64,000 bases of DNA from Sinorhizobium sp. B11 (GTDB lineage Bacteria; Pseudomonadota; Alphaproteobacteria; Rhizobiales; Rhizobiaceae). Below are positions 1 to 64,000 of the stretch, one piece after another. The DNA is taken from positions 372,001 to 436,000 of the forward strand of contig CP091033.1 of assembly GCA_039725955.1 (NCBI GenBank), in the 5' to 3' direction. Below the pieces are notes generated by a model that was not told the origin of the DNA, ran no database searches, and saw only the letters and a list, made by a program, of their open reading frames with translations. The position numbers and the translations under genes were made by a program. Within the stretch, counting starts at the first letter, position 1. The number at the start of each line of letters is the position of its first letter.

Positions 1-2100
1 TAGGCAAAGCTCAGGCGGATGATGCTTGCCCGGTCTTCGGGCGTGGCATCCTCGAAGCGCTTGCCCTGCAGCTTCTGCAGCAATGCCTGGTAGGTCGGAA
101 TGTCATCCGCCGTCATGAAGGTAAGCTGCTGGAAGAAAGGGTGGTCCGGCGGCAGGTCGTGGAAGAGTTCCACCGCGTTCTCGGCAATTTCCAGGCCCAT
201 CGCGTAAAGGTCTGTGCTCAGCCCGGTGTCACGGAAGAGCTGCTGAAAATAGGGATGGCCGGCAAGCCGGCGGTTGTTCATCAGCGGCCGTTTCATCGTG
301 CCGAAGAGCAGGTTTTCGCCAACAGTCGCCTGCGTGTTGTAGGCGTCGAAATCAAAGGGCACGACGATGGCGTCAAGATTTTCAGCGGCAAGTCGTTCGC
401 GCAGTGATGTTCTGAGCTCCACGATATGGCTGCCAAGTGCGGTATGCACTTCGGTATTGACGGTCGAGCGCAATGCCAAATCCAGAATGTCCTGCGACAT
501 CAGCACGGCGTCGAGTACCGGCCGGATCGCTTTCAGCAGATCTTCAGGTCCCTTGGCGCCGGCAGAGTTATAGTCGACCCAGTCGCTGTTGAGATCGAGG
601 ATCGGATTGCCGGCCTTCTGTGATTCCGTGACATGCCATTTATATTCCTGCGCTGTCTTGTCGTCATATTCAGGCTCTTTCATCGGCGCGTGCTTCAGGC
701 CGTAGAGCAGGTTGTCGCGCAGCGTGCCGTGGAAGAAATAGCTGTCGGCAGAGGCATAGGAGATGCGCCGGCCGGTGATGGATTCGGGCAGATCCAGCAG
801 GTCCTGTCCGTCGATGGTGATGCGGCCGGAATCCGGCCAGACGAGGCGGCCAAGCGCTTCGGCGAAGGCTTCCGCACCACTGCCGTTCGGTCCGACGATC
901 GCAACCGTCTCGTTCGGCTTGATCTCGACCGAGACGTGATCGACGAGACGTGCGCCGCTATCGTCGCTGACGGAGAGGTTGGTGACGACGAAGGCGCTTG
1001 TCAGGGGGGCCACCGGCGCGGTCGCGAGTTCCTGGATACGGCTGTCGATCAGCGGCTCGACATTGAATTGTTCGTAGACCTGCGCGTACTTGACCTGCAC
1101 GTCCTGGCGCATCTGGTCCCAGTCGATCAATTCTTTCAGCGGGCCAGGCAGATCCTTGTACGCGGAAATAACGGCGACGAGCTGACCGATGTCGAGCCGA
1201 CCCTGCAGCGCCAGATAACCGCCGATCGCGTAAAACAGAAAAGGTGTGACCTGGGCCAGGAAGTTGTTGATGAACTTGACCAGGAATTTCCACTGATAGA
1301 GGTCGTAGCGGATCGAGAAGATGCGTCCGAGGCGGGTCGCGATATCAGCGCGCTCGAAGTTGGATGTGTCGTTGCCGTGGATCGTGCCGATGCCGTCGAC
1401 GATCTCGCCGACGCGGCCCGAGAGTTCACGTGCGGTCAGCTGGCGCTGGCGGCCGAGTTCGAGTAGACGCTTGCGCATGCGGGGAATGACCACCGCCTGC
1501 ACGCCGACAATGGCAGCCGCGATCATACCGAGCCAGAAATTTTGAATGATGATGAAGGCAAGTGCGGTAATCGCCTGGCCACCGAGAAGGGCGGGGGAGA
1601 CGAATGCGTCGCCGGTGAAGCCGCCCATCGGCTCCACCTCGTCCTTGATCATGGTGGCGATTTCAGCGGATTTGACCCGCTTGAAATGGGCAGGCGGGAA
1701 GCGCAGCACGCGATCGATGAGTTCGAAGCGGATGCGGCGCAACATGCGCTCGCCGAGCCGGCCCTTGTAGGTATTGATATAGAACTTGAAGAGGCCGTTC
1801 AGCACCACCAGTGCCAGGAAGACCAGGCTCAACGCCATCAGCATCTGGAAGCGATTGAGTTCCAGGCCCTTGAAGAACTCGACATGCCCGATCAGCGGGA
1901 TGTCATAGGCGATGTGCATGAAAATCTGTCTTGCACCTGGCCCGTCGAAGCCGTCACCCTGGATAGGTCCGTTGACGATTTGCTTCGGCAAGTCGAAGGA
2001 TAAGAAGTAGGGTACCATGGAAGCGGCGACGACCAGCAGAATCCAGAGCTGCTGCAGCCGCGTGTTCTTCCAGATGTAGCGCGCGAGGCTTTTTTCCATG
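1..2100 (-). CDS. Exporter-type ABC protein with degenerate first ATPase domain (C-terminus beyond left edge)
   Basis: About 700 codons are visible, from ATG at 2100, and the frame is still open at base 1. The N-terminal ~330 residues form a membrane domain of the ABC exporter type (hydrophobic start after MEKSLARYIW, then KGRLGERMLRRIRFELIDRV, typical of exporter TM domains). An ATPase-like domain follows around residues 355-470. Its Walker A reads GPNGSGAEAFAEALG, so the usual lysine and Ser/Thr are replaced by Ala and Glu. The segment where a Q-loop is expected reads ISYASADSYFFHGTLRDNL, without the glutamine. A second stretch, AYNTQATVGENLLFGT near residue 590, again resembles a Q-loop region. 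No LSGGQ signature is visible, so one may lie beyond the edge. It sits 194 bp downstream of three glycosyltransferase genes on the same strand, suggesting export of a glycoconjugate. Substrate is unknown. Confidence 0.8.
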
Positions 2101-2293
2101 GCTAACCGTCAGACTGTGGGAAAAGTCCGCACTGCAATCCTGATGCTGGGGAAGGGGGAATCTCCGAGTACAGGACCATGCAGTCAGACCGCCGATATCG
2201 CAACGAAAACAAGGCGGAGCGGACTGATGTCGAAACGCCGATTCTCGCCGGAATTTTCCTTATATCACATGAATTTTAGAATAGGCGAGGGTT

Positions 2294-3427
2294 TCAGCCG
2301 ATCATTGAACGAATGATGGCTGCACTTTTTGCGGCACCGTCTAAATCCAGCGAAACGGCCGGGCGCAACGGTGCTGCAAGTGCGCGTTCGACAGCGGTTT
2401 TGACATCGTCGAGCGTCAAGCCCGCCTCCGGCAGGATTTCGGCAAGGCCAAGTGCCTGCAACCGTTCGGCCCGCACGGTTTGCTCTGTCTCGCCTGCCGC
2501 CACGAAGGGGATGAGGATCGAGCGGCACTGGGTGCGAAGCAGGTCACCGACCGTGTTGTAGCCAGCCTGCGAGATCGAGACTTTGGCACCACGCAGCAGC
2601 GAGGGGAAATCCTTGCGGAACCGTACCAGCGTGACATTGGCAGGCGCATCCTGCGACAATAGGGCAAAATCAGCCGCGGGAAGGTTGGGGCCGGTGATCA
2701 GCAGCCATTTGATATCGGCAGGCAAGAGTACCGCCGCATCCCGCGCGGCGCGGATCAGCTCCAGCCCGACGGCGCCGCCGCCTGCCGAAGCGATGATGTC
2801 GAACGTCTCGGATGGTTCGGGTGCGGGCGGCGGGGCAACGAGACCGGTGTAACGAATTCGATCGGCGATCTCAGGCGTCAGCGGGAACGTATCCTCCAGA
2901 CGCACGAAGTTCGGATCGCCATGGACCAGCACGGCATCGAAATGCTCCTTGGCCAGCTTGACAGTTTCCTCGTCACGGCCGGCCTTGCGGTTTTCCTGCA
3001 GGATATCGCGCACCGAGCTCAAAAGCTTCGGCCGCGGGTTGGCCCTTTCGATCGCATCGAGCAGGGGCAGCAGTTCGAAACGCATCTGCCGGCGGCCAAA
3101 GGGGAAGGCCTCGACGATGACGACATCTGGCTTTTCCTCTTCGAAGGTTTTTAGAAGGAGGTCGCGGCGCCTTGAAAGGAACTCCTCGCCTGCTGCCTGC
3201 CCATCGGCATCGGCTAGGCCGGAAAAGCCGATATTGCTGGCGACAACCGGCGGCAGCTCGATGGTCTTCACGCCTTCGCCGGGAAAGCCTGGCACCGGCA
3301 GGCCGCCGGTGACGACCGTGACGTCGAAGCCATCCTTTACCAGCGCATTGGCGATACGGCTGGCGCGCGCAATATGGCCGATGCCGAGCAGATGCTGGAC
3401 ATAGAAGAAGATGCGGGGAGCCGTCAT
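2294..3427 (-). CDS. MurG-like glycosyltransferase
   Basis: A 377-residue protein with an N-terminal nucleotide-sugar transferase fold beginning RIFFYVQHLLGIGHIARASR and a GT28-like C-terminal half with ISQAGYNTVGDLL and the acceptor/donor-region motif FVAAGETEQ. It probably transfers a sugar from an activated nucleotide donor at the cytoplasmic face. The ATG at 3427 was chosen because it overlaps the stop of the preceding glycosyltransferase (ATGA), indicating translational coupling; a start five codons upstream is possible. It is a distant paralogue of the gene at 4684-5893 (both share the GYNT motif and the E(E/T)Q motif). Acceptor and product are unknown. Confidence 0.8.
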   Translation of the reverse strand: MTAPRIFFYVQHLLGIGHIARASRIANALVKDGFDVTVVTGGLPVPGFPGEGVKTIELPPVVASNIGFSGLADADGQAAGEEFLSRRRDLLLKTFEEEKPDVVIVEAFPFGRRQMRFELLPLLDAIERANPRPKLLSSVRDILQENRKAGRDEETVKLAKEHFDAVLVHGDPNFVRLEDTFPLTPEIADRIRYTGLVAPPPAPEPSETFDIIASAGGGAVGLELIRAARDAAVLLPADIKWLLITGPNLPAADFALLSQDAPANVTLVRFRKDFPSLLRGAKVSISQAGYNTVGDLLRTQCRSILIPFVAAGETEQTVRAERLQALGLAEILPEAGLTLDDVKTAVERALAAPLRPAVSLDLDGAAKSAAIIRSMIG

Positions 3428-4672
3428 GACGCCTTCTGCCATTCTGCCTCGAACAGGCCGCTCAACTGCCGGATGCTGGAGTGATAATCGAAATGGCGTC
3501 GCACGCGCTCTTCGGCCGCATCCCCCAGCCGCTTGCGCAGATCGGGATTGCGGATCGCCGTCTCAAGCGCTTTTGCAAGGGCTGCCGGATCTTCCGGTGG
3601 CACGACAAGGCCGTTCTCGCCATCGCTCAGCAGCTCCGGCACGCCTGAAACATTGGTGGAGAGACAGACGAGCCGCTGGCTGGATGCTTCGACGAGCACA
3701 TTCGGCAGCCCGTCGCGGTCGCCATTGGCGGCGATGCGGCAGGCAAGGGCGAAGATGTCGGCGCGGCGATAGTGATCGAGCACGTCTTCCTGCGCCAGTG
3801 CACCCTTCCAGGTGATACGGTCGGCAAGGCCGAGTTCAGCGGCGAGCTTTTTCAGCTTGGAAAGCTCCTCGCCGCCGCCGATATGGTCCATGCGCCAGTT
3901 GATTTCCCGGGGCAGCAGGGCAAGGGCGCGCAGCAGCACGTCATAGCCTTTCTTTTCCACCGCCCGGCCGACGCTGAGAATGAAGGCGGGATCGGCGGAA
4001 ATCGCTGCCATCGCGGTTCGAGCGCTCGCCTGCAAAATGGCCGAAGCGGGCGAGGTCAAGGCCGTGATAACTCAGATGTACCGCGTCCTTGCGCGCCGTC
4101 AGCGCTTTCATGTGTTCGTAGCCGCTGCGGGTACAGGTGACTGCCCAGCGGGCACTTCCGAGCTTTTGGCCAAGGTCCCAGTCGGGCGAAGTCCAGATAT
4201 CCTTGGCATGGGCCGAGCAGGTCCAAGGCGTGCCCGTCAGGATGCTCGCATATTCGGTCACTGAGGCAGGTGTATGGATGAAATGGGCATGCAGCCACTC
4301 CCCCTTGTCGGGCCATTCGCGCGCCAGTACCAGCGCCTGCCCGAGCCTGCGGAAACGATTGCGGGAGATATCGCGCGGCAGATCGGCGAAGAACCGTTTC
4401 ATCAATGCGCCGAAGCCTGGTCTGGAAAAACCGGCGAAAAGACCTTTCAACACGCGGATCGGCTCTTCGTGCAGATATTCCGGCAGATAGACGACGCGCG
4501 CCTTGATTTCGTCATGCACGGGATGACGCTTCTTGTCGGTCGGTCGACGCATGGAGATCAGCGTCAGGTCGAAGCCGGCCTTTTCGAGACCGAGCAGTTC
4601 CTGGGCGATGAAGGTTTCCGAAAGGCGGGGATAGCCTTTCAGCACGACGAGAATCTTGCGGCGTGGCGGCAA
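3424..4672 (-). pseudogene. GT4 glycosyltransferase, single-base frameshift
   Basis: The 5' part (RRKILVVLKGYPRLSETFIAQELLGLEKAGFD and on to YHGLDLARFGHFAGE) is the N-terminal half of a GT4 family glycosyltransferase. The 3' part (DPAFILSVGRAVEKKGYDVLLRAL through LPNVLVEAS and GLVVPPEDPAALAKAL) is its nucleotide-sugar-binding C-terminal half, in another frame. The frames meet near 3995-4005; the total of 1249 nt is one more than a multiple of three, so one base has been gained. The TTG at 4672, just after the stop of the upstream gene, is the likely start. The 3' end overlaps the next glycosyltransferase by 4 bp. It could be a true pseudogene or a sequencing indel. Confidence 0.75.
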
Positions 4673-4683
4673 AGGAAGGCTCT

Positions 4684-5893
4684 TTATTCTGCGCCCACGA
4701 GAGAAAGGTGGCGTCCACGGCCGTCCAGCCATCCACCAACCGTGCGGGAAATCTGATTCAGCCCCTCCAGGTGCATGTTGCTGCCGCTTTTCGATGGCGG
4801 AAGCCGCGAGGGCAGGCGCTTCAGCGTTTCGGCCATGATAGTCGGGTCTCCGGATTGCTCCGGCAGCAGCATGTCGACCAGGCCGAGTTCGCTGGCGCGG
4901 CGGGCACGCAGAAGCTGCTCCTCGCGCGGGGCGACGCGGGGGACGATAAGGGCGGGCTTGTCGAAGGAGAGGATCTCGCAATAGGTGTTGTAACCACCCA
5001 TGGCGACAACGGCAGTGGCCCCGTCGATCAATTCTTCCATGTGATTGTCGAACTCGATCACCTCGATATAGGGAATGTTCTCGCCCTTGCGCACGAGTTT
5101 CGCGCGCTCGGCGGCCGGCATATAGGGACCGAGCACGACAAGCGCTTTCTGTGTCAGCGTCTCGTCGGCCTCATAGGCGTTCATGACGTCGTGGACGAGG
5201 TCGGAGCCATCACCCGCCGCCGCCGGTCGTCACCAGGATATAGTCGTCCTTGCGGGCATTCAGCGAGTTCTTGCCCTTGGAAACGCTGCGCTGCAGGAAG
5301 CCGACGAAATCCATCTTGCGGCGGACGCCCGAGGGCACGTCGAGGCCGACCAGCGGGTCGTAGAAATCCGGTGGTCCATAGACCCAGATGCTGTCGTAAT
5401 ACTGATCGATCTTCTGCATGATGCCGTTTTTCTTCCACTCGGCTTCGAGCAGATGCGGCGCGTCCATGACCTCGCGAAGGCCCAGCACCAGAGTGGTGCC
5501 GCGAGCCTTCAGATAGGCGAGCGTTTCCTCGACCTCGCCTTTTAGCCCCATCGGCTCCTTGTCAACGATGAAGATGTCGGGCTGAAAGGTCTCGGCGGTG
5601 TGCCGGATGCTCGATTCGCGCATCTTCAGTGTATCCTGAAGGTCGATATGGCTGGCGAGCGACGTATATTCGCCGTTTCGCAGCTTGATGACGCTCGGGA
5701 TTTTCACGAAGTCGACTCGGGCACGGTAGTCGAAGGCCCCGGCAATCGTCGCGCCCGATATGATCAGAATATTCAGGCCGCGATAATCCTCGACGAGGGC
5801 ATGGGCGATCGCCCGGCAGCGGCGCAGGTGGCCAAGGCCGAATGTATCATGGCTGTACATGAGGATGCGCGCATCTTCGAGACGTCTGGCCAT
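4684..5893 (-). pseudogene. MurG-like glycosyltransferase, single-base frameshift
   Basis: ATG at 5893 is preceded by AGGGG at good spacing. The first frame encodes RILMYSHDTFGLGHLRRCRAIAHALVED, a typical N-terminal domain of MurG-like transferases, and runs to YILVTTGGGG followed by TGA near 5210. The next frame continues without loss (DGSDLVHDVMNAYEADETLTQ) to GGYNTYCEIL and PRVAPREEQLLRA, the C-terminal donor-binding region. The break lies in GGCGGCGGCGGGTGAT; removing one G restores a continuous frame, and the 1210-nt length is one more than a multiple of three. It is the first gene of the glycosyltransferase/ABC exporter cluster. The GC-rich triplet run is a plausible site for slippage or a base-calling error. 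Confidence 0.75.
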
Positions 5894-5956
5894 CGGTGTG
5901 CCCCTAGAGGTGGACGACATACTTCTACCACCCCCGCATGCCGGAGGCCACAATGC

Positions 5957-5978
5957 GGCGGAGGTGAAACACCCCGCC
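5957..5978 (-). terminator. GC-rich hairpin between two minus-strand units
   Basis: GGCGG-A-GGTG, AAA loop, CACC-CCGCC forms a strong stem with one bulge, located 11 bp past the stop of the importer operon and 64 bp before the glycosyltransferase start. There is no T-run on either side, so it is not a classical intrinsic terminator. It may attenuate read-through or stabilise the mRNA end. Confidence 0.3.
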
Positions 5979-5988
5979 GAATTCACCG

Positions 5989-7164
5989 CTATTTGTAGGG
6001 ATCTGCCGCATCGCGCAAGCCGTCTCCCAGAAAATTGAATGCCAAAATCACCAGGACTACCGGAACGATCGGAAACAGCAGCCACGGATAGAAGGCGATG
6101 ACGCTGACGCTCTTGGCCTCCGTCAGCAGGATGCCCCAGCTGGTAATGGGTGGCCGGAGGCCGAGGCCGAGGAAGGAAAGCGCCGTCTCGCCGAGGATCA
6201 TGCCCGGAATGGAGATGGTGGCGGATGCTATCAGATGCGACATGAAGCCCGGCACCAGATGCCGGCCAATGACGCGCGGTGTGCTAGCCCCCATAAGCTG
6301 GGCGGCCTGCACATAATCTTCCTCGCGCAAAGCCAGAAGCTTGGAGCGCACGGCGCGCGCAAGCCCCGTCCAGTCGATAATGCCAAGGATGACGGTGATG
6401 CCGAAATAGATGACGATCGGGCTCCAGGTCACCGGCATGATGGCAGCCAGCGCCATCCAGAGCGGCAGCGATGGAAGGGATTGCAGGACTTCGATCAGTC
6501 GCTGCACGACAAGATCGAAGATGCCTCCCCAATAGCCGGCGAGCCCGCCGATGACGATGCCGAGCACGAAACTGATGGAGATGCCGATCAGGCCGATGGT
6601 GAGCGAGATTCTTGCGCCGTAAAGGATACGCGACAGCACGTCACGGCCGAGACGATCGGTTCCGAGCAGGAACATCTGTCCACCGATCGCCGGGCATACA
6701 AGATGATAGTTGGCGGCGACGAGCCCCCAAAACTTGTAGCCATCACCGCGGCAGAAAAAGCGGATCGGCTGGATGTCGTTTTGCTTGTCGCTGTATAACC
6801 GGTGCAGCGTATCGATATCGAGCGTCATCTGCCGTCCATAGACGAACGGACCGACGAAATTGCCCTCGCTGTCGAAAAGATGGACGCGCTGTGGCGGCGA
6901 ATGGATGAAATCGACGTTGCGGGTATGGAGCCCGTAAGGGGCCAGGAACTCCACGATCAAGATCATCAGGTAGACGGCGGCAAGGAAAATGCCTGAAGCC
7001 AGCGCCAGCTTGTGGCGCTTGAACTTCCACCACATGAGCTGCTTCTGCGAGGCAAGGTGGATACGCGACTGTGCCGAGGTCATCGTCTCCGTTGCGATCG
7101 GATCGAACGGGGCAGTCGAAACATAGTGCGGCAGCGGCGCACCGGGCGCGGGTAGGGGCGACAT
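5989..7164 (-). CDS. Dipeptide/oligopeptide-type ABC importer permease (OppC/DppC family)
   Basis: A 391-residue inner-membrane permease. A cytoplasmic N-terminus of ~50 residues precedes the first helix (LALASGIFLAAVYLMILIVEF). A periplasmic loop with RVHLFDSEGNFVGPFVYG follows, then the BPD transmembrane domain with GTDRLGRDVLSRILYGARISL, the hallmark of DppC/OppC proteins, and the EAA loop around YVQAAQLMGASTPRVIGRH. At 391 residues it is longer than common DppC proteins (~300) because of an extended first periplasmic loop, as in YejE-like permeases. It is last in the operon and its start overlaps the preceding stop (TAATG). Peptides or oligosaccharides are both possible substrates. Confidence 0.9.
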   Translation of the reverse strand: MSPLPAPGAPLPHYVSTAPFDPIATETMTSAQSRIHLASQKQLMWWKFKRHKLALASGIFLAAVYLMILIVEFLAPYGLHTRNVDFIHSPPQRVHLFDSEGNFVGPFVYGRQMTLDIDTLHRLYSDKQNDIQPIRFFCRGDGYKFWGLVAANYHLVCPAIGGQMFLLGTDRLGRDVLSRILYGARISLTIGLIGISISFVLGIVIGGLAGYWGGIFDLVVQRLIEVLQSLPSLPLWMALAAIMPVTWSPIVIYFGITVILGIIDWTGLARAVRSKLLALREEDYVQAAQLMGASTPRVIGRHLVPGFMSHLIASATISIPGMILGETALSFLGLGLRPPITSWGILLTEAKSVSVIAFYPWLLFPIVPVVLVILAFNFLGDGLRDAADPYK

Positions 7165-8162
7165 TATTTGGTGCTCCTGCCTTGCAGACGGATGCGGGGA
7201 TCGAGGAAGCCAAGGGCGATATCGGAAATCAAGACGCCGATGACGTTCAGGAAGGCGAGGAACATCAGGAAGGAGCCGGCAAGGTACATGTCCTGGCTTT
7301 GCAGCGCCTTGATCAGCATTGGCCCGGTCGTTTCCAGCGACAGAACGATGGCGACGATTTCCGCACCCGAAATGATCGACGGCAGGATCGAGCCGATATC
7401 TGCGACAAAGAAGTTGAGCGCCATGCGCAGCGGATATTTGACCAGCGCCCGCATCGGATGCAGGCCCTTGGCGCGCGCTGTCGTCACATATTGCTTCTGC
7501 ATCTCGTCGAGCAGATTGGCGCGCAGGCGGCGGATCATGCCGGCCGTGCCGGCCGTGCCGACGATGATGACGGGAATCCAGAGATGCGCGAGGATCGACT
7601 TCGCCTTTTCCCAGCTCATCGGCTGGTTGAGATATTGCTGGTCCATCAGATGGCCGATGGAAAGCCCGAACCAGACATTGGCGAAATACATCAGGATCAG
7701 CGCCAGCATGAAGTTCGGAATTGCAATGCCGAGCAGGCCGAGGAAGGTCAGGCCGTAATCGCCCCAGCTATATTGATGGGTTGCCGAATAGATGCCGATC
7801 GGGAAGGCGATCAGCCAGGTTAGAAGGATGGTCGTGAAGGAGACGAGGATCGTCAGCCACAATCGGTCGCCCACCACGTCGGAAACCGGCAGCTGATATT
7901 CGAAGGAATAGCCGAAATCGCCATGCAGCATTCCCCCGACCCAGAAGAAGTAGCGCACGATCTCCGGCTGGTCGAAGCCGTATTGATGGCGCAGCTCCTC
8001 GATTTCCTGCAGGTTTGCGGTCTCGCCCTGGGCGCGCAGTTCGGCGATCTGGCTTTCGAAGAAGTCGCCGGGCGGCAATTCGATAATGACGAAGACCAGC
8101 GCCGATATCACGAGCAGGGTCGGCACCATGGCGGCGATACGCCAGAGGATATAACGGATCAT
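7164..8162 (-). CDS. Dipeptide/oligopeptide-type ABC importer permease (OppB/DppB family)
   Basis: 332 residues. The N-terminus MIRYILWRIAAMVPTLLVIS and the periplasmic stretch with LRHQYGFDQPEIVRYFFW are typical of OppB/DppB permeases. The EAA loop is YVTTARAKGLHPMRALVKYPLR and the last helices end in IALGFLDPRIRLQ. It pairs with the DppC-type permease immediately downstream, overlapping it at TAATG, and begins 3 bp after the stop of the binding-protein gene, so the three are almost certainly co-translated. Confidence 0.92.
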   Translation of the reverse strand: MIRYILWRIAAMVPTLLVISALVFVIIELPPGDFFESQIAELRAQGETANLQEIEELRHQYGFDQPEIVRYFFWVGGMLHGDFGYSFEYQLPVSDVVGDRLWLTILVSFTTILLTWLIAFPIGIYSATHQYSWGDYGLTFLGLLGIAIPNFMLALILMYFANVWFGLSIGHLMDQQYLNQPMSWEKAKSILAHLWIPVIIVGTAGTAGMIRRLRANLLDEMQKQYVTTARAKGLHPMRALVKYPLRMALNFFVADIGSILPSIISGAEIVAIVLSLETTGPMLIKALQSQDMYLAGSFLMFLAFLNVIGVLISDIALGFLDPRIRLQGRSTK

Positions 8163-8165
8163 CGC

Positions 8166-10070
8166 TCAGGCCTCCTTGAACCAGAAGGTGTCCGGCATGT
8201 AGACGCCGAGGAAGGAGGTTGGATCGAAGCCGTAGAGCGCGTGCTCCGGCACGTTCTGCATTTTGGCGGATCTGAGGATCGGCTGTAGCGTGCTGTTGAT
8301 GAGGCCGATCGAAAAGACCTGCTGGGTATAGAGGGACAGCATCTTGTGCCAGATAACCTCGCGCTCTTCCGTCGTAGCACTTGCGCCCCACTGGTTGAGG
8401 AGATCCACAAGCTCGGCCGCCTCCGGCAGATCGGGGGCCTTGCCCTCCTGACCGGCCGAAAGATAGTACATGCCCCAGAGCGGCCATTGAAGCTGGTCAT
8501 CCAGCGTAGGGGCTAGTCCATAGGGAGACATGTCGGCGGTCGGCACGCCGTTATCCAGCCCGTACCAGATCGACATCATGATCGAACCGCTCATGGCGCG
8601 ATTGCGGAAGACGTCGCGCTGCGAGGTGCGGGTGAAGAGCGCCAGACCGATATTGGCCCAGTGATCGTGCACGAGTTCCAGAACGTCCGTGTCGAGATTG
8701 CTCTCGCCGGCTGTCTCGACGGTGATCTCGGCGCGGCGTCCATCAGGCAGCAGGCGGATCCCATCGCTGTCGCGCTTGTCGAGGCCGAGTTCGTCGAGCA
8801 GCTTATTGGCCGTGTCAGGGTCGAAATTCACATAGGCGTCGGCATATTCCGGTTTGAAGAGCGGACTTTCCGGCAGCACCGTATCGGCACTCGCCTTGCC
8901 GAGGCCGTAGAAGGCCACCATGTTGATCTCATGCCGGTCGATTGCCAGCGACAGCGCTCGGCGGAAGCGTACGTCGCGGAACAGCGCGCGCCAGGTTTCG
9001 TCGGCGACATTGAGGTTCGGCAACAGCGTGATGCGCGAGCCGCGCGCCACTTTCCAGAGATTGACCTTCACAGCGAAGCGCTTTTCCGCCTCTTTCAGGA
9101 AGGTGTAGTCATTGAAGTCGATGCCCGTCGCCTGCAGGTCGGATTCGCCCGCGCCGGCCTTGGCGGCGATGATCGAGGAAGACGAGACGTTCAGGATGAA
9201 GCGATCGAGATAGGGCAGTTGCATGCCATTCTCGTCGACGCGGTGGAAGAAGGCATTACGCTCGAAGACGAACTGGTCGGCCGGCGGCGCCGTGCGGTTC
9301 TGCCAGGGATCGAGCGTCGGCAGATCGGGATTGTTGGGCCGGGAAGCGAGCGCCATCTTGATGTGCAGGTCGGCCCATTTCTTGGCGCGGTTCTTCTTCA
9401 TCAGCTCTTCAAGCTTGGCCTTGTCCTGAAAGCCCTTGTGGAACTGTTTCAGGTAATGGCCCGGGCCATAGATAACGAGCGGCAGAGGTCCGGCAAGCGC
9501 CGACAGGAAAACCGGGTTGGGCTTGTCCCAGCTGTAGCGCACAGTCAGCTCGTCGAGCACTTCGAAGCGCGGCAGGGAGCCGTGCGGACGCAGCTCCAGC
9601 GCGCCGCCGCCGGGCGTCAGTTCCTTGTTGAGGATGACGTCTTCCCACCAGTAGCGGAAGGCTTCCGCCGTGAAGGGATGACCGTCCGACCATCTGTGCC
9701 CCTCGCGCAGCCGGAAGGTGAAGACAGTGTCATTCTCCGAGGTGAAATCGCGCAGGATATCGGGCTGGAACTGCAGCTTGGTGTCGTAGCCAACCAGCCG
9801 CGAATAGCCGTAGACGGTCATGTAGCGGATATCGCGCACACCGCCGATGATGGTGCGCACATTGCCGCCATAGGTGCCGGGCACGCGGCCCATCTCCTTG
9901 AGATTGACGATACGCGGCTCAGTCGGAATGCGCTCGGCCATTGGCGGCAGACTGCCGTCAGCGACCCTGGCTCTCAAAATTTCTGGCTCGGCGAGCTGCT
10001 GTGCCCGGAGCACCGAAGGCGCGATGGCCGAGCCGATCAGGCCGCCGAGAAAGATACGGCGCGTCACCAT
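8166..10070 (-). CDS. ABC importer substrate-binding protein (SBP family 5), Tat signal
   Basis: A 634-residue periplasmic binding protein of the peptide/oligosaccharide type (family 5), with YDTKLQFQPDILRDFTSENDTVFTFRLREGHRWSDGHPFTAEAFRYWWED. The N-terminus MVTRRIFLGGLIGSAIAPSVLRAQ carries a twin-arginine pattern (T-R-R-x-F-L) followed by a hydrophobic stretch, so Tat export is likely. It is somewhat longer than typical DppA/OppA (~540). The start overlaps the stop of the ATPase gene (TGATG). The ligand cannot be named from sequence; rhizobial relatives include peptide, alpha-galactoside and opine transporters. Confidence 0.9.
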   Translation of the reverse strand: MVTRRIFLGGLIGSAIAPSVLRAQQLAEPEILRARVADGSLPPMAERIPTEPRIVNLKEMGRVPGTYGGNVRTIIGGVRDIRYMTVYGYSRLVGYDTKLQFQPDILRDFTSENDTVFTFRLREGHRWSDGHPFTAEAFRYWWEDVILNKELTPGGGALELRPHGSLPRFEVLDELTVRYSWDKPNPVFLSALAGPLPLVIYGPGHYLKQFHKGFQDKAKLEELMKKNRAKKWADLHIKMALASRPNNPDLPTLDPWQNRTAPPADQFVFERNAFFHRVDENGMQLPYLDRFILNVSSSSIIAAKAGAGESDLQATGIDFNDYTFLKEAEKRFAVKVNLWKVARGSRITLLPNLNVADETWRALFRDVRFRRALSLAIDRHEINMVAFYGLGKASADTVLPESPLFKPEYADAYVNFDPDTANKLLDELGLDKRDSDGIRLLPDGRRAEITVETAGESNLDTDVLELVHDHWANIGLALFTRTSQRDVFRNRAMSGSIMMSIWYGLDNGVPTADMSPYGLAPTLDDQLQWPLWGMYYLSAGQEGKAPDLPEAAELVDLLNQWGASATTEEREVIWHKMLSLYTQQVFSIGLINSTLQPILRSAKMQNVPEHALYGFDPTSFLGVYMPDTFWFKEA

Positions 10071-11959
10071 CAGACCAGTTCCTTCGCATCGGCACCCTTG
10101 CGGGCGCGCACCAGATGGCCGCCGCCGAGATCGGCAAAGGCAAGTTCGGAGGCGTCATCGTGGTCCGCCCTGAAGACCGGGCCCCAGTTCTGCTTGTCGG
10201 CTGCACCATTTTCCTGCAGCGCCTTGAAGTCGAGCGGCCGGTCGAGATCCGGGAAGGGAACGGCGGCAAGCAATGACCTGGTATAGGGGTGAACCGGATT
10301 GCGCAGAATGATTTCGCGCGGCGCGATCTCGACAATACGGCCCTTGCACATGACGGCGATGCGGTCTGCCATATAGTCGACGACTGCGAGGTTGTGCGAG
10401 ATGAAGAGGTAGGTGAGCCCCAACTCCTTCTGCAGATCCTTCAGAAGATTGAGGATCTGTGCCTGCACGGATACGTCGAGGGCCGAGACCGGTTCATCAA
10501 GGATGACAAGCTTGGGGCCGAGAGCGAGCGCGCGGGCAATTCCGATGCGCTGGCGCTGGCCGCCGGAGAAACTGTGCGGATAGCGGTTGAGATAGCGCCG
10601 GTCGAGGCCGATCGCGCCCATCAGCGCCTCGACTTTGGCCTTGCGCTCGGCACTGTTGCCGCGATCATGGATTTCGAGAGGCTCGCTAAGGATATTGCGC
10701 ACCGTCATGCGCGGCGAAAGCGAGGAAACCGGATCCTGAAACACCATCTGGATCTTGGTGCGAAGATCCTGCAGTTCCGACCCCTTGACGGAGAGGACGT
10801 CGATCACATCCTTGCCGTCGTTGAAGGTCACCGTGCCACTATCAGGCGTGACCGCGCGCATGAGAATTTTGCTGACGGTCGTTTTGCCGCAGCCCGATTC
10901 GCCCACGAGCCCCAGACATTCGCCGCGGCGGATATCGAAGCTGACATCGTCGACAGCGCGCAAGATGGTGGCTTCCTGGCCACCGAAGAAGCTACGCTTG
11001 CGCGTCTTGTAGGTCTTGGAAAGATTGGCGACGGAAAGGAGCACGCCGGGCGCTTCCTTTTCAGCCGGCTTCTTCTTGCCGATCAGCGATTCCAGATTGA
11101 CCGGGACGTCCCGCAGGGCCTTCAACCGTTCGCCTGGCTTCATGTCGAAATGCGGAACCGCGGCCATGAGGGCCTTGAGATAGGGATGTTGCGGATTGCG
11201 GAAGATAGCCTCGACCGGGCCTGCTTCCATGATCTCGCCGTGATAGATGACCACCACTTCGTCGGCCATATTGGCGACGACGCCGAGGTCGTGGGTGATC
11301 AACAGCATCGCCATGCCGAGCTTGGCCTGCAGGTCGCGCAGCAGTTCGAGGATCTGTGCCTGGATCGTCACGTCGAGTGCCGTGGTCGGCTCGTCGGCGA
11401 TCAGCAGCGCCGGCTTGCAGATCAGCGCCATGGCAATCATCGCGCGCTGTCGCATGCCGCCCGAGAGCTCGAACGGATACATGTCGTATGTGCGCTTCGG
11501 ATTGGAAAAGCCGACGAGGCCGAGCATTTCCTCGGTGCGCTCGCGTGCTTCCTTCTTGTCTGCCTTGGTGTGGATCAGCAAGACCTCGCTGATCTGGTTG
11601 CCGACCGTGTGGAGCGGCGAGAGCGATGTCATCGGCTCCTGGAAAATAGTCGCCATGCGCCGGCCGCGCAGGTCTCGCATCTCGGCGCTATCGCGCGACA
11701 GCGAGAGAATATCCGTGGCCTTGCCATCCAGCGGGTCGGTAAACAGGATGCGGCCGCCAGCATGGGCGGGGGCCGGAAGGATGCCCATGATCGACTGGCT
11801 GATAACAGATTTGCCGGAGCCGCTCTCGCCGACGAGGGCGGTCACTTTGCCTGGCAGAATCCGAAGATTGGCTTCCTTTACGACACGCAGCCGGTCGCCG
11901 AAAACGGAGAAGGCGACGTCCAGATTCTCAATACGCAACAGATCGGCAGCTGACGCCAT
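10070..11959 (-). CDS. Fused double ATPase of a dipeptide-type ABC importer (DppD-DppF)
   Basis: 629 residues with two complete ATPase domains in one chain. The first has Walker A GESGSGKSV, signature LSGGMRQR and Walker B LLIADEPTTALD. The second has GESGCGKTT, FSGGQRQR and LVILDEPVSALD. Each is followed by the C-terminal element of Dpp/Opp ATPases (HPYLKALMAAVP, HPYTRSLLAAVP). The protein energises the two permeases encoded downstream. It is the promoter-proximal gene of the four-gene operon, and the palindrome at 12015-12034 lies upstream. Confidence 0.94.
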   Translation of the reverse strand: MASAADLLRIENLDVAFSVFGDRLRVVKEANLRILPGKVTALVGESGSGKSVISQSIMGILPAPAHAGGRILFTDPLDGKATDILSLSRDSAEMRDLRGRRMATIFQEPMTSLSPLHTVGNQISEVLLIHTKADKKEARERTEEMLGLVGFSNPKRTYDMYPFELSGGMRQRAMIAMALICKPALLIADEPTTALDVTIQAQILELLRDLQAKLGMAMLLITHDLGVVANMADEVVVIYHGEIMEAGPVEAIFRNPQHPYLKALMAAVPHFDMKPGERLKALRDVPVNLESLIGKKKPAEKEAPGVLLSVANLSKTYKTRKRSFFGGQEATILRAVDDVSFDIRRGECLGLVGESGCGKTTVSKILMRAVTPDSGTVTFNDGKDVIDVLSVKGSELQDLRTKIQMVFQDPVSSLSPRMTVRNILSEPLEIHDRGNSAERKAKVEALMGAIGLDRRYLNRYPHSFSGGQRQRIGIARALALGPKLVILDEPVSALDVSVQAQILNLLKDLQKELGLTYLFISHNLAVVDYMADRIAVMCKGRIVEIAPREIILRNPVHPYTRSLLAAVPFPDLDRPLDFKALQENGAADKQNWGPVFRADHDDASELAFADLGGGHLVRARKGADAKELV

Positions 11960-12014
11960 ACCAATGAAATTCCCCAGTCCTTATGTGTTCCCGTTAAGGC
12001 ACACTATCGTACCG

Positions 12015-12034
12015 TCAACTGGGTGTCCAGTTGA
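12015..12034. promoter_or_regulatory. Perfect palindrome upstream of the ABC importer operon
   Basis: TCAACTGG, spacer GTGT, CCAGTTGA: a perfect 8-bp inverted repeat 56-75 bp upstream of the ATPase start at 11959. Its position between the cyclase stop and the operon start and its symmetry suggest a repressor or activator site. No adjacent regulator gene is an obvious partner. Confidence 0.4.
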
Positions 12035-12143
12035 TGACAGGCATGGGGAAAAGCAACCCATGGCGCCTGTTTTACAAAGCGCTTGATGCAGGGGTTGTCA
12101 TATACGGCGCAGCGGCCAAAGCGGCTGCAATGTTCGCGTGTAG

Positions 12144-13484
12144 TTACTGGATGAATTTTTCGATAGGCGTGCGTTTTACCTGTTTCTTGTCGCGGTGAAG
12201 CATGATGACCTGTTCGGCTTCCGAAAGGCCGTTCTGAACGGCTTCGCGGAAACCTTCGTCGACCCGGATTGCAGATGCCGGCGCCCGCGGCTGCAGCACC
12301 GTCACCTTCTGACGGATGCCGCGCAGCTTTTCCTCGCCAAGCGTGATCCATTCGCCGCCGCAGTAGCCGGCAAAGGCCTGGCTCGCGACAACCTCTCGGC
12401 TATATTTCTTCGTCAGGACCTGTAGACGCTGTACCTCGTTCACTGCCGAGCCGAAGGCGGAGAAGGTAAGACGATCCTTCAGGCCGACATTGCCGAACAT
12501 GACGTTGCCGACATGCAGACCGATGCCGTAGCCGATTTTCGGCAGCCCCTTTGCCTCGCGATCCTTGTTCAGTTCGGCAACCCGCGCCTGCGCATGATGG
12601 ACGGCGGAAAGCGCTGCCTCGCAGGCGATTTTGGACGGATCCTTGTGGCGACCGCAGGGATAGACGGCGAGGAAGCCGTCGCCGAGGAAGCTCAGGATTT
12701 CGCCGCCGTTGCGGTTGAATGGCGCAGCGATCGCATCGAAAAACTGATTCAGCGTATCGATGTAGGCCTGCCTTCCCTCCTTCTCCGCATACATGGTCGA
12801 TTCACGCATATCCGCCATGACGAGAGCGGCTCGGATGGTCTCACCATCGCCACGGCGAACCTGTCCGTTCAAAACGCGCTTGCCGGCATCGCCGCCGAGA
12901 TAGGTGGTCAGCATGTTGTTGGCGAGCTTGGCAAGCACCGCCATCTTGGCAGCGACCGCCAGATGGTTCTGCATGCGCAACAGTGCGTCAATCATGTCGT
13001 CGGAAAAGCCGGCCGGGCTGTCGGTCGACCAGGAGCCCATCATGCCCTGCACCGACCCGTCACCGAAGGGTTGCACAAAGGCGAGGTAGTCGGTGACCTT
13101 TTCTTGCCTGAGATCGTCGAAGATCGGAAATTCACTCGGGCCGTCAGGCATGATGCGGCGGCGGATATGCTGCAGATTGTTGTCGAGAAGATAGAAATAG
13201 GGGCTTTGCAGAAAACGGTCCGGCTTCTGGCCGGCCGGCATGCGGAAGCCCTCGATCGTCACGCCGCTCGAGCGCTTCCAGGTGAAGCTCAGCGCGTCAT
13301 AGAGCGGGTGCAGCATCGAGAAGGTCAGGTGTACGCGCGCGAGCGGCAGGCCGGCGGCCGCGAGCCGCTCACAGAAGCCGCGCACGATGTTTTCAAGGTC
13401 GTCACCGGCCAGCGAAGAATTCGTCAGCCATTCAGCAACACGGTCCAACAAAATGGAGGATACGCTGGATTCGGTCGTGCTCAT
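12144..13484 (-). CDS. Class III adenylate/guanylate cyclase with N-terminal regulatory domain
   Basis: 446 residues from ATG 13484, preceded by GAGGA at good spacing; upstream in-frame codons lack a ribosome site. Residues ~1-210 form a regulatory region with no membrane helices. The C-terminal half is a class III nucleotide cyclase domain: ALVMADMRESTMYAEK carries the first metal-binding Asp, GGEILSFLGDGFLAVYP the GDG hairpin and second Asp, and GLHVGNVMFGNVG and SAVNEVQRLQ the later conserved strands. The product is probably cAMP. It is separated from the next upstream gene by a 426-bp non-coding region, shared as a divergent promoter with the sugar dehydrogenase. Confidence 0.88.
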   Translation of the reverse strand: MSTTESSVSSILLDRVAEWLTNSSLAGDDLENIVRGFCERLAAAGLPLARVHLTFSMLHPLYDALSFTWKRSSGVTIEGFRMPAGQKPDRFLQSPYFYLLDNNLQHIRRRIMPDGPSEFPIFDDLRQEKVTDYLAFVQPFGDGSVQGMMGSWSTDSPAGFSDDMIDALLRMQNHLAVAAKMAVLAKLANNMLTTYLGGDAGKRVLNGQVRRGDGETIRAALVMADMRESTMYAEKEGRQAYIDTLNQFFDAIAAPFNRNGGEILSFLGDGFLAVYPCGRHKDPSKIACEAALSAVHHAQARVAELNKDREAKGLPKIGYGIGLHVGNVMFGNVGLKDRLTFSAFGSAVNEVQRLQVLTKKYSREVVASQAFAGYCGGEWITLGEEKLRGIRQKVTVLQPRAPASAIRVDEGFREAVQNGLSEAEQVIMLHRDKKQVKRTPIEKFIQ

Positions 13485-13910
13485 TCTTGGTATTATCCTC
13501 ATTTCGCACGTCCATCCCGAAACGCAAAAACAGCCCAAACCTGCCCATTCACGATGAGCAGATGGTAAGAAAATCAGGATGTACGAGCGGTATTATCGTG
13601 TCAACGATTGCCGACAACCGGCTGTGACACCCGCCAGCTTCCGACCTCCTGGAAACGGGCGAGCAATCTTTGCAAAGCAGTTCATTATCATTTGCCAAAA
13701 TAGGCACGCTGAAAGTGCGAAACAATGGCATCAGTAAATTTTTTGTGCGTTCCGGTTGCCGGGATCGGCCGCCCCCAATCATTTTGTCTATATCCGGCTC
13801 ACGAATTCAGGCCGCGGGAGGGTCAGGCGCTGCCAAAGAGGCCGGGTTTTATTTGCTGCGATCATGCATTAGATCAGCGTTCGGATTCACTTTTCGCAAG
13901 AGGCACGGCC
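13485..13910. other. Divergent intergenic region between cyclase and sugar dehydrogenase
   Basis: 426 bp with no convincing gene. It is more AT-rich around 13670-13760 and must contain the promoters for both flanking genes. The frame of the dehydrogenase is open back to an ATG at 13725, but the 62 extra residues do not look like a dehydrogenase N-terminus and that ATG lacks a ribosome site. Confidence 0.5.
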
Positions 13911-15254
13911 TTGGACGCAAGCTCTTCCACCTTCGAGACGCTTTCAAAGAAGATTGAGGCCCGTACTGCGCGCGCCGGCATCATCGGCCTCGGTTATGTC
14001 GGCCTGCCGCTGGCGATGGCCGTGGCGCGTAGCGGCTTTGCCGTGACCGGCTTCGATATCGATCCGAAGAAGATCGTCGCGCTGGATGCCCGCCGTTCCT
14101 ATATCGATGCTGTGACGAAAGAGGCGCTGACGGCCGAGATCGATGCGGGGCGGTTCTCCTCGACAACCGATTTTGCCGGCCTTTCGGATTGCGACGTGAT
14201 CGTCATCTGCGTGCCGACGCCGCTCACCAAACATCGGGATCCCGATCTTTCCTTCGTGGAAGCGACGTCGCGGTCGATCGCCGCCCATCTGCGGCCGGGC
14301 CAGCTCATCGTGCTGGAATCGACAACCTATCCCGGAACGACCGATGATATCGTGAAGGTCATTCTCGAAGGGACCGGGCTGAAATCCGGTTCCGACTTCT
14401 TCGTCGGCTTCTCGCCGGAGCGTGAGGACCCCGGCAATCAGCATTACCACACCGAGACCATCCCGAAGGTCGTTGCAGGCGACGGCGCGCAAGCCCTGTC
14501 GCTGATGAAGTCCTTCTATGGTGCCGCCGTCTCGACCGTCGTCCCGGTCTCCTCCAATGCCACTGCGGAAGCGGTCAAGCTCACCGAAAACATCTTCCGC
14601 TCGGTCAACATCGCGCTCGTCAACGAGCTGAAGACAGTCTACGCCGCGATGGGGATCGATGTGTGGGAAGTCATCGATGCAGCCAAGACCAAGCCATTCG
14701 GTTATATGCCCTTTTATCCCGGCCCGGGTCTCGGTGGCCACTGCATTCCGATCGACCCTTTCTACCTCACCTGGAAGTCGCGCGAATACGAGCTGCCGAC
14801 ACGTTTCATCGAGCTTGCCGGCGAGATCAATTCGGCGATGCCGCGCTATGTCGTCGGCAAGCTGGCAGAGGCGCTGGATATTCGTGCCGGCAAGGCACTC
14901 AGCCGCTCACGCGTCCTCGTGCTCGGCCTCGCCTACAAGAAGAATGTTGCCGACATCAGGGAAAGCCCGTCGTTGCGGCTGATCGAAATCATCGAAGAGC
15001 GGGGCGGCAAGGCGGATTATCATGACCCCTTCGTCGCGGAGATCCCGTCGACCCGTGAATATCAGGCTCTGAAGGGCCGGAAATCCATCGACCTGAAACC
15101 GGAAGCCGTTGCCGGGTATGATGCGGTTCTCATTGCGACTGACCATGACATGATCGACTACGCGGCTCTTTCGAAGAGCGCCAAGCTGATTGTCGACACC
15201 CGAAACGTCTTAAGCCGGCTCGGCCTCTCGGCCGATCATGTCATCAAGGCGTAA
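13911..15254 (+). CDS. Nucleotide-sugar dehydrogenase (UDP-ManNAc/UDP-GlcNAc dehydrogenase type)
   Basis: 447 residues from TTG 13911, which follows AGAGG at proper spacing. The protein oxidises the C6 hydroxyl of a UDP-sugar to the uronic acid with two NAD+, supplying precursors for surface polysaccharide. Domain order is an N-terminal NAD-binding fold (AGIIGLGYVGLPLAMAVARSGF), central helices with the substrate motif ENIFRSVNIALVNEL, the catalytic cysteine in PGLGGHCIPIDPFYL, and the C-terminal UDP-binding fold (VLVLGLAYKKNVADIRESP). The resemblance is closer to WecC/WbpA-type enzymes than to UDP-glucose dehydrogenase. The 3' end overlaps the convergent DUF3095 gene by 11 bp. Confidence 0.9.
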   Translation: MDASSSTFETLSKKIEARTARAGIIGLGYVGLPLAMAVARSGFAVTGFDIDPKKIVALDARRSYIDAVTKEALTAEIDAGRFSSTTDFAGLSDCDVIVICVPTPLTKHRDPDLSFVEATSRSIAAHLRPGQLIVLESTTYPGTTDDIVKVILEGTGLKSGSDFFVGFSPEREDPGNQHYHTETIPKVVAGDGAQALSLMKSFYGAAVSTVVPVSSNATAEAVKLTENIFRSVNIALVNELKTVYAAMGIDVWEVIDAAKTKPFGYMPFYPGPGLGGHCIPIDPFYLTWKSREYELPTRFIELAGEINSAMPRYVVGKLAEALDIRAGKALSRSRVLVLGLAYKKNVADIRESPSLRLIEIIEERGGKADYHDPFVAEIPSTREYQALKGRKSIDLKPEAVAGYDAVLIATDHDMIDYAALSKSAKLIVDTRNVLSRLGLSADHVIKA

Positions 15255-16419
15255 CGAGCACGCCGGAAAGCTGCTTGCCGGTGATCTGGCTGGCGGCGAC
15301 GGCGTAACCGCCAGCTGCGCCGTCGATGAAGTGCATGTGGTCGCGCGACAGCGGCGTCGGCACGAAGCAGGTCATCAGTGCCGACGACTGGCGGTGCAGG
15401 CCGTAACGCGCCACACCCTTTTCCTGTGCCTGTTTCAACAGCATCTCGATGCGGGCGAGATGCGTGGCGTCGACATCGATTGTCATCTTCAGTCCATCGT
15501 CGAATTTACGGAAATCCGAGTTGCCTGAGACGTCCCTCTTGTAGCGGCTTGCGTCGAAATGGGCGAAGGTGATTCCGAATTTATGCAGGAAGACGACCAG
15601 GCCGATCTGCAGGAGGATGAAGAGCTTTTGCCGCAGGCGTTTGCCGTCAGGTGCGGTGGCTTTCACCTCGCGATTGATACCCTTCATCGAGAAGGCAAGC
15701 TCAGGCCCGTTTTCCGGCACGGGATGCCCGCTGCGGTTCTGTTCTGCAGTGATGGAAACGATGCCGGTAACGAGAGCCTGGAATTCCGGCCCTGGGCCGT
15801 CCTCGCCAGGCACTGCGATGATCGAGACGATTTCCCCGTTGCGGGCCTCGATCGGGCTCCAGCGGCAGGAGAGGCCGGTCAGATCCGGCCGGGTGCCGGG
15901 TGCGGCCTTCTCGACGCCGTAACGGCCCATCTTCATATTCTTCTCGGCCCATATCGTGCCACCGCCGGAAAACATCGCATAGGTGACATAAGGACTTGCC
16001 GAATAACGGGCGACGCGTACGTCGAGACCCTCCGCGCGAATATCCGCGATCGGTACGATGGCGATGCGCAAATCGAGGTCGAGATCTTCCTTCACCCAGA
16101 CCTGCGTCGCGGCAAGCGCCTTGCGCGCTTCCTTCTCAAGCGAAACGGGCAAGGCGATCAACGCGCCGTCGCCGGCAAAGACGAAGGGATAGTCGCCCTT
16201 GCCGACGGCATTCAGCACCGCGGAAATGACGCTGGCACCGGCCATGTTGACGTCCTTGTAGCGGCCGCCGGAAATCGCCTTCGTCGAGCCGACGATATCG
16301 GCCATCGCCAGCACCCATCCTTCGGGCAACGGCTGATAGTTGCTCTCATCGGTCACGCCTTCGAAGTCGCTGAAGACAGGCACGTTGGCGAAGAATGCGT
16401 CGTTGGACATCTCGTTCAT
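15244..16419 (-). CDS. DUF3095 family protein, cyclase-like
   Basis: A 391-residue soluble protein of the DUF3095 family. Near the N-terminus WVLAMADIVGSTKAISGGRYKDVN and YPFVFAGDGALIALP resemble the two metal-binding segments of class III nucleotide cyclases (ADIVGST, GDG), which suggests nucleotide binding or cyclase-like chemistry, though no member has a function I know of. A hydrophobic stretch (KLFILLQIGLVVFLHKFGITFAHF) lies about two-thirds along. ATG 16419 was chosen by protein length; it has no clear ribosome site, and ATG 16410 is an alternative. It lies between a sugar dehydrogenase and a methyltransferase in a region with two real cyclases. Confidence 0.82.
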   Translation of the reverse strand: MNEMSNDAFFANVPVFSDFEGVTDESNYQPLPEGWVLAMADIVGSTKAISGGRYKDVNMAGASVISAVLNAVGKGDYPFVFAGDGALIALPVSLEKEARKALAATQVWVKEDLDLDLRIAIVPIADIRAEGLDVRVARYSASPYVTYAMFSGGGTIWAEKNMKMGRYGVEKAAPGTRPDLTGLSCRWSPIEARNGEIVSIIAVPGEDGPGPEFQALVTGIVSITAEQNRSGHPVPENGPELAFSMKGINREVKATAPDGKRLRQKLFILLQIGLVVFLHKFGITFAHFDASRYKRDVSGNSDFRKFDDGLKMTIDVDATHLARIEMLLKQAQEKGVARYGLHRQSSALMTCFVPTPLSRDHMHFIDGAAGGYAVAASQITGKQLSGVLVTP

Positions 16420-16540
16420 GGGACTGAGTTTATCACAGACCCGTGTTACCGCTGCAACGGCAATTTGCGTTTCCGGCAATCGACTTACACTGCATCGATA
16501 TGGTAGCACCGCTGACATATTTTATGATGGACGGGACAAG

Positions 16541-17020
16541 ATGAGCCGCCTCGACAGCTTCATTCGCCGATTGACGGCTCAACGCGATATTCTCAACGCG
16601 ATCATTGACCTGGTGGAAGAGGTAGAGGGGTCGGTGCTCGAATTCGGCCTCGGCAACGGTCGCACCTACGACCATCTGCGCGAGCATTTTCCCGACCGCC
16701 GCATTATCGCCTTCGATTGGGAAATACGTTCCTATTCCGCTTCAACACCGCCGGCCGAAAACATGGTGACTGGCAATATCCGCGACACCGGCCAGGCGTT
16801 CCTCGGGATCAATGCTGCGCTCGCGCATGCCGATATCGGCACCGGACATGACGAGGTCGATGCCGTCACGCTGACCTGGCTGCCACAGTTGATGGCTGGC
16901 GTTCTTACGCGTCACGGCATCGCCGTCAGCGGCTTGCCGCTGGAGCATGCCGAGCTTTTGCCTCTGCCTTTGCCCGACGGCATCAAGGAAGGCCGCTATT
17001 TCCTCTACCGCAGGAAATGA
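16541..17020 (+). CDS. Class I SAM-dependent methyltransferase
   Basis: 159 residues from ATG 16541, preceded by GGACGGG. Motif I of the SAM-binding fold is VLEFGLGNGRTYDHLREHFPDRRIIAFDWE, with the acidic residue at the end of strand 2. The protein is short, essentially a bare Rossmann domain, and its substrate is unknown. It is divergent from the DUF3095 gene and converges on the Rrf2 regulator with only 7 bp between stops. Confidence 0.75.
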   Translation: MSRLDSFIRRLTAQRDILNAIIDLVEEVEGSVLEFGLGNGRTYDHLREHFPDRRIIAFDWEIRSYSASTPPAENMVTGNIRDTGQAFLGINAALAHADIGTGHDEVDAVTLTWLPQLMAGVLTRHGIAVSGLPLEHAELLPLPLPDGIKEGRYFLYRRK

Positions 17021-17027
17021 TCCGCGC

Positions 17028-17483
17028 TCATGAGGCGCAGGAATAGGGTGTCGCCGAGCGCTCGGCAAACTTTGCCTCGAAGTCGGCCGCGATCTTGTCC
17101 AGCGTCACGCTGCCCAGCCGCCGCAGGAGCAGCGCCTGTGCCTCCTTCATCGCGTCCTCGAGGGCGGCATTTACGGCTTGTTCCACAAGGCATGTAGGCT
17201 GATCATCGGCCGGCCCGATCGCGAAAAGATGCGGTTCGCCGATAGCGTTATAGACATCGAGCAGGGTGATTTCCGATAGCGGACGCACCAGCGTCCAGCC
17301 TCCGCCATGCCCCTTTTCGGAACGGACATAGCCCTGCGCTCGAAGGCCGGCCATAGTGCGGCGGACGACGACGGGATTGGTGTTCAGCATCTTGCCAATC
17401 ATTTCAGAGGTCGCCGAATGCTCATGCCGATCCATATGGATCAGCACGTGCAGCATGCGTGAAAGGCGGCTGTCATTGCGCAT
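17028..17483 (-). CDS. Rrf2 family transcriptional regulator
   Basis: 151 residues. The winged helix covers residues 1-80, with SEMIGKMLNTNPVVVRRTMAGLRAQGYVRSEKGHGGGWTLVRPLSEITLLDVYNAI, diagnostic of Rrf2 proteins. Only two cysteines are present (CLVEQ around residue 98 and one near the C-terminus), not the three-Cys pattern of IscR/NsrR, so an Fe-S cluster of that type is unlikely; a thiol-based switch is possible. It is divergent from a CPYC flavoprotein, with the symmetric site at 17540-17557 between them. Confidence 0.88.
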   Translation of the reverse strand: MRNDSRLSRMLHVLIHMDRHEHSATSEMIGKMLNTNPVVVRRTMAGLRAQGYVRSEKGHGGGWTLVRPLSEITLLDVYNAIGEPHLFAIGPADDQPTCLVEQAVNAALEDAMKEAQALLLRRLGSVTLDKIAADFEAKFAERSATPYSCAS

Positions 17484-17539
17484 GAGGTTTCATTCCTGTC
17501 GATCGAAGGGGCCATTATCACAAGCGGATCGTAACAAGA

Positions 17540-17579
17540 CAAGTAACATGATACTTGACCACTTCATTTCATGTAACTT
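17540..17579. promoter_or_regulatory. Candidate Rrf2 operator: palindrome plus second copy
   Basis: CAAGTAACATGATACTTG (17540-17557) is an 18-bp palindrome with two mismatched positions (CAAGTA/TACTTG arms around CATG). TTTCATGTAACTT (17567-17579) is, on the other strand, AAGTTACATGAAA, a second copy of the same core. Both lie between the divergent Rrf2 and flavoprotein starts, as expected for an autoregulated Rrf2 pair. Confidence 0.55.
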
Positions 17580-17619
17580 ATGTTGATTCATGATTGAGGC
17601 GTCGTCGAAGGAGAGTGCT

Positions 17620-18525
17620 ATGTCATTCGAGGCTATCGTTGTCGGCGGAAATTTCGCCGGCCTGTCCGCGGCAATGCAGCTGGCCCGGGCGCTGCGCCGG
17701 GTTCTGCTTGTCGATGCGGGGGCGCCGCGCAATCGATTTTCGCCGGCCTCCCACGGCTTCCTGGGCCAGGATGGCCAGACGCCAGCGGCGATCATGCGGG
17801 AGGGAAAGCGGCAGCTTGCGCTTTATCCGACCGTCACCATTCGGGACGGGGAGGTTGTTCAGGCGCGTGCCGATGGCGACGAATTCGTCATCGGCATCAG
17901 GGGTGGTGGCGAAGAAAGGGCCGCGCGCATCGTCCTGGCAACCGGGATCAGAGATACACTGCCCCAGATCGCCGGTCTGCCAGACCGATGGGGACACTCC
18001 GTGCTGCACTGCCCCTATTGCCACGGCTATGAGGCGAGCAGCAGTAGGCTCGGTGTTCTCGCAAACCATCCGCTTTCAGCACATTCCGCCATGCTGATTC
18101 CCGACTGGGGAGAGACAACCTATTTCACCCAAGCGCTATTCGAGCCCGATGAAGAGCAACTCGTGCGGCTGACCGCTCGCGGCGTACGGATCGAGCGCAG
18201 CCCCGTCGTGGAATTATTGGGCGATAGTCCCAGGCTTGAGGCCGTTCGCCTCACCGATGGCCGGATCGTGCCGCTCGATGCCGTGTTTGTCGCTCCGAAA
18301 ACGGCGATGGCCAGTCCGGTTGCCGAGCAGCTCGGCTGTGTCTTCGACGACGGTCCGTTTGGTCCTGTCATCCGGACCGGCGATAACAAGGAAACGACCG
18401 TCAAGGGTGTCTTTGCCGCCGGCGATGCGGCGAGCGCCATGCACAACGCCACGCTTGCTTCCGCCTCAGGGGTACTTGCTGGTGTGCATTGCCATCAATC
18501 GCTGGCGATGCAGTCAGCCGGATAG
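17620..18525 (+). CDS. FAD-dependent NAD(P)H oxidoreductase, thioredoxin-reductase-like (CPYC)
   Basis: 301 residues from ATG 17620, which has AAGGAG upstream. The FAD-binding motif is AIVVGGNFAGLSAAMQLAR. The redox motif is HCPYCHGYE near residue 130, where thioredoxin reductases carry CATC. A C-terminal FAD contact is GVFAAGDAASAMHNATLASASG. The NAD(P)H domain lacks a canonical GxGxxG (GVLANHPLSAHSAML), so it may not use NADPH like true TrxB. It is probably a disulfide or small-molecule reductase under control of the divergent Rrf2 regulator. Confidence 0.87.
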   Translation: MSFEAIVVGGNFAGLSAAMQLARALRRVLLVDAGAPRNRFSPASHGFLGQDGQTPAAIMREGKRQLALYPTVTIRDGEVVQARADGDEFVIGIRGGGEERAARIVLATGIRDTLPQIAGLPDRWGHSVLHCPYCHGYEASSSRLGVLANHPLSAHSAMLIPDWGETTYFTQALFEPDEEQLVRLTARGVRIERSPVVELLGDSPRLEAVRLTDGRIVPLDAVFVAPKTAMASPVAEQLGCVFDDGPFGPVIRTGDNKETTVKGVFAAGDAASAMHNATLASASGVLAGVHCHQSLAMQSAG

Positions 18526-18537
18526 CTCTTGTTCGGT

Positions 18538-19416
18538 CTAAGGCAGGAACAGCACGTCATATTGATCGAATGCGCCCGGCAGATCACGGACTTTCATCTC
18601 CTTCTCGTGGTCCTCGAAGACCACGAGACAATTCTCGTAGAAGCCGGCGAGCATGCGAATGAAGGCTTTTGTGCCCTCAGGGCCGTAGAAGAGCGGCGTG
18701 AACTCCATATAGAGCGGCGCGCGGCGGGCAAGCAGCGGTAGCATCGAGCGACAGGCAACCGGCTCATACCCCTCGATATCCATCCAGACGAGACCGATGG
18801 ACGCCTGATCGATGTCGAGGTCGTCGAGGATGCCGGTCACGGAGCGCACCGGGACGCTGATCTTCTGGTCGCTAGCGCTCTGGCGGATGGCGCTGCTCTT
18901 GCCATGATTGGCACTGTTTAGAAAGAAGTCGATCTCGCCTTCACCTTCGCCGGCGGCGCAGTTGACGAGGCGTACCACATCCGCGAGCCCATTCTGACGG
19001 ATGTTCTGTTCCAGAAGGCGGAAATTGCGAGGGTCCGGCTCGACGCTGACGATGCCGGCAAATGCCCGAGCGAGCGCAAAATAGACGGTCTGGGTGCCGA
19101 TATTTCCGCCGATCTCGAGCAACATGCTGTCCTTTCTCAGCAAGCCGCGCTGGCGCAGGATCACGAGCAGCCGATCGACGGCCTCCCGTTCGAAATGGCC
19201 CTTCCGGAAGACCTTGCGGCCGATATAGTCGGCGGGCGAAAAGCTCATCAGGTGATCGCCTGCATCGACCGTCATGGAGATGACGCGCGTCCCGATATTT
19301 TCGATCAGCAGTCGGCGGCCAAAACGGGTGTTGAAGAAACGCGTGGCCAGCGCATTGCGCGCCTTGCGCAAACGACGTCTCCAATATTTGCCAGTTAGCC
19401 ACGCTTGGCCGGACAT
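18538..19416 (-). CDS. FkbM family methyltransferase
   Basis: 292 residues. The SAM-binding motif is MLLEIGGNIGTQTVYFALARAFAGIVSVEPDPRNFRLLEQNI and the FkbM-specific segment is LVWMDIEGYEPVACRSM. FkbM proteins O-methylate sugars or natural products; the surrounding sugar genes suggest a glycan substrate, but this is inference. Its start abuts the stop of the cyclase gene upstream (shared base 19416). Codons near the 3' end contain a perfect 10-bp inverted repeat (18603-18612 with 18619-18628). Confidence 0.88.
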   Translation of the reverse strand: MSGQAWLTGKYWRRRLRKARNALATRFFNTRFGRRLLIENIGTRVISMTVDAGDHLMSFSPADYIGRKVFRKGHFEREAVDRLLVILRQRGLLRKDSMLLEIGGNIGTQTVYFALARAFAGIVSVEPDPRNFRLLEQNIRQNGLADVVRLVNCAAGEGEGEIDFFLNSANHGKSSAIRQSASDQKISVPVRSVTGILDDLDIDQASIGLVWMDIEGYEPVACRSMLPLLARRAPLYMEFTPLFYGPEGTKAFIRMLAGFYENCLVVFEDHEKEMKVRDLPGAFDQYDVLFLP

Positions 19417-21131
19417 TATCGCTTTTCCTTGAGCGGTTCGGCGGCCTTCTCTCTCGGAATGACATAGACTTTCAAGGGCAGCGCCCGTCCACGCACATTG
19501 ATTTCGCAGCTTTCCACCGGTTCCAGATCAATGCCGGCGCCTTTTGCGACCGGCTCGGAGATCACGATCGCGGCATTGAGTTCCTTGGCGGCCGTCTCCA
19601 GGCGGCTTGCGACATTGACCGTATCGCCGACGGCCGTCAGGCTGCGCACCCGCCCATAGCCCATCGTGCCGACGACTGCCGGGCCGGCGTGGATGCCGAT
19701 GACGATTTGCAGCGGTAAAGGCAGTTCGTCGGAAAGTTCGGCGGCAAGTTTTTCCACCTCGGCAGCAATCGCGGTTGCGGCCGCGACAGCCTGCCGGCAG
19801 CCTTCCTCTGGCGTGGTGTTGAGGCCGAAGAGTGCCATGGCGCCGTCGCCGATGAATTTGTCGAGCTGTCCGCCGGCCTGTTCCACCGCCTTGCCGACGA
19901 TTCCGAAATAGCGGTTGAGCAGGAAGACGACGTCGAAGGGCAGGCGGGTCTCGGTCAGCGTCGTGAAATGACGCATGTCACAGAAGAGTACGGCGATGTC
20001 GCGCTCGCGGCCGGGGCTGGTTTCCTGGCTATTGGCGGGGAGGGCTGCTTCTGTCTGCGGCACGAGCAGTGGCGCGACGGTCAAGTCCTTGTCCGGGCGG
20101 AGCTGACAGGCGAGGCGTACATCGGCTGCCGCATTGATGCGCTTCAGCGTCGTCTGCTCCAGCTTGTCGGGTGGCGGCAGGGTCCAATAATCGCTGAGAA
20201 TCTGGACGCGGCACGTGGAGCACTGGCCCTTGCCACCACAAACCGAATAGTGCGGCAGGCCGCCAAGCCTGCTTGCCTCCAGGACTGTAAAGCCGCGTGG
20301 CACACGAACCGTCTCGCCGCCGGGATAGTGAACGGCGACCTGGGTCGCCCGCTCTTTCAACCTGCGGCGGGCTCGTGCCAGAATGACGAGAGCAAGCGCT
20401 GCGGAGAAGCTGCCGAAGAGCCCGGCGCGGATCTTCGCGATTTCCTCACGCGCCTCGGGATCGTTGTAGTAGCGGGTATTGATCGTTTCTTCGTAGTGGT
20501 CGGATTCCGATTGGACGTAGGAGGGATCGGACAGCGTGCGGCCCATCTCGACGAAACCGAGCAGCGCCAGCACCGGCAGGAGAATGGCGATGGCCAGAAG
20601 CAGCGACGAGGAATTGACGTACCACGACCGGTAGCGCAGCCAGAAATGGATGCCGATGCAGCCGTGGATCCATACGGCAAGCAGTGCGAAAGTCTGGCGT
20701 ACACCGTCCTTCGGCGAGTTGATCCAGAGCGTGCGGACGATCGTCTCGTAATTGTCGCTATAGCTGTAGAGCGCATGGACGATGCGTGTGCCGATAACAT
20801 GGTCGATGAGCAGCAGCGGAATCAGAAGGCCGAGAACGATTTGCGCCATCTCGTTCTTCGGCATGATGAGGCTGCGGCGCATATAGAGCCCACGTAGCAC
20901 CAGCGTCAGATGGACCAGGACCGAACCGTAGAAGAGCAGAGTGCCCAGCGGATTACGCCAGATCGCCAGAAACAGTCGGCGCGCATCGTCGGCTGCCGTC
21001 AGCGAAACGAGCCCCAACGCATGGTTTGACATATGCAGGATGATGAAGACGAACATCACAAGGCCGGAACCGAGTCTGGCCTTCCTGATCGTACGTTCCG
21101 AAAAAATCCCTGTGGCCCAGACCGTGGTCAT
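19416..21131 (-). CDS. cyaC: CyaC-type redox-responsive membrane adenylate cyclase (diheme anchor + 2Fe-2S + class III cyclase)
   Basis: 571 residues from ATG 21131 (AGGAA upstream). Residues ~20-255 form a membrane domain with histidines at 33, 37, 74, 111, 119, 156 and 162, resembling the diheme-B anchor of succinate:quinone oxidoreductases. Residues ~265-355 are a plant-type [2Fe-2S] ferredoxin domain with Cys298, 304, 307 and 342. Residues ~375-545 are a class III cyclase domain (VLFCDMRHFTTL, DKFIGDGAMALFG, VNVASRLE). This architecture matches CyaC of Sinorhizobium meliloti, described as a quinone-responsive diheme adenylate cyclase carrying a binuclear Fe-S cluster. It likely reports quinone-pool redox state as cAMP. 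The FkbM gene follows directly. Confidence 0.88.
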   Translation of the reverse strand: MTTVWATGIFSERTIRKARLGSGLVMFVFIILHMSNHALGLVSLTAADDARRLFLAIWRNPLGTLLFYGSVLVHLTLVLRGLYMRRSLIMPKNEMAQIVLGLLIPLLLIDHVIGTRIVHALYSYSDNYETIVRTLWINSPKDGVRQTFALLAVWIHGCIGIHFWLRYRSWYVNSSSLLLAIAILLPVLALLGFVEMGRTLSDPSYVQSESDHYEETINTRYYNDPEAREEIAKIRAGLFGSFSAALALVILARARRRLKERATQVAVHYPGGETVRVPRGFTVLEASRLGGLPHYSVCGGKGQCSTCRVQILSDYWTLPPPDKLEQTTLKRINAAADVRLACQLRPDKDLTVAPLLVPQTEAALPANSQETSPGRERDIAVLFCDMRHFTTLTETRLPFDVVFLLNRYFGIVGKAVEQAGGQLDKFIGDGAMALFGLNTTPEEGCRQAVAAATAIAAEVEKLAAELSDELPLPLQIVIGIHAGPAVVGTMGYGRVRSLTAVGDTVNVASRLETAAKELNAAIVISEPVAKGAGIDLEPVESCEINVRGRALPLKVYVIPREKAAEPLKEKR

Positions 21132-21324
21132 CAATTCCTGTTCTTGAAGCTCAAATCGCAAATGCACTAGAGAAGACGAAAAAGGGCGGAATTATCGTCT
21201 CGTCTAATCACGATCGCTTCGGTATGCCTGCCTGTATCGTTCAAGGATAGTGACAATAGCGGAAATTTTCGCTTACGGCGTGAGCGCCGATTGGAAAACA
21301 CACTGTCATACGCGGAGTGTCGCG

Positions 21325-22416
21325 ATGAGGATCGCTTTCTACGCGCCGATGAAATCGCCTGATCATCCGGTGCCGTCAGGTGACCGCTTGATGGCGCAGC
21401 TGTTGATCCGGGCGCTGGAAATGGCCGGGCATTCAGTCGAGGTCGTGTCTCAATTCCGCATCCATGCCGGCACGCCGGAAGCGGCGGCCGAAGCGCTACC
21501 GAGGGCCGGGGAGGAGCTCCAGCGGATTCGGCACAAATGGCGGGACGAGCCGAAGCCGGAACTCTGGTTCTGCTATCATCCTTACTACAAGTCCCCCGAT
21601 CTCTTCGGACCGGCGATCGCTGCGGAATTCACCATTCCCTATGTGACCGCCGAAGCCTCCTATTCGCGCAAGCGCGACGCGATGGGCTGGGCATTGTTTC
21701 AGAAGCCGGTCGGCGAGGCGATCCGTCAGGCGGCGGTCAATATCGCCTTTACCGAACGCGACCGGAAAGGACTGGAAGACGTCTTTCCCGAAGCGCGTAT
21801 TGCCGGAGTAAAACCTTTCATCGACACAGTGCTCTTCGAAGCGGCAACGCCTGCTCCCGTTCCGCAACGCTTGGCGAGCGTGGCGATGATGCGGGCCGGT
21901 GACAAGATGGAGAGCTACACGATGCTCGCTGCGGCACTGCGCAAGATCGAGGATCGGCCCTGGACGCTCGGCATCATTGGCGACGGTCCGTTAAGAGCTG
22001 AGGTGGAGGCGCTGTTTGCGGGCTTTGCCCCCGGTCGTATCGACTGGCTCGGCCAGAGGGAGCCGCAAGAGATAGCCGACCTGCTTTCGAAGAGCGGCAT
22101 CTATGTCTGGCCGGGCTGCGGTGAAGCCTATGGACTTGCCTATCTCGAAGCGCAGGCGGCGGGGCTTCCTGTCGTGGCGCAGGAAACTGCCGGCGTGCCT
22201 GCCGTCGTGGAGGCCGATGTGACCGGGCTATTGACGCCTGCCGGCGATGTGGAAGCCTACGCGCGCGCCGTTGCCGGACTGCTGGATGACCGGACGCGCC
22301 GTGACGCCATGGCATCTGCCGCCCGACGCTTTGTTATCGAAGAGCGTTCGCTTGCCGGCGCATCACATGAACTGGATTTGATCCTCAACCATGCAGGAGC
22401 AGCACATGATCGATAG
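21325..22416 (+). CDS. GT4 family glycosyltransferase
   Basis: 363 residues from ATG 21325 (GGAG seven bases upstream). The N-terminal half begins MRIAFYAPMKSPDHPVPSGDRLMAQLL. The C-terminal donor-binding half has LGIIGDGPLRAEVEALF, DLLSKSGIYVWPGCGEAYGLAYLEAQAAGLPVVAQ and GLLTPAGDVEAYARAVAGLL, which includes the EX7E pattern of GT4 enzymes. It overlaps the following polysaccharide deacetylase gene by 11 bp. The pair probably builds and trims the same glycan. Acceptor unknown. Confidence 0.88.
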   Translation: MRIAFYAPMKSPDHPVPSGDRLMAQLLIRALEMAGHSVEVVSQFRIHAGTPEAAAEALPRAGEELQRIRHKWRDEPKPELWFCYHPYYKSPDLFGPAIAAEFTIPYVTAEASYSRKRDAMGWALFQKPVGEAIRQAAVNIAFTERDRKGLEDVFPEARIAGVKPFIDTVLFEAATPAPVPQRLASVAMMRAGDKMESYTMLAAALRKIEDRPWTLGIIGDGPLRAEVEALFAGFAPGRIDWLGQREPQEIADLLSKSGIYVWPGCGEAYGLAYLEAQAAGLPVVAQETAGVPAVVEADVTGLLTPAGDVEAYARAVAGLLDDRTRRDAMASAARRFVIEERSLAGASHELDLILNHAGAAHDR

Positions 22417-23173
22417 CACCCTCCGCGAGCCGTTGCATCGGGAGCTGGAGCGCTGGCGCGACGCTGGCCGCGTTGCACGGCTCTGGCTGCGGGATGACGA
22501 TGCGATCGAGCCGACGGCGGCGCTCGAGCGACTGCTTGGAGAGACGAGAAACTACGGCATCCCCCTCACGCTCGCTGTCATTCCGGCCTTTACCGGCATG
22601 CCACTCGCTCAGAGGCTTGCGGATGAGACACATGTCAGCGTGGCAGTTCACGGCTGGGCCCATCACAATCATTCCGGACCTGACGACAAGAAACAGGAAC
22701 TCGGCGGATCACGGCTGGAAGAAACCATCCTCGGCGAGCTCTACGAAGGTTTCCTGAAGCTGAGGGATCTCTACCCCGCGCGCTTCCTGACAATGCTGGT
22801 TCCGCCCTGGAACCGGATAGACAAGGGCCTCATTCCCAAACTGCCGGCGCTTGGCTTCGGATCCCTTTCCACTTACGGACGCGCCAAGGGAGAAAGTCCG
22901 ATCGCCATCGTCAACTCCCATGTCGATCTCATGGACTGGCACGGCACCCGCGGTGGACGGCCGATGGCAGAGTTGATCGGCGAACTGGTCGCGGAGTTGC
23001 AGGATCGGTTCGAGGGCGGCAACGAGCCAATCGGCGTGCTTGCGCATCATCTGGTGCATGACGCGGCGGCGTGGGATTTCCTCGGCGAACTTTTCGAGGC
23101 GACGGCAGGCCATCCCGCGGTGGAATGGGTCTCTGCCGCCGCACTCGTGCGGGATCAGATGTCGACGACCTGA
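22406..23173 (+). CDS. Polysaccharide deacetylase-like protein
   Basis: 255 residues from ATG 22406 with GGAG upstream inside the previous gene. The NodB-like fold shows LWLRDDDAIEPTAALERLL, with the catalytic/metal aspartates, and VSVAVHGWAHHNHSG, the motif that supplies metal-binding histidines. There is no signal peptide, so it acts in the cytoplasm. A hydrolase acting on an acetylated sugar intermediate made by the upstream glycosyltransferase is the simplest reading. It ends 19 bp inside the convergent MBL gene. Confidence 0.82.
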   Translation: MIDSTLREPLHRELERWRDAGRVARLWLRDDDAIEPTAALERLLGETRNYGIPLTLAVIPAFTGMPLAQRLADETHVSVAVHGWAHHNHSGPDDKKQELGGSRLEETILGELYEGFLKLRDLYPARFLTMLVPPWNRIDKGLIPKLPALGFGSLSTYGRAKGESPIAIVNSHVDLMDWHGTRGGRPMAELIGELVAELQDRFEGGNEPIGVLAHHLVHDAAAWDFLGELFEATAGHPAVEWVSAAALVRDQMSTT

Positions 23174-23985
23174 TTGTCGCGGGCAGCGAAGGCGCCGGCA
23201 AAGGCGGCCTGCGCCTCGCTTTCCATGACGGCAAGCTGCTCATCGGTGCGCGAAGGCGCATGATGGAATAGGGCGAAGCGCTTAGCGCCCGCCATCTTTG
23301 CAAGTTCAGTGCCGTGCTGCCACGTGGAGTGGCCGAAGCCCTTGAAGCGCTGCATCTCGTCTTCATTGTAGGTGCAGTCGTAGACCACGAGATCGGCGTC
23401 CTTCATCATCTCGAGCGCCACCGGATCGTAGGTGCCCGGAATGTGCTCGATGTCGTAGATCAGCGACACTATGCGTCCCTTCCAGTTGATGCGATAGCCG
23501 ATCGCGCCGCCTGGATGGTTCAGCATGTAGGTCTGCATTTCGACGCCTGCATGCGGCGTCAGCGTCTGGCCCGCATGGAAATCGCGGAAGTTCATCGTCG
23601 CCTGGCAAATATCGGTCTTTACCGGAAACCAGGGCGGGCTGATGAACTGCTCGACCATCTCGCGCGTGCTCATCTTGCCGTCCAGATGGCCGGACCAGAT
23701 GTTGACGTTGATCGAAGGGTAGTAGATCGCCTTGAAGAAGGGCAGGCCGATGATGTGATCGTAATGGCAGTGGCTGAAGAAGAGATCGACATCGCGGACT
23801 TCGTCAGCAATGAGCGAGAGGCCGGCCTCGCGCAGTCCAGAGCCCGCGTCGAACAGCATCCGATGCTCGCCGCAGCGAATTTCAATGCAGGAGGTGTTGC
23901 CTCCATATCGGTCGAATTCCGGGCCTGATACGGGGATGCTTCCCCGAACGCCCCAAAATTTCACCTGAAACAGATCGTTACTCAT
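23155..23985 (-). CDS. MBL fold metallo-hydrolase
   Basis: 276 residues. The N-terminus VKFWGVRGSIPVSGPEFDRYGGNTSCIEI, the dinuclear-metal motif FSHCHYDHIIGLPFF, the bridging aspartate region VVYDCTYNEDE and a late histidine in FALFHHAPSRTDEQL are typical of a metal-dependent hydrolase subgroup related to RNase Z-like and phosphodiesterase enzymes. Substrate is unknown. Given three cyclase or cyclase-like genes nearby, a phosphodiesterase role is a possibility but unsupported by specific residues. Confidence 0.82.
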   Translation of the reverse strand: MSNDLFQVKFWGVRGSIPVSGPEFDRYGGNTSCIEIRCGEHRMLFDAGSGLREAGLSLIADEVRDVDLFFSHCHYDHIIGLPFFKAIYYPSINVNIWSGHLDGKMSTREMVEQFISPPWFPVKTDICQATMNFRDFHAGQTLTPHAGVEMQTYMLNHPGGAIGYRINWKGRIVSLIYDIEHIPGTYDPVALEMMKDADLVVYDCTYNEDEMQRFKGFGHSTWQHGTELAKMAGAKRFALFHHAPSRTDEQLAVMESEAQAAFAGAFAARDNQVVDI

Positions 23986-24394
23986 TTTCCTTCAAACCAG
24001 CTTTCCCGCTTCGTCATCGTAATCACCATCGATCCCGATGCGAAGCTGCAGAATTCCACGGGTTTGCCTATATCCCCTCGCACTCTTCTAACGGCTAGCC
24101 GAAGAAGAAGTAGATTTTCCTAAGCAATCGGCTTTTGGCTCAGAATGCAAGCCGGTATGGTTCGTTTTCGGTAAACGTCCCGACACATGCGAGGGTGCGA
24201 CATCTCCCGCGGATCATGCATCTTAAATGGTTGCGTGCGACCGAAAATGCAAATTCGTTGCTTTTGGGCGTCCTGAAGCCGCGAAACGGCATGAAAACTG
24301 CGTAGAAGATGGCCGGCGGTAAGGCGCGGCTACGGGAGGGCTGCGTCTTAGTCATCCCGGCACGAAACGCCAACGTCCTCCTGTCCAGAAGATA
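23986..24394. other. Intergenic region upstream of the Pho-controlled importer
   Basis: About 400 bp without a convincing gene. It contains the promoter of the MBL hydrolase on the minus strand and leads into the tandem Pho boxes on the right. Short open frames here have no ribosome sites and no recognisable protein. Confidence 0.5.
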
Positions 24395-24434
24395 TTGTCA
24401 CAAAACTGAAATATATCTGTCGCAGAGCTGTCAT
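24395..24434 (+). promoter_or_regulatory. Two tandem Pho boxes (PhoB sites)
   Basis: Four heptamers spaced exactly 11 bp apart: TTGTCAC (24395), CTGAAAT (24406), CTGTCGC (24417) and CTGTCAT (24428), each separated by an A/T- or AG-rich 4-mer. This matches the CTGTCAT-N4-CTGTCAT Pho-box pattern in tandem. A plausible -10 (CTAAAT, 24444-24449) lies ten bases downstream. The gene controlled is the ATPase at 24488 and hence the whole importer operon. Confidence 0.85.
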
Positions 24435-24446
24435 CCGGTGTGCCTA

Positions 24447-24478
24447 AATGTCGCCATACTTTCTTTAAAGCGACATTT
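24447..24478 (+). promoter_or_regulatory. Inverted repeat in the leader of the importer operon
   Basis: AAATGTCGC (24447-24455) and GCGACATTT (24470-24478) are perfect 9-bp arms separated by 14 bases, ending nine bases before the ATG at 24488. It lies between the Pho boxes and the start codon, so as RNA it would fold just upstream of translation initiation; as DNA it could be a second operator. Confidence 0.5.
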
Positions 24479-24487
24479 GGTCTTCCC

Positions 24488-25603
24488 ATGAACGCCCCTT
24501 CAATTCGATCGTCCTGTGCCGTTGCTGCGGCGGGTCTGGAATTGAGCTACGGGCCGACGCAAATCCTCAAAGGCATTGATTTTTCTCTGGAAAAGGGTAA
24601 GACGCTGGCGTTGCTCGGCCCTTCGGGCTGCGGCAAGACTACGCTCTTGCGGCTGGTCGCCGGGCTGCTTGTGCCGACCAGGGGTTCCGTTTCGATTGCC
24701 GGCACGACAGTTGCCGACGGTTCGACCGGTGCCTTCGTTCCGCCGGAGCGGCGCGGGCTTGGCATGGTCTTTCAGGACTATGCGCTCTGGCCGCATCTGA
24801 CGGTCGGCGGCAATGTTTCTTTTCCGTTGGAAATGCGTGGCATCGGGAAAGCCGAGCGTCACGAGAGGACGATGCGGTCACTCGAGCGCGTCGGGCTTGC
24901 TGCCTACGCAGATAGGCGACCGAGCGATCTTTCCGGCGGCCAGCAACAGCGCGTGGCAATTGCCCGCGCCATCGTGGCCGAACCGCAGCTCATCCTTTTC
25001 GACGAACCGCTTTCCAATCTTGATCGCGAACTGCGCGAAAACATGGTCGGTGAACTTGCCGAACTCATCTCCACGCTCGGCCTGACGGCAATCTATGTGA
25101 CGCATGATCATAGCGAGGCACTGACGCTTGCCGATGAGGTCGCAGTCATGCGCTCCGGCCTGATCGAGCAGCTGGCGTCGCCCGATGATCTGATCATGCG
25201 TCCGGCAACGCCCGAGGTCGCCGACTTCCTGCGGCTTGGCTGCCTTGCGGATATCGAGCGGCGCGGTACGGCCTGGTATTTCAAGGGTAGCGATATTGTG
25301 CTGACCGAGGCTGCGGGCATCGCCGGCAACAGCGCCCGCGTGTTGCTCCCGGTCGCCTCCATCTCGGCCGGCAAAGTCTCTGCTGATCGCCTTGCCGCCA
25401 CTGTGCTGCGCTCGCAGTTTCGCGGCGACGGGCACCTGGCGAGCGTTTCGCTCTCCGGCCTGCCCGGCCTGGAATTACAGGTGCTTAGCCGCGTGAAGCT
25501 TCGTGCCGGCGAGGTAATCGGCCTTGAGATCGACGCCGCACAGATCCGCTGGTTTCAGCGGGAAATACACCAATCCATAGAGGAGAAATTGGAACATGTT
25601 TAA
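24488..25603 (+). CDS. afuC: ABC importer ATPase (AfuC/FbpC type)
   Basis: 371 residues. Walker A is [13 protein letters not shown], the Q-loop [13 protein letters not shown], the signature [16 protein letters not shown] and Walker [13 protein letters not shown], followed by the switch histidine in [12 protein letters not shown]-terminal regulatory TOBE-like region follows. ATG 24488 is preferred because the ATPase domain starts shortly after, but it lacks a strong ribosome site; an in-frame GTG at 24440 is the alternative. It energises the importer encoded by the next two genes. Family annotation is usually ferric iron, but the Pho boxes argue for a phosphorus-containing substrate. Confidence 0.88.
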
Positions 25604-26555
25604 GTCATTGAAGAGCATCACTTTTGGCGTTGTCGCCGTAGCCCTGATGGCCGGCGTCGCCCATGCCGATGTCACCGTTTACACCGCTGGCCCGCAGAGC
25701 CTGATCGACAAGCTGTCGGCTGGCTTTACCAAGCAGACCGGCGTCAAGGTCAATGTTTTCCAGGCAACGACCGGCAAGGTCATGGCGCGTATCGAAGCCG
25801 AAGCCGCTAACCCGGTTGTCGACGTCGTCATCTCGGCTTCCTGGGATACGGCAAACGACTTCGCCAAGCGCGGCTGGCTTGTCAGCTATGCAAGCCCGAA
25901 CGCTGCCAAGGTGCCGGACTTCCTGAAGTCCGAAGGCGCTGTTGCACAGGGCATCTCGGCTCTCGGCATCGTCTGGAACACCAAGAGCGGCACGCCGAAG
26001 CCGTCCGAATGGGCTGACCTCGCAAAGCCGGAATACAAGGATCTCGTCAATATCCCGGACCCTGCGCAGTCCGGTTCGTCCTTCGAGCTGACTGCTGCCC
26101 TCGCCGGCCAGGACGACTGGAAGCTCTTCAAAGCTCTGCAGGCTAACGGCGCCATCATTGCCGGTGCAAATGCTGATGCCCTGAACCCGGTTCTGCAGGG
26201 TGCAAAGGCCGTCGTCTTCGGCGCCGTCGACTACATCGCTCTTGCCGCCCAGAAGAAGGGCGAGAATATCGAAGTCGTGTTCCCGAAGTCCGGTACGGTC
26301 ATCGCACCGCGCCCGGCCATGATCATGAACTGGTCGAAGAACCAGGACGACGCCAAGAAGTTCATCGACTACATGCTCTCTGACGAAGGTCAGGCGCTTG
26401 TTGCCGGCGAAATGCTGATGCCATCGCGCACCGACATTGCCGCCAGCCGTCCGCTGATCGGCGACCTGACGCTCCTGAAGTATGACACGGCTGCTGTCTA
26501 CGGCAAGCGCAAGGAAACGCTGAAGACCTTCGCTGATCTCTACGGCGCCAAGTAA
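25596..26555 (+). CDS. afuA: ABC importer periplasmic binding protein (AfuA/FbpA type)
   Basis: 319 residues with a Sec signal peptide ([23 protein letters not shown], cleavage after AHA). The mature part is a family 1/ferric-type binding fold: VTVYTAGPQSLIDKLSAGFTKQTGVKVNVFQATTGKVMARIEAE and VISASWDTANDFAKRGWL. The paired tyrosines that chelate iron in FbpA are not evident; the corresponding area reads GAVDYIALAAQKKG. AfuA of Actinobacillus was later shown to bind hexose phosphates, which fits the Pho-box promoter. It overlaps the ATPase gene by 8 bp. Confidence 0.88.
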   Translation: MFKSLKSITFGVVAVALMAGVAHADVTVYTAGPQSLIDKLSAGFTKQTGVKVNVFQATTGKVMARIEAEAANPVVDVVISASWDTANDFAKRGWLVSYASPNAAKVPDFLKSEGAVAQGISALGIVWNTKSGTPKPSEWADLAKPEYKDLVNIPDPAQSGSSFELTAALAGQDDWKLFKALQANGAIIAGANADALNPVLQGAKAVVFGAVDYIALAAQKKGENIEVVFPKSGTVIAPRPAMIMNWSKNQDDAKKFIDYMLSDEGQALVAGEMLMPSRTDIAASRPLIGDLTLLKYDTAAVYGKRKETLKTFADLYGAK

Positions 26556-26566
26556 GGTCTGAACGA

Positions 26567-28246
26567 ATGAGGGGAAACGGCATCGGCGGCACGGCTCCGG
26601 CCGCCTGGCTTGCAACAGCGGGTCTGGTTCTCGTCGTCGCCGTTCCCTTCATTGCGGTGGTGCTGCAAGGCATCTTCCCCGAACTTGGACGGGGCTCGTT
26701 TGCGAGCCCGTTCTCCTCTCTCTATGCGACCCTCGCCGATAGTTCGCTGATCCGCATGGGCGGCAATACCATCCTGCTCGGCGTTTGCGTGGTGTTCGCC
26801 TCTGCATTGGTTGCCGTACCGCTCGGTGTTTTCCGCGCTCTCTACAGGATTCCATTCGCGCCTCTCTGGGACGTTCTCTTGCTCGTGCCCTTCATGATCC
26901 CGCCTTATATTGCGACACTCGGCTGGATCATGACCCTGCAGCCGCGCGGTTATCTGCAGCAGCTTGCCGGCTTCAATCTGGCGCCCTTCCTGTTTTCGAT
27001 TTTCGGCATGACGCTGGTCATGGCCTTCAACACTTTCCCTGTCGTCTATTTTGCCGTGTCGCGCACCGTCGAAGCCGTCGGCGCACGTTACGCCGATGTC
27101 GGTCGTGTCTTCGGCGCCTCTCCGGCACGCGCCTTCTGGCGCATCACGCTGCCACTCTCGGCCCCCGGCCTGACCGCGAGCCTGATGCTGGTCTTCGCCG
27201 CCGCGATCGAGGAATACGGCACGCCGGCAGCGCTCGGCCGACGCGCCGGGTTTCAGGTACTGGTAACTGGCATCGACCTTCGCGTCACCGACTGGCCGAT
27301 CGATCTGCCGGGCGCGGCCATCCTGTCGCTCGTGCTGGTCGCCATGTCGCTGATCACCTTCCTCCTGCAGCGCTGGATCCTCGCGCGCCGCTCTTATCAG
27401 ACGGTCGGCGGCAAGCCGACGGCGAAGGACAAGCGCCCACTTGGCGCGCTGAAAGCGCCCGTGATGATCGCGTTCACGGTCGTCGCCTTCCTTGCAACCG
27501 GCGTGCCGTTGCTGGCCATCCTCGCGACAGCGTTGGCACGGACCATCTCAGGCGGTCTCGCTTTCGACAATGTCAGCCTCGACAATTTCATGGCGGTCTT
27601 CGGCAATAGCGCCGGCGCCGTCACGGCACTGATCAACAGCTTCTCGCTCGGTATCGGTACGGCGCTTATAACGGGCCTGATCGGTGTGACGGCCGCCTAT
27701 ACCGTGGTGAAGACGAAGATGTCAGGCCGCTTGGCGATCGATGTGATGACCATTCTGCCGAATGCCCTGCCGGGTATCGTCGTTGCTGTCGGCCTCATCC
27801 TCGCCTGGAATATGCCGGGCCTGCCGTTTACACCCTATAATACCGCTTTCATTCTGCTGCTTGCCTATTGCTGCATCCTGCTGCCGCAGCCGGTTCGCTA
27901 TACCACGGCCGCCTTCCAGCAGATCGGTGACAATCTGGAGGCAGCAGCCCGCGTCTGCGGTGCCAGCGGCGTCACAGCCTTCCGCCGCATTCTGCTGCCG
28001 CTCGTCTTTCCGAGCCTTGCTTCCTCGATGCTGCTTGTCTTCGCGCTTGCCTCGCGTGAGCTCGTTGCTTCCGTCGTCGTCGCACCGGTTGGCATGCAGA
28101 CGATCGCGACCTTCATCTGGCGCCAGTTCGAGCAGGGCTCCATCGGCCTCGGCATGGCGATGGCTTTCATCGCCATCTGCATCACGACATTGCTGCCGCT
28201 GATCCTCATGGGGCTGATGCGGCGTGGCAATATGGTCGCGGATTGA
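26567..28246 (+). CDS. afuB: ABC importer double permease (AfuB/FbpB type)
   Basis: 559 residues with two tandem permease domains of about six helices each. EAA-like cytoplasmic loops are VGRVFGASPARAFWRITLPLS in the first half and AARVCGASGVTAFRRILLPLV in the second, as expected of the fused permease of this importer class. The start at 26567 is 11 bp after the binding-protein stop. It completes the afuCAB operon; no gene on the same strand follows closely enough to be clearly co-transcribed except the small protein at 28326. Confidence 0.92.
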   Translation: MRGNGIGGTAPAAWLATAGLVLVVAVPFIAVVLQGIFPELGRGSFASPFSSLYATLADSSLIRMGGNTILLGVCVVFASALVAVPLGVFRALYRIPFAPLWDVLLLVPFMIPPYIATLGWIMTLQPRGYLQQLAGFNLAPFLFSIFGMTLVMAFNTFPVVYFAVSRTVEAVGARYADVGRVFGASPARAFWRITLPLSAPGLTASLMLVFAAAIEEYGTPAALGRRAGFQVLVTGIDLRVTDWPIDLPGAAILSLVLVAMSLITFLLQRWILARRSYQTVGGKPTAKDKRPLGALKAPVMIAFTVVAFLATGVPLLAILATALARTISGGLAFDNVSLDNFMAVFGNSAGAVTALINSFSLGIGTALITGLIGVTAAYTVVKTKMSGRLAIDVMTILPNALPGIVVAVGLILAWNMPGLPFTPYNTAFILLLAYCCILLPQPVRYTTAAFQQIGDNLEAAARVCGASGVTAFRRILLPLVFPSLASSMLLVFALASRELVASVVVAPVGMQTIATFIWRQFEQGSIGLGMAMAFIAICITTLLPLILMGLMRRGNMVAD

Positions 28247-28325
28247 GGCGTCCTCTAAATTTAAATGTTCTTGTTTCCCGCCAAAATTGCTGGGATAGTT
28301 TCCTCAGGCAATCTTTGGAGTAAAC

Positions 28326-28553
28326 ATGTCTCCAGTCACGGAGATCCTTATAGGCCTCTCGGCCGTTTCCATCCTGATCGTCGCATTTGCCGTATTCTTG
28401 TCTTGGAACCCTCCATGGTGGAGTCGTCTTCGTTTTCGAAGGCGTTTCGTTCGTGGCCAAGCCGAAGGCGGCATCGAGGTGAGTTTTGATCTCGATGATG
28501 GAGGCGATGGTGGTGGTGGTGGTGACGGAGGTGGCGACGGAGGAGGCGACTAA
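28326..28553 (+). CDS. Small membrane protein with Gly/Asp repeat tail
   Basis: 75 residues with a good ribosome site (GGAG six bases before ATG). Residues ~5-28 form one hydrophobic helix (EILIGLSAVSILIVAFAVFL), then a WNPPWW motif, a basic stretch (RLRFRRRF) and a tail of Asp-Gly repeats (DGGDGGGGGDGGGDGGGD). The basic stretch after the helix suggests a cytoplasmic tail. I do not recognise the family. The repeat is coded by varied codons (ggt, gga, ggc), arguing for selection on the protein rather than recent DNA slippage. Confidence 0.6.
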   Translation: MSPVTEILIGLSAVSILIVAFAVFLSWNPPWWSRLRFRRRFVRGQAEGGIEVSFDLDDGGDGGGGGDGGGDGGGD

Positions 28554-28555
28554 CC

Positions 28556-29323
28556 TCAGAGCGATGCCGTAATCCCACCATCCACCATCAGCATATGCCC
28601 GTTGATGAAGGACGACGCGTCCGACGCCAGGAAGACAGCCGCACCTACCAACTCTTCCACGTTGCCCCACCGGCCGGCCGGCGTACGCGTCTCGAGCCAG
28701 GCGGAAAATTTCGGATCGTCGACAAGCGCCTGGTTGAGCGGCGTTCTGAAGTAGCCTGGCGCGATGGCGTTGACCTGCAGGCCATGCTTTGCCCAGTCCG
28801 TCGCCATGCCGCGGGTCAGGTTGCGAACAGCGCCCTTGGTTGCGGTATAGGGTGCGATATTCGGGCGGGCGAGTTCCGCCTGCACCGAGGCTATGTTGAT
28901 GATTTTGCCGCGGCCGCGGCTGATCATCGCCTGTGCCACTGGCTGGCTGACATAGAAGATGCTGGAAACATTGGTGCGGAACAGTTCGTCCCACTTTTCG
29001 ACCGGAAACTCCTCCAGCGGCGTCCGAAACTGCATGCCGGCATTGTTGATCAGGATATCGATCGGACCGATCTCCGCCTCGATATAAGCAATGGCGGTTC
29101 TGCTGGCCTCGGCATCCGTCACATCGAAAGCGGCGCTGACGGCGTGGCGTTTCCTTTCGCGGATCGTCTCGGCAGCCGCCTCCGCCTTCTGGGCGTTTCG
29201 GCCATTGATGATGACGGAGGCGCCATGCTCGGCAAGGCCGAGCGCCAGTGCATAGCCGATGCCCTGGCTGGAGCCTGTCACCAGCGCACGACGGCCGGAA
29301 AGATCGAAGAGCGGAAAGGTCAC
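28556..29323 (-). CDS. SDR oxidoreductase, gluconate 5-dehydrogenase-like
   Basis: 255 residues, GTG start at 29323 with GGAG upstream. Classical short-chain dehydrogenase: cofactor motif VTGSSQGIGYALA, structural NNAGMQFRTPLEEF, catalytic Ser-Tyr-Lys in IASVQAELARPNIAPYTATKGAV, and C-terminal GHMLMVDGGITASL. The NGRNAQKAE stretch after strand 2 suggests NADP preference. The sequence is of the Gno/IdnO (5-keto-gluconate reductase) type; substrate unproven. It stands alone between the small membrane protein and pcaB. Confidence 0.86.
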   Translation of the reverse strand: MTFPLFDLSGRRALVTGSSQGIGYALALGLAEHGASVIINGRNAQKAEAAAETIRERKRHAVSAAFDVTDAEASRTAIAYIEAEIGPIDILINNAGMQFRTPLEEFPVEKWDELFRTNVSSIFYVSQPVAQAMISRGRGKIINIASVQAELARPNIAPYTATKGAVRNLTRGMATDWAKHGLQVNAIAPGYFRTPLNQALVDDPKFSAWLETRTPAGRWGNVEELVGAAVFLASDASSFINGHMLMVDGGITASL

Positions 29324-29385
29324 GGGATCACTCCTGAATTCAACACCCCTGCATAGCCGGTTTTACAGCCTTGACGCAAAGGCGA

Positions 29386-30433
29386 TCAGCTTGTCCCTAG
29401 ACGTTTGATGTTACCAACGAGTTCCGTTGCAAGCCGCAGTGACGCGGCAGTCGCCATGACCATCTGTGGGAGGACCAGCCATTCAAGTGTCCAGGCCGCG
29501 CCTGAGCGTTCCTGCTCATGAACGAGCGAATGGTGGATGGCCGAAAGCTGCGTCGCATTAAAGCGGGCAAGTGCCACCAGCGTTTCGGCGGCGACCGGAT
29601 TCTGTTTGTGCGCCATTGCAGAGGAGGCGCCGCCGCCCGCAAGCTCGATTTCGCCGCCAGCTTCGGCAAGCAATGCGATGTCCTGACCGAATTTCCCGAG
29701 GCTGCCTGAAATCAGCGAATAGAGATTGGCGAGACCTGCGATGCGGGCACGCTGGCTCTGCCATTGCGGTTCGTCTGATAGCCCCAGTTCCTGCGCCAGC
29801 GAACTGCGCACGGCGGCGGCTTCGTCGCCAAGTTTTTCGAGCGTACCGGCCGCACCGCCGAACTGGACCGGGAAGACCTGCTCCGTCAGCCGATCGCGGT
29901 AGGTCTCCAGCGGGATCCGCCAGGCGGCGATACGGTCGGCGGCGGCGATGGGAATGGCGGCCTGCATGCGCGTATGGCTCATCAGGCGATTGGTGCCGAA
30001 TTGTCGTTCGAGTGCTGCCATTCCACTGACGATGGCATGCAGACGCCCACCAAAGAGGAAGGTCACGGATTTCAGCCGCAGCATCAGGCTGGTATCGATG
30101 ACATCCTGGCTGGTGGCGCCGAAATGCACATGCTCGGCGGCCTCACCACCGACTGCTTTCCTCAGTTGCCGGACGAGATCGGGAATGACGACGCCGTCCT
30201 TCGCTGTCGCCATCTTCAGGCTGGCAATATCAGGCGTTTAAAACGGCACAGGCCTCGCGGATCCTTCGGGCCGCCTCGGCCGGGATGATGCCATGCACCG
30301 CTTCAGCGCGCGCAAGTGCCGCCTCGAAAGACAGCATTGCCCTGACATCAGCGTCGGCTGAGAAATAGGTTGCAATTTCAGCGTCGCCGAGCAGGCCGCA
30401 CAGGAAGGGATGGTCGAAGGAGGAGGTGGTCAT
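29386..30433 (-). pseudogene. pcaB: 3-carboxy-cis,cis-muconate cycloisomerase PcaB, frameshifted
   Basis: PcaB converts 3-carboxy-cis,cis-muconate to 4-carboxymuconolactone. The N-terminal frame (SSFDHPFLCGLLGDAEIATYFSADADVRAMLSFEAALARAE) ends in ACAVLNA and TGA near 30240; the downstream frame resumes at PDIASLKMATAKDGVVIPDLVRQLR and runs through GATSQDVIDTSLMLR and the fumarase/aspartase signature (GGASSAMAHKQNPVAAE). The break lies in GTTTTAAACGCC, and the 1048-nt length is one more than a multiple of three, so a single base is extra. It is the last gene of pcaDCHGB. If real, growth on protocatechuate would need another PcaB. Confidence 0.85.
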
Positions 30434-30472
30434 GGAACGGCCCGTTTCATTGCAATCCCCTTCCGCCAGCCG

Positions 30473-30511
30473 GTGCCCTCTCCCCTGGAGAAGAGGATAG
30501 GGTGAGGGGAC
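30473..30511. repeat. Rhizobial-type intergenic palindromic repeat
   Basis: The stretch beginning GTGCCCTCTCCCC and ending GGTGAGGGGAC lies between pcaB and pcaG and has imperfect dyad symmetry (CCCTCTCCCC against GGGTGAGGGG). It resembles short GC-rich interspersed repeats common in rhizobial genomes. Only one copy is in this window. Confidence 0.45.
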
Positions 30512-30544
30512 GCTACTTGTACTGAGCCTTGCTCGCAAGCCGGC

Positions 30545-31156
30545 TCAGATATCCAGGAATACCGTCTCCTTCGGTCCCTGCAAATAGATGTCGAAGCTGA
30601 GCTTGGCATCGTCGCGGGTGGCGATCAGCGTAGCTACGCGCTCCCGGTGTTCGATACGGGCGAGGATCGGATCGCCGGCATTGGCTTCCTGCTCCTCCGG
30701 AAAATACATGCGTGTATGCAGGCCAATATTGATGCCGCGAGCGACGATCCAGAAGGTGATGTGCGGCGCCATCTTGCGGCCGTCCTTGAAGGGAACCTTG
30801 CCGGGCTTGATGGTCTCGAAACTGTAGACGCCATCATCTCCACGGGTGGGGCAGCGGCCCCAGCCGGTGAAATTCGGGTCGGCCGTGCCGCGCATTTCCG
30901 AGGGACTGTTGTAGAGGCCGGCACTGTCTGCTTGCCAGATCTCGATGACGGCATCGCGAACGAGGGCGCCGGCGCCATCGAAGATACGGCCGCTGACGGT
31001 GATGTGCTCACCGAGCGTCTTGTCATTGACCATCTGCGCGCCGAGGTCGGTATCATAGACGCCGGTGATGTCGCAGAAATTCGGCGTCAGTCCGATATGC
31101 ACATAGGGGCCGGCGGTCTGGGACGGGGTTTCCTTGAGATAGCCGAGTTCCTGCAT
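30545..31156 (-). CDS. pcaG: Protocatechuate 3,4-dioxygenase alpha subunit
   Basis: 203 residues from ATG 31156, preceded by GGAGGGG that overlaps the end of pcaH (TGACATG). The alpha subunit shares the dioxygenase beta-sandwich (GRIFDGAGALVRDAVIEIWQADSAGLYNSP, PHITFWIVARGINIGLHTRMYFPEE) but lacks the full set of iron ligands, which the beta subunit supplies. With PcaH it opens the ring of protocatechuate between C3 and C4 using O2 and non-haem Fe(III). Confidence 0.95.
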   Translation of the reverse strand: MQELGYLKETPSQTAGPYVHIGLTPNFCDITGVYDTDLGAQMVNDKTLGEHITVSGRIFDGAGALVRDAVIEIWQADSAGLYNSPSEMRGTADPNFTGWGRCPTRGDDGVYSFETIKPGKVPFKDGRKMAPHITFWIVARGINIGLHTRMYFPEEQEANAGDPILARIEHRERVATLIATRDDAKLSFDIYLQGPKETVFLDI

Positions 31157-31157
31157 G

Positions 31158-31907
31158 TCAGTTCCCCTCCAGCTTGTTTTCGAACATCGTCGAGCGGCGG
31201 CCGCGCAGCACGATATCGAATTTGTAGGCGCGGCTGTCCATCGGGATCGTGTTACCCCAGTCGAGCGGGGCAATGAGCTGCTCGATAGCCGCCTTGTCGG
31301 GGATGGTGCCGACGATCGGACATTTCCAGATCATCGGGTCACCCTCGAAATACATCTGGGTGATCAGACGCTGCGAGAAGCCGTGGCCGAAGATCGAGAA
31401 ATGGATATGGGCCGGGCGCCAGTCGTTGACACCGTTCGGCCAGGGGTAGGCGCCGGGTCGCACAGTGCGAAAGAAATAGCGACCTTCCTCGTCGGTGACA
31501 AAGCGACCGCAGCCGCCGAAATTCGGGTCGATGGCGGCGAGATAGGTTTCCTTCTTGTGGCGGTAGCGGCCGCCGGCATTGGCCTGCCAGAATTCCACGA
31601 GAACGCCCGATTGCGGACGGCCGCGCTCATCGAGTACGCGACCGTGGACGATGATACGTTCGCCGATCGCGCTTTCGCCGGGTCGCGCGAAATTGTGGAT
31701 CAGGTCGTTATCCATCTCGCCGATCATCGACTGGCCGAAGACAGGACCGGTGATCTCAGAAATCGTGCCATCAAGCGATAGCAGCGCGCGCTGCGGTGAG
31801 CGCAGAACTGATGTCTTGTAGCCCGGCGTATAGGCCGGTGAATGCCAGGCGCGGTCACGAGCGAAGAAGGCTCCGGTTTCTGGCTTGCGGTTCGGTAAGT
31901 CCGACAT
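31158..31907 (-). CDS. pcaH: Protocatechuate 3,4-dioxygenase beta subunit
   Basis: 249 residues from ATG 31907 with GGGAG upstream. It carries the Fe(III) ligands expected of PcaH: tyrosines in GGRYRHKKE and RPGAYPWPNG and two histidines in PAHIHFSIFG. N-terminal WHSPAYTPGYKTSVLRSP is typical of the beta subunit. It is followed directly by pcaG, and preceded by pcaC with a 10-bp gap. Confidence 0.96.
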   Translation of the reverse strand: MSDLPNRKPETGAFFARDRAWHSPAYTPGYKTSVLRSPQRALLSLDGTISEITGPVFGQSMIGEMDNDLIHNFARPGESAIGERIIVHGRVLDERGRPQSGVLVEFWQANAGGRYRHKKETYLAAIDPNFGGCGRFVTDEEGRYFFRTVRPGAYPWPNGVNDWRPAHIHFSIFGHGFSQRLITQMYFEGDPMIWKCPIVGTIPDKAAIEQLIAPLDWGNTIPMDSRAYKFDIVLRGRRSTMFENKLEGN

Positions 31908-31917
31908 TCTGTCTCCC

Positions 31918-32316
31918 TCAGGCCACCTTGCCGGCGTCCATCTGCTCGAAAACCTGTTTGGCGATCTTGATCGCGTGATTGGCGGCCGGCACGCCGGCAT
32001 AGATTGCCACATGCAAGAGCGCCTCGCGAATATCCTCCCGGGAGGCGCCGGTATTGACGGTAGCGCGCACATGCATCGCCACTTCGTCGTCCTGGCCGAG
32101 TGCGGCAAGTAGCGCGATCGTGATCATCGAGCGCTCACGCTTCGTCAGTTCAGGCCGCGACCAGACGTGACCCCAAGCCGCTTCGGCGATCAGTTCCTGG
32201 AACGGCCTGTCGAAGTCGGTCGAGGCAGCCTGGGCGCGGTCGACATGGGCATCGCCGAGAACGGAGCGACGAGTCGCCATTCCCTGTTGATAGCGTTCGG
32301 ACACGGTGTCACTCAT
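31918..32316 (-). CDS. pcaC: 4-carboxymuconolactone decarboxylase
   Basis: 132 residues, the usual length for stand-alone PcaC. MSDTVSERYQQGMATRRSVLGDAHVDRA and PELTKRERSMITIALLAALGQDDEVAMHVRATVNTGASREDIREALLH are family hallmarks. It decarboxylates 4-carboxymuconolactone to beta-ketoadipate enol-lactone. The ATG overlaps the pcaD stop (ATGA), so the two are translationally coupled; they are separate proteins, not a PcaL fusion. Confidence 0.95.
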   Translation of the reverse strand: MSDTVSERYQQGMATRRSVLGDAHVDRAQAASTDFDRPFQELIAEAAWGHVWSRPELTKRERSMITIALLAALGQDDEVAMHVRATVNTGASREDIREALLHVAIYAGVPAANHAIKIAKQVFEQMDAGKVA

Positions 32317-33116
32317 GGGCTTTTTTCTCCAATCGATGACAGGAAGGCGCGGATGATCGCCGTCAGCGCTTCCGGCTGCTCGACCGGCGGAATGTGGGCG
32401 CAGTCCTTGATGACTTCGTAGCGTGCGTCGGGGATCAGCCTGGCGGTGGACAGCACCAGATCCGGCGGCGTCGAGCCATCCTGATCGCCGACGACACAGA
32501 TGGTCGGCACCTTGATCTTGGCTGCCGCCTCGGTGAAATCGGCGTCGCGGATCGCCGCGCAGGTTGCGTTATAACCTTCCACCGGCTGGCGGATCAGCAT
32601 GTTGCAATAGCCGGCATAGGCGTTGTTTTCCGGTCGGCGGAAAGCCAGTGTGAACCAGCGCTCCATGACCATGTCGACGATGCTCGCAATGCCGCTTTTC
32701 TCGACCGCGGCGATGCGGTTGTTCCAGCTTTCGGCCGTGCCGATCTTGTGGGCGGTGTCGCAAAGGATGAGCGCCTTCACCAGGTCCGGACGACGCTGAT
32801 AGAGCGACTGGGCAATCAGGCCGCCGACCGAAAGGCCGCAGATGACGGCATCCTTGACCGACAGCAGATCGAGCAGCCCGGCAAGATCCGTCGCATGGTC
32901 CTCCATGGAATATGGCACCTGGCCGACATCGGAAAGACCGTGGCCGCGCATGTCATAGAGAATGATGGCAAAATCGCCGGCAAGACGCACGATCACATCG
33001 CGCCAGATCCGGAAGTCCGTGCCGAGCGAATTGGCAAACACGATGACCGGCCTGTCAGCCGGCGCACCGATGAGCTGGTAGTGGATCGTTACGTCGTTGA
33101 TACTGGCGAATTGCAC
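32313..33116 (-). CDS. pcaD: 3-oxoadipate enol-lactonase
   Basis: 267 residues from GTG 33116, chosen because GGGAGGAGA lies six bases upstream and the protein begins with the conserved QFASINDVTIHYQLIG. It is an alpha/beta hydrolase with nucleophile elbow CGLSVGGLIAQ, oxyanion region VFANSLGTDFRIW and a late histidine in CAHIPPVEQPEAL. It hydrolyses beta-ketoadipate enol-lactone to beta-ketoadipate. First gene of pcaDCHGB, divergent from pcaQ. Confidence 0.95.
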   Translation of the reverse strand: MQFASINDVTIHYQLIGAPADRPVIVFANSLGTDFRIWRDVIVRLAGDFAIILYDMRGHGLSDVGQVPYSMEDHATDLAGLLDLLSVKDAVICGLSVGGLIAQSLYQRRPDLVKALILCDTAHKIGTAESWNNRIAAVEKSGIASIVDMVMERWFTLAFRRPENNAYAGYCNMLIRQPVEGYNATCAAIRDADFTEAAAKIKVPTICVVGDQDGSTPPDLVLSTARLIPDARYEVIKDCAHIPPVEQPEALTAIIRAFLSSIGEKSP

Positions 33117-33186
33117 TTTAAATCTCCTCCCCACCCAATTTGATGAGTTGATCCGGTTAAGTAAAATGATATTTTTCGGCTTTTCG

Positions 33187-33202
33187 ATAACCTATGAGTT
33201 AT
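33187..33202. promoter_or_regulatory. PcaQ-type operator
   Basis: ATAACC, TATG, AGTTAT closely matches the ATAACC-N4-GGTTAA motif reported for PcaQ of Sinorhizobium meliloti (left half exact, right half four of six). It lies in the pcaD-pcaQ divergent region and overlaps the first possible pcaQ start codon at 33201. A further GGTTAA half-site is at 33155-33160. Confidence 0.6.
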
Positions 33203-34148
33203 GAAAATTATGATCGATAGTCGTATCAAGTTTCGCCATCTGCAGACCTTTGTCGAGGTGGCGCGGCAGAAAAGCGTCATGAAGGCGGCTGAACTCCTGC
33301 ATGTCAGCCAGCCGGCGGTGACGAAGACGATCCGCGAGCTCGAGCTGGCACTTGGCGTCAGTGTTTTCGAGCGTGACGGGCGCGGGATCCGGATCACGCG
33401 TTATGGCGAGGTCTTCCTGCGCCATGCCGGCGCTGCGCTGACAGCGCTGCGGCAAGGGCTCGATTCCGTCTCGCAGGAGCAGTTCGGCGATGCTCCGCCA
33501 ATCCGCATCGGCGCGCTGCCGACAGTCTCGACGCGCATCATGCCGCGGGCAATGGATCTGTTTCTGAAGGAAAATACCTGGAGCCGGGTGAAGATCGTCA
33601 CCGGTGACAATACTGTGCTCCTTGAGCAGCTGCGTGTCGGCGATCTCGATCTCGTCGTCGGCCGTCTCGCGGGGGCAGAAAGGATGGCCGGCTTCTCGTT
33701 CGAGCATCTCTATTCCGAGCAAGTGGTCTTTGCCGTGCGCACCGGCCATCCGCTGCTTGGCGCCGGCAAATCGTTCTTCGCCGAACTCGGCCGCTATACG
33801 CTTCTCATGCCGACCCGCGGTTCGATCATCAGGCCGGTGGTCGAAAATTTCCTGATCGCCAATGGCGTCGCCAGCCTGCCGAGCCAGATCGAGACTGTTT
33901 CCGATGCCTTCGGCCGCGCTTTCGTGCGCGATAGCGACGCGATCTGGATCATCTCCAACGGCGTGGTTGCGCGGGATATTGCCGACGGCGTGCTTGTCGC
34001 CCTGCCGGTCGATACGAGCGAGACGAAGGGTCCCGTTGGATTGACGGTGCGTACCGATTCCGTCCCCTCGCTGCCGCTGTCGATCCTCATGCAGACGATC
34101 CGTGAGGCAGCGCTGGAAATTTCGGGGCAGCCTGCACCTGCGCACTAA
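33201..34148 (+). CDS. pcaQ: LysR-type activator of the pca operon
   Basis: 315 residues if ATG 33201 is used; ATG 33210 gives the conserved start MIDSRIKFRHLQTFVEVARQKSVMKAAELLHVSQPAVTKTIREL. The N-terminal helix-turn-helix and the inducer domain (PPIRIGALPTVSTRIMPRAMDLF) match PcaQ, which activates pcaDCHGB in response to beta-carboxymuconate-type intermediates. The divergent arrangement with pcaD and the operator at 33187-33202 support this. Because the operator overlaps codon 1 at 33201, 33210 may be the real start. Confidence 0.93.
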   Translation: MKIMIDSRIKFRHLQTFVEVARQKSVMKAAELLHVSQPAVTKTIRELELALGVSVFERDGRGIRITRYGEVFLRHAGAALTALRQGLDSVSQEQFGDAPPIRIGALPTVSTRIMPRAMDLFLKENTWSRVKIVTGDNTVLLEQLRVGDLDLVVGRLAGAERMAGFSFEHLYSEQVVFAVRTGHPLLGAGKSFFAELGRYTLLMPTRGSIIRPVVENFLIANGVASLPSQIETVSDAFGRAFVRDSDAIWIISNGVVARDIADGVLVALPVDTSETKGPVGLTVRTDSVPSLPLSILMQTIREAALEISGQPAPAH

Positions 34149-34212
34149 CCTTCAAGACAACTGCCGCCTTTGTTCGTAGACTTCGCTCCTGGCTATCCGA
34201 GGAGACGGCAAA

Positions 34213-35106
34213 ATGAAAACAGGCTTCATCGGTCTCGGCGTGATGGGTACGCCGATGGCGCTCAATCTCGCGCGGGCAGGTACCGATCTCATCGTCTGGA
34301 ACCGTTCGCCGGAAAGGGCTGACACGCTACGGACAGCGGGCGCCGAAGTGGCCGCGGATGTCGACGAAGTGTTTACGACAGCCCGGACCGTCATCCTGAT
34401 GCTTGCAACGGCAGCGGTGATCGACACGGTTCTCGGGCGCGGTACACCAGGTTTTGTCGAACGGGTAGCCGGACATGTCGTCATCCATATGGGGACCACC
34501 GCGCCCGAATATTCGAAAGCGCTTGAGGCGGATATTCGTGCCGCCGGCGGCCACTATGTCGAGGCGCCTGTTTCAGGCTCGCGCCGGCCGGCGGAGGAAG
34601 GCCAGCTTGTGGTCATGCTTGCGGGAGATGCGGACGTCGTCGAAGAGGTTCGTCCGCTTTTGAAGCCCATGTGCAGGGAAACGGTTGTCTGCGGCGCCGT
34701 GCCGAATGCGCTCCTGATGAAGCTTGCCGTCAATATATTTCTGATCACGACGGTCACGGGGCTTGCCGAAGCGGCGCACTTTGCCGCCCGACAGGGATTG
34801 GACATGGGGCTTTTCAAAGCTGTCGTCGATGCCGGCCAGATGGCGAGCGGCATATCGCGGATCAAGAGCGGCAAGCTGGTGGAGCGGGACTTCTCAGTGC
34901 AGGCGGCGATCTCCGACGCGCTGAAAAACAATCGTTTGGTCGCCGAAGCGGCTCGGCATGCGGGCATTGCTTCGCCGCTGCTCGATGCTTGCCATGCGCT
35001 TTACGCGGAAACCGAAAGTCTGGGTTTCGGGCGTGAGGACATGGCGGCCGTCATCCGCGCGCTTGAAGCGCGAACCGAGGCAATCAGCCTGCCTTTCGGG
35101 GATTGA
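34213..35106 (+). CDS. NAD(P)-dependent 3-hydroxyisobutyrate dehydrogenase-family oxidoreductase
   Basis: 297 residues with a beta-hydroxyacid dehydrogenase layout: N-terminal Rossmann motif [21 protein letters not shown], then [11 protein letters not shown] favouring NADP, substrate-binding [22 protein letters not shown] and the catalytic lysine in [21 protein letters not shown]. Likely oxidises or reduces a small 2- or 3-hydroxyacid or semialdehyde. It follows pcaQ on the same strand with a 64-bp gap, but a functional tie to the pca genes is not evident. Confidence 0.86.
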
Positions 35107-35187
35107 CGCCACACCGCTCTGGCCTTTCTCGTCATGCTGACGCAATCTTGCCTGTGCACAGAGCGGCTTTTGAAGTTGGACGGTTAA

Positions 35188-35865
35188 ATGCGCGTCTTGC
35201 TGGCGGAAGATGAACCGGAAATGGCTGCCGTGCTGGTGGCGGCGCTCCGCAACAACAATATCATCACGGACCACGTTTCCACGATCGAGGCAGCCGAGGA
35301 GGCCGTGAGGCTGAACAGCTATGATGCGCTGCTGCTTGACCGCAGCCTGCCGGACGGCGACGGGCTGGAGCTGATCGCCGACGCGCGCCGCATCCAGCCG
35401 GCTGTCCCGGTTATCATGCTGACGGCGCGCGGCGATCTGAAGGACCGGATAGAAGGTCTCGATCTCGGTGCCGATGACTATCTCGCCAAGCCCTTTGCCG
35501 TCGAGGAGCTGATGGCGCGTTTGCGCGCCATTCTGCGCCGTCCGGGGAATATCGAGATCGAGAGCCTGTGCCTCGGCCGGCTGCATTTCAACCTGCGCAA
35601 CCGCGAGGCGCGCGTCGGCGAGACGGCACTCGAACTGCCTCGCCGCGAATTGCTGGTGCTGGAAGCGCTGATGCGCCGGGCTGGGCGCACGGTGGAGCGC
35701 TCAAGCCTCGAGGAAGCGGTCTATGGCATGGACGACGAGATCCAGTCCAACGCGCTGGATGCGCATGTCTCGCGGGTGCGCCGCAAGCTCGATGCTGCGG
35801 GCGCCGGTGTCGAGATCCATACGATTCGTGGCGTCGGTTACCTGATCCGGCAGGCCCGGCCATGA
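35188..35865 (+). CDS. OmpR-family response regulator
   Basis: 225 residues. The receiver domain holds acidic residues in VLLAEDEPEM, the phospho-acceptor aspartate in DALLLDRSLPDGDG, and the conserved lysine in DDYLAKPFAVEEL. The winged-helix effector domain is LELPRRELLVLEALMRRAGRTVERSSLEEAVYGMDDEIQSNALDAHVSRVRRKL. It is coupled to the kinase gene by a 4-bp overlap. Target genes unknown. Confidence 0.93.
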   Translation: MRVLLAEDEPEMAAVLVAALRNNNIITDHVSTIEAAEEAVRLNSYDALLLDRSLPDGDGLELIADARRIQPAVPVIMLTARGDLKDRIEGLDLGADDYLAKPFAVEELMARLRAILRRPGNIEIESLCLGRLHFNLRNREARVGETALELPRRELLVLEALMRRAGRTVERSSLEEAVYGMDDEIQSNALDAHVSRVRRKLDAAGAGVEIHTIRGVGYLIRQARP

Positions 35866-37232
35866 AGAAGATGAAGTTCTATTCGCTGAAATGGAGGCTG
35901 ATCCGCCGGCTGGTGGCGCTGCAGGCCGCGACCCTGGTGCTGATCGCGATCGCCTTTGCCTTCGTCTTCTGGATTTCGGGCATGAGCGGCATTTTCGCTC
36001 CAGATGAACATGCAATCGATGCGGTTTCGGAATCGATTGCCTGGAACGCCGACGGTTCGATGCGTATCACCAACACCGACGATCTGGGTTACCAGCGCGA
36101 AAAGGCGGCCGACTTCTGGTTTCTAGTGCGCGATCAGCAGGGCCGCATGGTCAGCGAAGGCAATGTACCGGCGCAATATCTCGCCATCGCCGCGTCGGGT
36201 AGCGATATCGCCGAAGCCCGTTTCAATGGGGACGAGGACAATCCAGCGACGATTGCCGCACGCCTGCAAAAAATAAGGACGGATCACGGCGATCTGCTCG
36301 TCATCGTCGGCCGACAGGGCAGCCTTTCGGCCGGCAAACTGCTGGTCGTCTTCATGGCGATCGCTTCCGGTATAGTGCTGCCGGTGATTTTGCTGACGGG
36401 CCTGATAACACTGGCGGTCACACCATTCGTGGCGCGAGGCATCCACCGCGGATTGAGCGAGGTGGCGCAGGCGGCACAGGGCATCGACGGGACGACACGC
36501 GGCTACCGTTTGCCGCTGGAAAACGTGCCGGAAGAAGTTGCGCCGCTGGTGATTGCCATGAACGAGACGCTGCAACGGCTCGACGATGACCATAACAAGC
36601 AGCGACGCTTCATGCTGGCCGCCGCCCATGAGCTGCGTACGCCGATCGCCATCCTGCAGAACCGCCTGGAAACCATGCCGCCAACGGAGGCGACCAACCG
36701 GCTGCTGGAAGATGTCGCCCGCCTTTCGACACTGGCCCAGCAGCTGCTCGACCTGCAGAGGCTCAATCAGGAGCCGGTGCCGGATTGTTCCGTCGACCTT
36801 GCTACGGTCGCCCGCCGGCAGGCCGCAGAACTTGCGCCACTGATCATCGCCGCCGGCTATCAGGCAAATTTCGAGTTGCGCTCGATGCCGGAACGTATCC
36901 TCGGTGATGAGACTGCGCTGGAGCGGGCGATCGCCAACCTGGTTCAGAACGCCATCCAGCATGGCGGCAGGAGCGGCACCATCACCATCGCCGTGGAGCG
37001 CCCGGCACAGATTTCCGTCAGCGATGAAGGCCCGGGTATCGCGCCCGAGGACCGGGAGCGGATCTTCGAACCCTTCCAGCGTGCGAACGGTCGCAGCCAG
37101 GGCATTGGCCTCGGCCTCCACCTCGTGCGCGAGATCGTCAAAATACATCACGGGCGGGTATGGGTATCGGATGCGACCGGCGGCGGAGCCGCCTTCAACA
37201 TGAGCTTCGAGCCGACAGCGCAGAGCGCCTAA
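35862..37232 (+). CDS. Sensor histidine kinase
   Basis: 456 residues from ATG 35862, overlapping the regulator stop (ATGA). Two membrane helices (VALQAATLVLIAIAFAFVFWISG and LLVVFMAIASGIVLPVILLTGLITLAV) flank a periplasmic domain of about 140 residues. A HAMP-like linker, the phospho-acceptor histidine in AAAHELRTPIAILQNRL, and the ATPase boxes (NLVQNAIQHGG, DEGPGIAPEDRERIF, GIGLGLHLVREIVK) follow. The signal is unknown; the periplasmic domain has no motif I recognise. Confidence 0.93.
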   Translation: MKKMKFYSLKWRLIRRLVALQAATLVLIAIAFAFVFWISGMSGIFAPDEHAIDAVSESIAWNADGSMRITNTDDLGYQREKAADFWFLVRDQQGRMVSEGNVPAQYLAIAASGSDIAEARFNGDEDNPATIAARLQKIRTDHGDLLVIVGRQGSLSAGKLLVVFMAIASGIVLPVILLTGLITLAVTPFVARGIHRGLSEVAQAAQGIDGTTRGYRLPLENVPEEVAPLVIAMNETLQRLDDDHNKQRRFMLAAAHELRTPIAILQNRLETMPPTEATNRLLEDVARLSTLAQQLLDLQRLNQEPVPDCSVDLATVARRQAAELAPLIIAAGYQANFELRSMPERILGDETALERAIANLVQNAIQHGGRSGTITIAVERPAQISVSDEGPGIAPEDRERIFEPFQRANGRSQGIGLGLHLVREIVKIHHGRVWVSDATGGGAAFNMSFEPTAQSA

Positions 37233-37302
37233 AACTTTCAGTGATGCGGATAAACGTCATGCTCGCATCATTTGAAAGGAGAATATCGGCGTCGATCAAT
37301 CG

Positions 37303-37886
37303 ATGCTGGAGACCTGCATGCAACAGCCGCCGTTGGCCGCCTTCTTTAGTGCCCTTCTCGCCGAGCCCAGGAAAATCGGCGCGATCGTGCCCTCGGGAGG
37401 GCGGCTGGCGCGGTTGATGACCAGTGAGATCGAGCCTTCGGCGGGCAGGGTGCTGGAGCTTGGCCCGGGGACCGGGGTCTTCACCGAGGCGCTTCTGAAA
37501 CGCGGCCTGCCGGCGCGAGACCTGACACTGGTGGAGCTCGAAACCCGCTTCATCGCTCCGTTGCAGCAGCGTTTTCCTGAGGTGACCGTACTCCAGCGCG
37601 ATGCGCGCGAGCTTGCAGCCTGCAAGGCAGAACTTGGACTGCAGGCAGCAATCGTCAGCGGACTGCCCTTTCGCAATATGCCCCGGAGATCATCCGCGCC
37701 ATTGTCGGCGGCAGTTTCGGCCTGCTGGACCGTGGTGGCGCCTTCTACCAGTTCACCTACGGCCGTGCCTGCTCGGTCCCGTCAGACGTGCTCGATGAGT
37801 TCGGGCTGCAGGCGGAGAGGCTCGGCCGGGTACGCCTGAATATCCCGCCAGCCAGCGTCTTTCGCATTTCGCGCCGCCCGGATTGA
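37303..37886 (+). pseudogene. Phospholipid N-methyltransferase-like SAM enzyme, frameshifted
   Basis: The first frame encodes a short methyltransferase of the phospholipid N-methyltransferase/rRNA-dimethylase type: FFSALLAEPRKIGAIVPSGGRLARLM, motif I VLELGPGTGVFTEALLKRGL, and QAAIVSGLPFRN. The rest reads in another frame as YAPEIIRAIVGGSFGLLDRGGAFYQFTYGRACSVP to IPPASVFRISRRPD, ending 37886. The break is at CTTTCGCAATATG; adding one base restores the frame, and 584 nt is one less than a multiple of three. The start codon is uncertain because AAGGAG lies too far upstream. It may be real decay or a missed base. Confidence 0.7.
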
Positions 37887-37964
37887 CGGATGCGGTTTTG
37901 CTGGACTTCGTTGATTTCAGCCGGCTGGCTGGTCCAGAGTTTCTAAAGCGTTGTGCGACATGGG

Positions 37965-38720
37965 CTAGCGCAGCACGGTGCGCAGTGTCGCCTGGGTTTC
38001 CCTTAGCAGCGGCAGATAGCGCGCGACCATCTCGGACGCCGGCACATGGGCGGCCGGTGCGCCGATGTTGATGGCGGCCACGGTCTGACCGCGATCGTTC
38101 TCGACCGGTACGGCAATGGAGCAGAGGCCGATCTCAAGCTCCTGGTCGATGAGAGCATAGCCCTGTGCGCGAACCTTGCGGAACTCGGCCATCAGTTCCA
38201 CAGGATCGGTCTTCGTGTTCGGCGTGTTCGCCTTCAGCTCGCTTCGGGAAAGAACTGCCCGTGCTTCGGCTTCAGGGAGGGCTGCAAGCAAGACACGGCC
38301 CATCGAGGCGCAATAGGCGGGAAGACGGCTGCCGGGTGTCAGGTTGATCGACATGACGCGGCGTTGCGAGGCACGGGCGATATAGACGATCTCGCCGCCG
38401 TCGAGTACCGATGCGGACGCGCTTTGGCCTGCCTTCTCGGAGAGCGCATCGAGATGCGGCTGAATGAGCACCGGCAGCGGCGTCGCCTCCAGATAGGCAT
38501 GCCCGAGCCGCAGGATTTTCGGCGTCAGCGTGAAGAACTTGCCGTCGTAATCGGCATAACCGAGATCGGCAAGCGTCAGTAGCGAGCGACGCACCGTGGC
38601 GCGATCGAGGCCGGTTAGCTTCGCTGCATCCGTGATCGAAAGCCGGCGATGCATTTCGCCGAAGGCTTCGATCACCTTGAGGCCGCGGGCGAAGCCGCTG
38701 ACGAAATCACTTTCCCGCAT
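37965..38720 (-). CDS. pcaR: IclR-family regulator, PcaR/PobR type
   Basis: 251 residues. The winged helix (SITDAAKLTGLDRATVRRSLLTLADLGYADYDGKFFTLTPKILRLGHAYL) and effector domain (GEIVYIARASQRRVMSINLTPGSRLPAYCASMGRVLLAAL) are of the PcaR/PcaU/PobR branch of IclR proteins, which respond to aromatic acids or beta-ketoadipate. A matching operator lies upstream of pcaI at 40883-40921. It is separated from pcaIJF by an amidase, a DUF454 protein and a small gene. Assignment as PcaR rather than PobR rests on the lack of pobA here. Confidence 0.82.
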   Translation of the reverse strand: MRESDFVSGFARGLKVIEAFGEMHRRLSITDAAKLTGLDRATVRRSLLTLADLGYADYDGKFFTLTPKILRLGHAYLEATPLPVLIQPHLDALSEKAGQSASASVLDGGEIVYIARASQRRVMSINLTPGSRLPAYCASMGRVLLAALPEAEARAVLSRSELKANTPNTKTDPVELMAEFRKVRAQGYALIDQELEIGLCSIAVPVENDRGQTVAAINIGAPAAHVPASEMVARYLPLLRETQATLRTVLR

Positions 38721-38792
38721 GGGCTTGTGTGGCTCCTTCCCGACAGCTTGGAAGTGTGGCTTCGCGGGATCTATGATCGGATGGGTTATGGA

Positions 38793-39704
38793 TCAGCGTA
38801 CCGGGAGCCATTTCTTCGCTATCCGGCAGGCGACTGTATAGGCGGGGTCGAAGACGTTGCCTATATCGTAGCGGACCACCTGGCCGAGCAGATGGCTGGC
38901 TGCCACCTTCGACAGGCCGTAATCCGCCACAAGCAGATTCAGCATTTCGGTCGTCGCATGCTGCAATGCCTGATCCAGCGGCCTGGCGTTGCCGATGGCG
39001 ATGATATCATCGGCAATTTCGGCTCTCGGCCAGGATATCGACCTTTGTTTTTCGACGGTGAGACGGACTGTCACCTCAAACGTCGTCTCGACGCCGGTAC
39101 CGACGATTTCGCCATCACCCTGAACGGCGTGGCAGTCGCCGAGGAAGAACAATGCGCCTGATACCGAGATCGGGAACCAGATCGTCGCGCCCGGACCGAG
39201 CAGGCGATAATCCATGTTCCCGCCATAGGCGCCGCTGGTAGCCGTCGAGATCGCCTGGCCGTGGCTTGGTGCCACGCCAAAGCAGCCGATCATCGGCGAG
39301 AGCGGCAGAACCAGCTTTTCGATGCCGGCAACCGGTTCCTTCAGTTGGACGGTCATCGCGCGTCGATCGATATGCCAGAGTGTCTTTTCGGATCTCGGAA
39401 GATCACGAACCGCCTCAGGGTCGATGACATTTGCCGCCAGAACACTGCGCGTGAAGCCCATGTCCCTTGTCGGTTTCATGTCCAGAATTTCGACCTTGAG
39501 GCTATCTCCGGGCTCGGCGCCTTCGACGAGAATTGGCCCGTTCATGGGGTTTGGACCGTGCGCTCGCTGAACCTCGTTCTCGTCGTAGCCCCAGGCATCG
39601 AGCGTGCGGGTGACGACCGTGTCACCGCTCGCGATCGTCAAAGCCGGAGGCAAGGTTCCAAGAACGTTGTAAAAGGCAGTTGCGACGAAATCGTGGGCCG
39701 TCAT
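38793..39704 (-). CDS. Acetamidase/formamidase family protein
   Basis: 303 residues. PPALTIASGDTVVTRTLDAWG, GPILVEGAEPGDSLKVEILDMKP, PLSPMIGCFGVAP and LFFLGDCHAVQGDGEIVGTGVET are family motifs. Members hydrolyse formamide or acetamide to ammonium and the acid using metal or acidic residues. The substrate is not predictable. It shares strand with the IclR regulator downstream but the gap (72 bp) leaves co-transcription open. Confidence 0.86.
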   Translation of the reverse strand: MTAHDFVATAFYNVLGTLPPALTIASGDTVVTRTLDAWGYDENEVQRAHGPNPMNGPILVEGAEPGDSLKVEILDMKPTRDMGFTRSVLAANVIDPEAVRDLPRSEKTLWHIDRRAMTVQLKEPVAGIEKLVLPLSPMIGCFGVAPSHGQAISTATSGAYGGNMDYRLLGPGATIWFPISVSGALFFLGDCHAVQGDGEIVGTGVETTFEVTVRLTVEKQRSISWPRAEIADDIIAIGNARPLDQALQHATTEMLNLLVADYGLSKVAASHLLGQVVRYDIGNVFDPAYTVACRIAKKWLPVR

Positions 39705-39858
39705 GGTAGAGTTCCGCTCGGATGTCTGGGGTGTTCTCTGAAGATGGTTCGATGAACTTACGCGTCAGCCGGGCGACCGTCGACGGCAAATTATGCTAAC
39801 GCGGGTGGATTGTTGAATATGGCGACGGAAGATGGTGGTCTGACGGGGAGTATGTGAA

Positions 39859-40281
39859 TTGAGTTCTACGCCAGGCCCATCGCGCAGCCCGCTGCAGCGG
39901 GCCGTCTATCTTTGCCTTGGTCTTGTGATGGTCGGCCTCGGCATTATCGGCGCCATCCTTCCGCTTATGCCGACAACGATTTTCCTGATCCTGGCAGCAT
40001 GGTTTTTCAGCCGCTCCTCTCCGCGTCTGGAGGCCTATCTGATGAATAGCCGATTTGGCGGCCCGTTGCGCGACTGGCGCGAGAACGGCTCGATTTCTCG
40101 TAAATCCAAGATGTTGGCGTTGACAGGGATGTCGGTTGGATACGCGGTATTCCTGATCGCGTCGAAGCCGTCGGTTTTCCTCGCGATCGCCGTCGGTGCA
40201 TCGATCCTGGCTAGCGCTGCTTACGTCGTCTCGCGGCCGGGTTCGACCGAGCCCAACCGGCCGAAGGAAAGCGACGGCTGA
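39859..40281 (+). CDS. DUF454 (YbaN-like) inner-membrane protein
   Basis: 140 residues from TTG 39859 with GGGGAG upstream. Three to four hydrophobic helices (LCLGLVMVGLGIIGAILPLMPTTIFLILAAWFF, then MLALTGMSVGYAVFLIA, VFLAIAVGASILASAAYVV) with the family motif LPLMPTTIFLILAAWFFSRSSPRLEAYL. Function of the family is unknown. It stands alone on this strand. Confidence 0.85.
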   Translation: MSSTPGPSRSPLQRAVYLCLGLVMVGLGIIGAILPLMPTTIFLILAAWFFSRSSPRLEAYLMNSRFGGPLRDWRENGSISRKSKMLALTGMSVGYAVFLIASKPSVFLAIAVGASILASAAYVVSRPGSTEPNRPKESDG

Positions 40282-40381
40282 TCAGTTTTGCCGGCAAGAG
40301 GCACTTTACAACGAACCTAAACTCAAATTATACGGCCCGCTCACTATTGCTCCCACACCCCAGCATTCCCATCTGAGCGCC

Positions 40382-40636
40382 ATGCCAAAAACTCATAAGC
40401 ACAAGTTCCTTCGGGAACAGTATCGACGCATGCTTTCGTCCGACCACCATATCGATCCACGCTGGCGCGACAGTTTCGACGCCTTCCTGACGGATATCGA
40501 CCACCTGGCACCCAACACCGGAAGCCGCCGAATTATTGGTCGCAGGAACCTCAAACTCGGCTTTGTGCCCGGAAATGTCGAGTGGCATTGGGAAAGCACG
40601 ACACTGCCTGCCTCACGCGAAAGCAGAGGACGCTAG
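40382..40636 (+). CDS. Small hypothetical protein with HNH-tail-like motif
   Basis: 84 residues, starting MPKTHKHKFLREQYRRMLSS; charged and soluble. The C-terminal part (RRNLKLGFVPGNVEWHW) resembles the end of HNH endonucleases of phage type, where Y-x-PGN-x-xW closes the active site. No HNH core histidines are recognisable, so this may be a remnant or an unrelated protein. No clear ribosome site; a longer in-frame start at 40196 runs into the DUF454 gene and is unlikely. Confidence 0.4.
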   Translation: MPKTHKHKFLREQYRRMLSSDHHIDPRWRDSFDAFLTDIDHLAPNTGSRRIIGRRNLKLGFVPGNVEWHWESTTLPASRESRGR

Positions 40637-41005
40637 GCCAGGCAGAGCGACACGGTTGAAAACAATCCGGCCAGAGTTCCAACATCTAGGCAGTCCGGTG
40701 TCAGCGCAACCGTGTCTTCGTCTTCTTGAATATTCTCTCTGCGGCCGCGCTTAGGCCCGCCTTGCTGACGATTTGACTTCATAGAGCATTGGCTTGCTAT
40801 GACATCCGGTGGATGGCTCCCCGCCATGGGCACGCACCACTTTCTGCGTAACCCGTCGCTTGTGCGCATCTACCTGTCGTGCTTTGTGCGATATGCGAAC
40901 AAATATCAAATAACGCACAAAAGTCTTGCGGATGGAGCGGCTCTCGCCTTATCCCTATCCTCAGGGAGGCACGAGACGGCCTCATCCGGCAAGGAGAAAT
41001 CCCGC
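40637..41005. other. Intergenic region upstream of pcaIJF
   Basis: 369 bp with no convincing gene. It contains the PcaR-type operator at 40883-40921 and a strong ribosome site (AAGGAG) just before pcaI. The pcaI frame is open back to 40799 but that extension is unlike CoA-transferases. Confidence 0.6.
40883..40921. promoter_or_regulatory. PcaR/PobR-type operator with third half-site
   Basis: On the minus strand 40883-40904 reads ATTTGTTCG-CATA-TCGCACAAA, matching the GTTCG-N4-TCGCACAA pattern I recall for IclR-type aromatic regulators (PcaU, PobR, PcaR). CGCACAAA recurs at 40914-40921, giving three related half-sites, as described for PcaU. TTTGTGCG at 40883-40890 and CGCACAAA at 40914-40921 also form a perfect 8-bp inverted repeat. 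The site is 85-123 bp upstream of pcaI. Confidence 0.65.
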
Positions 41006-41713
41006 ATGGACAAGACAATCAGGAGCGCGGCGGAAGCCATCTCCGAAATCGGCGATGGCGCCACCGTCATGATCGGTGGTTTCGGCGGCTCCGGCGCGCC
41101 GATCGAACTCATTCACGCCCTGATCGACAAGGGACCGAAGGGCCTTACGGTCATCAACAACAATGCCGGTAATGGCCGGATCGGCATCGCCGCCATGATC
41201 GATGCAGGCATGGTGCGGAAGATGATTTGCTCCTTTCCGCGCTCATCCGACCCGCGTGCCTTCACCGACAGGTACCTTGCCGGGCAAATCGAACTGGAGC
41301 TGGTGCCGCAGGGCACGCTCGCCGAGCGCATCCGCGCCGGCGGGGCTGGCATTCCTGCTTTCTACACTCCAACGGGCTACGGGACGGAGCTTGCAGACGG
41401 CAAGGTCATCGCCGAGTTCGATGGCCGCCATTATGTGCAGGAGCGCTGGCTGAAGGCCGATTTCGCGATCGTCAAGGCGCAAGTCGGCGATGTCCACGGC
41501 AACCTGACCTACAACAAGGCAGGCCGCAACTTTAACCCGCTGATGTGCATGGCCGCTGCCAAGACGATCGCGCAGGTCTCGACCATCGTGCCGGCCGGCG
41601 GCATCGATCCCGAGCATGTCGTCACACCCGGCATCTTTGTCGACCGCCTCGTCCAGATCGCCAATCCGCAACAGGAAGAAGAGCTCATTCGAGCCGGGGT
41701 GGCCTACATATGA
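41006..41713 (+). CDS. pcaI: 3-oxoadipate CoA-transferase subunit A
   Basis: 235 residues from ATG 41006 (AAGGAG upstream). It has the CoA-transferase fold with GATVMIGGFGGSGAPIELIHALID and SSDPRAFTDRYLAGQIELELVPQGTLAERIRAGGAGIPAFYTPTG. With PcaJ it transfers CoA from succinyl-CoA to beta-ketoadipate. It overlaps pcaJ by 4 bp. Control by PcaR is suggested by the operator upstream. Confidence 0.95.
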   Translation: MDKTIRSAAEAISEIGDGATVMIGGFGGSGAPIELIHALIDKGPKGLTVINNNAGNGRIGIAAMIDAGMVRKMICSFPRSSDPRAFTDRYLAGQIELELVPQGTLAERIRAGGAGIPAFYTPTGYGTELADGKVIAEFDGRHYVQERWLKADFAIVKAQVGDVHGNLTYNKAGRNFNPLMCMAAAKTIAQVSTIVPAGGIDPEHVVTPGIFVDRLVQIANPQQEEELIRAGVAYI

Positions 41714-42399
41714 CCGTCGACACCAGAGAAGATATCAAGCTCTCCAACGCCCAGATCGCCTGGCGGGCGGCGCAGGACATCGCCGATGGCGCCTATGTGA
41801 ACCTCGGCATTGGCTTTCCGGAAATGGTTGCCCGCTATCAGCCGCCGGGCCGGCAGGCGATCTTCCACACGGAAAACGGCATTCTCAATTTCGGCGAGGC
41901 GCCGCCATCAGGTGAGGAGGACTGGGACCTTATCAATGCTGGCAAGAAGGCGGTCACGCTAAAGCCGGGTGCGGCTTTCTTCCACCATGCCGACAGCTTT
42001 GCGATGGTGCGCGGCGGTCATCTCGATGTTGCGATCCTCGGCGCCTATCAGGTCGCTCAGAATGGCGATCTCGCCAATTGGCGCGTCGGTGCCAAGGGCG
42101 TGCCGGCAGTCGGCGGCGCCATGGATCTGGTGCACGGCGCCAAACAGGTCTGCGTCATCACCGAACACGTCACCAAGAACGGCGAGCCGAAGCTGGTCGA
42201 TAAATGCAGCTTCCCGCTGACGGGAGTGGCTTGCATCACCCGCATTTATACGAGCCACGCCGTCATCGACATCAAGGACGGACGTTTCGTGCTGCGCGAA
42301 AAACTTGCCGGCATGTCCGTCGAAGAACTGCAGGCCATGACTGGCGCGCAGCTTCATATCGAGGGGCCGGTTGCCGACCTCGTCGTTCCCGAACTTTGA
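41710..42399 (+). CDS. pcaJ: 3-oxoadipate CoA-transferase subunit B
   Basis: 229 residues; ATG overlaps the pcaI stop (ATGA). It carries the catalytic glutamate in FHTENGILNFG and the G-rich loop YVNLGIGFPEMVARY. It forms the active enzyme with PcaI. The next gene, pcaF, starts 10 bp after its stop. Confidence 0.95.
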   Translation: MTVDTREDIKLSNAQIAWRAAQDIADGAYVNLGIGFPEMVARYQPPGRQAIFHTENGILNFGEAPPSGEEDWDLINAGKKAVTLKPGAAFFHHADSFAMVRGGHLDVAILGAYQVAQNGDLANWRVGAKGVPAVGGAMDLVHGAKQVCVITEHVTKNGEPKLVDKCSFPLTGVACITRIYTSHAVIDIKDGRFVLREKLAGMSVEELQAMTGAQLHIEGPVADLVVPEL

Positions 42400-42409
42400 G
42401 GACAAGTCC

Positions 42410-43612
42410 ATGACCGAAGCCTTTATCTGCGATTATATCCGCACGCCGATCGGCCGTTATGGCGGCTCGCTTTCCTCCGTGCGCGCCGATGATCTCGGCG
42501 CCGTTCCGCTGAAGGCGCTGATGGCGAAGAATGCATCGGTCGACTGGGAGGCGGTCGACGACGTCATCTTCGGCTGCGCCAATCAGGCGGGCGAGGATAA
42601 CAGAAACGTTGCGCGCATGTCGCTGCTTCTCGCCGGTCTGCCGGTATCTGTGCCGGGCACGACGATCAACAGGCTCTGCGGGTCGGGCATGGATGCCGTC
42701 ACTACCGCAGCGCGTGCCGTCCGATCAGGCGAGGCCGAACTGATGATCGCCGGCGGCGTGGAGAGCATGTCACGCGCGCCTTTCGTGATGCCGAAGGCGG
42801 ATACTGCTTTTTCGCGTGCTGCCGAAATCCACGACACGACGATCGGCTGGCGGTTCGTCAATCCCTTGATGAAGAAGCAGTATGGCGTCGATTCCATGCC
42901 GGAAACCGGCGAGAACGTTGCCGAGGATTACAAGGTGAGCCGTGAGGACCAGGACGCTTTCGCCGTGCGCTCGCAGGGAAAGGCCGCGGCCGCACAGGCA
43001 AGCGGCAGGCTTGCCAGGGAAATCACTCCGGTGACCATCCCGCAGCGAAAAGGCGATCCGATCATCGTGGCGAAGGACGAGCATCCGCGTGCGACCAGCA
43101 TGGAAGCGCTCGCCAAGTTGCCGACGCCTTTCCGTCAGGGCGGCACCGTGACGGCCGGGAATGCCTCGGGCGTCAATGACGGGGCCGCGGCCCTCATAAT
43201 CGCGTCGGAGGCGGCAGCCAGGAAATATGGCTTGACGCCGATTGCCCGTATTCTCGGCGGTGCGGCCGGGGCTGTTCCGCCGCGTGTCATGGGCATCGGC
43301 CCGGTGCCGGCTTCGCGCAAGCTGATGGGGCGTCTCGGCCTGAAGCAGGAACAGTTCGACGTGATCGAACTCAACGAGGCCTTTGCAAGCCAGGGCCTCG
43401 CCGTGCTTCGTGAACTCGGCATTGCCGATGACGATCAGCGTGTGAACCGCAATGGCGGGGCAATTGCGCTTGGCCATCCGCTCGGCATGTCCGGCGCCCG
43501 TATCACCGGCACGGCAGCACTGGAACTTGGCGAAACCGGTAGCCGCTATTCGCTGTCGACCATGTGCATCGGTGTTGGCCAGGGCATTGCCGTGGCGCTT
43601 GAGCGGATTTGA
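42410..43612 (+). CDS. pcaF: 3-oxoadipyl-CoA thiolase
   Basis: 400 residues. Thiolase hallmarks are the nucleophilic cysteine in TTINRLCGSGMDAV near residue 90, NEAFASQG, the histidine in GGAIALGHPLGMSGAR and the second cysteine in STMCIGVGQG. It cleaves beta-ketoadipyl-CoA with CoA to succinyl-CoA and acetyl-CoA, the last step of the pathway. The pcaIJF neighbours make this role far more likely than acetoacetyl-CoA thiolase. Confidence 0.95.
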   Translation: MTEAFICDYIRTPIGRYGGSLSSVRADDLGAVPLKALMAKNASVDWEAVDDVIFGCANQAGEDNRNVARMSLLLAGLPVSVPGTTINRLCGSGMDAVTTAARAVRSGEAELMIAGGVESMSRAPFVMPKADTAFSRAAEIHDTTIGWRFVNPLMKKQYGVDSMPETGENVAEDYKVSREDQDAFAVRSQGKAAAAQASGRLAREITPVTIPQRKGDPIIVAKDEHPRATSMEALAKLPTPFRQGGTVTAGNASGVNDGAAALIIASEAAARKYGLTPIARILGGAAGAVPPRVMGIGPVPASRKLMGRLGLKQEQFDVIELNEAFASQGLAVLRELGIADDDQRVNRNGGAIALGHPLGMSGARITGTAALELGETGSRYSLSTMCIGVGQGIAVALERI

Positions 43613-43618
43613 ATCCGC

Positions 43619-44506
43619 TTATTCGGGGATCGATTGCATCATGATTTCGCTGCGCAGGGCCGGGGCTTCGGCACCGAAATAGGTCTTGAGCAGCTTTGGA
43701 AAATCGTCCGACATATAGAACCCCGTCAGCGTGCGATCGACGAGAAGCCGAAAGGCGGAATCGTCTCGCCGCATGGCGATGCCATAGGGCTCATGCGTGA
43801 AAAGGCGGCTGCCGAGTTCCAGTTCGGCGGGGTTGCCCGCCCGGTCAGCAAGGCCGATCAGAAGGGAGCGATCGGCGAAATAGGCATCGATTTTGTGATC
43901 CTCGAGCGCCTTCAAACCGTCTTCATGCGTCGCGAAATCGACGATACGGGTCTGTGGGACGTCGGGGCCGATGGCCTCGCGCAGTGTCGCGCCCGTTGTC
44001 GTGCCGGCGCGCACGCCGATCGAACTCCGGGCCGGCGACTTCAGGTCAACAGCGCTGACGGGTCGCTTGTCGAGAAAGAGAATCTGCAGGTAATCAGGCG
44101 AATCCTTGCGCAGCAGCGCGCTGGCACCCGTCAGGAAGATGGGTTGGGAGAAATCGACGCTTTCGCGCCTGGCAAGATTGATCGTGGTCGCACCGCAAAG
44201 AAGATCGATCTTGCCATCCTTCACCGCGTTAAAACCATCGGACAGCGTTGTTTCGACATAGCCTTTCTTGAGACCGGGCACGCTCCGGCCGACTTCGTCG
44301 GCAATGCGTCGGCAGAGATCGATCGCATAGCCGGCAGGGCTGCCGTCCGTCGTCTTGAAGGAGAAGGGCTTCTCGTCGGCGATATAGCCAAGGCGGATGG
44401 TCTTGCTCTGGTTGATCGTGTCGAGCGTCTGCGCATCGGCCGGCCTGTGGGCTGAAAGACCGAAAGCAAGACATAGAAAAAGCAGCCATTTCACGGGCTT
44501 GAGCAT
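43619..44506 (-). CDS. Amino-acid-type ABC binding protein (SBP family 3)
   Basis: 295 residues with a signal peptide (KWLLFLCLAFGLSAHRPADAQ). Family 3 binding fold: LDTINQSKTIRLGYIADEKPFSFKTTDGSPAGYAIDLCRRIADE, GKIDLLCGATTINLARRESVDFSQPIFLTGASALL, and a C-terminal DSAFRLLVDRTLTGFYMSDDFPKLLKTYFG. No permease or ATPase gene is adjacent, so it is an orphan component or a ligand sensor. It converges on pcaF with 6 bp between stops. Confidence 0.87.
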   Translation of the reverse strand: MLKPVKWLLFLCLAFGLSAHRPADAQTLDTINQSKTIRLGYIADEKPFSFKTTDGSPAGYAIDLCRRIADEVGRSVPGLKKGYVETTLSDGFNAVKDGKIDLLCGATTINLARRESVDFSQPIFLTGASALLRKDSPDYLQILFLDKRPVSAVDLKSPARSSIGVRAGTTTGATLREAIGPDVPQTRIVDFATHEDGLKALEDHKIDAYFADRSLLIGLADRAGNPAELELGSRLFTHEPYGIAMRRDDSAFRLLVDRTLTGFYMSDDFPKLLKTYFGAEAPALRSEIMMQSIPE

Positions 44507-44713
44507 GTTTTCCCCTCAAAGAGCGGTATCCCTCACCGCGACGAGAAGGCCGAGACTATGGCCTGTCGGCCATTTGTCAACGGCAGTACCGGTTGCCCCA
44601 GCTGTATCCATCTCGCTCTTTCGTGCATTGCTCTTTCGTGATCTCGCCTGTTAAGACTGGCACATATCGTTTCATCACCTATGTCCTTGGTTTTTCGGGA
44701 GGCTATCGTCGCC

Positions 44714-45508
44714 ATGGCAGATCTTGCTCAATCACTTGCATCCATCAAAATTCCTGATCTCGCCGGCAGGGCCGTGCTGATTACGGGTGCCTCCACCGGT
44801 ATCGGCGCCGCCGTCGCACGCGCCTTCGCTGCGCAGGGCGCCAAGGTCGGTGTGCATTACAATTCAAGCCGTGATCCGGCAGAACAGCTTGCCGACGAGA
44901 TCCGGGCAGCCGGCGGCTCCGTTCATCTAGTGCATGGCGACGTGTCGAGGGAAGGCGAAACGGAACGCGTCGTCGAAGAGACGGCGAAGACATTCGGCCA
45001 CCTCGATGGCCTCATCAACAATGCCGGCGGCATGCTCGGCCGCAAGCCGACCGCAGAATATACCGACGAGCATTATGAGAAGGTCATGAACCTCAATGCG
45101 CGCTCGGTGCTCGCAGCAACGCGCGCGGCCCATCCCTGGCTGAAGAAGCAGGGCGGTTTCATCATCAACACCACGTCGATTGCGGCGCGCAACGGCGGCG
45201 GCAATGGCGCAATCCTCTACGCGGCTTCAAAGGGCTTCGTATCGACGATAACCCATGGTCACGCCAAGGAATTCGTCGCCGACAAGATCCGCGTCAATGC
45301 GGTCGCGCCGGGCGTCATCGCAACGCCCTTCCACGAGCGCTATACAAATGACGAGCAGATGGAACTGCAGCGCAAATCGATTCCGATGGGCTTCGTCGGC
45401 ACGTCGGAAGATTGCGTCGGCGCCTATCTCTTCCTCGCCTCGCCGACTTTGTCGGGTTACATCACCGGCCAGATCATCGAGGTCAATGGCGGTCAGTTGA
45501 TGCCCTGA
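44714..45508 (+). CDS. SDR family oxidoreductase
   Basis: 264 residues. Short-chain dehydrogenase motifs are VLITGASTGIGAAVARAFA, NNAGGMLGRK, catalytic Ser-Tyr-Lys in NTTSIAARNGGGNGAILYAASKGFV, and a C-terminal GYITGQIIEVNGGQLMP. ATG 44714 is preferred by protein similarity, with GGGAGG 11 bases upstream; an in-frame ATG at 44681 is possible. Substrate unknown. It precedes the stress-type promoter of glgX. Confidence 0.86.
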   Translation: MADLAQSLASIKIPDLAGRAVLITGASTGIGAAVARAFAAQGAKVGVHYNSSRDPAEQLADEIRAAGGSVHLVHGDVSREGETERVVEETAKTFGHLDGLINNAGGMLGRKPTAEYTDEHYEKVMNLNARSVLAATRAAHPWLKKQGGFIINTTSIAARNGGGNGAILYAASKGFVSTITHGHAKEFVADKIRVNAVAPGVIATPFHERYTNDEQMELQRKSIPMGFVGTSEDCVGAYLFLASPTLSGYITGQIIEVNGGQLMP

Positions 45509-45533
45509 TGGGGCTGTAAGGATCGCTATCTAC

Positions 45534-45558
45534 GGAACTTTCGCACTGCAATGACGTT
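45534..45558 (+). promoter_or_regulatory. EcfG-type promoter of glgX
   Basis: GGAAC (45534-45538), 16-bp spacer, CGTT (45555-45558): a perfect match to the consensus GGAAC-N16/17-CGTT of the alphaproteobacterial general stress sigma factor. It lies 33 bp before the glgX start and would also drive the topoisomerase gene. Confidence 0.8.
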
Positions 45559-45590
45559 TCCCGCTTGGCCATTCAACAAGCGGGGGCGTC

Positions 45591-47747
45591 ATGAGCTTTT
45601 CCTTTTCCGAACTCGACTTCCTGAAACCGGAACTGGGGGCGGAATATACCGGCTCAGGTACGCATTTTGCTGTTTTCTCCGCGCATGCGGAGCAAATGGA
45701 GCTCTGCCTCTTCTCCCCAGACGGCAAAAAGGAAGTCGCGCGACTACCCCTGCCGAAGCGTGAGGGCGATATCTGGTCGGGATACATCGCCGGCGTCGGC
45801 CCGGGCACGGTCTATGCCTACCGCGCGCACGGTCCCTACGATCCGAAGAACGGACATCGCTTCAATCCCAACAAGCTGCTGCTCGATCCCTATGCCAAGC
45901 AGGTGCTTGGGGATCTCAAATGGGACGATGCGCTCTACGGCTACAGAATTGGCGAGGACGATCTTTCTTTCGATGAGCGTGACAGTGCGCCCTTCATGAT
46001 CAAGGGCGTTGTGCAGGATCCGGATTTTGACTGGGACGGCGAGCAGGCGATCCGTCGGCCGTGGACGGAAACGATCGTCTATGAAGCGCATGTGCGCGGC
46101 CTGACGATGCTGCATCCGAAAGTGCCGGACCGACTGCGCGGCACCTTCCTCGGCATGTGTAGCGATCCGATCATCGATCATCTCGTCAAGCTCGGTATTT
46201 CCGCCATCGAGCTTCTGCCGATCCAGTTCTTCCCCAATGATCGCTATCTCGAAGAGAAGAAGCTCACCAATTACTGGGGTTACCAGACGCTCGGTTTCTT
46301 CGCGCCGCAGACACGTTATCTCTCGGGCGACAAGATCACCGAGATCAAGACCATGGTGAAGAAGTTCCACGCCGCCGGCATCGAAGTGATCATGGACGTC
46401 GTCTATAATCACACGGCCGAAGGCAGCGAGAAGGGACCGACCATGTCTTTTCGTGGTCTCGACAATGCGAGCTATTATATCCTCTCGCCCGACGATCCGC
46501 GCCATACTTTCGATACGACGGGCACCGGCAATACGCTGAACGTCGCCCATCCCATGGTCATGCGCATGGTGCTCGACAGCCTTCGTTACTGGGTCGGCGT
46601 GATGCATATCGATGGTTTCCGCTTCGATCTCGCCAGCACGCTTGGTCGGCAGGATCTGGAGTTTGACCGGCAGGGGCTCTTCTTTGGCGCGATCCGCCAG
46701 GATCCGATCCTTGCCGGGGTGAAACTGATCGCCGAGCCCTGGGATGTCGGCGCCGGCGGCTACCAGGTTGGTGGCTTCCCGCATCCGTTCCGCGAGTGGA
46801 ACGACAAGTTCCGTGACGATGTGCGCCGTTTCTGGAAGGGCGATAGCGGCATGGTGTCGGAGATCGCGCAGCGCATCACCGGTTCGGCCGTGCAGTTCAA
46901 TCACTCCGATCGCGGAGCGACATCATCGGTCAATCTGCTGTCGGCGCATGACGGCTTCACGCTGATGGACACTGTTTCCTTCGACGACAAGCACAATGAG
47001 GCAAACGGCGAGGATAACAGGGACGGTCATTCAGACAATCATTCGGACAATATGGGGGCCGAGGGAACGACCGATAATGACGATATCAACAGGCTGCGGG
47101 CTCGCCGGCGCCGCAACATGATGGCGACGCTGATGCTCTCCCAGGGCGTCCCGATGATCCTTGCCGGCGATGAGGTCGGCAACAGCCAGGGCGGCAATAA
47201 CAACGCCTACTGTCAGGACAACGAGATAGGTTGGACGAAATGGGACGGCCTCGATGACGCGTTCCTCGATTTCTGCCGGGAGGCCGTCGCGTTCCGCAGG
47301 GCTCATCCGGTCCTGAGACAGGAGCGCTTTCTGACCGGCGACAGCACCGATGATGGTCGTATTGAAATCGCCTGGTACAAGCCGGATGCCAGTTTCATGG
47401 ATGACGGCGCCTGGAACGATGACGGGCTGCAGGTGCTTGGCGTCTATCTCTCAAAGAGTGCACATTCTCCGGACACGGAAGAAATGGACGATCTGTATCT
47501 GGTGTTCAACGCTGGCGGCGATTGCGAGGTGCACTTGCCCGAGGTCAACGGCTTGAACCAGTGGGCGCGGGTTCTCGACACCGGCGCCGAGAAAGATGCA
47601 TTCAAGCTGCATGAGCCGGAGGCTCCGATCGTGGTTTATGCCCAAAGCATTGCGATCTTTGCACCCAAGGGGCAGACCCAGCCGCCCAAGGATGCAAGCA
47701 AGGCCGAGCGACACAGGTGGTTTCACTTCGGTCGCCGGAGCAAGTAA
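45591..47747 (+). CDS. glgX: Glycogen debranching enzyme (GH13_11)
   Basis: 718 residues, normal length. An N-terminal CBM48 domain (GSGTHFAVFSAHAEQMELCLF) precedes the GH13 barrel: VIMDVVYNHTAEG (region I), HIDGFRFDLASTLGR with the nucleophile Asp (II), LIAEPWDVGAGGYQVGGFP with the acid/base Glu (III) and NLLSAHDGFTLMD (IV). It removes short side chains from glycogen phosphorylase-limit dextrin (GlgX) or acts in trehalose synthesis (TreX); sequence alone does not decide. The promoter at 45534 implies stress expression. The topoisomerase gene follows at 17 bp. Confidence 0.94.
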   Translation: MSFSFSELDFLKPELGAEYTGSGTHFAVFSAHAEQMELCLFSPDGKKEVARLPLPKREGDIWSGYIAGVGPGTVYAYRAHGPYDPKNGHRFNPNKLLLDPYAKQVLGDLKWDDALYGYRIGEDDLSFDERDSAPFMIKGVVQDPDFDWDGEQAIRRPWTETIVYEAHVRGLTMLHPKVPDRLRGTFLGMCSDPIIDHLVKLGISAIELLPIQFFPNDRYLEEKKLTNYWGYQTLGFFAPQTRYLSGDKITEIKTMVKKFHAAGIEVIMDVVYNHTAEGSEKGPTMSFRGLDNASYYILSPDDPRHTFDTTGTGNTLNVAHPMVMRMVLDSLRYWVGVMHIDGFRFDLASTLGRQDLEFDRQGLFFGAIRQDPILAGVKLIAEPWDVGAGGYQVGGFPHPFREWNDKFRDDVRRFWKGDSGMVSEIAQRITGSAVQFNHSDRGATSSVNLLSAHDGFTLMDTVSFDDKHNEANGEDNRDGHSDNHSDNMGAEGTTDNDDINRLRARRRRNMMATLMLSQGVPMILAGDEVGNSQGGNNNAYCQDNEIGWTKWDGLDDAFLDFCREAVAFRRAHPVLRQERFLTGDSTDDGRIEIAWYKPDASFMDDGAWNDDGLQVLGVYLSKSAHSPDTEEMDDLYLVFNAGGDCEVHLPEVNGLNQWARVLDTGAEKDAFKLHEPEAPIVVYAQSIAIFAPKGQTQPPKDASKAERHRWFHFGRRSK

Positions 47748-47764
47748 CAGGTCGATAAGCAGCA

Positions 47765-48775
47765 ATGAATGCAGAAGTCATCACTGAGCTAGGCCTGGTC
47801 TATGTCAGCGACACCGAACCGGGCATCCGCAGGCGAAGAAAAGGCAAGGGTTTCAGCTACCAGCTGCCGGACGGCACGACACTTGCCGATGAACTCCAGC
47901 GTGCGCGCATACAGGCCCTGGGCCTGCCACCGGCCTATGACAATGTCTGGATCTGCATTTACGAGAACGGCCACCTGCAGGCAACGGGCTATGACGCGCG
48001 TGGGCGCAAGCAGTACCGCTATCACAAGGACTGGCAGTCTTTCCGAAGTGCCGGCAAGTTCCATCAGCTTGTCGAGTTCGGCAGGGCGCTGCCCAGAATC
48101 CGGCGAACGGTCCTGCGCCATCTCGACACCGGTGCCAACGATATCGACGGCGTACTCGCGGCACTGACGACCCTGCTTGATGAAGCCCATCTGCGCGTCG
48201 GCAATCAGGCCTATGTCAAGGAAAACGGCACCTACGGCGCGACGACGCTTCTCAAGCGCCATCTGAAGATTGTCGATGGCCAAATCGAGCTGAAGTTCCG
48301 GGCCAAAGGCGGCAAGCGCGTACAACGCAGCCTCAAACATCCGCGCCTGCAGAAAATCCTGGAGGAGATTGCGGACTTGCCGGGGCGGCAGCTCTTTGTC
48401 TGGAAGGACGAGACCGGAGCGCTGAAGCCGATCGATTCCGGTCGGCTGAATGCCTATCTCGCGGAGATTTCAGGCATCACCATTTCGGCCAAGACCTTCC
48501 GCACCTGGGCGGGCTCACTTGCAGCTTTCGGCGCGGCGCGCAGCGCCATGTCCGAGGGGCGGCGACCGAGCGTGAAAGAAATGTCGGAGGCTGCGGCGGA
48601 GGCGCTGCACAATACGCCGGCAATCTCGCGCTCCAGCTATATCCATCCGTCGATCATTGCCCTGTCAGGTTCCAGCGAGACCTTGGAAGAGGGCGATGCC
48701 GAGCCCCTGCGGGGACTGCGGGCAGATGAAAATCGTATGCTGGACTTTCTGACGCGCCACCCGCTTCCCGAATGA
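47765..48775 (+). CDS. DNA topoisomerase IB
   Basis: 336 residues, the size of bacterial type IB topoisomerases of the poxvirus kind. GFSYQLPDGTTLADELQRARIQALGLPPAYDNVWICIYENGHLQATGYDARGRKQYRYHKDW is the N-terminal signature. The catalytic tyrosine is in RSSYIHPSII near residue 290 (S-R-S-S-Y), with the active-site lysine/arginines in FRAKGGKRVQR and KTFRTWAGSLAAF. It relaxes supercoils through a 3'-phosphotyrosine link. It lies directly behind glgX and likely shares its stress promoter. Confidence 0.93.
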   Translation: MNAEVITELGLVYVSDTEPGIRRRRKGKGFSYQLPDGTTLADELQRARIQALGLPPAYDNVWICIYENGHLQATGYDARGRKQYRYHKDWQSFRSAGKFHQLVEFGRALPRIRRTVLRHLDTGANDIDGVLAALTTLLDEAHLRVGNQAYVKENGTYGATTLLKRHLKIVDGQIELKFRAKGGKRVQRSLKHPRLQKILEEIADLPGRQLFVWKDETGALKPIDSGRLNAYLAEISGITISAKTFRTWAGSLAAFGAARSAMSEGRRPSVKEMSEAAAEALHNTPAISRSSYIHPSIIALSGSSETLEEGDAEPLRGLRADENRMLDFLTRHPLPE

Positions 48776-48784
48776 CAAAAAGAA

Positions 48785-48803
48785 CCCGCGGCCAGGCCGC
48801 GGG
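48785..48803 (-). terminator. Intrinsic terminator of the PfpI gene
   Basis: CCCGCGGCC, one-base loop, GGCCGCGGG, then TTCTTTTTGTC when read on the minus strand. It follows the stop of the PfpI gene by 25 bp. The hairpin may also help end the glgX-topoisomerase transcript from the other side. Confidence 0.8.
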
Positions 48804-48827
48804 CTTCGAGTTCAACAGGAGTATAAG

Positions 48828-49388
48828 TCAGGCGGCGCGCTTCTCGTGGCGGCCTTCCTCGACCTCTTCGACGATCTTGTTGACGAATGCTTCGAGATCG
48901 TCGGGTGAGCGGGAGGTGATGATGCCCTCGTCGGTTACGACCTTCTCGTCTTTCCAGCTCGCTCCGGCATTTTTCACATCGGTCTTGATCGACCAATAGG
49001 AGGTAGCCTGGCGGCCATGCAGGGCGTCGACTTCAACCAGCAGCCACGGCGCATGACAGATGGCGGCAACGACCTTGCCGGATTCGACGAATTCGCGGAC
49101 AACTCTCACGGCATTGTCGTCGATACGCAGCTTGTCGGGATTGATTTGGCCACCCGGCAAGACCAGCGCATCGAAATCCTCGATGTTTACGTCCTTGGCC
49201 TGCAAGTCGACCGGCACGGTGTCGCCCCAATCCGTCTTGTCCCAGCTCTTGATCTGACCCTCCTTAATGGACGCGATCTTTACGGAGGCACCACGCCTCG
49301 TCAGTTAGTCCAAGGGCACGCGGAGTTCGGAGCGTTCGTAACCGTCGGTGGCGAGGATGAGGATTTTTGCGGATTTGATGGAAGGCAT
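48828..49388 (-). pseudogene. PfpI/DJ-1 family protein with in-frame stop codon
   Basis: A 186-codon frame from ATG 49388 encodes a PfpI-type class I glutamine amidotransferase-like protein: SIKSAKILILATDGYERSELRVPLD, then TAA at 49305-49307, then LTRRGASVKIASIKEGQIKSW continuing in the same frame to FDALVLPGGQINPDKLR, the nucleophile elbow VAAICHAPWLLVEV and SYWSIKTDVKNAGA. The family includes stress-induced glyoxalase-III or protein-repair enzymes. The single stop splits off the first 27 residues; re-initiation at GTG 49217 would give only 129 residues. Preceded by an EcfG-type promoter. Confidence 0.85.
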
Positions 49389-49431
49389 TACTTCTTCTTT
49401 CCTTCGTGTCGAAACTCGGGATCAAAGGCGA

Positions 49432-49456
49432 AACCGACGGCGGCACTAATCGTTCC
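49432..49456 (-). promoter_or_regulatory. EcfG-type promoter of the PfpI gene
   Basis: On the minus strand: GGAAC (49456-49452), 16 bp, GGTT (49435-49432). It matches the stress consensus except the weakly conserved first -10 base. Predicted start of transcription falls about 35 bp before the ATG at 49388. Confidence 0.65.
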
Positions 49457-49477
49457 CGAAAAATCCAAGGAAGCCGA

Positions 49478-50212
49478 TCAGGAAACGCCAATGTCGAGTT
49501 CCGGATAATGGCGGAAAATTCCTTCCGTGTTGAAGGCAAGGCGGCGATCGGATCTGAGGTAGTGAGTTATGTTGGGGCGGCGTTCGACCCTGTCGCGAAG
49601 GGCCGCAAGGAGAGGATAACTGCCGCGATAATTGCTCATCGCTTTCGGGAAGGCGTAGACGAGACCCTCGACGATTTGGAACAGCGAGAGATCGACATAA
49701 GTGAGCGCATTGCCGACGATATAGTCCGAGCCTTCCGGATTCTGGTTCAGCACCCTTTCGAAATAGCCGAGGAATTTCGGAATACGCTCCTTGATGAAGG
49801 CGGCAGACCGGGCCTTCGCTTCTTCCTTCTGATCTTCGTAATAGAGCGAGGTCGCGATCGGATGGTGTGTGTCGTGCACTTCGGCCACAAAATCGGTGAT
49901 GGTGAGCTGCAGGCCGTTTACGACATAGCGTAGCCCTTCGTCGTCAGGCGCCAGCCCGAGTTTGGGGCCTAGATAGAGGAGGATGTTGGCGACATGCGAG
50001 ATAATGAGATCGCCGTCTTTCAGGAAGGGCGGGGCAAAGGGGGGCAGCGCCTCGCCATCGCTCTGCATGACGGCAAGCATGGCGCCAGTGCCGCGCCCGC
50101 GACCCGACTGGCGGCTGATGTCTATATACTCGGCACCCGCTTCCTCGAGGGCCAGCCGCACAAATTCGCCACGGCCTTGAATGCCGTCCCAGTAATAGAG
50201 TTCGTAAGCCAT
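49478..50212 (-). CDS. Glutathione S-transferase-like protein
   Basis: 244 residues from ATG 50212 (GAGGG upstream). The N-terminal thioredoxin-like domain starts MAYELYYWDGIQGRGEFVRLALEEAGAEY and includes the GSH-binding loop FLKDGDLIISHVANILLYLG. The all-helical C-terminal domain has YIVGNALTYVDLSLFQIVEGL. It probably detoxifies electrophiles. It is 16 bp behind DUF3175 and likely belongs to the transcript from the promoter at 50934-50958. Confidence 0.85.
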   Translation of the reverse strand: MAYELYYWDGIQGRGEFVRLALEEAGAEYIDISRQSGRGRGTGAMLAVMQSDGEALPPFAPPFLKDGDLIISHVANILLYLGPKLGLAPDDEGLRYVVNGLQLTITDFVAEVHDTHHPIATSLYYEDQKEEAKARSAAFIKERIPKFLGYFERVLNQNPEGSDYIVGNALTYVDLSLFQIVEGLVYAFPKAMSNYRGSYPLLAALRDRVERRPNITHYLRSDRRLAFNTEGIFRHYPELDIGVS

Positions 50213-50228
50213 CTGCCCTCGTAGTTTC

Positions 50229-50519
50229 TCAGTGTCCGGATTCGCGTCCGAAATCCTTGCGCAATTCACCCTTCGCCTTTTCAAGTGTGCCTTTCTGCTT
50301 CTTCGTCAACTGGTCACCGGCGCGGTTGATGTAGAAGGTCAGCATCGACATGGCCGAGCGGAAGGGGCTCGATTTGCGCCGCTGGCTGCTTTCAGCCGAC
50401 TGTTTCAGTGATTCTGCTATCTTTTTCGGATTGCTCGATTTGAAAACGCCTTCTTTGAGGTCCATCGCATCACTGTTTTCGGTCACGTCCTGCGACCATT
50501 TCTTGGTCTTCTTCGCCAT
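50229..50519 (-). CDS. DUF3175 family protein
   Basis: 96 residues from ATG 50519 (MAKKTKKWSQDVTENSDAMDLKEGVF). Highly charged, soluble and lysine-rich, with SSPFRSAMSMLTFYINRAG and a basic C-terminus. Matches DUF3175, a small family of unknown function. It lies between the KGG-repeat protein and GST genes in what looks like one stress operon. Confidence 0.82.
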   Translation of the reverse strand: MAKKTKKWSQDVTENSDAMDLKEGVFKSSNPKKIAESLKQSAESSQRRKSSPFRSAMSMLTFYINRAGDQLTKKQKGTLEKAKGELRKDFGRESGH

Positions 50520-50585
50520 CGTAAAAATCCTTCGGAGAAACGCCAAGCCTGCGCACCCGCCGCTTTGTTTCTGATCGCTGGCCTC

Positions 50586-50900
50586 TCAGTGGTGGGCGTG
50601 CTGGTCGTTGCGCTTGCGCGTGGCGGCCGCCTTTTTGGCTGATGCTGAGCGCTCTTCTTTCGAACGGGACGCAGAAGCGTGGCCGCCGATGCGCCCGCCC
50701 TTCTCGGAGGATTCGTGCGTATCCTTCTTGCCTCGGCCCGAACCGGATTTGTTGCCGCCACCGCTTTCCTTGTTGACGGTTGCCCAGGCTCGGCGCTCGG
50801 CTTCCCCGTGAGAAACGCCGCGGTCCTCGTAGCCTTCCTCGATATGCTCGGCCTTCCTCTTCTGCTTATCCGTGTAGGCGGATTTGTCACCTTTCGGCAT
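50586..50900 (-). CDS. KGG-repeat small stress protein
   Basis: 104 residues from ATG 50900 with GGAGG upstream. N-terminal part: YTDKQKRKAEHIEEGYEDRGVSHGEAERRAWATVN, a conserved helical module often annotated as plasmid stabilisation. The rest is a Gly/Lys/Ser-rich disordered tail with EKGGRIGGHASASRSKEER, similar to KGG stress proteins such as YciG. Function unknown; the family is typically stress-induced. First gene of a likely operon with DUF3175 and GST. Confidence 0.8.
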   Translation of the reverse strand: MPKGDKSAYTDKQKRKAEHIEEGYEDRGVSHGEAERRAWATVNKESGGGNKSGSGRGKKDTHESSEKGGRIGGHASASRSKEERSASAKKAAATRKRNDQHAHH

Positions 50901-50933
50901 GGCTGCCTCCTCTGACGTGTGTGAATGAAACTG

Positions 50934-50958
50934 AACTGCTGGCTTTCCCAAAAGTTCC
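50934..50958 (-). promoter_or_regulatory. EcfG-type promoter of the KGG-protein operon
   Basis: On the minus strand: GGAAC (50958-50954), 16 bp, AGTT (50937-50934). It lies 34 bp before the ATG at 50900. Confidence 0.6.
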
Positions 50959-51069
50959 GGGATTTCGCGCTCCGCTGCGAGGAGAGCGAAATCAGGAAAC
51001 ATGCCGCATGAACCGGAAGGACTTGTTCGTAAGGTATCCGGAACTCAGTGGTTCCCAAGCGGTGCGGCT

Positions 51070-53793
51070 CTAGGCGATGGGGCGCTGCCGGGCTGCGGTC
51101 TTCACTGCGCGGTCGAGCGCTGAAGTGGTAAAGGGCTTTGGCAGCAGCACGGAACCGGAAAAGCGGTTCGCATCCGGCAGATTGCTGTTGCCGGTCGCAA
51201 AGACGAGGCCGACCGAAGGGAACGCTTCGCGCGCCAGCGCTGCGAAGGCTGGGCCGGACATGCCCGGAAGGCCGACATCGGCAACAATGATATCTATATT
51301 CGTATCGATGCCGCGCAGGAGTTCGATGCCCTGTTCGCCGCTGTCGGCTTCGATTACATCATAACCGAGATCCTGCAGTATTTCGGCAGTGTCCATGCGG
51401 ATGAAAGTATCATCCTCCACCAGCAGAAGCTTCAGCCTGGCCTGGACGATGCCGCGGGGCTGTCCGCCGCCCGGCAAGGGCACCGGGTTGGTCTGGCGCC
51501 GTTGCGCCTGATTGGCGAGAACGTGGCGAACTTTCCGCGCCAAGGCTTCCCGTGTGTAGGGCTTTGAAAGGAGTTCAAGGCCGGGATCGAGGCGGCCGCC
51601 GTGGACGATCGAGTTTTCGCTATAGCCCGACGTATAAAGCACTGCGACATTGGGCAGGCGCTCGCGGGCCATGCGCGCGAGCTCCGGGCTTTTCAACGAA
51701 CCAGGCATGACGACATCGGTAAAGAGCAGGTCGATATGCGCTCCGCTCTCGATCACGGTCAGCGCGCTCTGTGCGTCCTTGGCTTTCAGCACGTAATATC
51801 CGAGATCGGTCAGCATCTCGACCACAGTTGCGCGCACACCCTCATCGTCTTCGGCGACCAGAACCGTCTCGGTGCCGCCGGTCGCCGGAGCATTGTCGCC
51901 GTTGGCGATCCGGTCCTCGCTTTGGAATGAGCGGGGAAGATAGAGCTTCACCGTCGTGCCTTCGCCGACTTCGCTATAGATCTTCACATGGCCACCGGAC
52001 TGCTTGGCAAAACCGTAGACCATGGAGAGGCCGAGACCGGTGCCCTTGCCCTCCGGCTTGGTGGAGAAGAACGGTTCGAAAGCCTGCTCGATGATCTCGG
52101 GTGGCATGCCTGAGCCTGTATCGGTGACGGCGAGTACCACATATTGGCCAGGCGCGACTTCCGGATGGGTACGGCTGTAGGAATCGTCCAGAAAGGCGTT
52201 TCCAACCTCGACCGTGAGCTTGCCCGCGCTGTTCATTGCATCGCGTGAATTGATCGCAAGGTTCAGCAGCGCGTTTTCAATCTGTATCGGATCGGCAAGA
52301 CTGTTCCAGAGGCCACCGGAAACCATGGTCTCCACCTCGATTTCCTCGCCGAGCGCGCGGCGCAGCATGTCATCCATCGCAGAGACGAGGCGACCGATAT
52401 TGACGACCTTTGGCTCCAAAGGCTGGCGGCGGCCGAAGGCGAGAAGCTGGCTGGCCAGCCGCGATCCGCGCTCGACGGCGGACAGCGCGTTGGAGATACG
52501 CTCTTTGGCTCGGCCGTTGGTCGTCACATCCTTGCCGAGAAGCTGGAGATTGCCCGAAATAACCTGCAGCAGGTTGTTGAAGTCGTGCGCGACGCCGCCA
52601 GTGAGCTTGCCGATCGATTCCATCTTCTGCGCCTGCTGCAAAGCCGCCTCGGCCTGCTGGCGTTCGAGAATTTCGGTAGCAACACGAACCTCAAGCGTTT
52701 CGTTCAGCTTGCGGAGTTGGTCCTCGGCCTCACGGCGTTGGGCAATTTCGACCCCGGCCGCGCGGATGAGCCGGGCATTGTCGATTGCGACGGCGGACTG
52801 GCCGGCCAGGCTGATGAGGCTTGCCTCGGCAGCATCCGAAAAACGACCGGGCTGGCTATGACCGAAGAAAAGGCCGCCAATGACGCTGCCATCGCGGGAC
52901 TTTACGGGTACGGCGAGATAGCTGCGCACAGGAAGGTGGCCGCTCGGCATGCCGGAATAGGGCGCATTCTGCCCGTAGCGTGGATCAAGCAGGATATCGT
53001 CGGATCGAACGACGCCTTCGCCGCCGAAAGTCGGTGCGAAGACTTTGGTGTTGCGCGGCATCGGAAACTTGTCGAAATGTTTGCGATCGACACCCGACAG
53101 CGCGTAAAGCATATAACTGCCGCCTTCGCCGTCATCGACATTGTAGAAAAAGGCGCCGAACTCAGCAGCCGTCAACGCCACTCCTGCATCGACGGCGATC
53201 TGCGTCAGGCGGTCGACATTGAGCTCGGCCGTGATTGCCGAGCCGGCGCGATTGACGACGGCGAGTGTTGCGGATTTTTCCTGCGCTTCATCCAACGCAA
53301 GGCGCTCCCGGCGCTTTGCGAGTACCTGATCCGTCACTTCCATGGTCGCGCAGAGAATGCCGGCTACCTTGCCGTCGTCGTCCCGCAGCGGCGTGTATGA
53401 AAAAGTGAACCAGGTATCTTCCGTCTGCCCCTCGCGCCGCATGGGAACGTGCAGTTCCTTGTAGAGCTGCGACTGGCCGTTTAGCGTGGCCTTCACAATC
53501 GGTTCGAATTGCGGCCAGATATCCGACCAAACTTGCTGAAACGGCCTTCCGAGGGCGGCAGGATGCCGTTCGGGAAAAATCGCGACATAGGCGTCGTTAT
53601 AAATAAAAGCGAGTTCGGGACCCCAGGCGACAAATTTCGGCTGGCGGGAATTTACAACCATTTCCGCAATATGTCGGAGGGAACTTGGCCATGCTTCAAC
53701 TGATCCGACGCCGGCTGCATCCAAACCATTCCGGCGCAACAAATTTCCGATTTCGCTATCGCCTCCCGGCCAGCGGCTCCCCACCCGTGCCAT
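51070..53793 (-). CDS. Hybrid sensor histidine kinase (PAS-GAF-HisKA-HATPase-REC-REC)
   Basis: 907 residues from ATG 53793; the preceding TTG is also in frame. A PAS domain (~40-165, [20 protein letters not shown]) is followed by a GAF domain (~190-345), a coiled-coil linker, the phospho-acceptor motif [21 protein letters not shown], the ATPase core ([51 protein letters not shown]) and two receiver domains ([10 protein letters not shown] and [14 protein letters not shown]). No membrane helices are seen, so it is cytosolic and may sense light, redox or a small ligand. No EcfG-type promoter is seen upstream. Such kinases feed the general stress response in related bacteria, which fits the neighbourhood by inference only. 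Confidence 0.9.
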
Positions 53794-53925
53794 CAAAAAT
53801 CGCTTTCATTCCTCATCCGCCGGTCCATGGCAAAATAGAGGCGTCGATCACGAGGGAAAGAGCAAGCTGAAAATATCGTTAATCGGATAGGTGCCGAATA
53901 CTTTCAATGAGATCGTTTATATTTG

Positions 53926-54105
53926 TTATTCTTGATCCAGCTTTCGAGAGGTAATGAAAGCGCGGCTTAGCGCAAAGGAACGAAGCTCACTCGGTTTGCG
54001 CGGATCGCGAAAAAAAACGCCGACAATATTGTCGACGAAAAGGATAAGTCCCAGCGCGAAACCGATGTAAAGCACCGCAGCGATGAGAAGAAGCGACATC
54101 TCCAT
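53926..54105 (-). CDS. Small single-helix membrane protein
   Basis: 59 residues from ATG 54105, or 57 from ATG 54099 with GAGGG upstream. MSLLLIAAVLYIGFALGLIL is one membrane helix, followed by FVDNIVGVFFRDPRKPSELR and a short basic tail. It is not a family I recognise. It lies 3 bp behind a 25-codon reading frame and downstream of an EcfG-type promoter, so it is probably a stress-induced membrane peptide. Confidence 0.6.
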   Translation of the reverse strand: MEMSLLLIAAVLYIGFALGLILFVDNIVGVFFRDPRKPSELRSFALSRAFITSRKLDQE

Positions 54106-54108
54106 CCC

Positions 54109-54186
54109 TCACACCGAAGCTGGAAAACCGCAGCCGGAAACCGCGGGAATAGGGATGATGAGGAGATGGGCTAAACGGCGGGTCAT
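54109..54186 (-). CDS. Possible 25-residue lipoprotein-like peptide
   Basis: ATG 54186 has an AGGGAA ribosome site at good spacing and is about 24 bp below the -10 of an EcfG-type promoter. The peptide begins MTRRLAHLLIIPIPAVSGCG: two arginines, a hydrophobic run, then AVSGC, which resembles a lipobox. It is much shorter than an entericidin (~45 residues), so it may be a truncated entericidin, a leader peptide for the next gene, or chance. Confidence 0.35.
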   Translation of the reverse strand: MTRRLAHLLIIPIPAVSGCGFPASV

Positions 54187-54209
54187 GACGACTTCCCTGT
54201 TTGCCCATA

Positions 54210-54234
54210 AACAGCCGGGAAATACTCTTGTTCC
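54210..54234 (-). promoter_or_regulatory. EcfG-type promoter of the small membrane-protein unit
   Basis: On the minus strand: GGAAC (54234-54230), 16 bp, TGTT (54213-54210). It precedes the 25-codon frame at 54186 and the membrane protein at 54105. Confidence 0.6.
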
Positions 54235-54379
54235 CCGTTTCGAGGGGCGGACGCAGCTTTTTTAAAGAGCTGTCCAGACGGACGTTTCATTCGGCTTGTG
54301 GTCACCCCCGCACAGAAGCTGGCGCTTCATGACCTTATTAGCGCGCAACTAATTCAAACTTATGACAAAAAAAGCCAAG

Positions 54380-54398
54380 GGGCGCCGTGAAGGCGCCC
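54380..54398. terminator. Intrinsic terminator after the DUF2934 gene
   Basis: GGGCGCC, five-base loop, GGCGCCC, with TTTTT on the plus side and CTTGGCTTTTTTT on the minus side. It lies 29 bp past the DUF2934 stop on the minus strand and can act in both directions. Confidence 0.75.
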
Positions 54399-54426
54399 TT
54401 TTTCATCAACATCTGAAGATTTCTCT

Positions 54427-54759
54427 TCAGGAAGCCGACTTGCGTACGGCCGTCCGCTTTGAGGCCGGCTTGATGATGCCGTTCGTCTTCGTGCTTGCCG
54501 CCGCCCGTTTGGCAGGTTTCTTGGCTTCGCCATCATTCGTGATCTCGGCTGCTGCCGGTGCCTGCGTCTTGGCTGCCGCGGCCCGCTTCGCCCGAGGTTT
54601 CACTTCCTTGCCGTTTGGAGATTTTGATACCCCCTTGAGCGCATCATGCTCAGCCCTTGCTTTTTCCCAATGGATGGAATCCCTTCCCGTCGGGTGTCCC
54701 TCTTCTTCCCAGAGGGCATATGCACGTTTTTGTATCCACTCATCCCGAGTTTCTGCCAT
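54427..54759 (-). CDS. DUF2934 family protein
   Basis: 110 residues. The N-terminal module AETRDEWIQKRAYALWEEEGHPTGRDSIHWEKARAEHDAL is DUF2934, a helical domain common in rhizobia. The C-terminal 60 residues are an Ala/Lys-rich tail (KPRAKRAAAAKTQAPAAAE, KKPAKRAAASTK) resembling histone-H1-like DNA-binding tails. A role in nucleoid protection is inference. Promoter at 54793-54817. Confidence 0.85.
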   Translation of the reverse strand: MAETRDEWIQKRAYALWEEEGHPTGRDSIHWEKARAEHDALKGVSKSPNGKEVKPRAKRAAAAKTQAPAAAEITNDGEAKKPAKRAAASTKTNGIIKPASKRTAVRKSAS

Positions 54760-54792
54760 CGCTGATCTCCAGTCACAACATGCCGTCGTCCG

Positions 54793-54817
54793 AACGCGAT
54801 ACTATTGAAAAGGTTCC
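54793..54817 (-). promoter_or_regulatory. EcfG-type promoter of the DUF2934 gene
   Basis: On the minus strand: GGAAC (54817-54813), 16 bp, CGTT (54796-54793), a full consensus match. The -10 is 34 bp before the ATG at 54759. Confidence 0.8.
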
Positions 54818-54901
54818 AGACTATCGGGCCGGTTTCAAGTGGATTTGCCAAGTAAATCGGGAATATTTTTGCGTTGCAATATTTATAGGCAATAACTCGT
54901 T

Positions 54902-55543
54902 CTAGTTGCCTTGATATTGAACAGCGTGGCGCAGATCCGCGATGAAATTCGCGCGCTGGCGCGCGATATCCTCATCATCGCGGATCCTCAGGAGGAAGGA
55001 AGGGTGGATAGTGACGAGAACCGGCGGATGGTTCTCCGGCGTGAGGATGTGACCGCGCTCGGGCGTCAGCTTCACCTTCGGGCCGAGAAGAGAGTAAAGC
55101 GCCGTCGCACCAAGTGCGACGACGAGATGCGGCCTCACAAGATTGATTTCGGCGCCAAGCCACCAGGAGCAGCGCTGGATCTCCCCCGCATTGGGTTTCG
55201 AATGCAGGCGGCGCTTGCCGCGAGGCTCGAACTTGAAGTGCTTGACCGCATTGGTGACGTAGCATCGCGAGCGCTCGAGCCCGGCCTCCTCGAGGCAGAT
55301 GTCGAGCAGGCGTCCGGCAGGGCCGACGAAAGGGCGGCCTGCAATATCCTCCTTGTCGCCAGGTTGTTCGCCGACGAGCATGATGTCGGCCTTCTGCGAT
55401 CCCTCGCCGAAGACGAGCTGGGTTGCGTTCTTGTAGAGTTCGCAGCGTGTGCAGCCTTGCGCTTGATGTTCAAGTTGGTCGAGGCTGGCGGCGTCGGCGC
55501 TTTCAAGCGTGAAGGCAGGGCCAAATTTCGATGCGATGTTCAT
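54902..55543 (-). CDS. UdgX-type uracil-DNA glycosylase / uracil-DNA binding protein
   Basis: 213 residues. Motif 1 is VGEQPGDKEDIAGRPFVGPAGRLLD and the specific loop FEPRGKRRLHSKPNAGEI carries the KRR(I/L)H sequence whose histidine, in UdgX, becomes covalently linked to DNA at the excised uracil. Motif 2 is VTIHPSFLLR. Cysteines in CTRC, SRCYVTN and QRCSWW fit the [4Fe-4S] cluster of family 4-type enzymes. It probably protects or repairs uracil in DNA under stress; an EcfG-type promoter lies just upstream. Confidence 0.88.
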   Translation of the reverse strand: MNIASKFGPAFTLESADAASLDQLEHQAQGCTRCELYKNATQLVFGEGSQKADIMLVGEQPGDKEDIAGRPFVGPAGRLLDICLEEAGLERSRCYVTNAVKHFKFEPRGKRRLHSKPNAGEIQRCSWWLGAEINLVRPHLVVALGATALYSLLGPKVKLTPERGHILTPENHPPVLVTIHPSFLLRIRDDEDIARQRANFIADLRHAVQYQGN

Positions 55544-55570
55544 GGCGGCAATCTCTTGGCTTCCACTCTT

Positions 55571-55595
55571 AACCGGTCACGCAACCGATTGTTCC
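55571..55595 (-). promoter_or_regulatory. EcfG-type promoter of the UdgX gene
   Basis: On the minus strand: GGAAC (55595-55591), 16 bp, GGTT (55574-55571). The -10 is 28 bp before the ATG at 55543. Confidence 0.65.
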
Positions 55596-55660
55596 TGCCT
55601 GTTCGGAACAACCCGGGGCCTCAGGAATTTGGTGCTGACTGGAACCATACGGGGTGAGGG

Positions 55661-57490
55661 ATGAGCCAGATCTCAAAGAACGGAACGAACATGGAAAGCA
55701 CCGGGTGCTGGGGCGCAGAGTTGCTGGCGGACGGGAGCGCACATTTTCGTCTCTGGGCGCCGAGCGAGAATGCGATTTCGCTGCGCCATCGTGGCCGGGA
55801 TATTCCGATGCATGATGCTGGAGACGGCTGGCTCGAGGCGACTGTGACGAAAGCCGTCGCCGGTGACGAGTACATGTTCGTCCTCTCGGATGGAAAAGCC
55901 GTCCCGGATCCAGCGTCGCGGGCGCAGGCTGGCAAGGTGGACGGCCCGTCGCTGATCGTCGATCCCCGCTACCAATGGCAAAATTCGCGCTGGCGCGGGC
56001 GCCCCTGGGAGGAGGCCGTGATCAGCGAAATCCATATCGGCGCCTTTACACCCGAGGGTACGTTCCGGGCGGCAGCGGAGAAACTGAAGCATCTTGCGCA
56101 AACCGGCATCACTGCGGTCGAAGTGATGCCGGTGGCGCAATTTGCCGGTAATCACGGCTGGGGTTACGACGGCGTGCTGCAGTACGCGCCGCATTCCGCT
56201 TATGGGACGCCTGGCGATTTCAAGGCTTTCATCGACGCGGCACATGGGCTCGGCCTCATGGTGCTGCTCGACGTCGTCTACAATCATTTTGGACCCGAGG
56301 GTAATTACCTGCAGACATATGCGCCCGGCTTCTTCCATAAGGATCGGCAAACGCCCTGGGGTGCGGCGATCGATTTCGGTCAGGAACCGGTGCGGCGCTT
56401 TTTCATCGAGAACGCACTCTACTGGATCGGTGAATTCCGGCTGGACGGGCTCAGGCTCGATGCCGTCGAGCAAATCCACGATACCTCCGGAAAGCATGTG
56501 CTCTTAGCGATTGCGGAAGAAGTGAAAGCTGCTTTCGCCGACAGGCAGGTTCATCTGGTCGTCGAAGACCAACGCAATCTCGTGGAACTGCTTGTCCGCG
56601 ACGAGACCGGCGCTCCCAAAGCCTACAAGGCCGAATGGAATGATGATTTTCATCATGTGGCCCACATCATCGCGACCGACGAAACCATCGGTCACTACAA
56701 GCCTTTCGCCGATCAGCTCTGGCAAAAGCTTCGCCTCGCGCTCCAGCACGGCTTCATTTATCCCGATCGAACCGATCGGCCGGAGCTACCCGTTGGCGAA
56801 CGCCGCTACCTGCCGCCGACGGCCTTTGTCGATTTCCTGCAGAACCACGACCAGATCGGAAACCGTGCGTTCGGCGAACGGCTGGTGAGCCTTTCCGATC
56901 CCGAGATGCTGGACGCGTTGACCGCGATCCTCCTGCTTTCACCTCATATTCCCTTTCTCTTCATGGGGGAGGAGTACGGGGAGAGGCGGCCCTTCTATTT
57001 CTTCACCGACTACACGGGCGAACTCGCCAAGATAGTCCGCGAGGGTCGCATGGCGGAAGCCGAGGGTTTCGGCGGATTGAAGGCCGGCAGAAGCGTGGCC
57101 GATCTGCCTGATCCAAATGCGCCTTCGACCTTCGAAAATTCAAAACTCGACTGGCAACGGCGGGAGAACGAAGAGGGTCGGAAAAGCCTGGCTTTCGTCG
57201 CCGAACTCCTGAAGTTGCGCAAGACCTATATCGTGCCGCTGCTGCGGCAAAACTGGGCCATCGAGAGCGGTGTGCTCGAAGCGCCCGAAGGGGCGGTCGC
57301 CGTCTGGTGGAAGTTTGCCAACCTGACGCTGGCGCTCCGCGCCAATTTGTCAGGGCAGGCACTGGTCCTGCCGTCAATCGCGGGAACTGTGATCTACGAG
57401 CACTACGGCCGGGAAGCAAAGCCTGCCGAGAACGGCGCGCTGCCGCCCCATTCGGTTGTCTTTGCCATAGATATTGAGCCGGCAAATTAA
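55661..57490 (+). CDS. treZ: Malto-oligosyltrehalose trehalohydrolase (GH13_10)
   Basis: 609 residues. An N-terminal CBM48-like domain (CWGAELLADGSAHFRLWAPSENAISL) precedes a GH13 barrel: LMVLLDVVYNHFGPEGNYL, LDGLRLDAVEQIHD with the nucleophile, LVVEDQRN with the acid/base Glu and VDFLQNHDQIGNRAFGER. It releases trehalose from maltooligosyltrehalose made by TreY. No treY lies in this window. It is divergent from the UdgX gene; no EcfG-type promoter is clear on its own strand. Confidence 0.93.
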   Translation: MSQISKNGTNMESTGCWGAELLADGSAHFRLWAPSENAISLRHRGRDIPMHDAGDGWLEATVTKAVAGDEYMFVLSDGKAVPDPASRAQAGKVDGPSLIVDPRYQWQNSRWRGRPWEEAVISEIHIGAFTPEGTFRAAAEKLKHLAQTGITAVEVMPVAQFAGNHGWGYDGVLQYAPHSAYGTPGDFKAFIDAAHGLGLMVLLDVVYNHFGPEGNYLQTYAPGFFHKDRQTPWGAAIDFGQEPVRRFFIENALYWIGEFRLDGLRLDAVEQIHDTSGKHVLLAIAEEVKAAFADRQVHLVVEDQRNLVELLVRDETGAPKAYKAEWNDDFHHVAHIIATDETIGHYKPFADQLWQKLRLALQHGFIYPDRTDRPELPVGERRYLPPTAFVDFLQNHDQIGNRAFGERLVSLSDPEMLDALTAILLLSPHIPFLFMGEEYGERRPFYFFTDYTGELAKIVREGRMAEAEGFGGLKAGRSVADLPDPNAPSTFENSKLDWQRRENEEGRKSLAFVAELLKLRKTYIVPLLRQNWAIESGVLEAPEGAVAVWWKFANLTLALRANLSGQALVLPSIAGTVIYEHYGREAKPAENGALPPHSVVFAIDIEPAN

Positions 57491-57566
57491 GCATCTGAAA
57501 AATTCGCGTCGTAAGCGAGCTTCGGACTGATTGAACGCAGGCCATTCGCGGCTATATGCTGTGGCG

Positions 57567-59030
57567 ATGTTTCAGCTGCTGTCGACCTATTGGCCGCATA
57601 TCCTCTTCGTCATCTCGATTGCCATGGGGGCAGCGGCGGCGATCCATGCCACCATGACCAAGGAAGAGGTCCGGGCTGCAACCGGCTGGGTGGGCGTCAT
57701 CATCCTCTCGCCGATCGTTGGCGCGCTGCTTTACATGATTGCCGGCATCAACCGTATCCGCCGCAAGTCGCTGAGCCTTCGGCGTGATGCGCTGCTGCCT
57801 GCCGCCGATCTGGACGAGCTCGAGAAATTCGACGCGGAGACTGAAGCCGTCATCAGCCAGTTCGGCCGGCGTTTTGCTGCCCTGCAGACGCTCGGCGATC
57901 GCGTTACGCGCTACCCGCTGACGACAGGCAATACGATCGACATGCTGGAAAACGGCGACGAAGCCTATGCAGCAATGAAGACGGTAATCGATGACGCGCA
58001 GAGCAGCATCCTGCTCGAAACCTATATCTTCGACCGCGACAGGATCGGGCTGCGCATCGCCGACGCGCTGATTGCAGCCGTCAGGCGCGGCGTGGAAGTG
58101 CGTGTACTGATCGACGCCGTCGGGGCACGCTATTCGGTGCCGAGCATTCTCGGGTACCTGAAGGAAGGGGGCGTCACCGTCGATGTCTTCAACGGCAATG
58201 TCATCATGGGGCTCAGGCTGCCCTATGCCAACCTGCGCACTCACCGCAAGATCCTGATCGCGGATGGAAAGACCGCGTTGACCGGCGGCATGAATATCCG
58301 CGAAGGCTTCAGCGAGGAGGCGGTCGGCGGGAGTTTTGCCCACGACACGCATTTCAGCGTCAGCGGCCCGGCGGTTGCCGATCTCTTCGACGTCGCGGCT
58401 GAGGATTGGCGTTTCACGACAGGCGAAGTCCTGAACGCGGAGGCTTGGCGCATCGATCGGCCAGAACGCAAGCGCGGCGATCCGGTCTTCATGCGTGTCG
58501 TCGCTTCCGGGCCGGACCGGAGCGTGGAGACGAACCACAAGATGCTGATGGGCGCCTTTTCCGTAGCGCGCCAGTCGATCCGGATCATGTCGCCTTACTT
58601 TTTGCCGGATCGGGAGCTGATCAGTGCGCTGGCAACAGCAGCCCGGCGTGGCGTGGAGGTCGATATCGTCGTGCCCGCCGCCAACAATCTCGTTCTGGTC
58701 GACCGGGCGATGACCGCGCAGTTCGACCAGATGGTCAGGAATTATTGCCGCATCTGGCGTTCGACCGGCAGCTTCAGCCATTCTAAGCTGCTCTCCATCG
58801 ATGGAACCTGGGCCTATGTCGGCTCCTCCAATCTCGATCCGCGCTCACTGCGGTTGAATTTCGAGGTGGATCTTGAAGTACTGAATGCGGGCTTTGCCGG
58901 CGAAATCGATGAGCGCATAGACGATGCCATCAAGTCCGCCACGCCCGTGACGCTTGAGGGGCTGTGGTCGCGGCCCTTCCTGGTGCGGCTTCTCGAAAAG
59001 GTGCTTTGGCTGGGTTCGCCGTATCTTTGA
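57567..59030 (+). CDS. cls: Cardiolipin synthase (phospholipase D family)
   Basis: 487 residues from ATG 57567. Two N-terminal membrane helices (WPHILFVISIAMGAAAAIHATM, WVGVIILSPIVGALLYMIAGI) anchor two PLD domains with HKD motifs THRKILIADGKTALTGGMN and SHSKLLSIDGTWAYVGSSN. It condenses phosphatidylglycerol molecules to cardiolipin in the inner membrane. The following EEP gene is 73 bp downstream on the same strand. Confidence 0.93.
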   Translation: MFQLLSTYWPHILFVISIAMGAAAAIHATMTKEEVRAATGWVGVIILSPIVGALLYMIAGINRIRRKSLSLRRDALLPAADLDELEKFDAETEAVISQFGRRFAALQTLGDRVTRYPLTTGNTIDMLENGDEAYAAMKTVIDDAQSSILLETYIFDRDRIGLRIADALIAAVRRGVEVRVLIDAVGARYSVPSILGYLKEGGVTVDVFNGNVIMGLRLPYANLRTHRKILIADGKTALTGGMNIREGFSEEAVGGSFAHDTHFSVSGPAVADLFDVAAEDWRFTTGEVLNAEAWRIDRPERKRGDPVFMRVVASGPDRSVETNHKMLMGAFSVARQSIRIMSPYFLPDRELISALATAARRGVEVDIVVPAANNLVLVDRAMTAQFDQMVRNYCRIWRSTGSFSHSKLLSIDGTWAYVGSSNLDPRSLRLNFEVDLEVLNAGFAGEIDERIDDAIKSATPVTLEGLWSRPFLVRLLEKVLWLGSPYL

Positions 59031-59103
59031 ACGAGTTTTCGTGATTGCGGCATGGCAAGTTTTATTGCGCTGCCTATAATCTGGGAAAAAAGCTTTTCGA
59101 GCA

Positions 59104-59949
59104 ATGGAGCCGGCGTTCCTTCCGATGCAAGCCAAAAAGAAAGACAGTCTCCCCGCCAGTATCATCGCTTCCATCAAGAACAGGAAGAAACGCGTCGAGA
59201 CCTGGCGTGCCGGGCTGAAGCCGCGCAGTGACGGAACGCTGATCGCCTCCTACAATGTCCATAAATGCGTCGGCACCGATCGACGCTTCGATCCGGAACG
59301 CACGAGCCGTGTCATCCATGAGATCGATGCCGATGTGATCGCCTTGCAGGAAGCCGATACGCGCTTCGGCGAGCGTACCGGCATTCTCGATCTCGCCCGG
59401 CTGGAGCGCGATACCGGGCTTGTTCCTGTTCCAATTTCAGGGGCTGTGAAAGCACATGGCTGGCACGGCAATGTGGTGCTCGTGCGAAAGGGCCTGGTGC
59501 ATGACGTGCATCAGGTGAAGCTGCCGGGCCTGGAGCCCCGTGGCGCACTGGTTGCGGAAATAGAGCTCGAATCTGGCGGCAAACTGCGCATCATTGCCGC
59601 CCATTTCGGGCTGCTGCGCCATTCGCGGGCACAACAGGCAAAGACGCTGGTCGATCTCATCAGCGACCGTCATGAAATGCCGACAATCCTGCTTGGCGAT
59701 CTCAACGAATGGCGGCTCGGTGACCGCTCGTCTCTTCACACCTTTCAGATGGCCTTCGGTCCGCTGCCGCCCGCCGTTCCGAGTTTTCCGGCCGGCTTGC
59801 CGGTCCTGGCGCTTGACCGCATCATTGCCAACCGGAAAGGGATCATCTCCGCAGTGGAGGTGCATGACACTCCGCTCGCCCGCATGGCGTCCGACCACCT
59901 GCCGATCAAGGCGGTGGTCGATCTGCAGCAGGAGCTGGCAAGGACCTGA
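59104..59949 (+). CDS. Endonuclease/exonuclease/phosphatase (EEP) family protein
   Basis: 281 residues. The EEP motifs are LIASYNVHKCVG, VIALQEADTRFGERTG with the metal-binding Glu, TILLGDLNEWRLGD and ASDHLPIKAVV with the catalytic His. Members cleave phosphodiester or phosphate-ester bonds in DNA, lipids or inositol phosphates. Its position behind cardiolipin synthase suggests a lipid or headgroup substrate. ATG 59125 is an alternative start. No signal peptide is seen. Confidence 0.87.
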   Translation: MEPAFLPMQAKKKDSLPASIIASIKNRKKRVETWRAGLKPRSDGTLIASYNVHKCVGTDRRFDPERTSRVIHEIDADVIALQEADTRFGERTGILDLARLERDTGLVPVPISGAVKAHGWHGNVVLVRKGLVHDVHQVKLPGLEPRGALVAEIELESGGKLRIIAAHFGLLRHSRAQQAKTLVDLISDRHEMPTILLGDLNEWRLGDRSSLHTFQMAFGPLPPAVPSFPAGLPVLALDRIIANRKGIISAVEVHDTPLARMASDHLPIKAVVDLQQELART

Positions 59950-59963
59950 AATCGTTCGGGCTT

Positions 59964-60920
59964 TCAGGCCCGGACGGGAGCGGGAAGGAGCTTGCCTTTA
60001 AGCAGCAGCCACAGTGTGCCGATCGCGATAAGCGCAAGTGCGATATTGACCAGGATGAAGATCACCGGCGCAAGATGGCTGATCGCTCCAGTGTCGCCAT
60101 GTCCCATCAGACGCAAGCCGGCAGTCGAAAGCGCCGTCAGGCCGAAGGTGAAGGCCCAGTATGAGCCTGCGAAGGGCTGCTGCATGATCCAGGGCAGCTG
60201 ACGGCCGACAATCAGAACCTGCAGAATGGCGTAGCCGAACATTGCATGCACGAACATATCGGGCGCACCGCCGGTGACGCTGAGATAAGCTACGCTGCCA
60301 ACGGCAGGCGGGGCAATCTGGATGCCAAGAGTTGGCCGAAGGGGAGCGGCAAGTTCCGGGGCCATCAACAGCCGGTGCAGCAGCACGGATTCGATCGCCA
60401 GCCACGAGAAGAACCCTGCGCCAAAGGCGAGCTGGCCCCAATCGGCATAACCAAGCGTACCTGCCGCAATAGCGGTGACGAAGGAGCCGGCAACCGTTGG
60501 CAGATAGAGGACCGGCGTGTTGGTGACCGGATCACGTCCGCCACGCCACAGAAGCCCGGTTCGCCACAGCAGGAAAAACAGGGTGACGGCAAATCCGACC
60601 ATTGCCAGCGCTTCGGCCGCGATATGCGAATAAGGAAGTATAGCAACTCCTGCCAACATGGTCGCAACACCGATCAGCCCGACAAAGCAGCACTGTATGG
60701 GATGCTCAAGCTCGGCCATCGCCTCCTTCGGCGCGATGAGCCATTTTGCTGCGTAGAGGAGAACGAGGAGCAGCCAGATGGCGAAGCCGAGCAGGCTGAT
60801 CGCCTCGCCTATACCAGGCGAGACGGGCCAGACGGCAGAGGCAGCGCGCCAACTGTTGCCGAGCCCGACAACGCCGAGAACAATGCCAAAGAATGCAGCG
60901 GGTATGCGGGGCAGCGACAT
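59964..60920 (-). CDS. tehA: TehA/SLAC1-type transporter
   Basis: 318 residues with about ten membrane helices. IPAAFFGIVLGVVGLGNSWRAASAVWPV, at the start, is the TehA/SLAC1 family signature; IVGRQLPWIMQQPFAGSYWAFTFGLTALSTAGLRLM is typical of the later helices. The family forms trimeric anion channels that cause tellurite resistance when overexpressed. It lies 59 bp behind the AhpD-like gene on the same strand. Confidence 0.88.
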   Translation of the reverse strand: MSLPRIPAAFFGIVLGVVGLGNSWRAASAVWPVSPGIGEAISLLGFAIWLLLVLLYAAKWLIAPKEAMAELEHPIQCCFVGLIGVATMLAGVAILPYSHIAAEALAMVGFAVTLFFLLWRTGLLWRGGRDPVTNTPVLYLPTVAGSFVTAIAAGTLGYADWGQLAFGAGFFSWLAIESVLLHRLLMAPELAAPLRPTLGIQIAPPAVGSVAYLSVTGGAPDMFVHAMFGYAILQVLIVGRQLPWIMQQPFAGSYWAFTFGLTALSTAGLRLMGHGDTGAISHLAPVIFILVNIALALIAIGTLWLLLKGKLLPAPVRA

Positions 60921-60979
60921 TTTCGTTTCTCCGGGCTGATCCGGCGGGCGCTACGCCCCACCGGCAGTGCAGGTGGTCG

Positions 60980-61318
60980 TCACTTAGCAATAGCGTCGGC
61001 AGCGTCCATGACGCGAGCCGAATAGACAAGAGCAGCGCCTGCATTGACAGAAATTGCAACGCCGAGGGCTTCGGCAATTTCTTCCTTCGTGGCGCCAAGC
61101 TTCTGGGCTTCGGTTGTATGCACGACGATACAGCCATCGCAACGAACGGTAACAGCGACGGCAAGAGCTATCAGTTCGCGCTGTTTGGCGTCGAGGTGAT
61201 TTGTCTTCTGCCCGGCCGTCGAAAGGGTCTGGTAGCCTTTGATGGTTTCGGGCGCGATTTTGGAGAGTTCGCCGATCCGGCCGAAGAGTTCGCTGCGATA
61301 TTCCTTCCAGTCCAACAT
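60980..61318 (-). CDS. AhpD-like carboxymuconolactone decarboxylase-family protein
   Basis: 112 residues from ATG 61318 with GGAG upstream. LDAKQRELIALAVAVTVRCDGCIVVHTTEAQKLGATKEEIAEALGVAI contains the CxxCxxxH motif of AhpD-type peroxidase partners rather than true PcaC. It likely acts in peroxide or thiol redox chemistry. It heads a two-gene unit with tehA and is divergent from an AraC regulator. Confidence 0.88.
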   Translation of the reverse strand: MLDWKEYRSELFGRIGELSKIAPETIKGYQTLSTAGQKTNHLDAKQRELIALAVAVTVRCDGCIVVHTTEAQKLGATKEEIAEALGVAISVNAGAALVYSARVMDAADAIAK

Positions 61319-61438
61319 GAAAGTCACTCCATCTGAAATCAGCACCGGCGTGATTGCCTCTGCTGCCGGAAATGACTATGACCGCAAGGGCCGATACTTT
61401 GAATGCTCAGGAAGGTCATTTTCTAGCGCGATCGTCTC

Positions 61439-62371
61439 ATGGATGTTTTAAGCCGCCTCATTGAACTTGCCCGCCTACAGCCAACGCTCGACATTCGCTG
61501 CCGGCTGCAAGGCGCGTTTCATATCGATCACGAACCCGTTGCAGCAGGTACGTTGCCGTTTCATCTGATCCTGGGCGGCGACTGTCTCATTCGCCTCGGC
61601 TCCGGTCGTGAAATCACCTTGCGCTCCGGCGATTTTCTGCTGCTGCCGCGCGGCGACGCGCATGCGATTATCGGTTTGCGGCCACGCGGAGAAATGCAGC
61701 CGCTGCGCGTTACGACGGGCGGTATGTTGCCCTTGCGCGAAAATGGTCAAGGCGAGGCCGATGTCGACCTGCTCTGCGGTCATTTTGATTGCGCTCCAGG
61801 ATCGGCAGCCTTGCTGCTCGACAGCCTGCCTGACGTCTTTCACGTATCGCTCGCTGCGGAATCGGAGGAAATGCTGAAGACGCTTGTTGCCATGCTCTAC
61901 AGGGAAACAGCTGAAGAGAAGCCGGGAGCATTGGCGATTATCACCGCGACTTGTCTCTCGCTCTTCATCATGGCGGTAAGGGCGGGCAAGGCCTCTCCCA
62001 TCGCATCGGCGGGACTGTTGCAGTTGCTTGGCGATGCCAGGCTTGGCAAATCCGCAGTGGCGATAATGTCCTCGCCGGCCCTTGCCTGGACGATTGATGA
62101 TCTTGCCCGCCATTCGGCCATGTCGCGGGCAACCTACGCCCGGCAATTTCGCGAGCGCGCCGGAATGACGGTCGGCGCATTCCTGACCGATATCAGGATG
62201 ATGCTGGCGAGCGACCTGCTGCTCCGGACGCGGCGAACGGTTGCAGATATTGCTGCAGAGGTCGGTTATGAATCCGAAGCTGCCTTTGGCAAGGCTTTCA
62301 AGGCACGACGGGGCATAACACCGGCCCGCTACCGTTCTGCGGAACAGGCAAGGCAGACCGGGCAGCAGTGA
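61439..62371 (+). CDS. AraC-family regulator with cupin domain
   Basis: 310 residues. The N-terminal cupin-like domain (RCRLQGAFHIDHEPVAAGTLPFHLILGGDCLIRLGSGREITLRSGDFLLLPRGDAHAI) precedes two helix-turn-helix motifs (TIDDLARHSAMSRATYARQFRERAGM and TVADIAAEVGYESEAAFGKAFKARRGITPARYR). The divergent AhpD-like/tehA pair is the obvious target. No strong ribosome site is seen; the start was chosen by family pattern. Confidence 0.9.
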   Translation: MDVLSRLIELARLQPTLDIRCRLQGAFHIDHEPVAAGTLPFHLILGGDCLIRLGSGREITLRSGDFLLLPRGDAHAIIGLRPRGEMQPLRVTTGGMLPLRENGQGEADVDLLCGHFDCAPGSAALLLDSLPDVFHVSLAAESEEMLKTLVAMLYRETAEEKPGALAIITATCLSLFIMAVRAGKASPIASAGLLQLLGDARLGKSAVAIMSSPALAWTIDDLARHSAMSRATYARQFRERAGMTVGAFLTDIRMMLASDLLLRTRRTVADIAAEVGYESEAAFGKAFKARRGITPARYRSAEQARQTGQQ

Positions 62372-62389
62372 TGGCCCAGGAACGGTGCG

Positions 62390-63295
62390 CTAGCCGCTGT
62401 GCCGTTCCACTTCCGTCAGGACGGAGATAAAGGCGCGCAGACTCTGCGGCACGTGCCTATGACCGGAATAGTAGAGGCAGAGACCGGGTATCGGCGGACA
62501 CCAGTCGTCAAGAACGGAGACCAGTGCGCCGCTGGCAAGATAGGGCCGGGCAACCCTTTCCGCCACATACGCAATGCCAAGACCCTTCGCAGCCGCCTCC
62601 GCCATCAGTCCCACATGATCGAGCGTCAGTGCGCCAGACACCTCCATGGTCACTTCCTGTCCGTGTTTTTCAAACTCCCAGCGATAGAGCTTGCCACTCG
62701 GCATGCGCAGGCGAATGCAGCGGTGATGCCTCAGATCCTCCGGTGTTATCGGTGATTTGTGATTTCTCAGATAGGTGGGTGCGGCAACCGCAAGGAAGCG
62801 TGCGTCTCCCCCGAATTCTACAGCGACCATATCGAGCGGTACGGATTCTCGCAGGCGGATGCCGGCGTCGAAACCTTCGCTGACAATATCCACCAGCCGG
62901 TTTTCGGTCACCACATCGAGCGATATCGCGGGATAACGTTCGAGAAAAAGAGGGATGGCCGTATTCATCAGCACTCGGGCCGCAATCTCGCTGGCATTGA
63001 TGCGCAGAGTGCCACTTGGCTGACCGCTGAATTCGCCGACTGCGTCGAGCGCCAGATCAAGATCCCGCAACACGGGCTTCAGCCTGTCGAGAAGCATTTC
63101 GCCGGCTTCGGTGACTGCGACGCTGCGTGTCGTGCGATGCAGCAGGCGCACGCCCATGCGCGCCTCCATGTTGCGCATCATGTGGCTCAGCGTCGAAGGC
63201 GATAAGCCAAGTTCACCGGCCGCCCTGCGGAAGCTGCGGTATGTGACGATTGCCGCAAAGGCGTTGAGATCATCAAGTGTCGGCCGGTAACTCAT
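62390..63295 (-). CDS. LysR-family regulator
   Basis: 301 residues. The helix-turn-helix (LDDLNAFAAIVTYRSFRRAAGELGLSPSTLSHMMRNMEARMGVRLLHRTTRSVAVTEAG) and the effector domain (GTLRINASEIAARVLM) are typical of the LysR subgroup that usually controls a neighbouring oxidoreductase. The divergent short-chain dehydrogenase at 63406 is the likely target; AACT-N6-AGTT at 63310-63323 between them is a weak candidate site. Confidence 0.9.
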   Translation of the reverse strand: MSYRPTLDDLNAFAAIVTYRSFRRAAGELGLSPSTLSHMMRNMEARMGVRLLHRTTRSVAVTEAGEMLLDRLKPVLRDLDLALDAVGEFSGQPSGTLRINASEIAARVLMNTAIPLFLERYPAISLDVVTENRLVDIVSEGFDAGIRLRESVPLDMVAVEFGGDARFLAVAAPTYLRNHKSPITPEDLRHHRCIRLRMPSGKLYRWEFEKHGQEVTMEVSGALTLDHVGLMAEAAAKGLGIAYVAERVARPYLASGALVSVLDDWCPPIPGLCLYYSGHRHVPQSLRAFISVLTEVERHSG

Positions 63296-63405
63296 GGGTA
63301 TTTTTCAACAACTCATGCAAGTTTGAACGGATTATCACATCAATAATCACCTCTATCTTTGCTGTCATCAAGCCGCGATCCAGCGGCATCAGAAAGGTAG
63401 AGACG

Positions 63406-64000
63406 ATGACGAAGACATGGTTCATCACGGGCACATCCTCGGGTTTCGGCCGGATCATGACCGAGAAGCTGCTGGCGCGCGGCGATCGGGTGGCCGCCAC
63501 CCTGCGAAAGCGGGAGGCCCTGGCTGACCTTGAGGCGCAGTATGGCGAACGGCTCTGGGTCGCAAACCTGGACGTCACCGACGACCGGGCCGTTCGTGCA
63601 GTCGTCGACGCCACCTTTCAGCAGATGGGGCGCATCGACGTCGTCGTCAGCAATGCCGGCTACGGCCTGTTTGGCGCTGCAGAAGAGGTGAGCGATGCGC
63701 AGATCCGTCATCAGATCGATACCAACCTGATTGGCTCCATCCAGGTGATCCGCGCGGCCTTGCCGCATCTGCGTCAGCAGGGCGGGGGTCGCATCCTGCA
63801 GGTCGCTTCGGAAGGCGGACAGATCGCCTATCCGAATTTCAGCCTCTATCACGCGACCAAATGGGGGATCGAAGGTTTCATCGAGGCGGTAGCGCAGGAA
63901 GTTGCTTCCTTTGGCATCGACATCACCATTGCCGAACCGGGACCGGCGGGCACGGATTTCGGCGCCGGTCTCGTCAGGCCGCCGCAGATGGATGTCTACG
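63406..64000 (+). CDS. SDR family oxidoreductase (C-terminus beyond right edge)
   Basis: About 198 codons visible from ATG 63406, which follows AAAGG. Motifs are TWFITGTSSGFGRIMTEKLLARGDRVAATLRK, VSNAGYGLFGAAEEV, catalytic Ser-Tyr-Lys in QVASEGGQIAYPNFSLYHATKWGIEGF and ITIAEPGPAGTDFG. The TGTSSGFGR cofactor motif and AEPGP segment put it in the classical SDR subgroup linked to LysR regulators. Substrate unknown. Confidence 0.88.
   Translation, partial: MTKTWFITGTSSGFGRIMTEKLLARGDRVAATLRKREALADLEAQYGERLWVANLDVTDDRAVRAVVDATFQQMGRIDVVVSNAGYGLFGAAEEVSDAQIRHQIDTNLIGSIQVIRAALPHLRQQGGGRILQVASEGGQIAYPNFSLYHATKWGIEGFIEAVAQEVASFGIDITIAEPGPAGTDFGAGLVRPPQMDVY

Follow-up and report, generated by a model that had tools for sequence, protein, structure and literature searches.

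In Rhizobium etli the EcfG motif is published as GGAAC-N16-CGTT (PMC3892343) and glgXe is reported to go up in salt shock in PMC4167512, whose title states that replicon contributions differ under heat and saline shock; the title of PMC11547076 likewise concerns replicon contributions to stress responses. In S. meliloti, according to PMC6180224, the SMb21442 promoter is RpoE2-dependent, has the same motif and spacing and shows a log2 change of 4.4 on RpoE2 overexpression, and SMb21442 also goes up with RpoE6 (log2 2.0), which means that more than one sigma factor reads the motif. The EcfG-dependent genes of Sphingomonas melonis include glgX, treZ and topoisomerase IB (PMC6599016).

We analysed a 64-kb stretch of DNA from Sinorhizobium sp. 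B11 (the window), which was scanned for GGAAC-N15..18-NGTT; a spacing of k=17 denotes N16 plus the N ahead of GTT. The sequence-only reading had described six GGAAC-N16-NGTT sites with the same spacing, each aimed at the next gene. Their coordinates and strands proved exact, with 16 bp plus the N ahead of GTT in six of six, and by gene coordinates all of them lie between genes in the correct orientation; the two full CGTT matches that had been noticed are those at 45534 (glgX) and 54793 (DUF2934). No further site of this pattern was found in the window. Between 45401 and 55700 the k=17 count was 6, the other spacings from 6 to 39 giving at most 2 each, and the rest of the window held 0 sites at k=17. 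A seventh, weaker site (GGAAC-N17-ATT) was found ahead of treZ. On its sequence, this 12-kb stretch is a set of seven conserved promoter-like copies, one of them a variant, each standing just before a single gene or a small set of genes, as follows:

45534..45558, +, predicted EcfG-type promoter 1, GGAAC-N16-CGTT, for glgX-topIB (motif match; kept in 60/61 glgX orthologues)
45591..47747, +, glgX, glycogen debranching enzyme, 718 aa (TIGR02100, 1015 bits, over cut-off)
47765..48775, +, DNA topoisomerase IB (topIB), 336 aa (PF01028, PF21338), likely on the glgX transcript, starting 17 nt past glgX
48828..49388, -, pfpI-type gene with in-frame stop at codon 28 (Pfam/TIGR searches, translation)
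49432..49456, -, predicted EcfG-type promoter 2, before pfpI (motif match; kept in 8/9 pfpI orthologues)
49478..50215, -, glutathione S-transferase, GST (PF14497), likely third gene of the KGG unit
50229..50519, -, DUF3175 protein (PF11373), likely second gene of the KGG unit
50586..50900, -, small KGG protein, 104 aa, first gene of the unit (translation; conserved)
50934..50958, -, predicted EcfG-type promoter 3, KGG-DUF3175-GST unit (motif match; kept in 35/36)
51070..53796, -, PAS-GAF-HisKA-HATPase-REC-REC hybrid histidine kinase, inside the block, without a site (domain search)
53926..54105, -, sm59, 59-aa membrane-type protein (59-62 aa ORF conserved in 11/11 relatives shown)
54210..54234, -, predicted EcfG-type promoter 4, before sm59 (motif match; kept in 34/37)
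54427..54759, -, DUF2934 protein (PF11154)
54793..54817, -, predicted EcfG-type promoter 5 (CGTT), before DUF2934 (motif match; kept in 40/42)
54902..55543, -, udgX, uracil-DNA-binding protein, 213 aa (TIGR03914, 292 bits, over cut-off)
55571..55595, -, predicted EcfG-type promoter 6, before udgX (motif match; [GA]TT in 42/44)
55605..55629, +, candidate promoter 7 (GGAAC-N17-ATT), before treZ ([GA]TT site in 22/24 treZ orthologues)
55661..57490, +, treZ, malto-oligosyltrehalose trehalohydrolase, 609 aa (TIGR02402, 685 bits, over cut-off)

Promoters 6 and 7 are divergent, their -35 ends lying 9 bp apart. The KGG protein gave no match in Pfam, its name coming from the sequence-only reading. A sigma-70 promoter scan gave 2 matches against a mean of 3.4 in shuffles, and neither Rfam (gathering thresholds) nor a tRNA search yielded a match in the window.

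Compared with the described systems, the block most likely represents a new cluster of a known regulon. The R. etli EcfG1/RpoE4 regulon is alike in motif, PhyR, NepR-type anti-sigma, EcfG and salt-induced glgXe, but the accessible parts of PMC3892343 and PMC4167512 describe no conserved seven-promoter block or site-dense replicon; R. etli p42b showed a modest 15 sites at k=17 against 0-7 at other spacings. Similar to the block, pSymB of S. meliloti, home of the RpoE2 (sigma E2) regulon (PMC3616915, PMC6180224), has glgX, topIB, treZ, udgX, GST and DUF2934 relatives within ~9 kb, although in a different gene order; 9 k=17 sites were counted in the 40 kb fetched, and KGG, DUF3175, sm59, pfpI and the kinase had no match within that stretch. 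We located the SMb21442 promoter in pSymB DNA, 42 nt ahead of a DUF2934 relative near the glgX, topIB, treZ and udgX relatives; the DUF2934 protein of the block matched the S. meliloti ORF taken to be SMb21442 at 53% over 34 aa (tblastn, E 3e-9, locus L167). In the EcfG regulon of Sphingomonas melonis Fr1 the trehalose genes form one cluster (#1273-6) and topoisomerase IB stands apart (#1831) (PMC6599016). Five Sinorhizobium/Ensifer loci (L079, L085, L086, L088 and L090), alike in motif and spacing and each containing a relative of the block's TopIB gene, are denser: 21 kb there hold 17-18 k=17 sites, whereas the block has 6 in 10 kb. Among the matches listed from the open-access literature, supplements apart, no title or opening of an abstract reported an EcfG block or a site-dense replicon.

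The promoter reading draws its stronger support from a conservation test, in which the presence of a site was counted per orthologue set over 68 related loci and flanking genes served as negative controls. Besides the near-complete retention ahead of glgX, KGG, sm59, DUF2934 and pfpI given above, the udgX site had GTT in 16/44 orthologues and the treZ site in 13/24, the higher counts listed for these two being reached with [GA]TT. None of the controls carried a site with GTT (SDR 0/47, HK 0/28, PLD 0/34, EEP 0/28), and allowing ATT added only one each for SDR (1/47) and HK (1/28), PLD and EEP staying at 0/34 and 0/28. An own upstream site was seen in only 1/64 topIB and 5/51 GST orthologues. 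In the footprint, taken from 8 to 60 distinct upstreams per gene, the -35 and -10 bases were better conserved than the spacer and the flanks: over the six sites, identity to the window averaged 0.94 for the 8 motif bases, 0.56 for the spacer and 0.54 for the flanks. For glgX the values were 0.92, 0.67 and 0.44, all 8 motif bases standing in register in 44 of 60 aligned upstreams, and for KGG 8/8 motif bases were retained in 34 of 34. Counting against the EcfG reading, the udgX -10 GTT was in register in only 7/34 aligned upstreams; the treZ site was absent from 2 of 12 close relatives shown. GGAAC with (C)GTT at 16-17 bp thus stands ahead of the block's genes or units, in the case of treZ only with ATT.

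The membership of the block needs some revision. PfpI had been named as a block gene; the site ahead of it is there and is kept, but the gene itself is interrupted in this strain, its in-frame stop falling where the reading frame is open in 9/9 relatives examined, and pfpI was counted in only 9 of the 68 loci. The site said to precede a small membrane-protein unit does so, the gene meant being the 59-aa ORF; a 73-aa ORF (53987-54208) considered for this place was rejected, as it starts 2 nt past the site and the 59-aa ORF is the conserved one. The histidine kinase counts against reading the whole stretch as an EcfG block, since it occupies 2.7 kb of it without a site (the HK control above), and it is missing from 8 of 31 loci holding KGG and sm59. 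Pfam assigns it HisKA (PF00512), neither HWE nor HisKA2 as might be looked for in a kinase feeding PhyR, and being of HisKA type and without a site it was rejected as the block's own PhyR kinase. On these sequence comparisons the predicted block is to be enlarged by treZ and the kinase is to be left out.

Enrichment, conservation, the published R. etli motif and the S. meliloti promoter together support the earlier claim of an EcfG-type stress block, here as a prediction from sequence. The block is very probably EcfG-driven, with six likely units and a divergent treZ, each having a conserved GGAAC-N17-(G/A)TT site. PhyR, NepR and ECF sigma genes adjoin on replicon C2 (Pfam PF22029/PF22233/PF00072, PF18557 and Sigma70_r2/r4, respectively), the sigma being called EcfG-type (putatively group ECF15) from its Pfam domains, and GGAACTTTTTTATGGAGGCCGCGTT stands directly before the likely phyR start. 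As seven conserved copies each stand ahead of a gene or unit, one stress-activated sigma factor would likely activate the whole set. Following the established alphaproteobacterial model, stress would lead to phosphorylated PhyR, which would bind NepR and free EcfG; EcfG-RNA polymerase would then touch GGAAC (-35) and GTT (-10), 17 bp apart, a short leader preceding the start codon. The predicted units glgX-topIB, pfpI (broken here), KGG-DUF3175-GST, sm59, DUF2934, udgX and treZ would be induced jointly by one stress signal, the genes within a unit presumably being cotranscribed. As to their predicted physiological roles, GlgX and TreZ would aid the conversion of glycogen to trehalose (a treY gene was not found), DNA would be the target of both UdgX and topoisomerase IB, and GST would serve in detoxification.

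It is hardly credible that the sites are chance matches which happen to cluster and that the genes are transcribed from other promoters. On C1 and C2 the majority of single matches are indeed background, the whole genome giving 320 matches against 241 for the reversed pattern and 159 and 171 at two control spacings. Also, over whole genomes only 23 of 60 had a k=17 count above that of the reversed-pattern control (for the CGTT form, 7/10), and therefore single unconserved matches mean little. But the genome-wide scan, proposed along with the original description of the block, favours its being enriched: within C1 and C2 (6.8 Mb) it is the top site cluster, the runner-up having 4, and when the C1 and C2 sites were placed at random at least 6 fell within some 10,037-bp stretch in only 53 of 20,000 trials. 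No k=17 peak appeared in 140 kb taken from elsewhere on C1/C2 as seven 20-kb stretches (3 against a mean of 3.5 at the other spacings). The intergenic, correctly oriented placement of all six, their retention across orthologue sets of 9 to 61 members per gene, beside negative controls that stayed clean, and the footprint already contradict coincidence. In the whole genome the block is not the densest, as the third replicon C3 attains 8 sites in equal length.

An unlikely alternative to the EcfG beside PhyR-NepR as main reader is a different ECF sigma belonging to its group or a similar one (EcfG2, RpoE5- or RpoE6-like). R. etli possesses two EcfG-type sigmas, which share some targets and differ in others, in S. 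meliloti RpoE6 targets overlap those of RpoE2, SMb21442 included (PMC6180224), and a candidate on C3 (C3:257294-257848) shares 34% identity with EcfG over 156 aa and matches PhyR_sigma2. Against it, PMC3892343 reports that no EcfG2 motif was found in R. etli, the EcfG motif being present in only 1/19 ecfG2-dependent units. Moreover, in seven regions with C3-like sigmas, fetched out of 106 plasmid records with a relative and picked from records without annotation, the k=17 counts in 40 kb were 6, 4, 0, 4, 21, 18 and 2, a clear density in only two of seven, and a rule tying such sigmas to dense sites was rejected. Still less probable is a horizontally acquired genomic island in place of a settled regulon cluster. 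The block does lie on a 2.16-Mb replicon that is smaller than the largest of this genome, and in R. johnstonii 3841 (pRL11) and R. leguminosarum it is plasmid-borne. Yet most of the Rhizobium loci L031-L069 show its gene order again (glgX-topIB...GST-DUF3175-KGG...sm59-DUF2934-udgX), the window has no tRNA, the GC content (0.584 against 0.604) is but a small shift, so that neither a tRNA edge nor a clear change in composition was found, and no integrase occurred among 20 Pfam-scanned proteins (block genes and near flanks).

The concentration of sites on C3 is more surprising than the block itself. This replicon (535,551 bp, outside the window) holds 103 k=17 sites, where other spacings average 12.5, an excess of ~90 sites on 7% of the genome. 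We rejected a repeat family or base composition as its source, the flanks carrying at most 0.20 bits per position and only k=18 besides k=17 being slightly raised (21). A distinct -10 on C3 (42 GGTT and 19 CGTT of 103) was also considered; since eight dense Sinorhizobium/Ensifer loci likewise favour GGTT (45 G, 38 C), no separate C3 specificity is claimed. C3 carries distant paralogues of glgX, treZ, topIB and DUF2934. Genes on C3 were called with a crude program that overlooks some; one so missed is the topIB relative, which starts ~39 nt past the C3 site at 359605. We consider it an even chance that C3 is a repABC-type 0.54-Mb stress plasmid, with dozens of scattered single-gene units having their own EcfG promoters, a second, distant kit and its own EcfG-like sigma, the block of the window being its smaller, ancient counterpart on the secondary chromosome and the stress response being packaged by replicon.

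As a predicted EcfG block the locus is clean and testable and brings its own negative controls, and a simple spacing test tells real EcfG sites from background. To the general stress response predicted for Rhizobium the block adds udgX, DUF3175, KGG and a small membrane-type protein. If the proposal for C3 is true, ~60% of the genome's excess EcfG-type sites lie on 7% of its DNA, and therefore most of the stress regulon could come or go with one replicon; if the concentration holds, it would bear on how secondary replicons take over whole regulons.

The six EcfG-type sites that the sequence-only reading had placed ahead of glgX, pfpI, the KGG unit, a small membrane-protein unit (in our analysis the gene sm59, for a 59-aa membrane-type protein), DUF2934 and udgX were found exactly at their positions, every one with 16 bases plus N ahead of GTT (GGAAC-N17-GTT, hereafter k=17), and GGAAC-N15..18-NGTT occurred in the 64-kb window at those six places and none besides. 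As an alignment-free control, GGAAC-Nk-GTT was counted at every k from 6 to 39. The block (45401-55700) held six sites at k=17 and at most two at any other k, and the remaining 53.7 kb of the window held none at k=17; in seven 20-kb stretches elsewhere on C1, the contig of the window (positions 372001-436000), and C2 we counted 3 at k=17, against an average of 3.5 over the other spacings. Once palindromic twins had been merged, the largest cluster on C1 and C2 was that of the block, 6 sites in about 10 kb, with a runner-up of 4; sites placed at random attained 6 in 53 of 20,000 trials on C1 and C2, and in 85 of 5,000 with the whole genome as a single pool. The best explanation of the block is a set of clustered units predicted to be driven by EcfG.

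A search with TopIB gave 68 related loci, chiefly from Rhizobium, then Sinorhizobium/Ensifer, Shinella, three A. vitis and one MAG. Orthologues were accepted at ≥50% identity and 30% coverage with 100 bp of upstream DNA, all others being excluded, and a site was counted if it had GTT at a k of 17 or 18 and lay no more than 185 bp (for pfpI, 356 bp) ahead of the gene; the counts include L031, a locus very near the window strain.

Orthologues preceded by a site, with SDR, HK, PLD and EEP as controls
glgX: GTT 60/61
pfpI: GTT 8/9
KGG: GTT 35/36
sm59: GTT 34/37
DUF2934: GTT 40/42
udgX: GTT 16/44; ATT also allowed, 42/44
treZ: GTT 13/24; ATT also allowed, 22/24
SDR (control): GTT 0/47; ATT also allowed, 1/47
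HK, hybrid histidine kinase (control): GTT 0/28; ATT also allowed, 1/28
PLD (control): 0/34
EEP (control): 0/28
topIB, internal to a unit: own site 1/64
GST, internal to a unit: own site 5/51

When L031 was excluded and identical upstreams were merged, mean identity over the six sites was 0.94 for the motif, 0.56 for the spacer and 0.54 for the flanks; spacer identity rose to 0.67 (glgX), 0.62 (DUF2934) and 0.60 (KGG), and at sm59, DUF2934 and pfpI the flanks were more conserved than the spacer. A seventh site, GGAAC-N17-ATT at 55605-55629, precedes treZ, divergent from the adjoining udgX site. GGAAC-N17/18-[AG]TT was present upstream of treZ in 10 of the 12 relatives shown, one of them (L073) having a different, more distant site, and absent there from L032 and L037.

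Pfam and NCBIfam assigned GlgX, topoisomerase IB, a DJ-1/PfpI piece, GST, DUF3175, a hybrid histidine kinase, DUF2934, UdgX and TreZ, flanked by SDR, a PLD protein, an endonuclease/exonuclease/phosphatase-type protein and others; the KGG protein, named in the sequence-only reading, had no Pfam match. The pfpI gene (48828-49388) is interrupted by an in-frame stop at codon 28, and all nine relatives examined are open at that codon, with intact copies. Many R. leguminosarum-group plasmid records (H27, H28 and others) list a ligD gene at the matching region, where it possibly occupies the pfpI slot. The 59-aa ORF served by the fourth site is kept in 11/11 relatives shown. The histidine kinase (51070-53796), CckA-like with scores below family cut-offs, lies within the block but has no site, and 8 of 31 related loci lack it.

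NepR had a single match in the genome, on C2, where Pfam also identified an ECF sigma downstream of it and a divergent PhyR protein; an EcfG-type site precedes the likely phyR start. Among the 18 matches listed for this sigma, the next best has 37% identity. Three C2 stretches picked for clusters (1345001-1365000, 2540001-2560000 and 3465001-3485000) together contain 15 k=17 sites over 60 kb, and one of these stretches is the nepR-ecfG/phyR locus.

The R. etli EcfG1 motif is GGAAC-N16-CGTT (PMC3892343), glgXe and a treY-like gene are induced by salt in R. etli (PMC4167512), and EcfG-dependent genes of S. melonis include glgX, treZ and topoisomerase IB (PMC6599016). For S. meliloti the general comparison is the RpoE2 regulon (PMC3616915); there SMb21442, whose printed promoter has k=17, changed by log2 4.4 on RpoE2 and 2.0 on RpoE6 overexpression (PMC6180224, Table 1). 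We located that promoter in pSymB, 42 nt ahead of an ORF taken to be SMb21442, the start of which matches the window DUF2934 (53% over 34 aa); the printed sequence ends 9 nt beyond GTT, at a base that we infer to be the transcription start. Relatives of topIB, glgX, treZ, udgX and GST lie at distances of about 2 to 8 kb from the ORF.

Genome-wide (7.37 Mb: C1 2.16, C2 4.68 and C3 0.54 Mb) there were 320 k=17 sites (58, 159 and 103, respectively), against 159 at k=20 and 171 at k=14. Among 60 genomes of the genus, own genome included, this total was fourth (highest 362, same-species genome 329, median 221.5), so the excess is not universal. C1 and C2 held 217 sites against about 157 expected from two control spacings, an excess of about 60; with about 90 on C3, about 60% of the excess therefore falls on 7% of the genome.

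The 103 sites of C3, six palindromic twin pairs each counted twice, compare with 12.5 on average for the other spacings, and the 200-400 kb part alone holds 65. By a crude gene caller 72/103 lie between genes, and at 60/103 an ATG 10-60 nt downstream starts an open frame of 50 codons or more, versus 118/372 at other spacings. Pfam was run on 28 of the 33 called genes starting within 160 nt of a site: 10 had no match at 1e-5, and the others included GlgE, an alpha-amylase-domain protein (TreZ-like by tblastn), DUF892, DUF2934-REC, DUF6894, DUF1236, isochorismatase and SDR. C3 also carries distant relatives of glgX (49%), treZ (45% and 40%), topIB (37%) and DUF2934, an ECF sigma (257294-257848) with 34% identity to EcfG, and matches to repA (three places) and repC (two places). 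Beyond C3, 10 or more k=17 sites were counted in 8 of the 68 related loci; five of these loci (Sinorhizobium/Ensifer L079, L085, L086, L088 and L090) had 17-18 in 21 kb.

The novelty of the block is modest, in that a known regulon gains new predicted members and their clustering is conserved; the concentration of sites on replicon C3 is the less expected finding.
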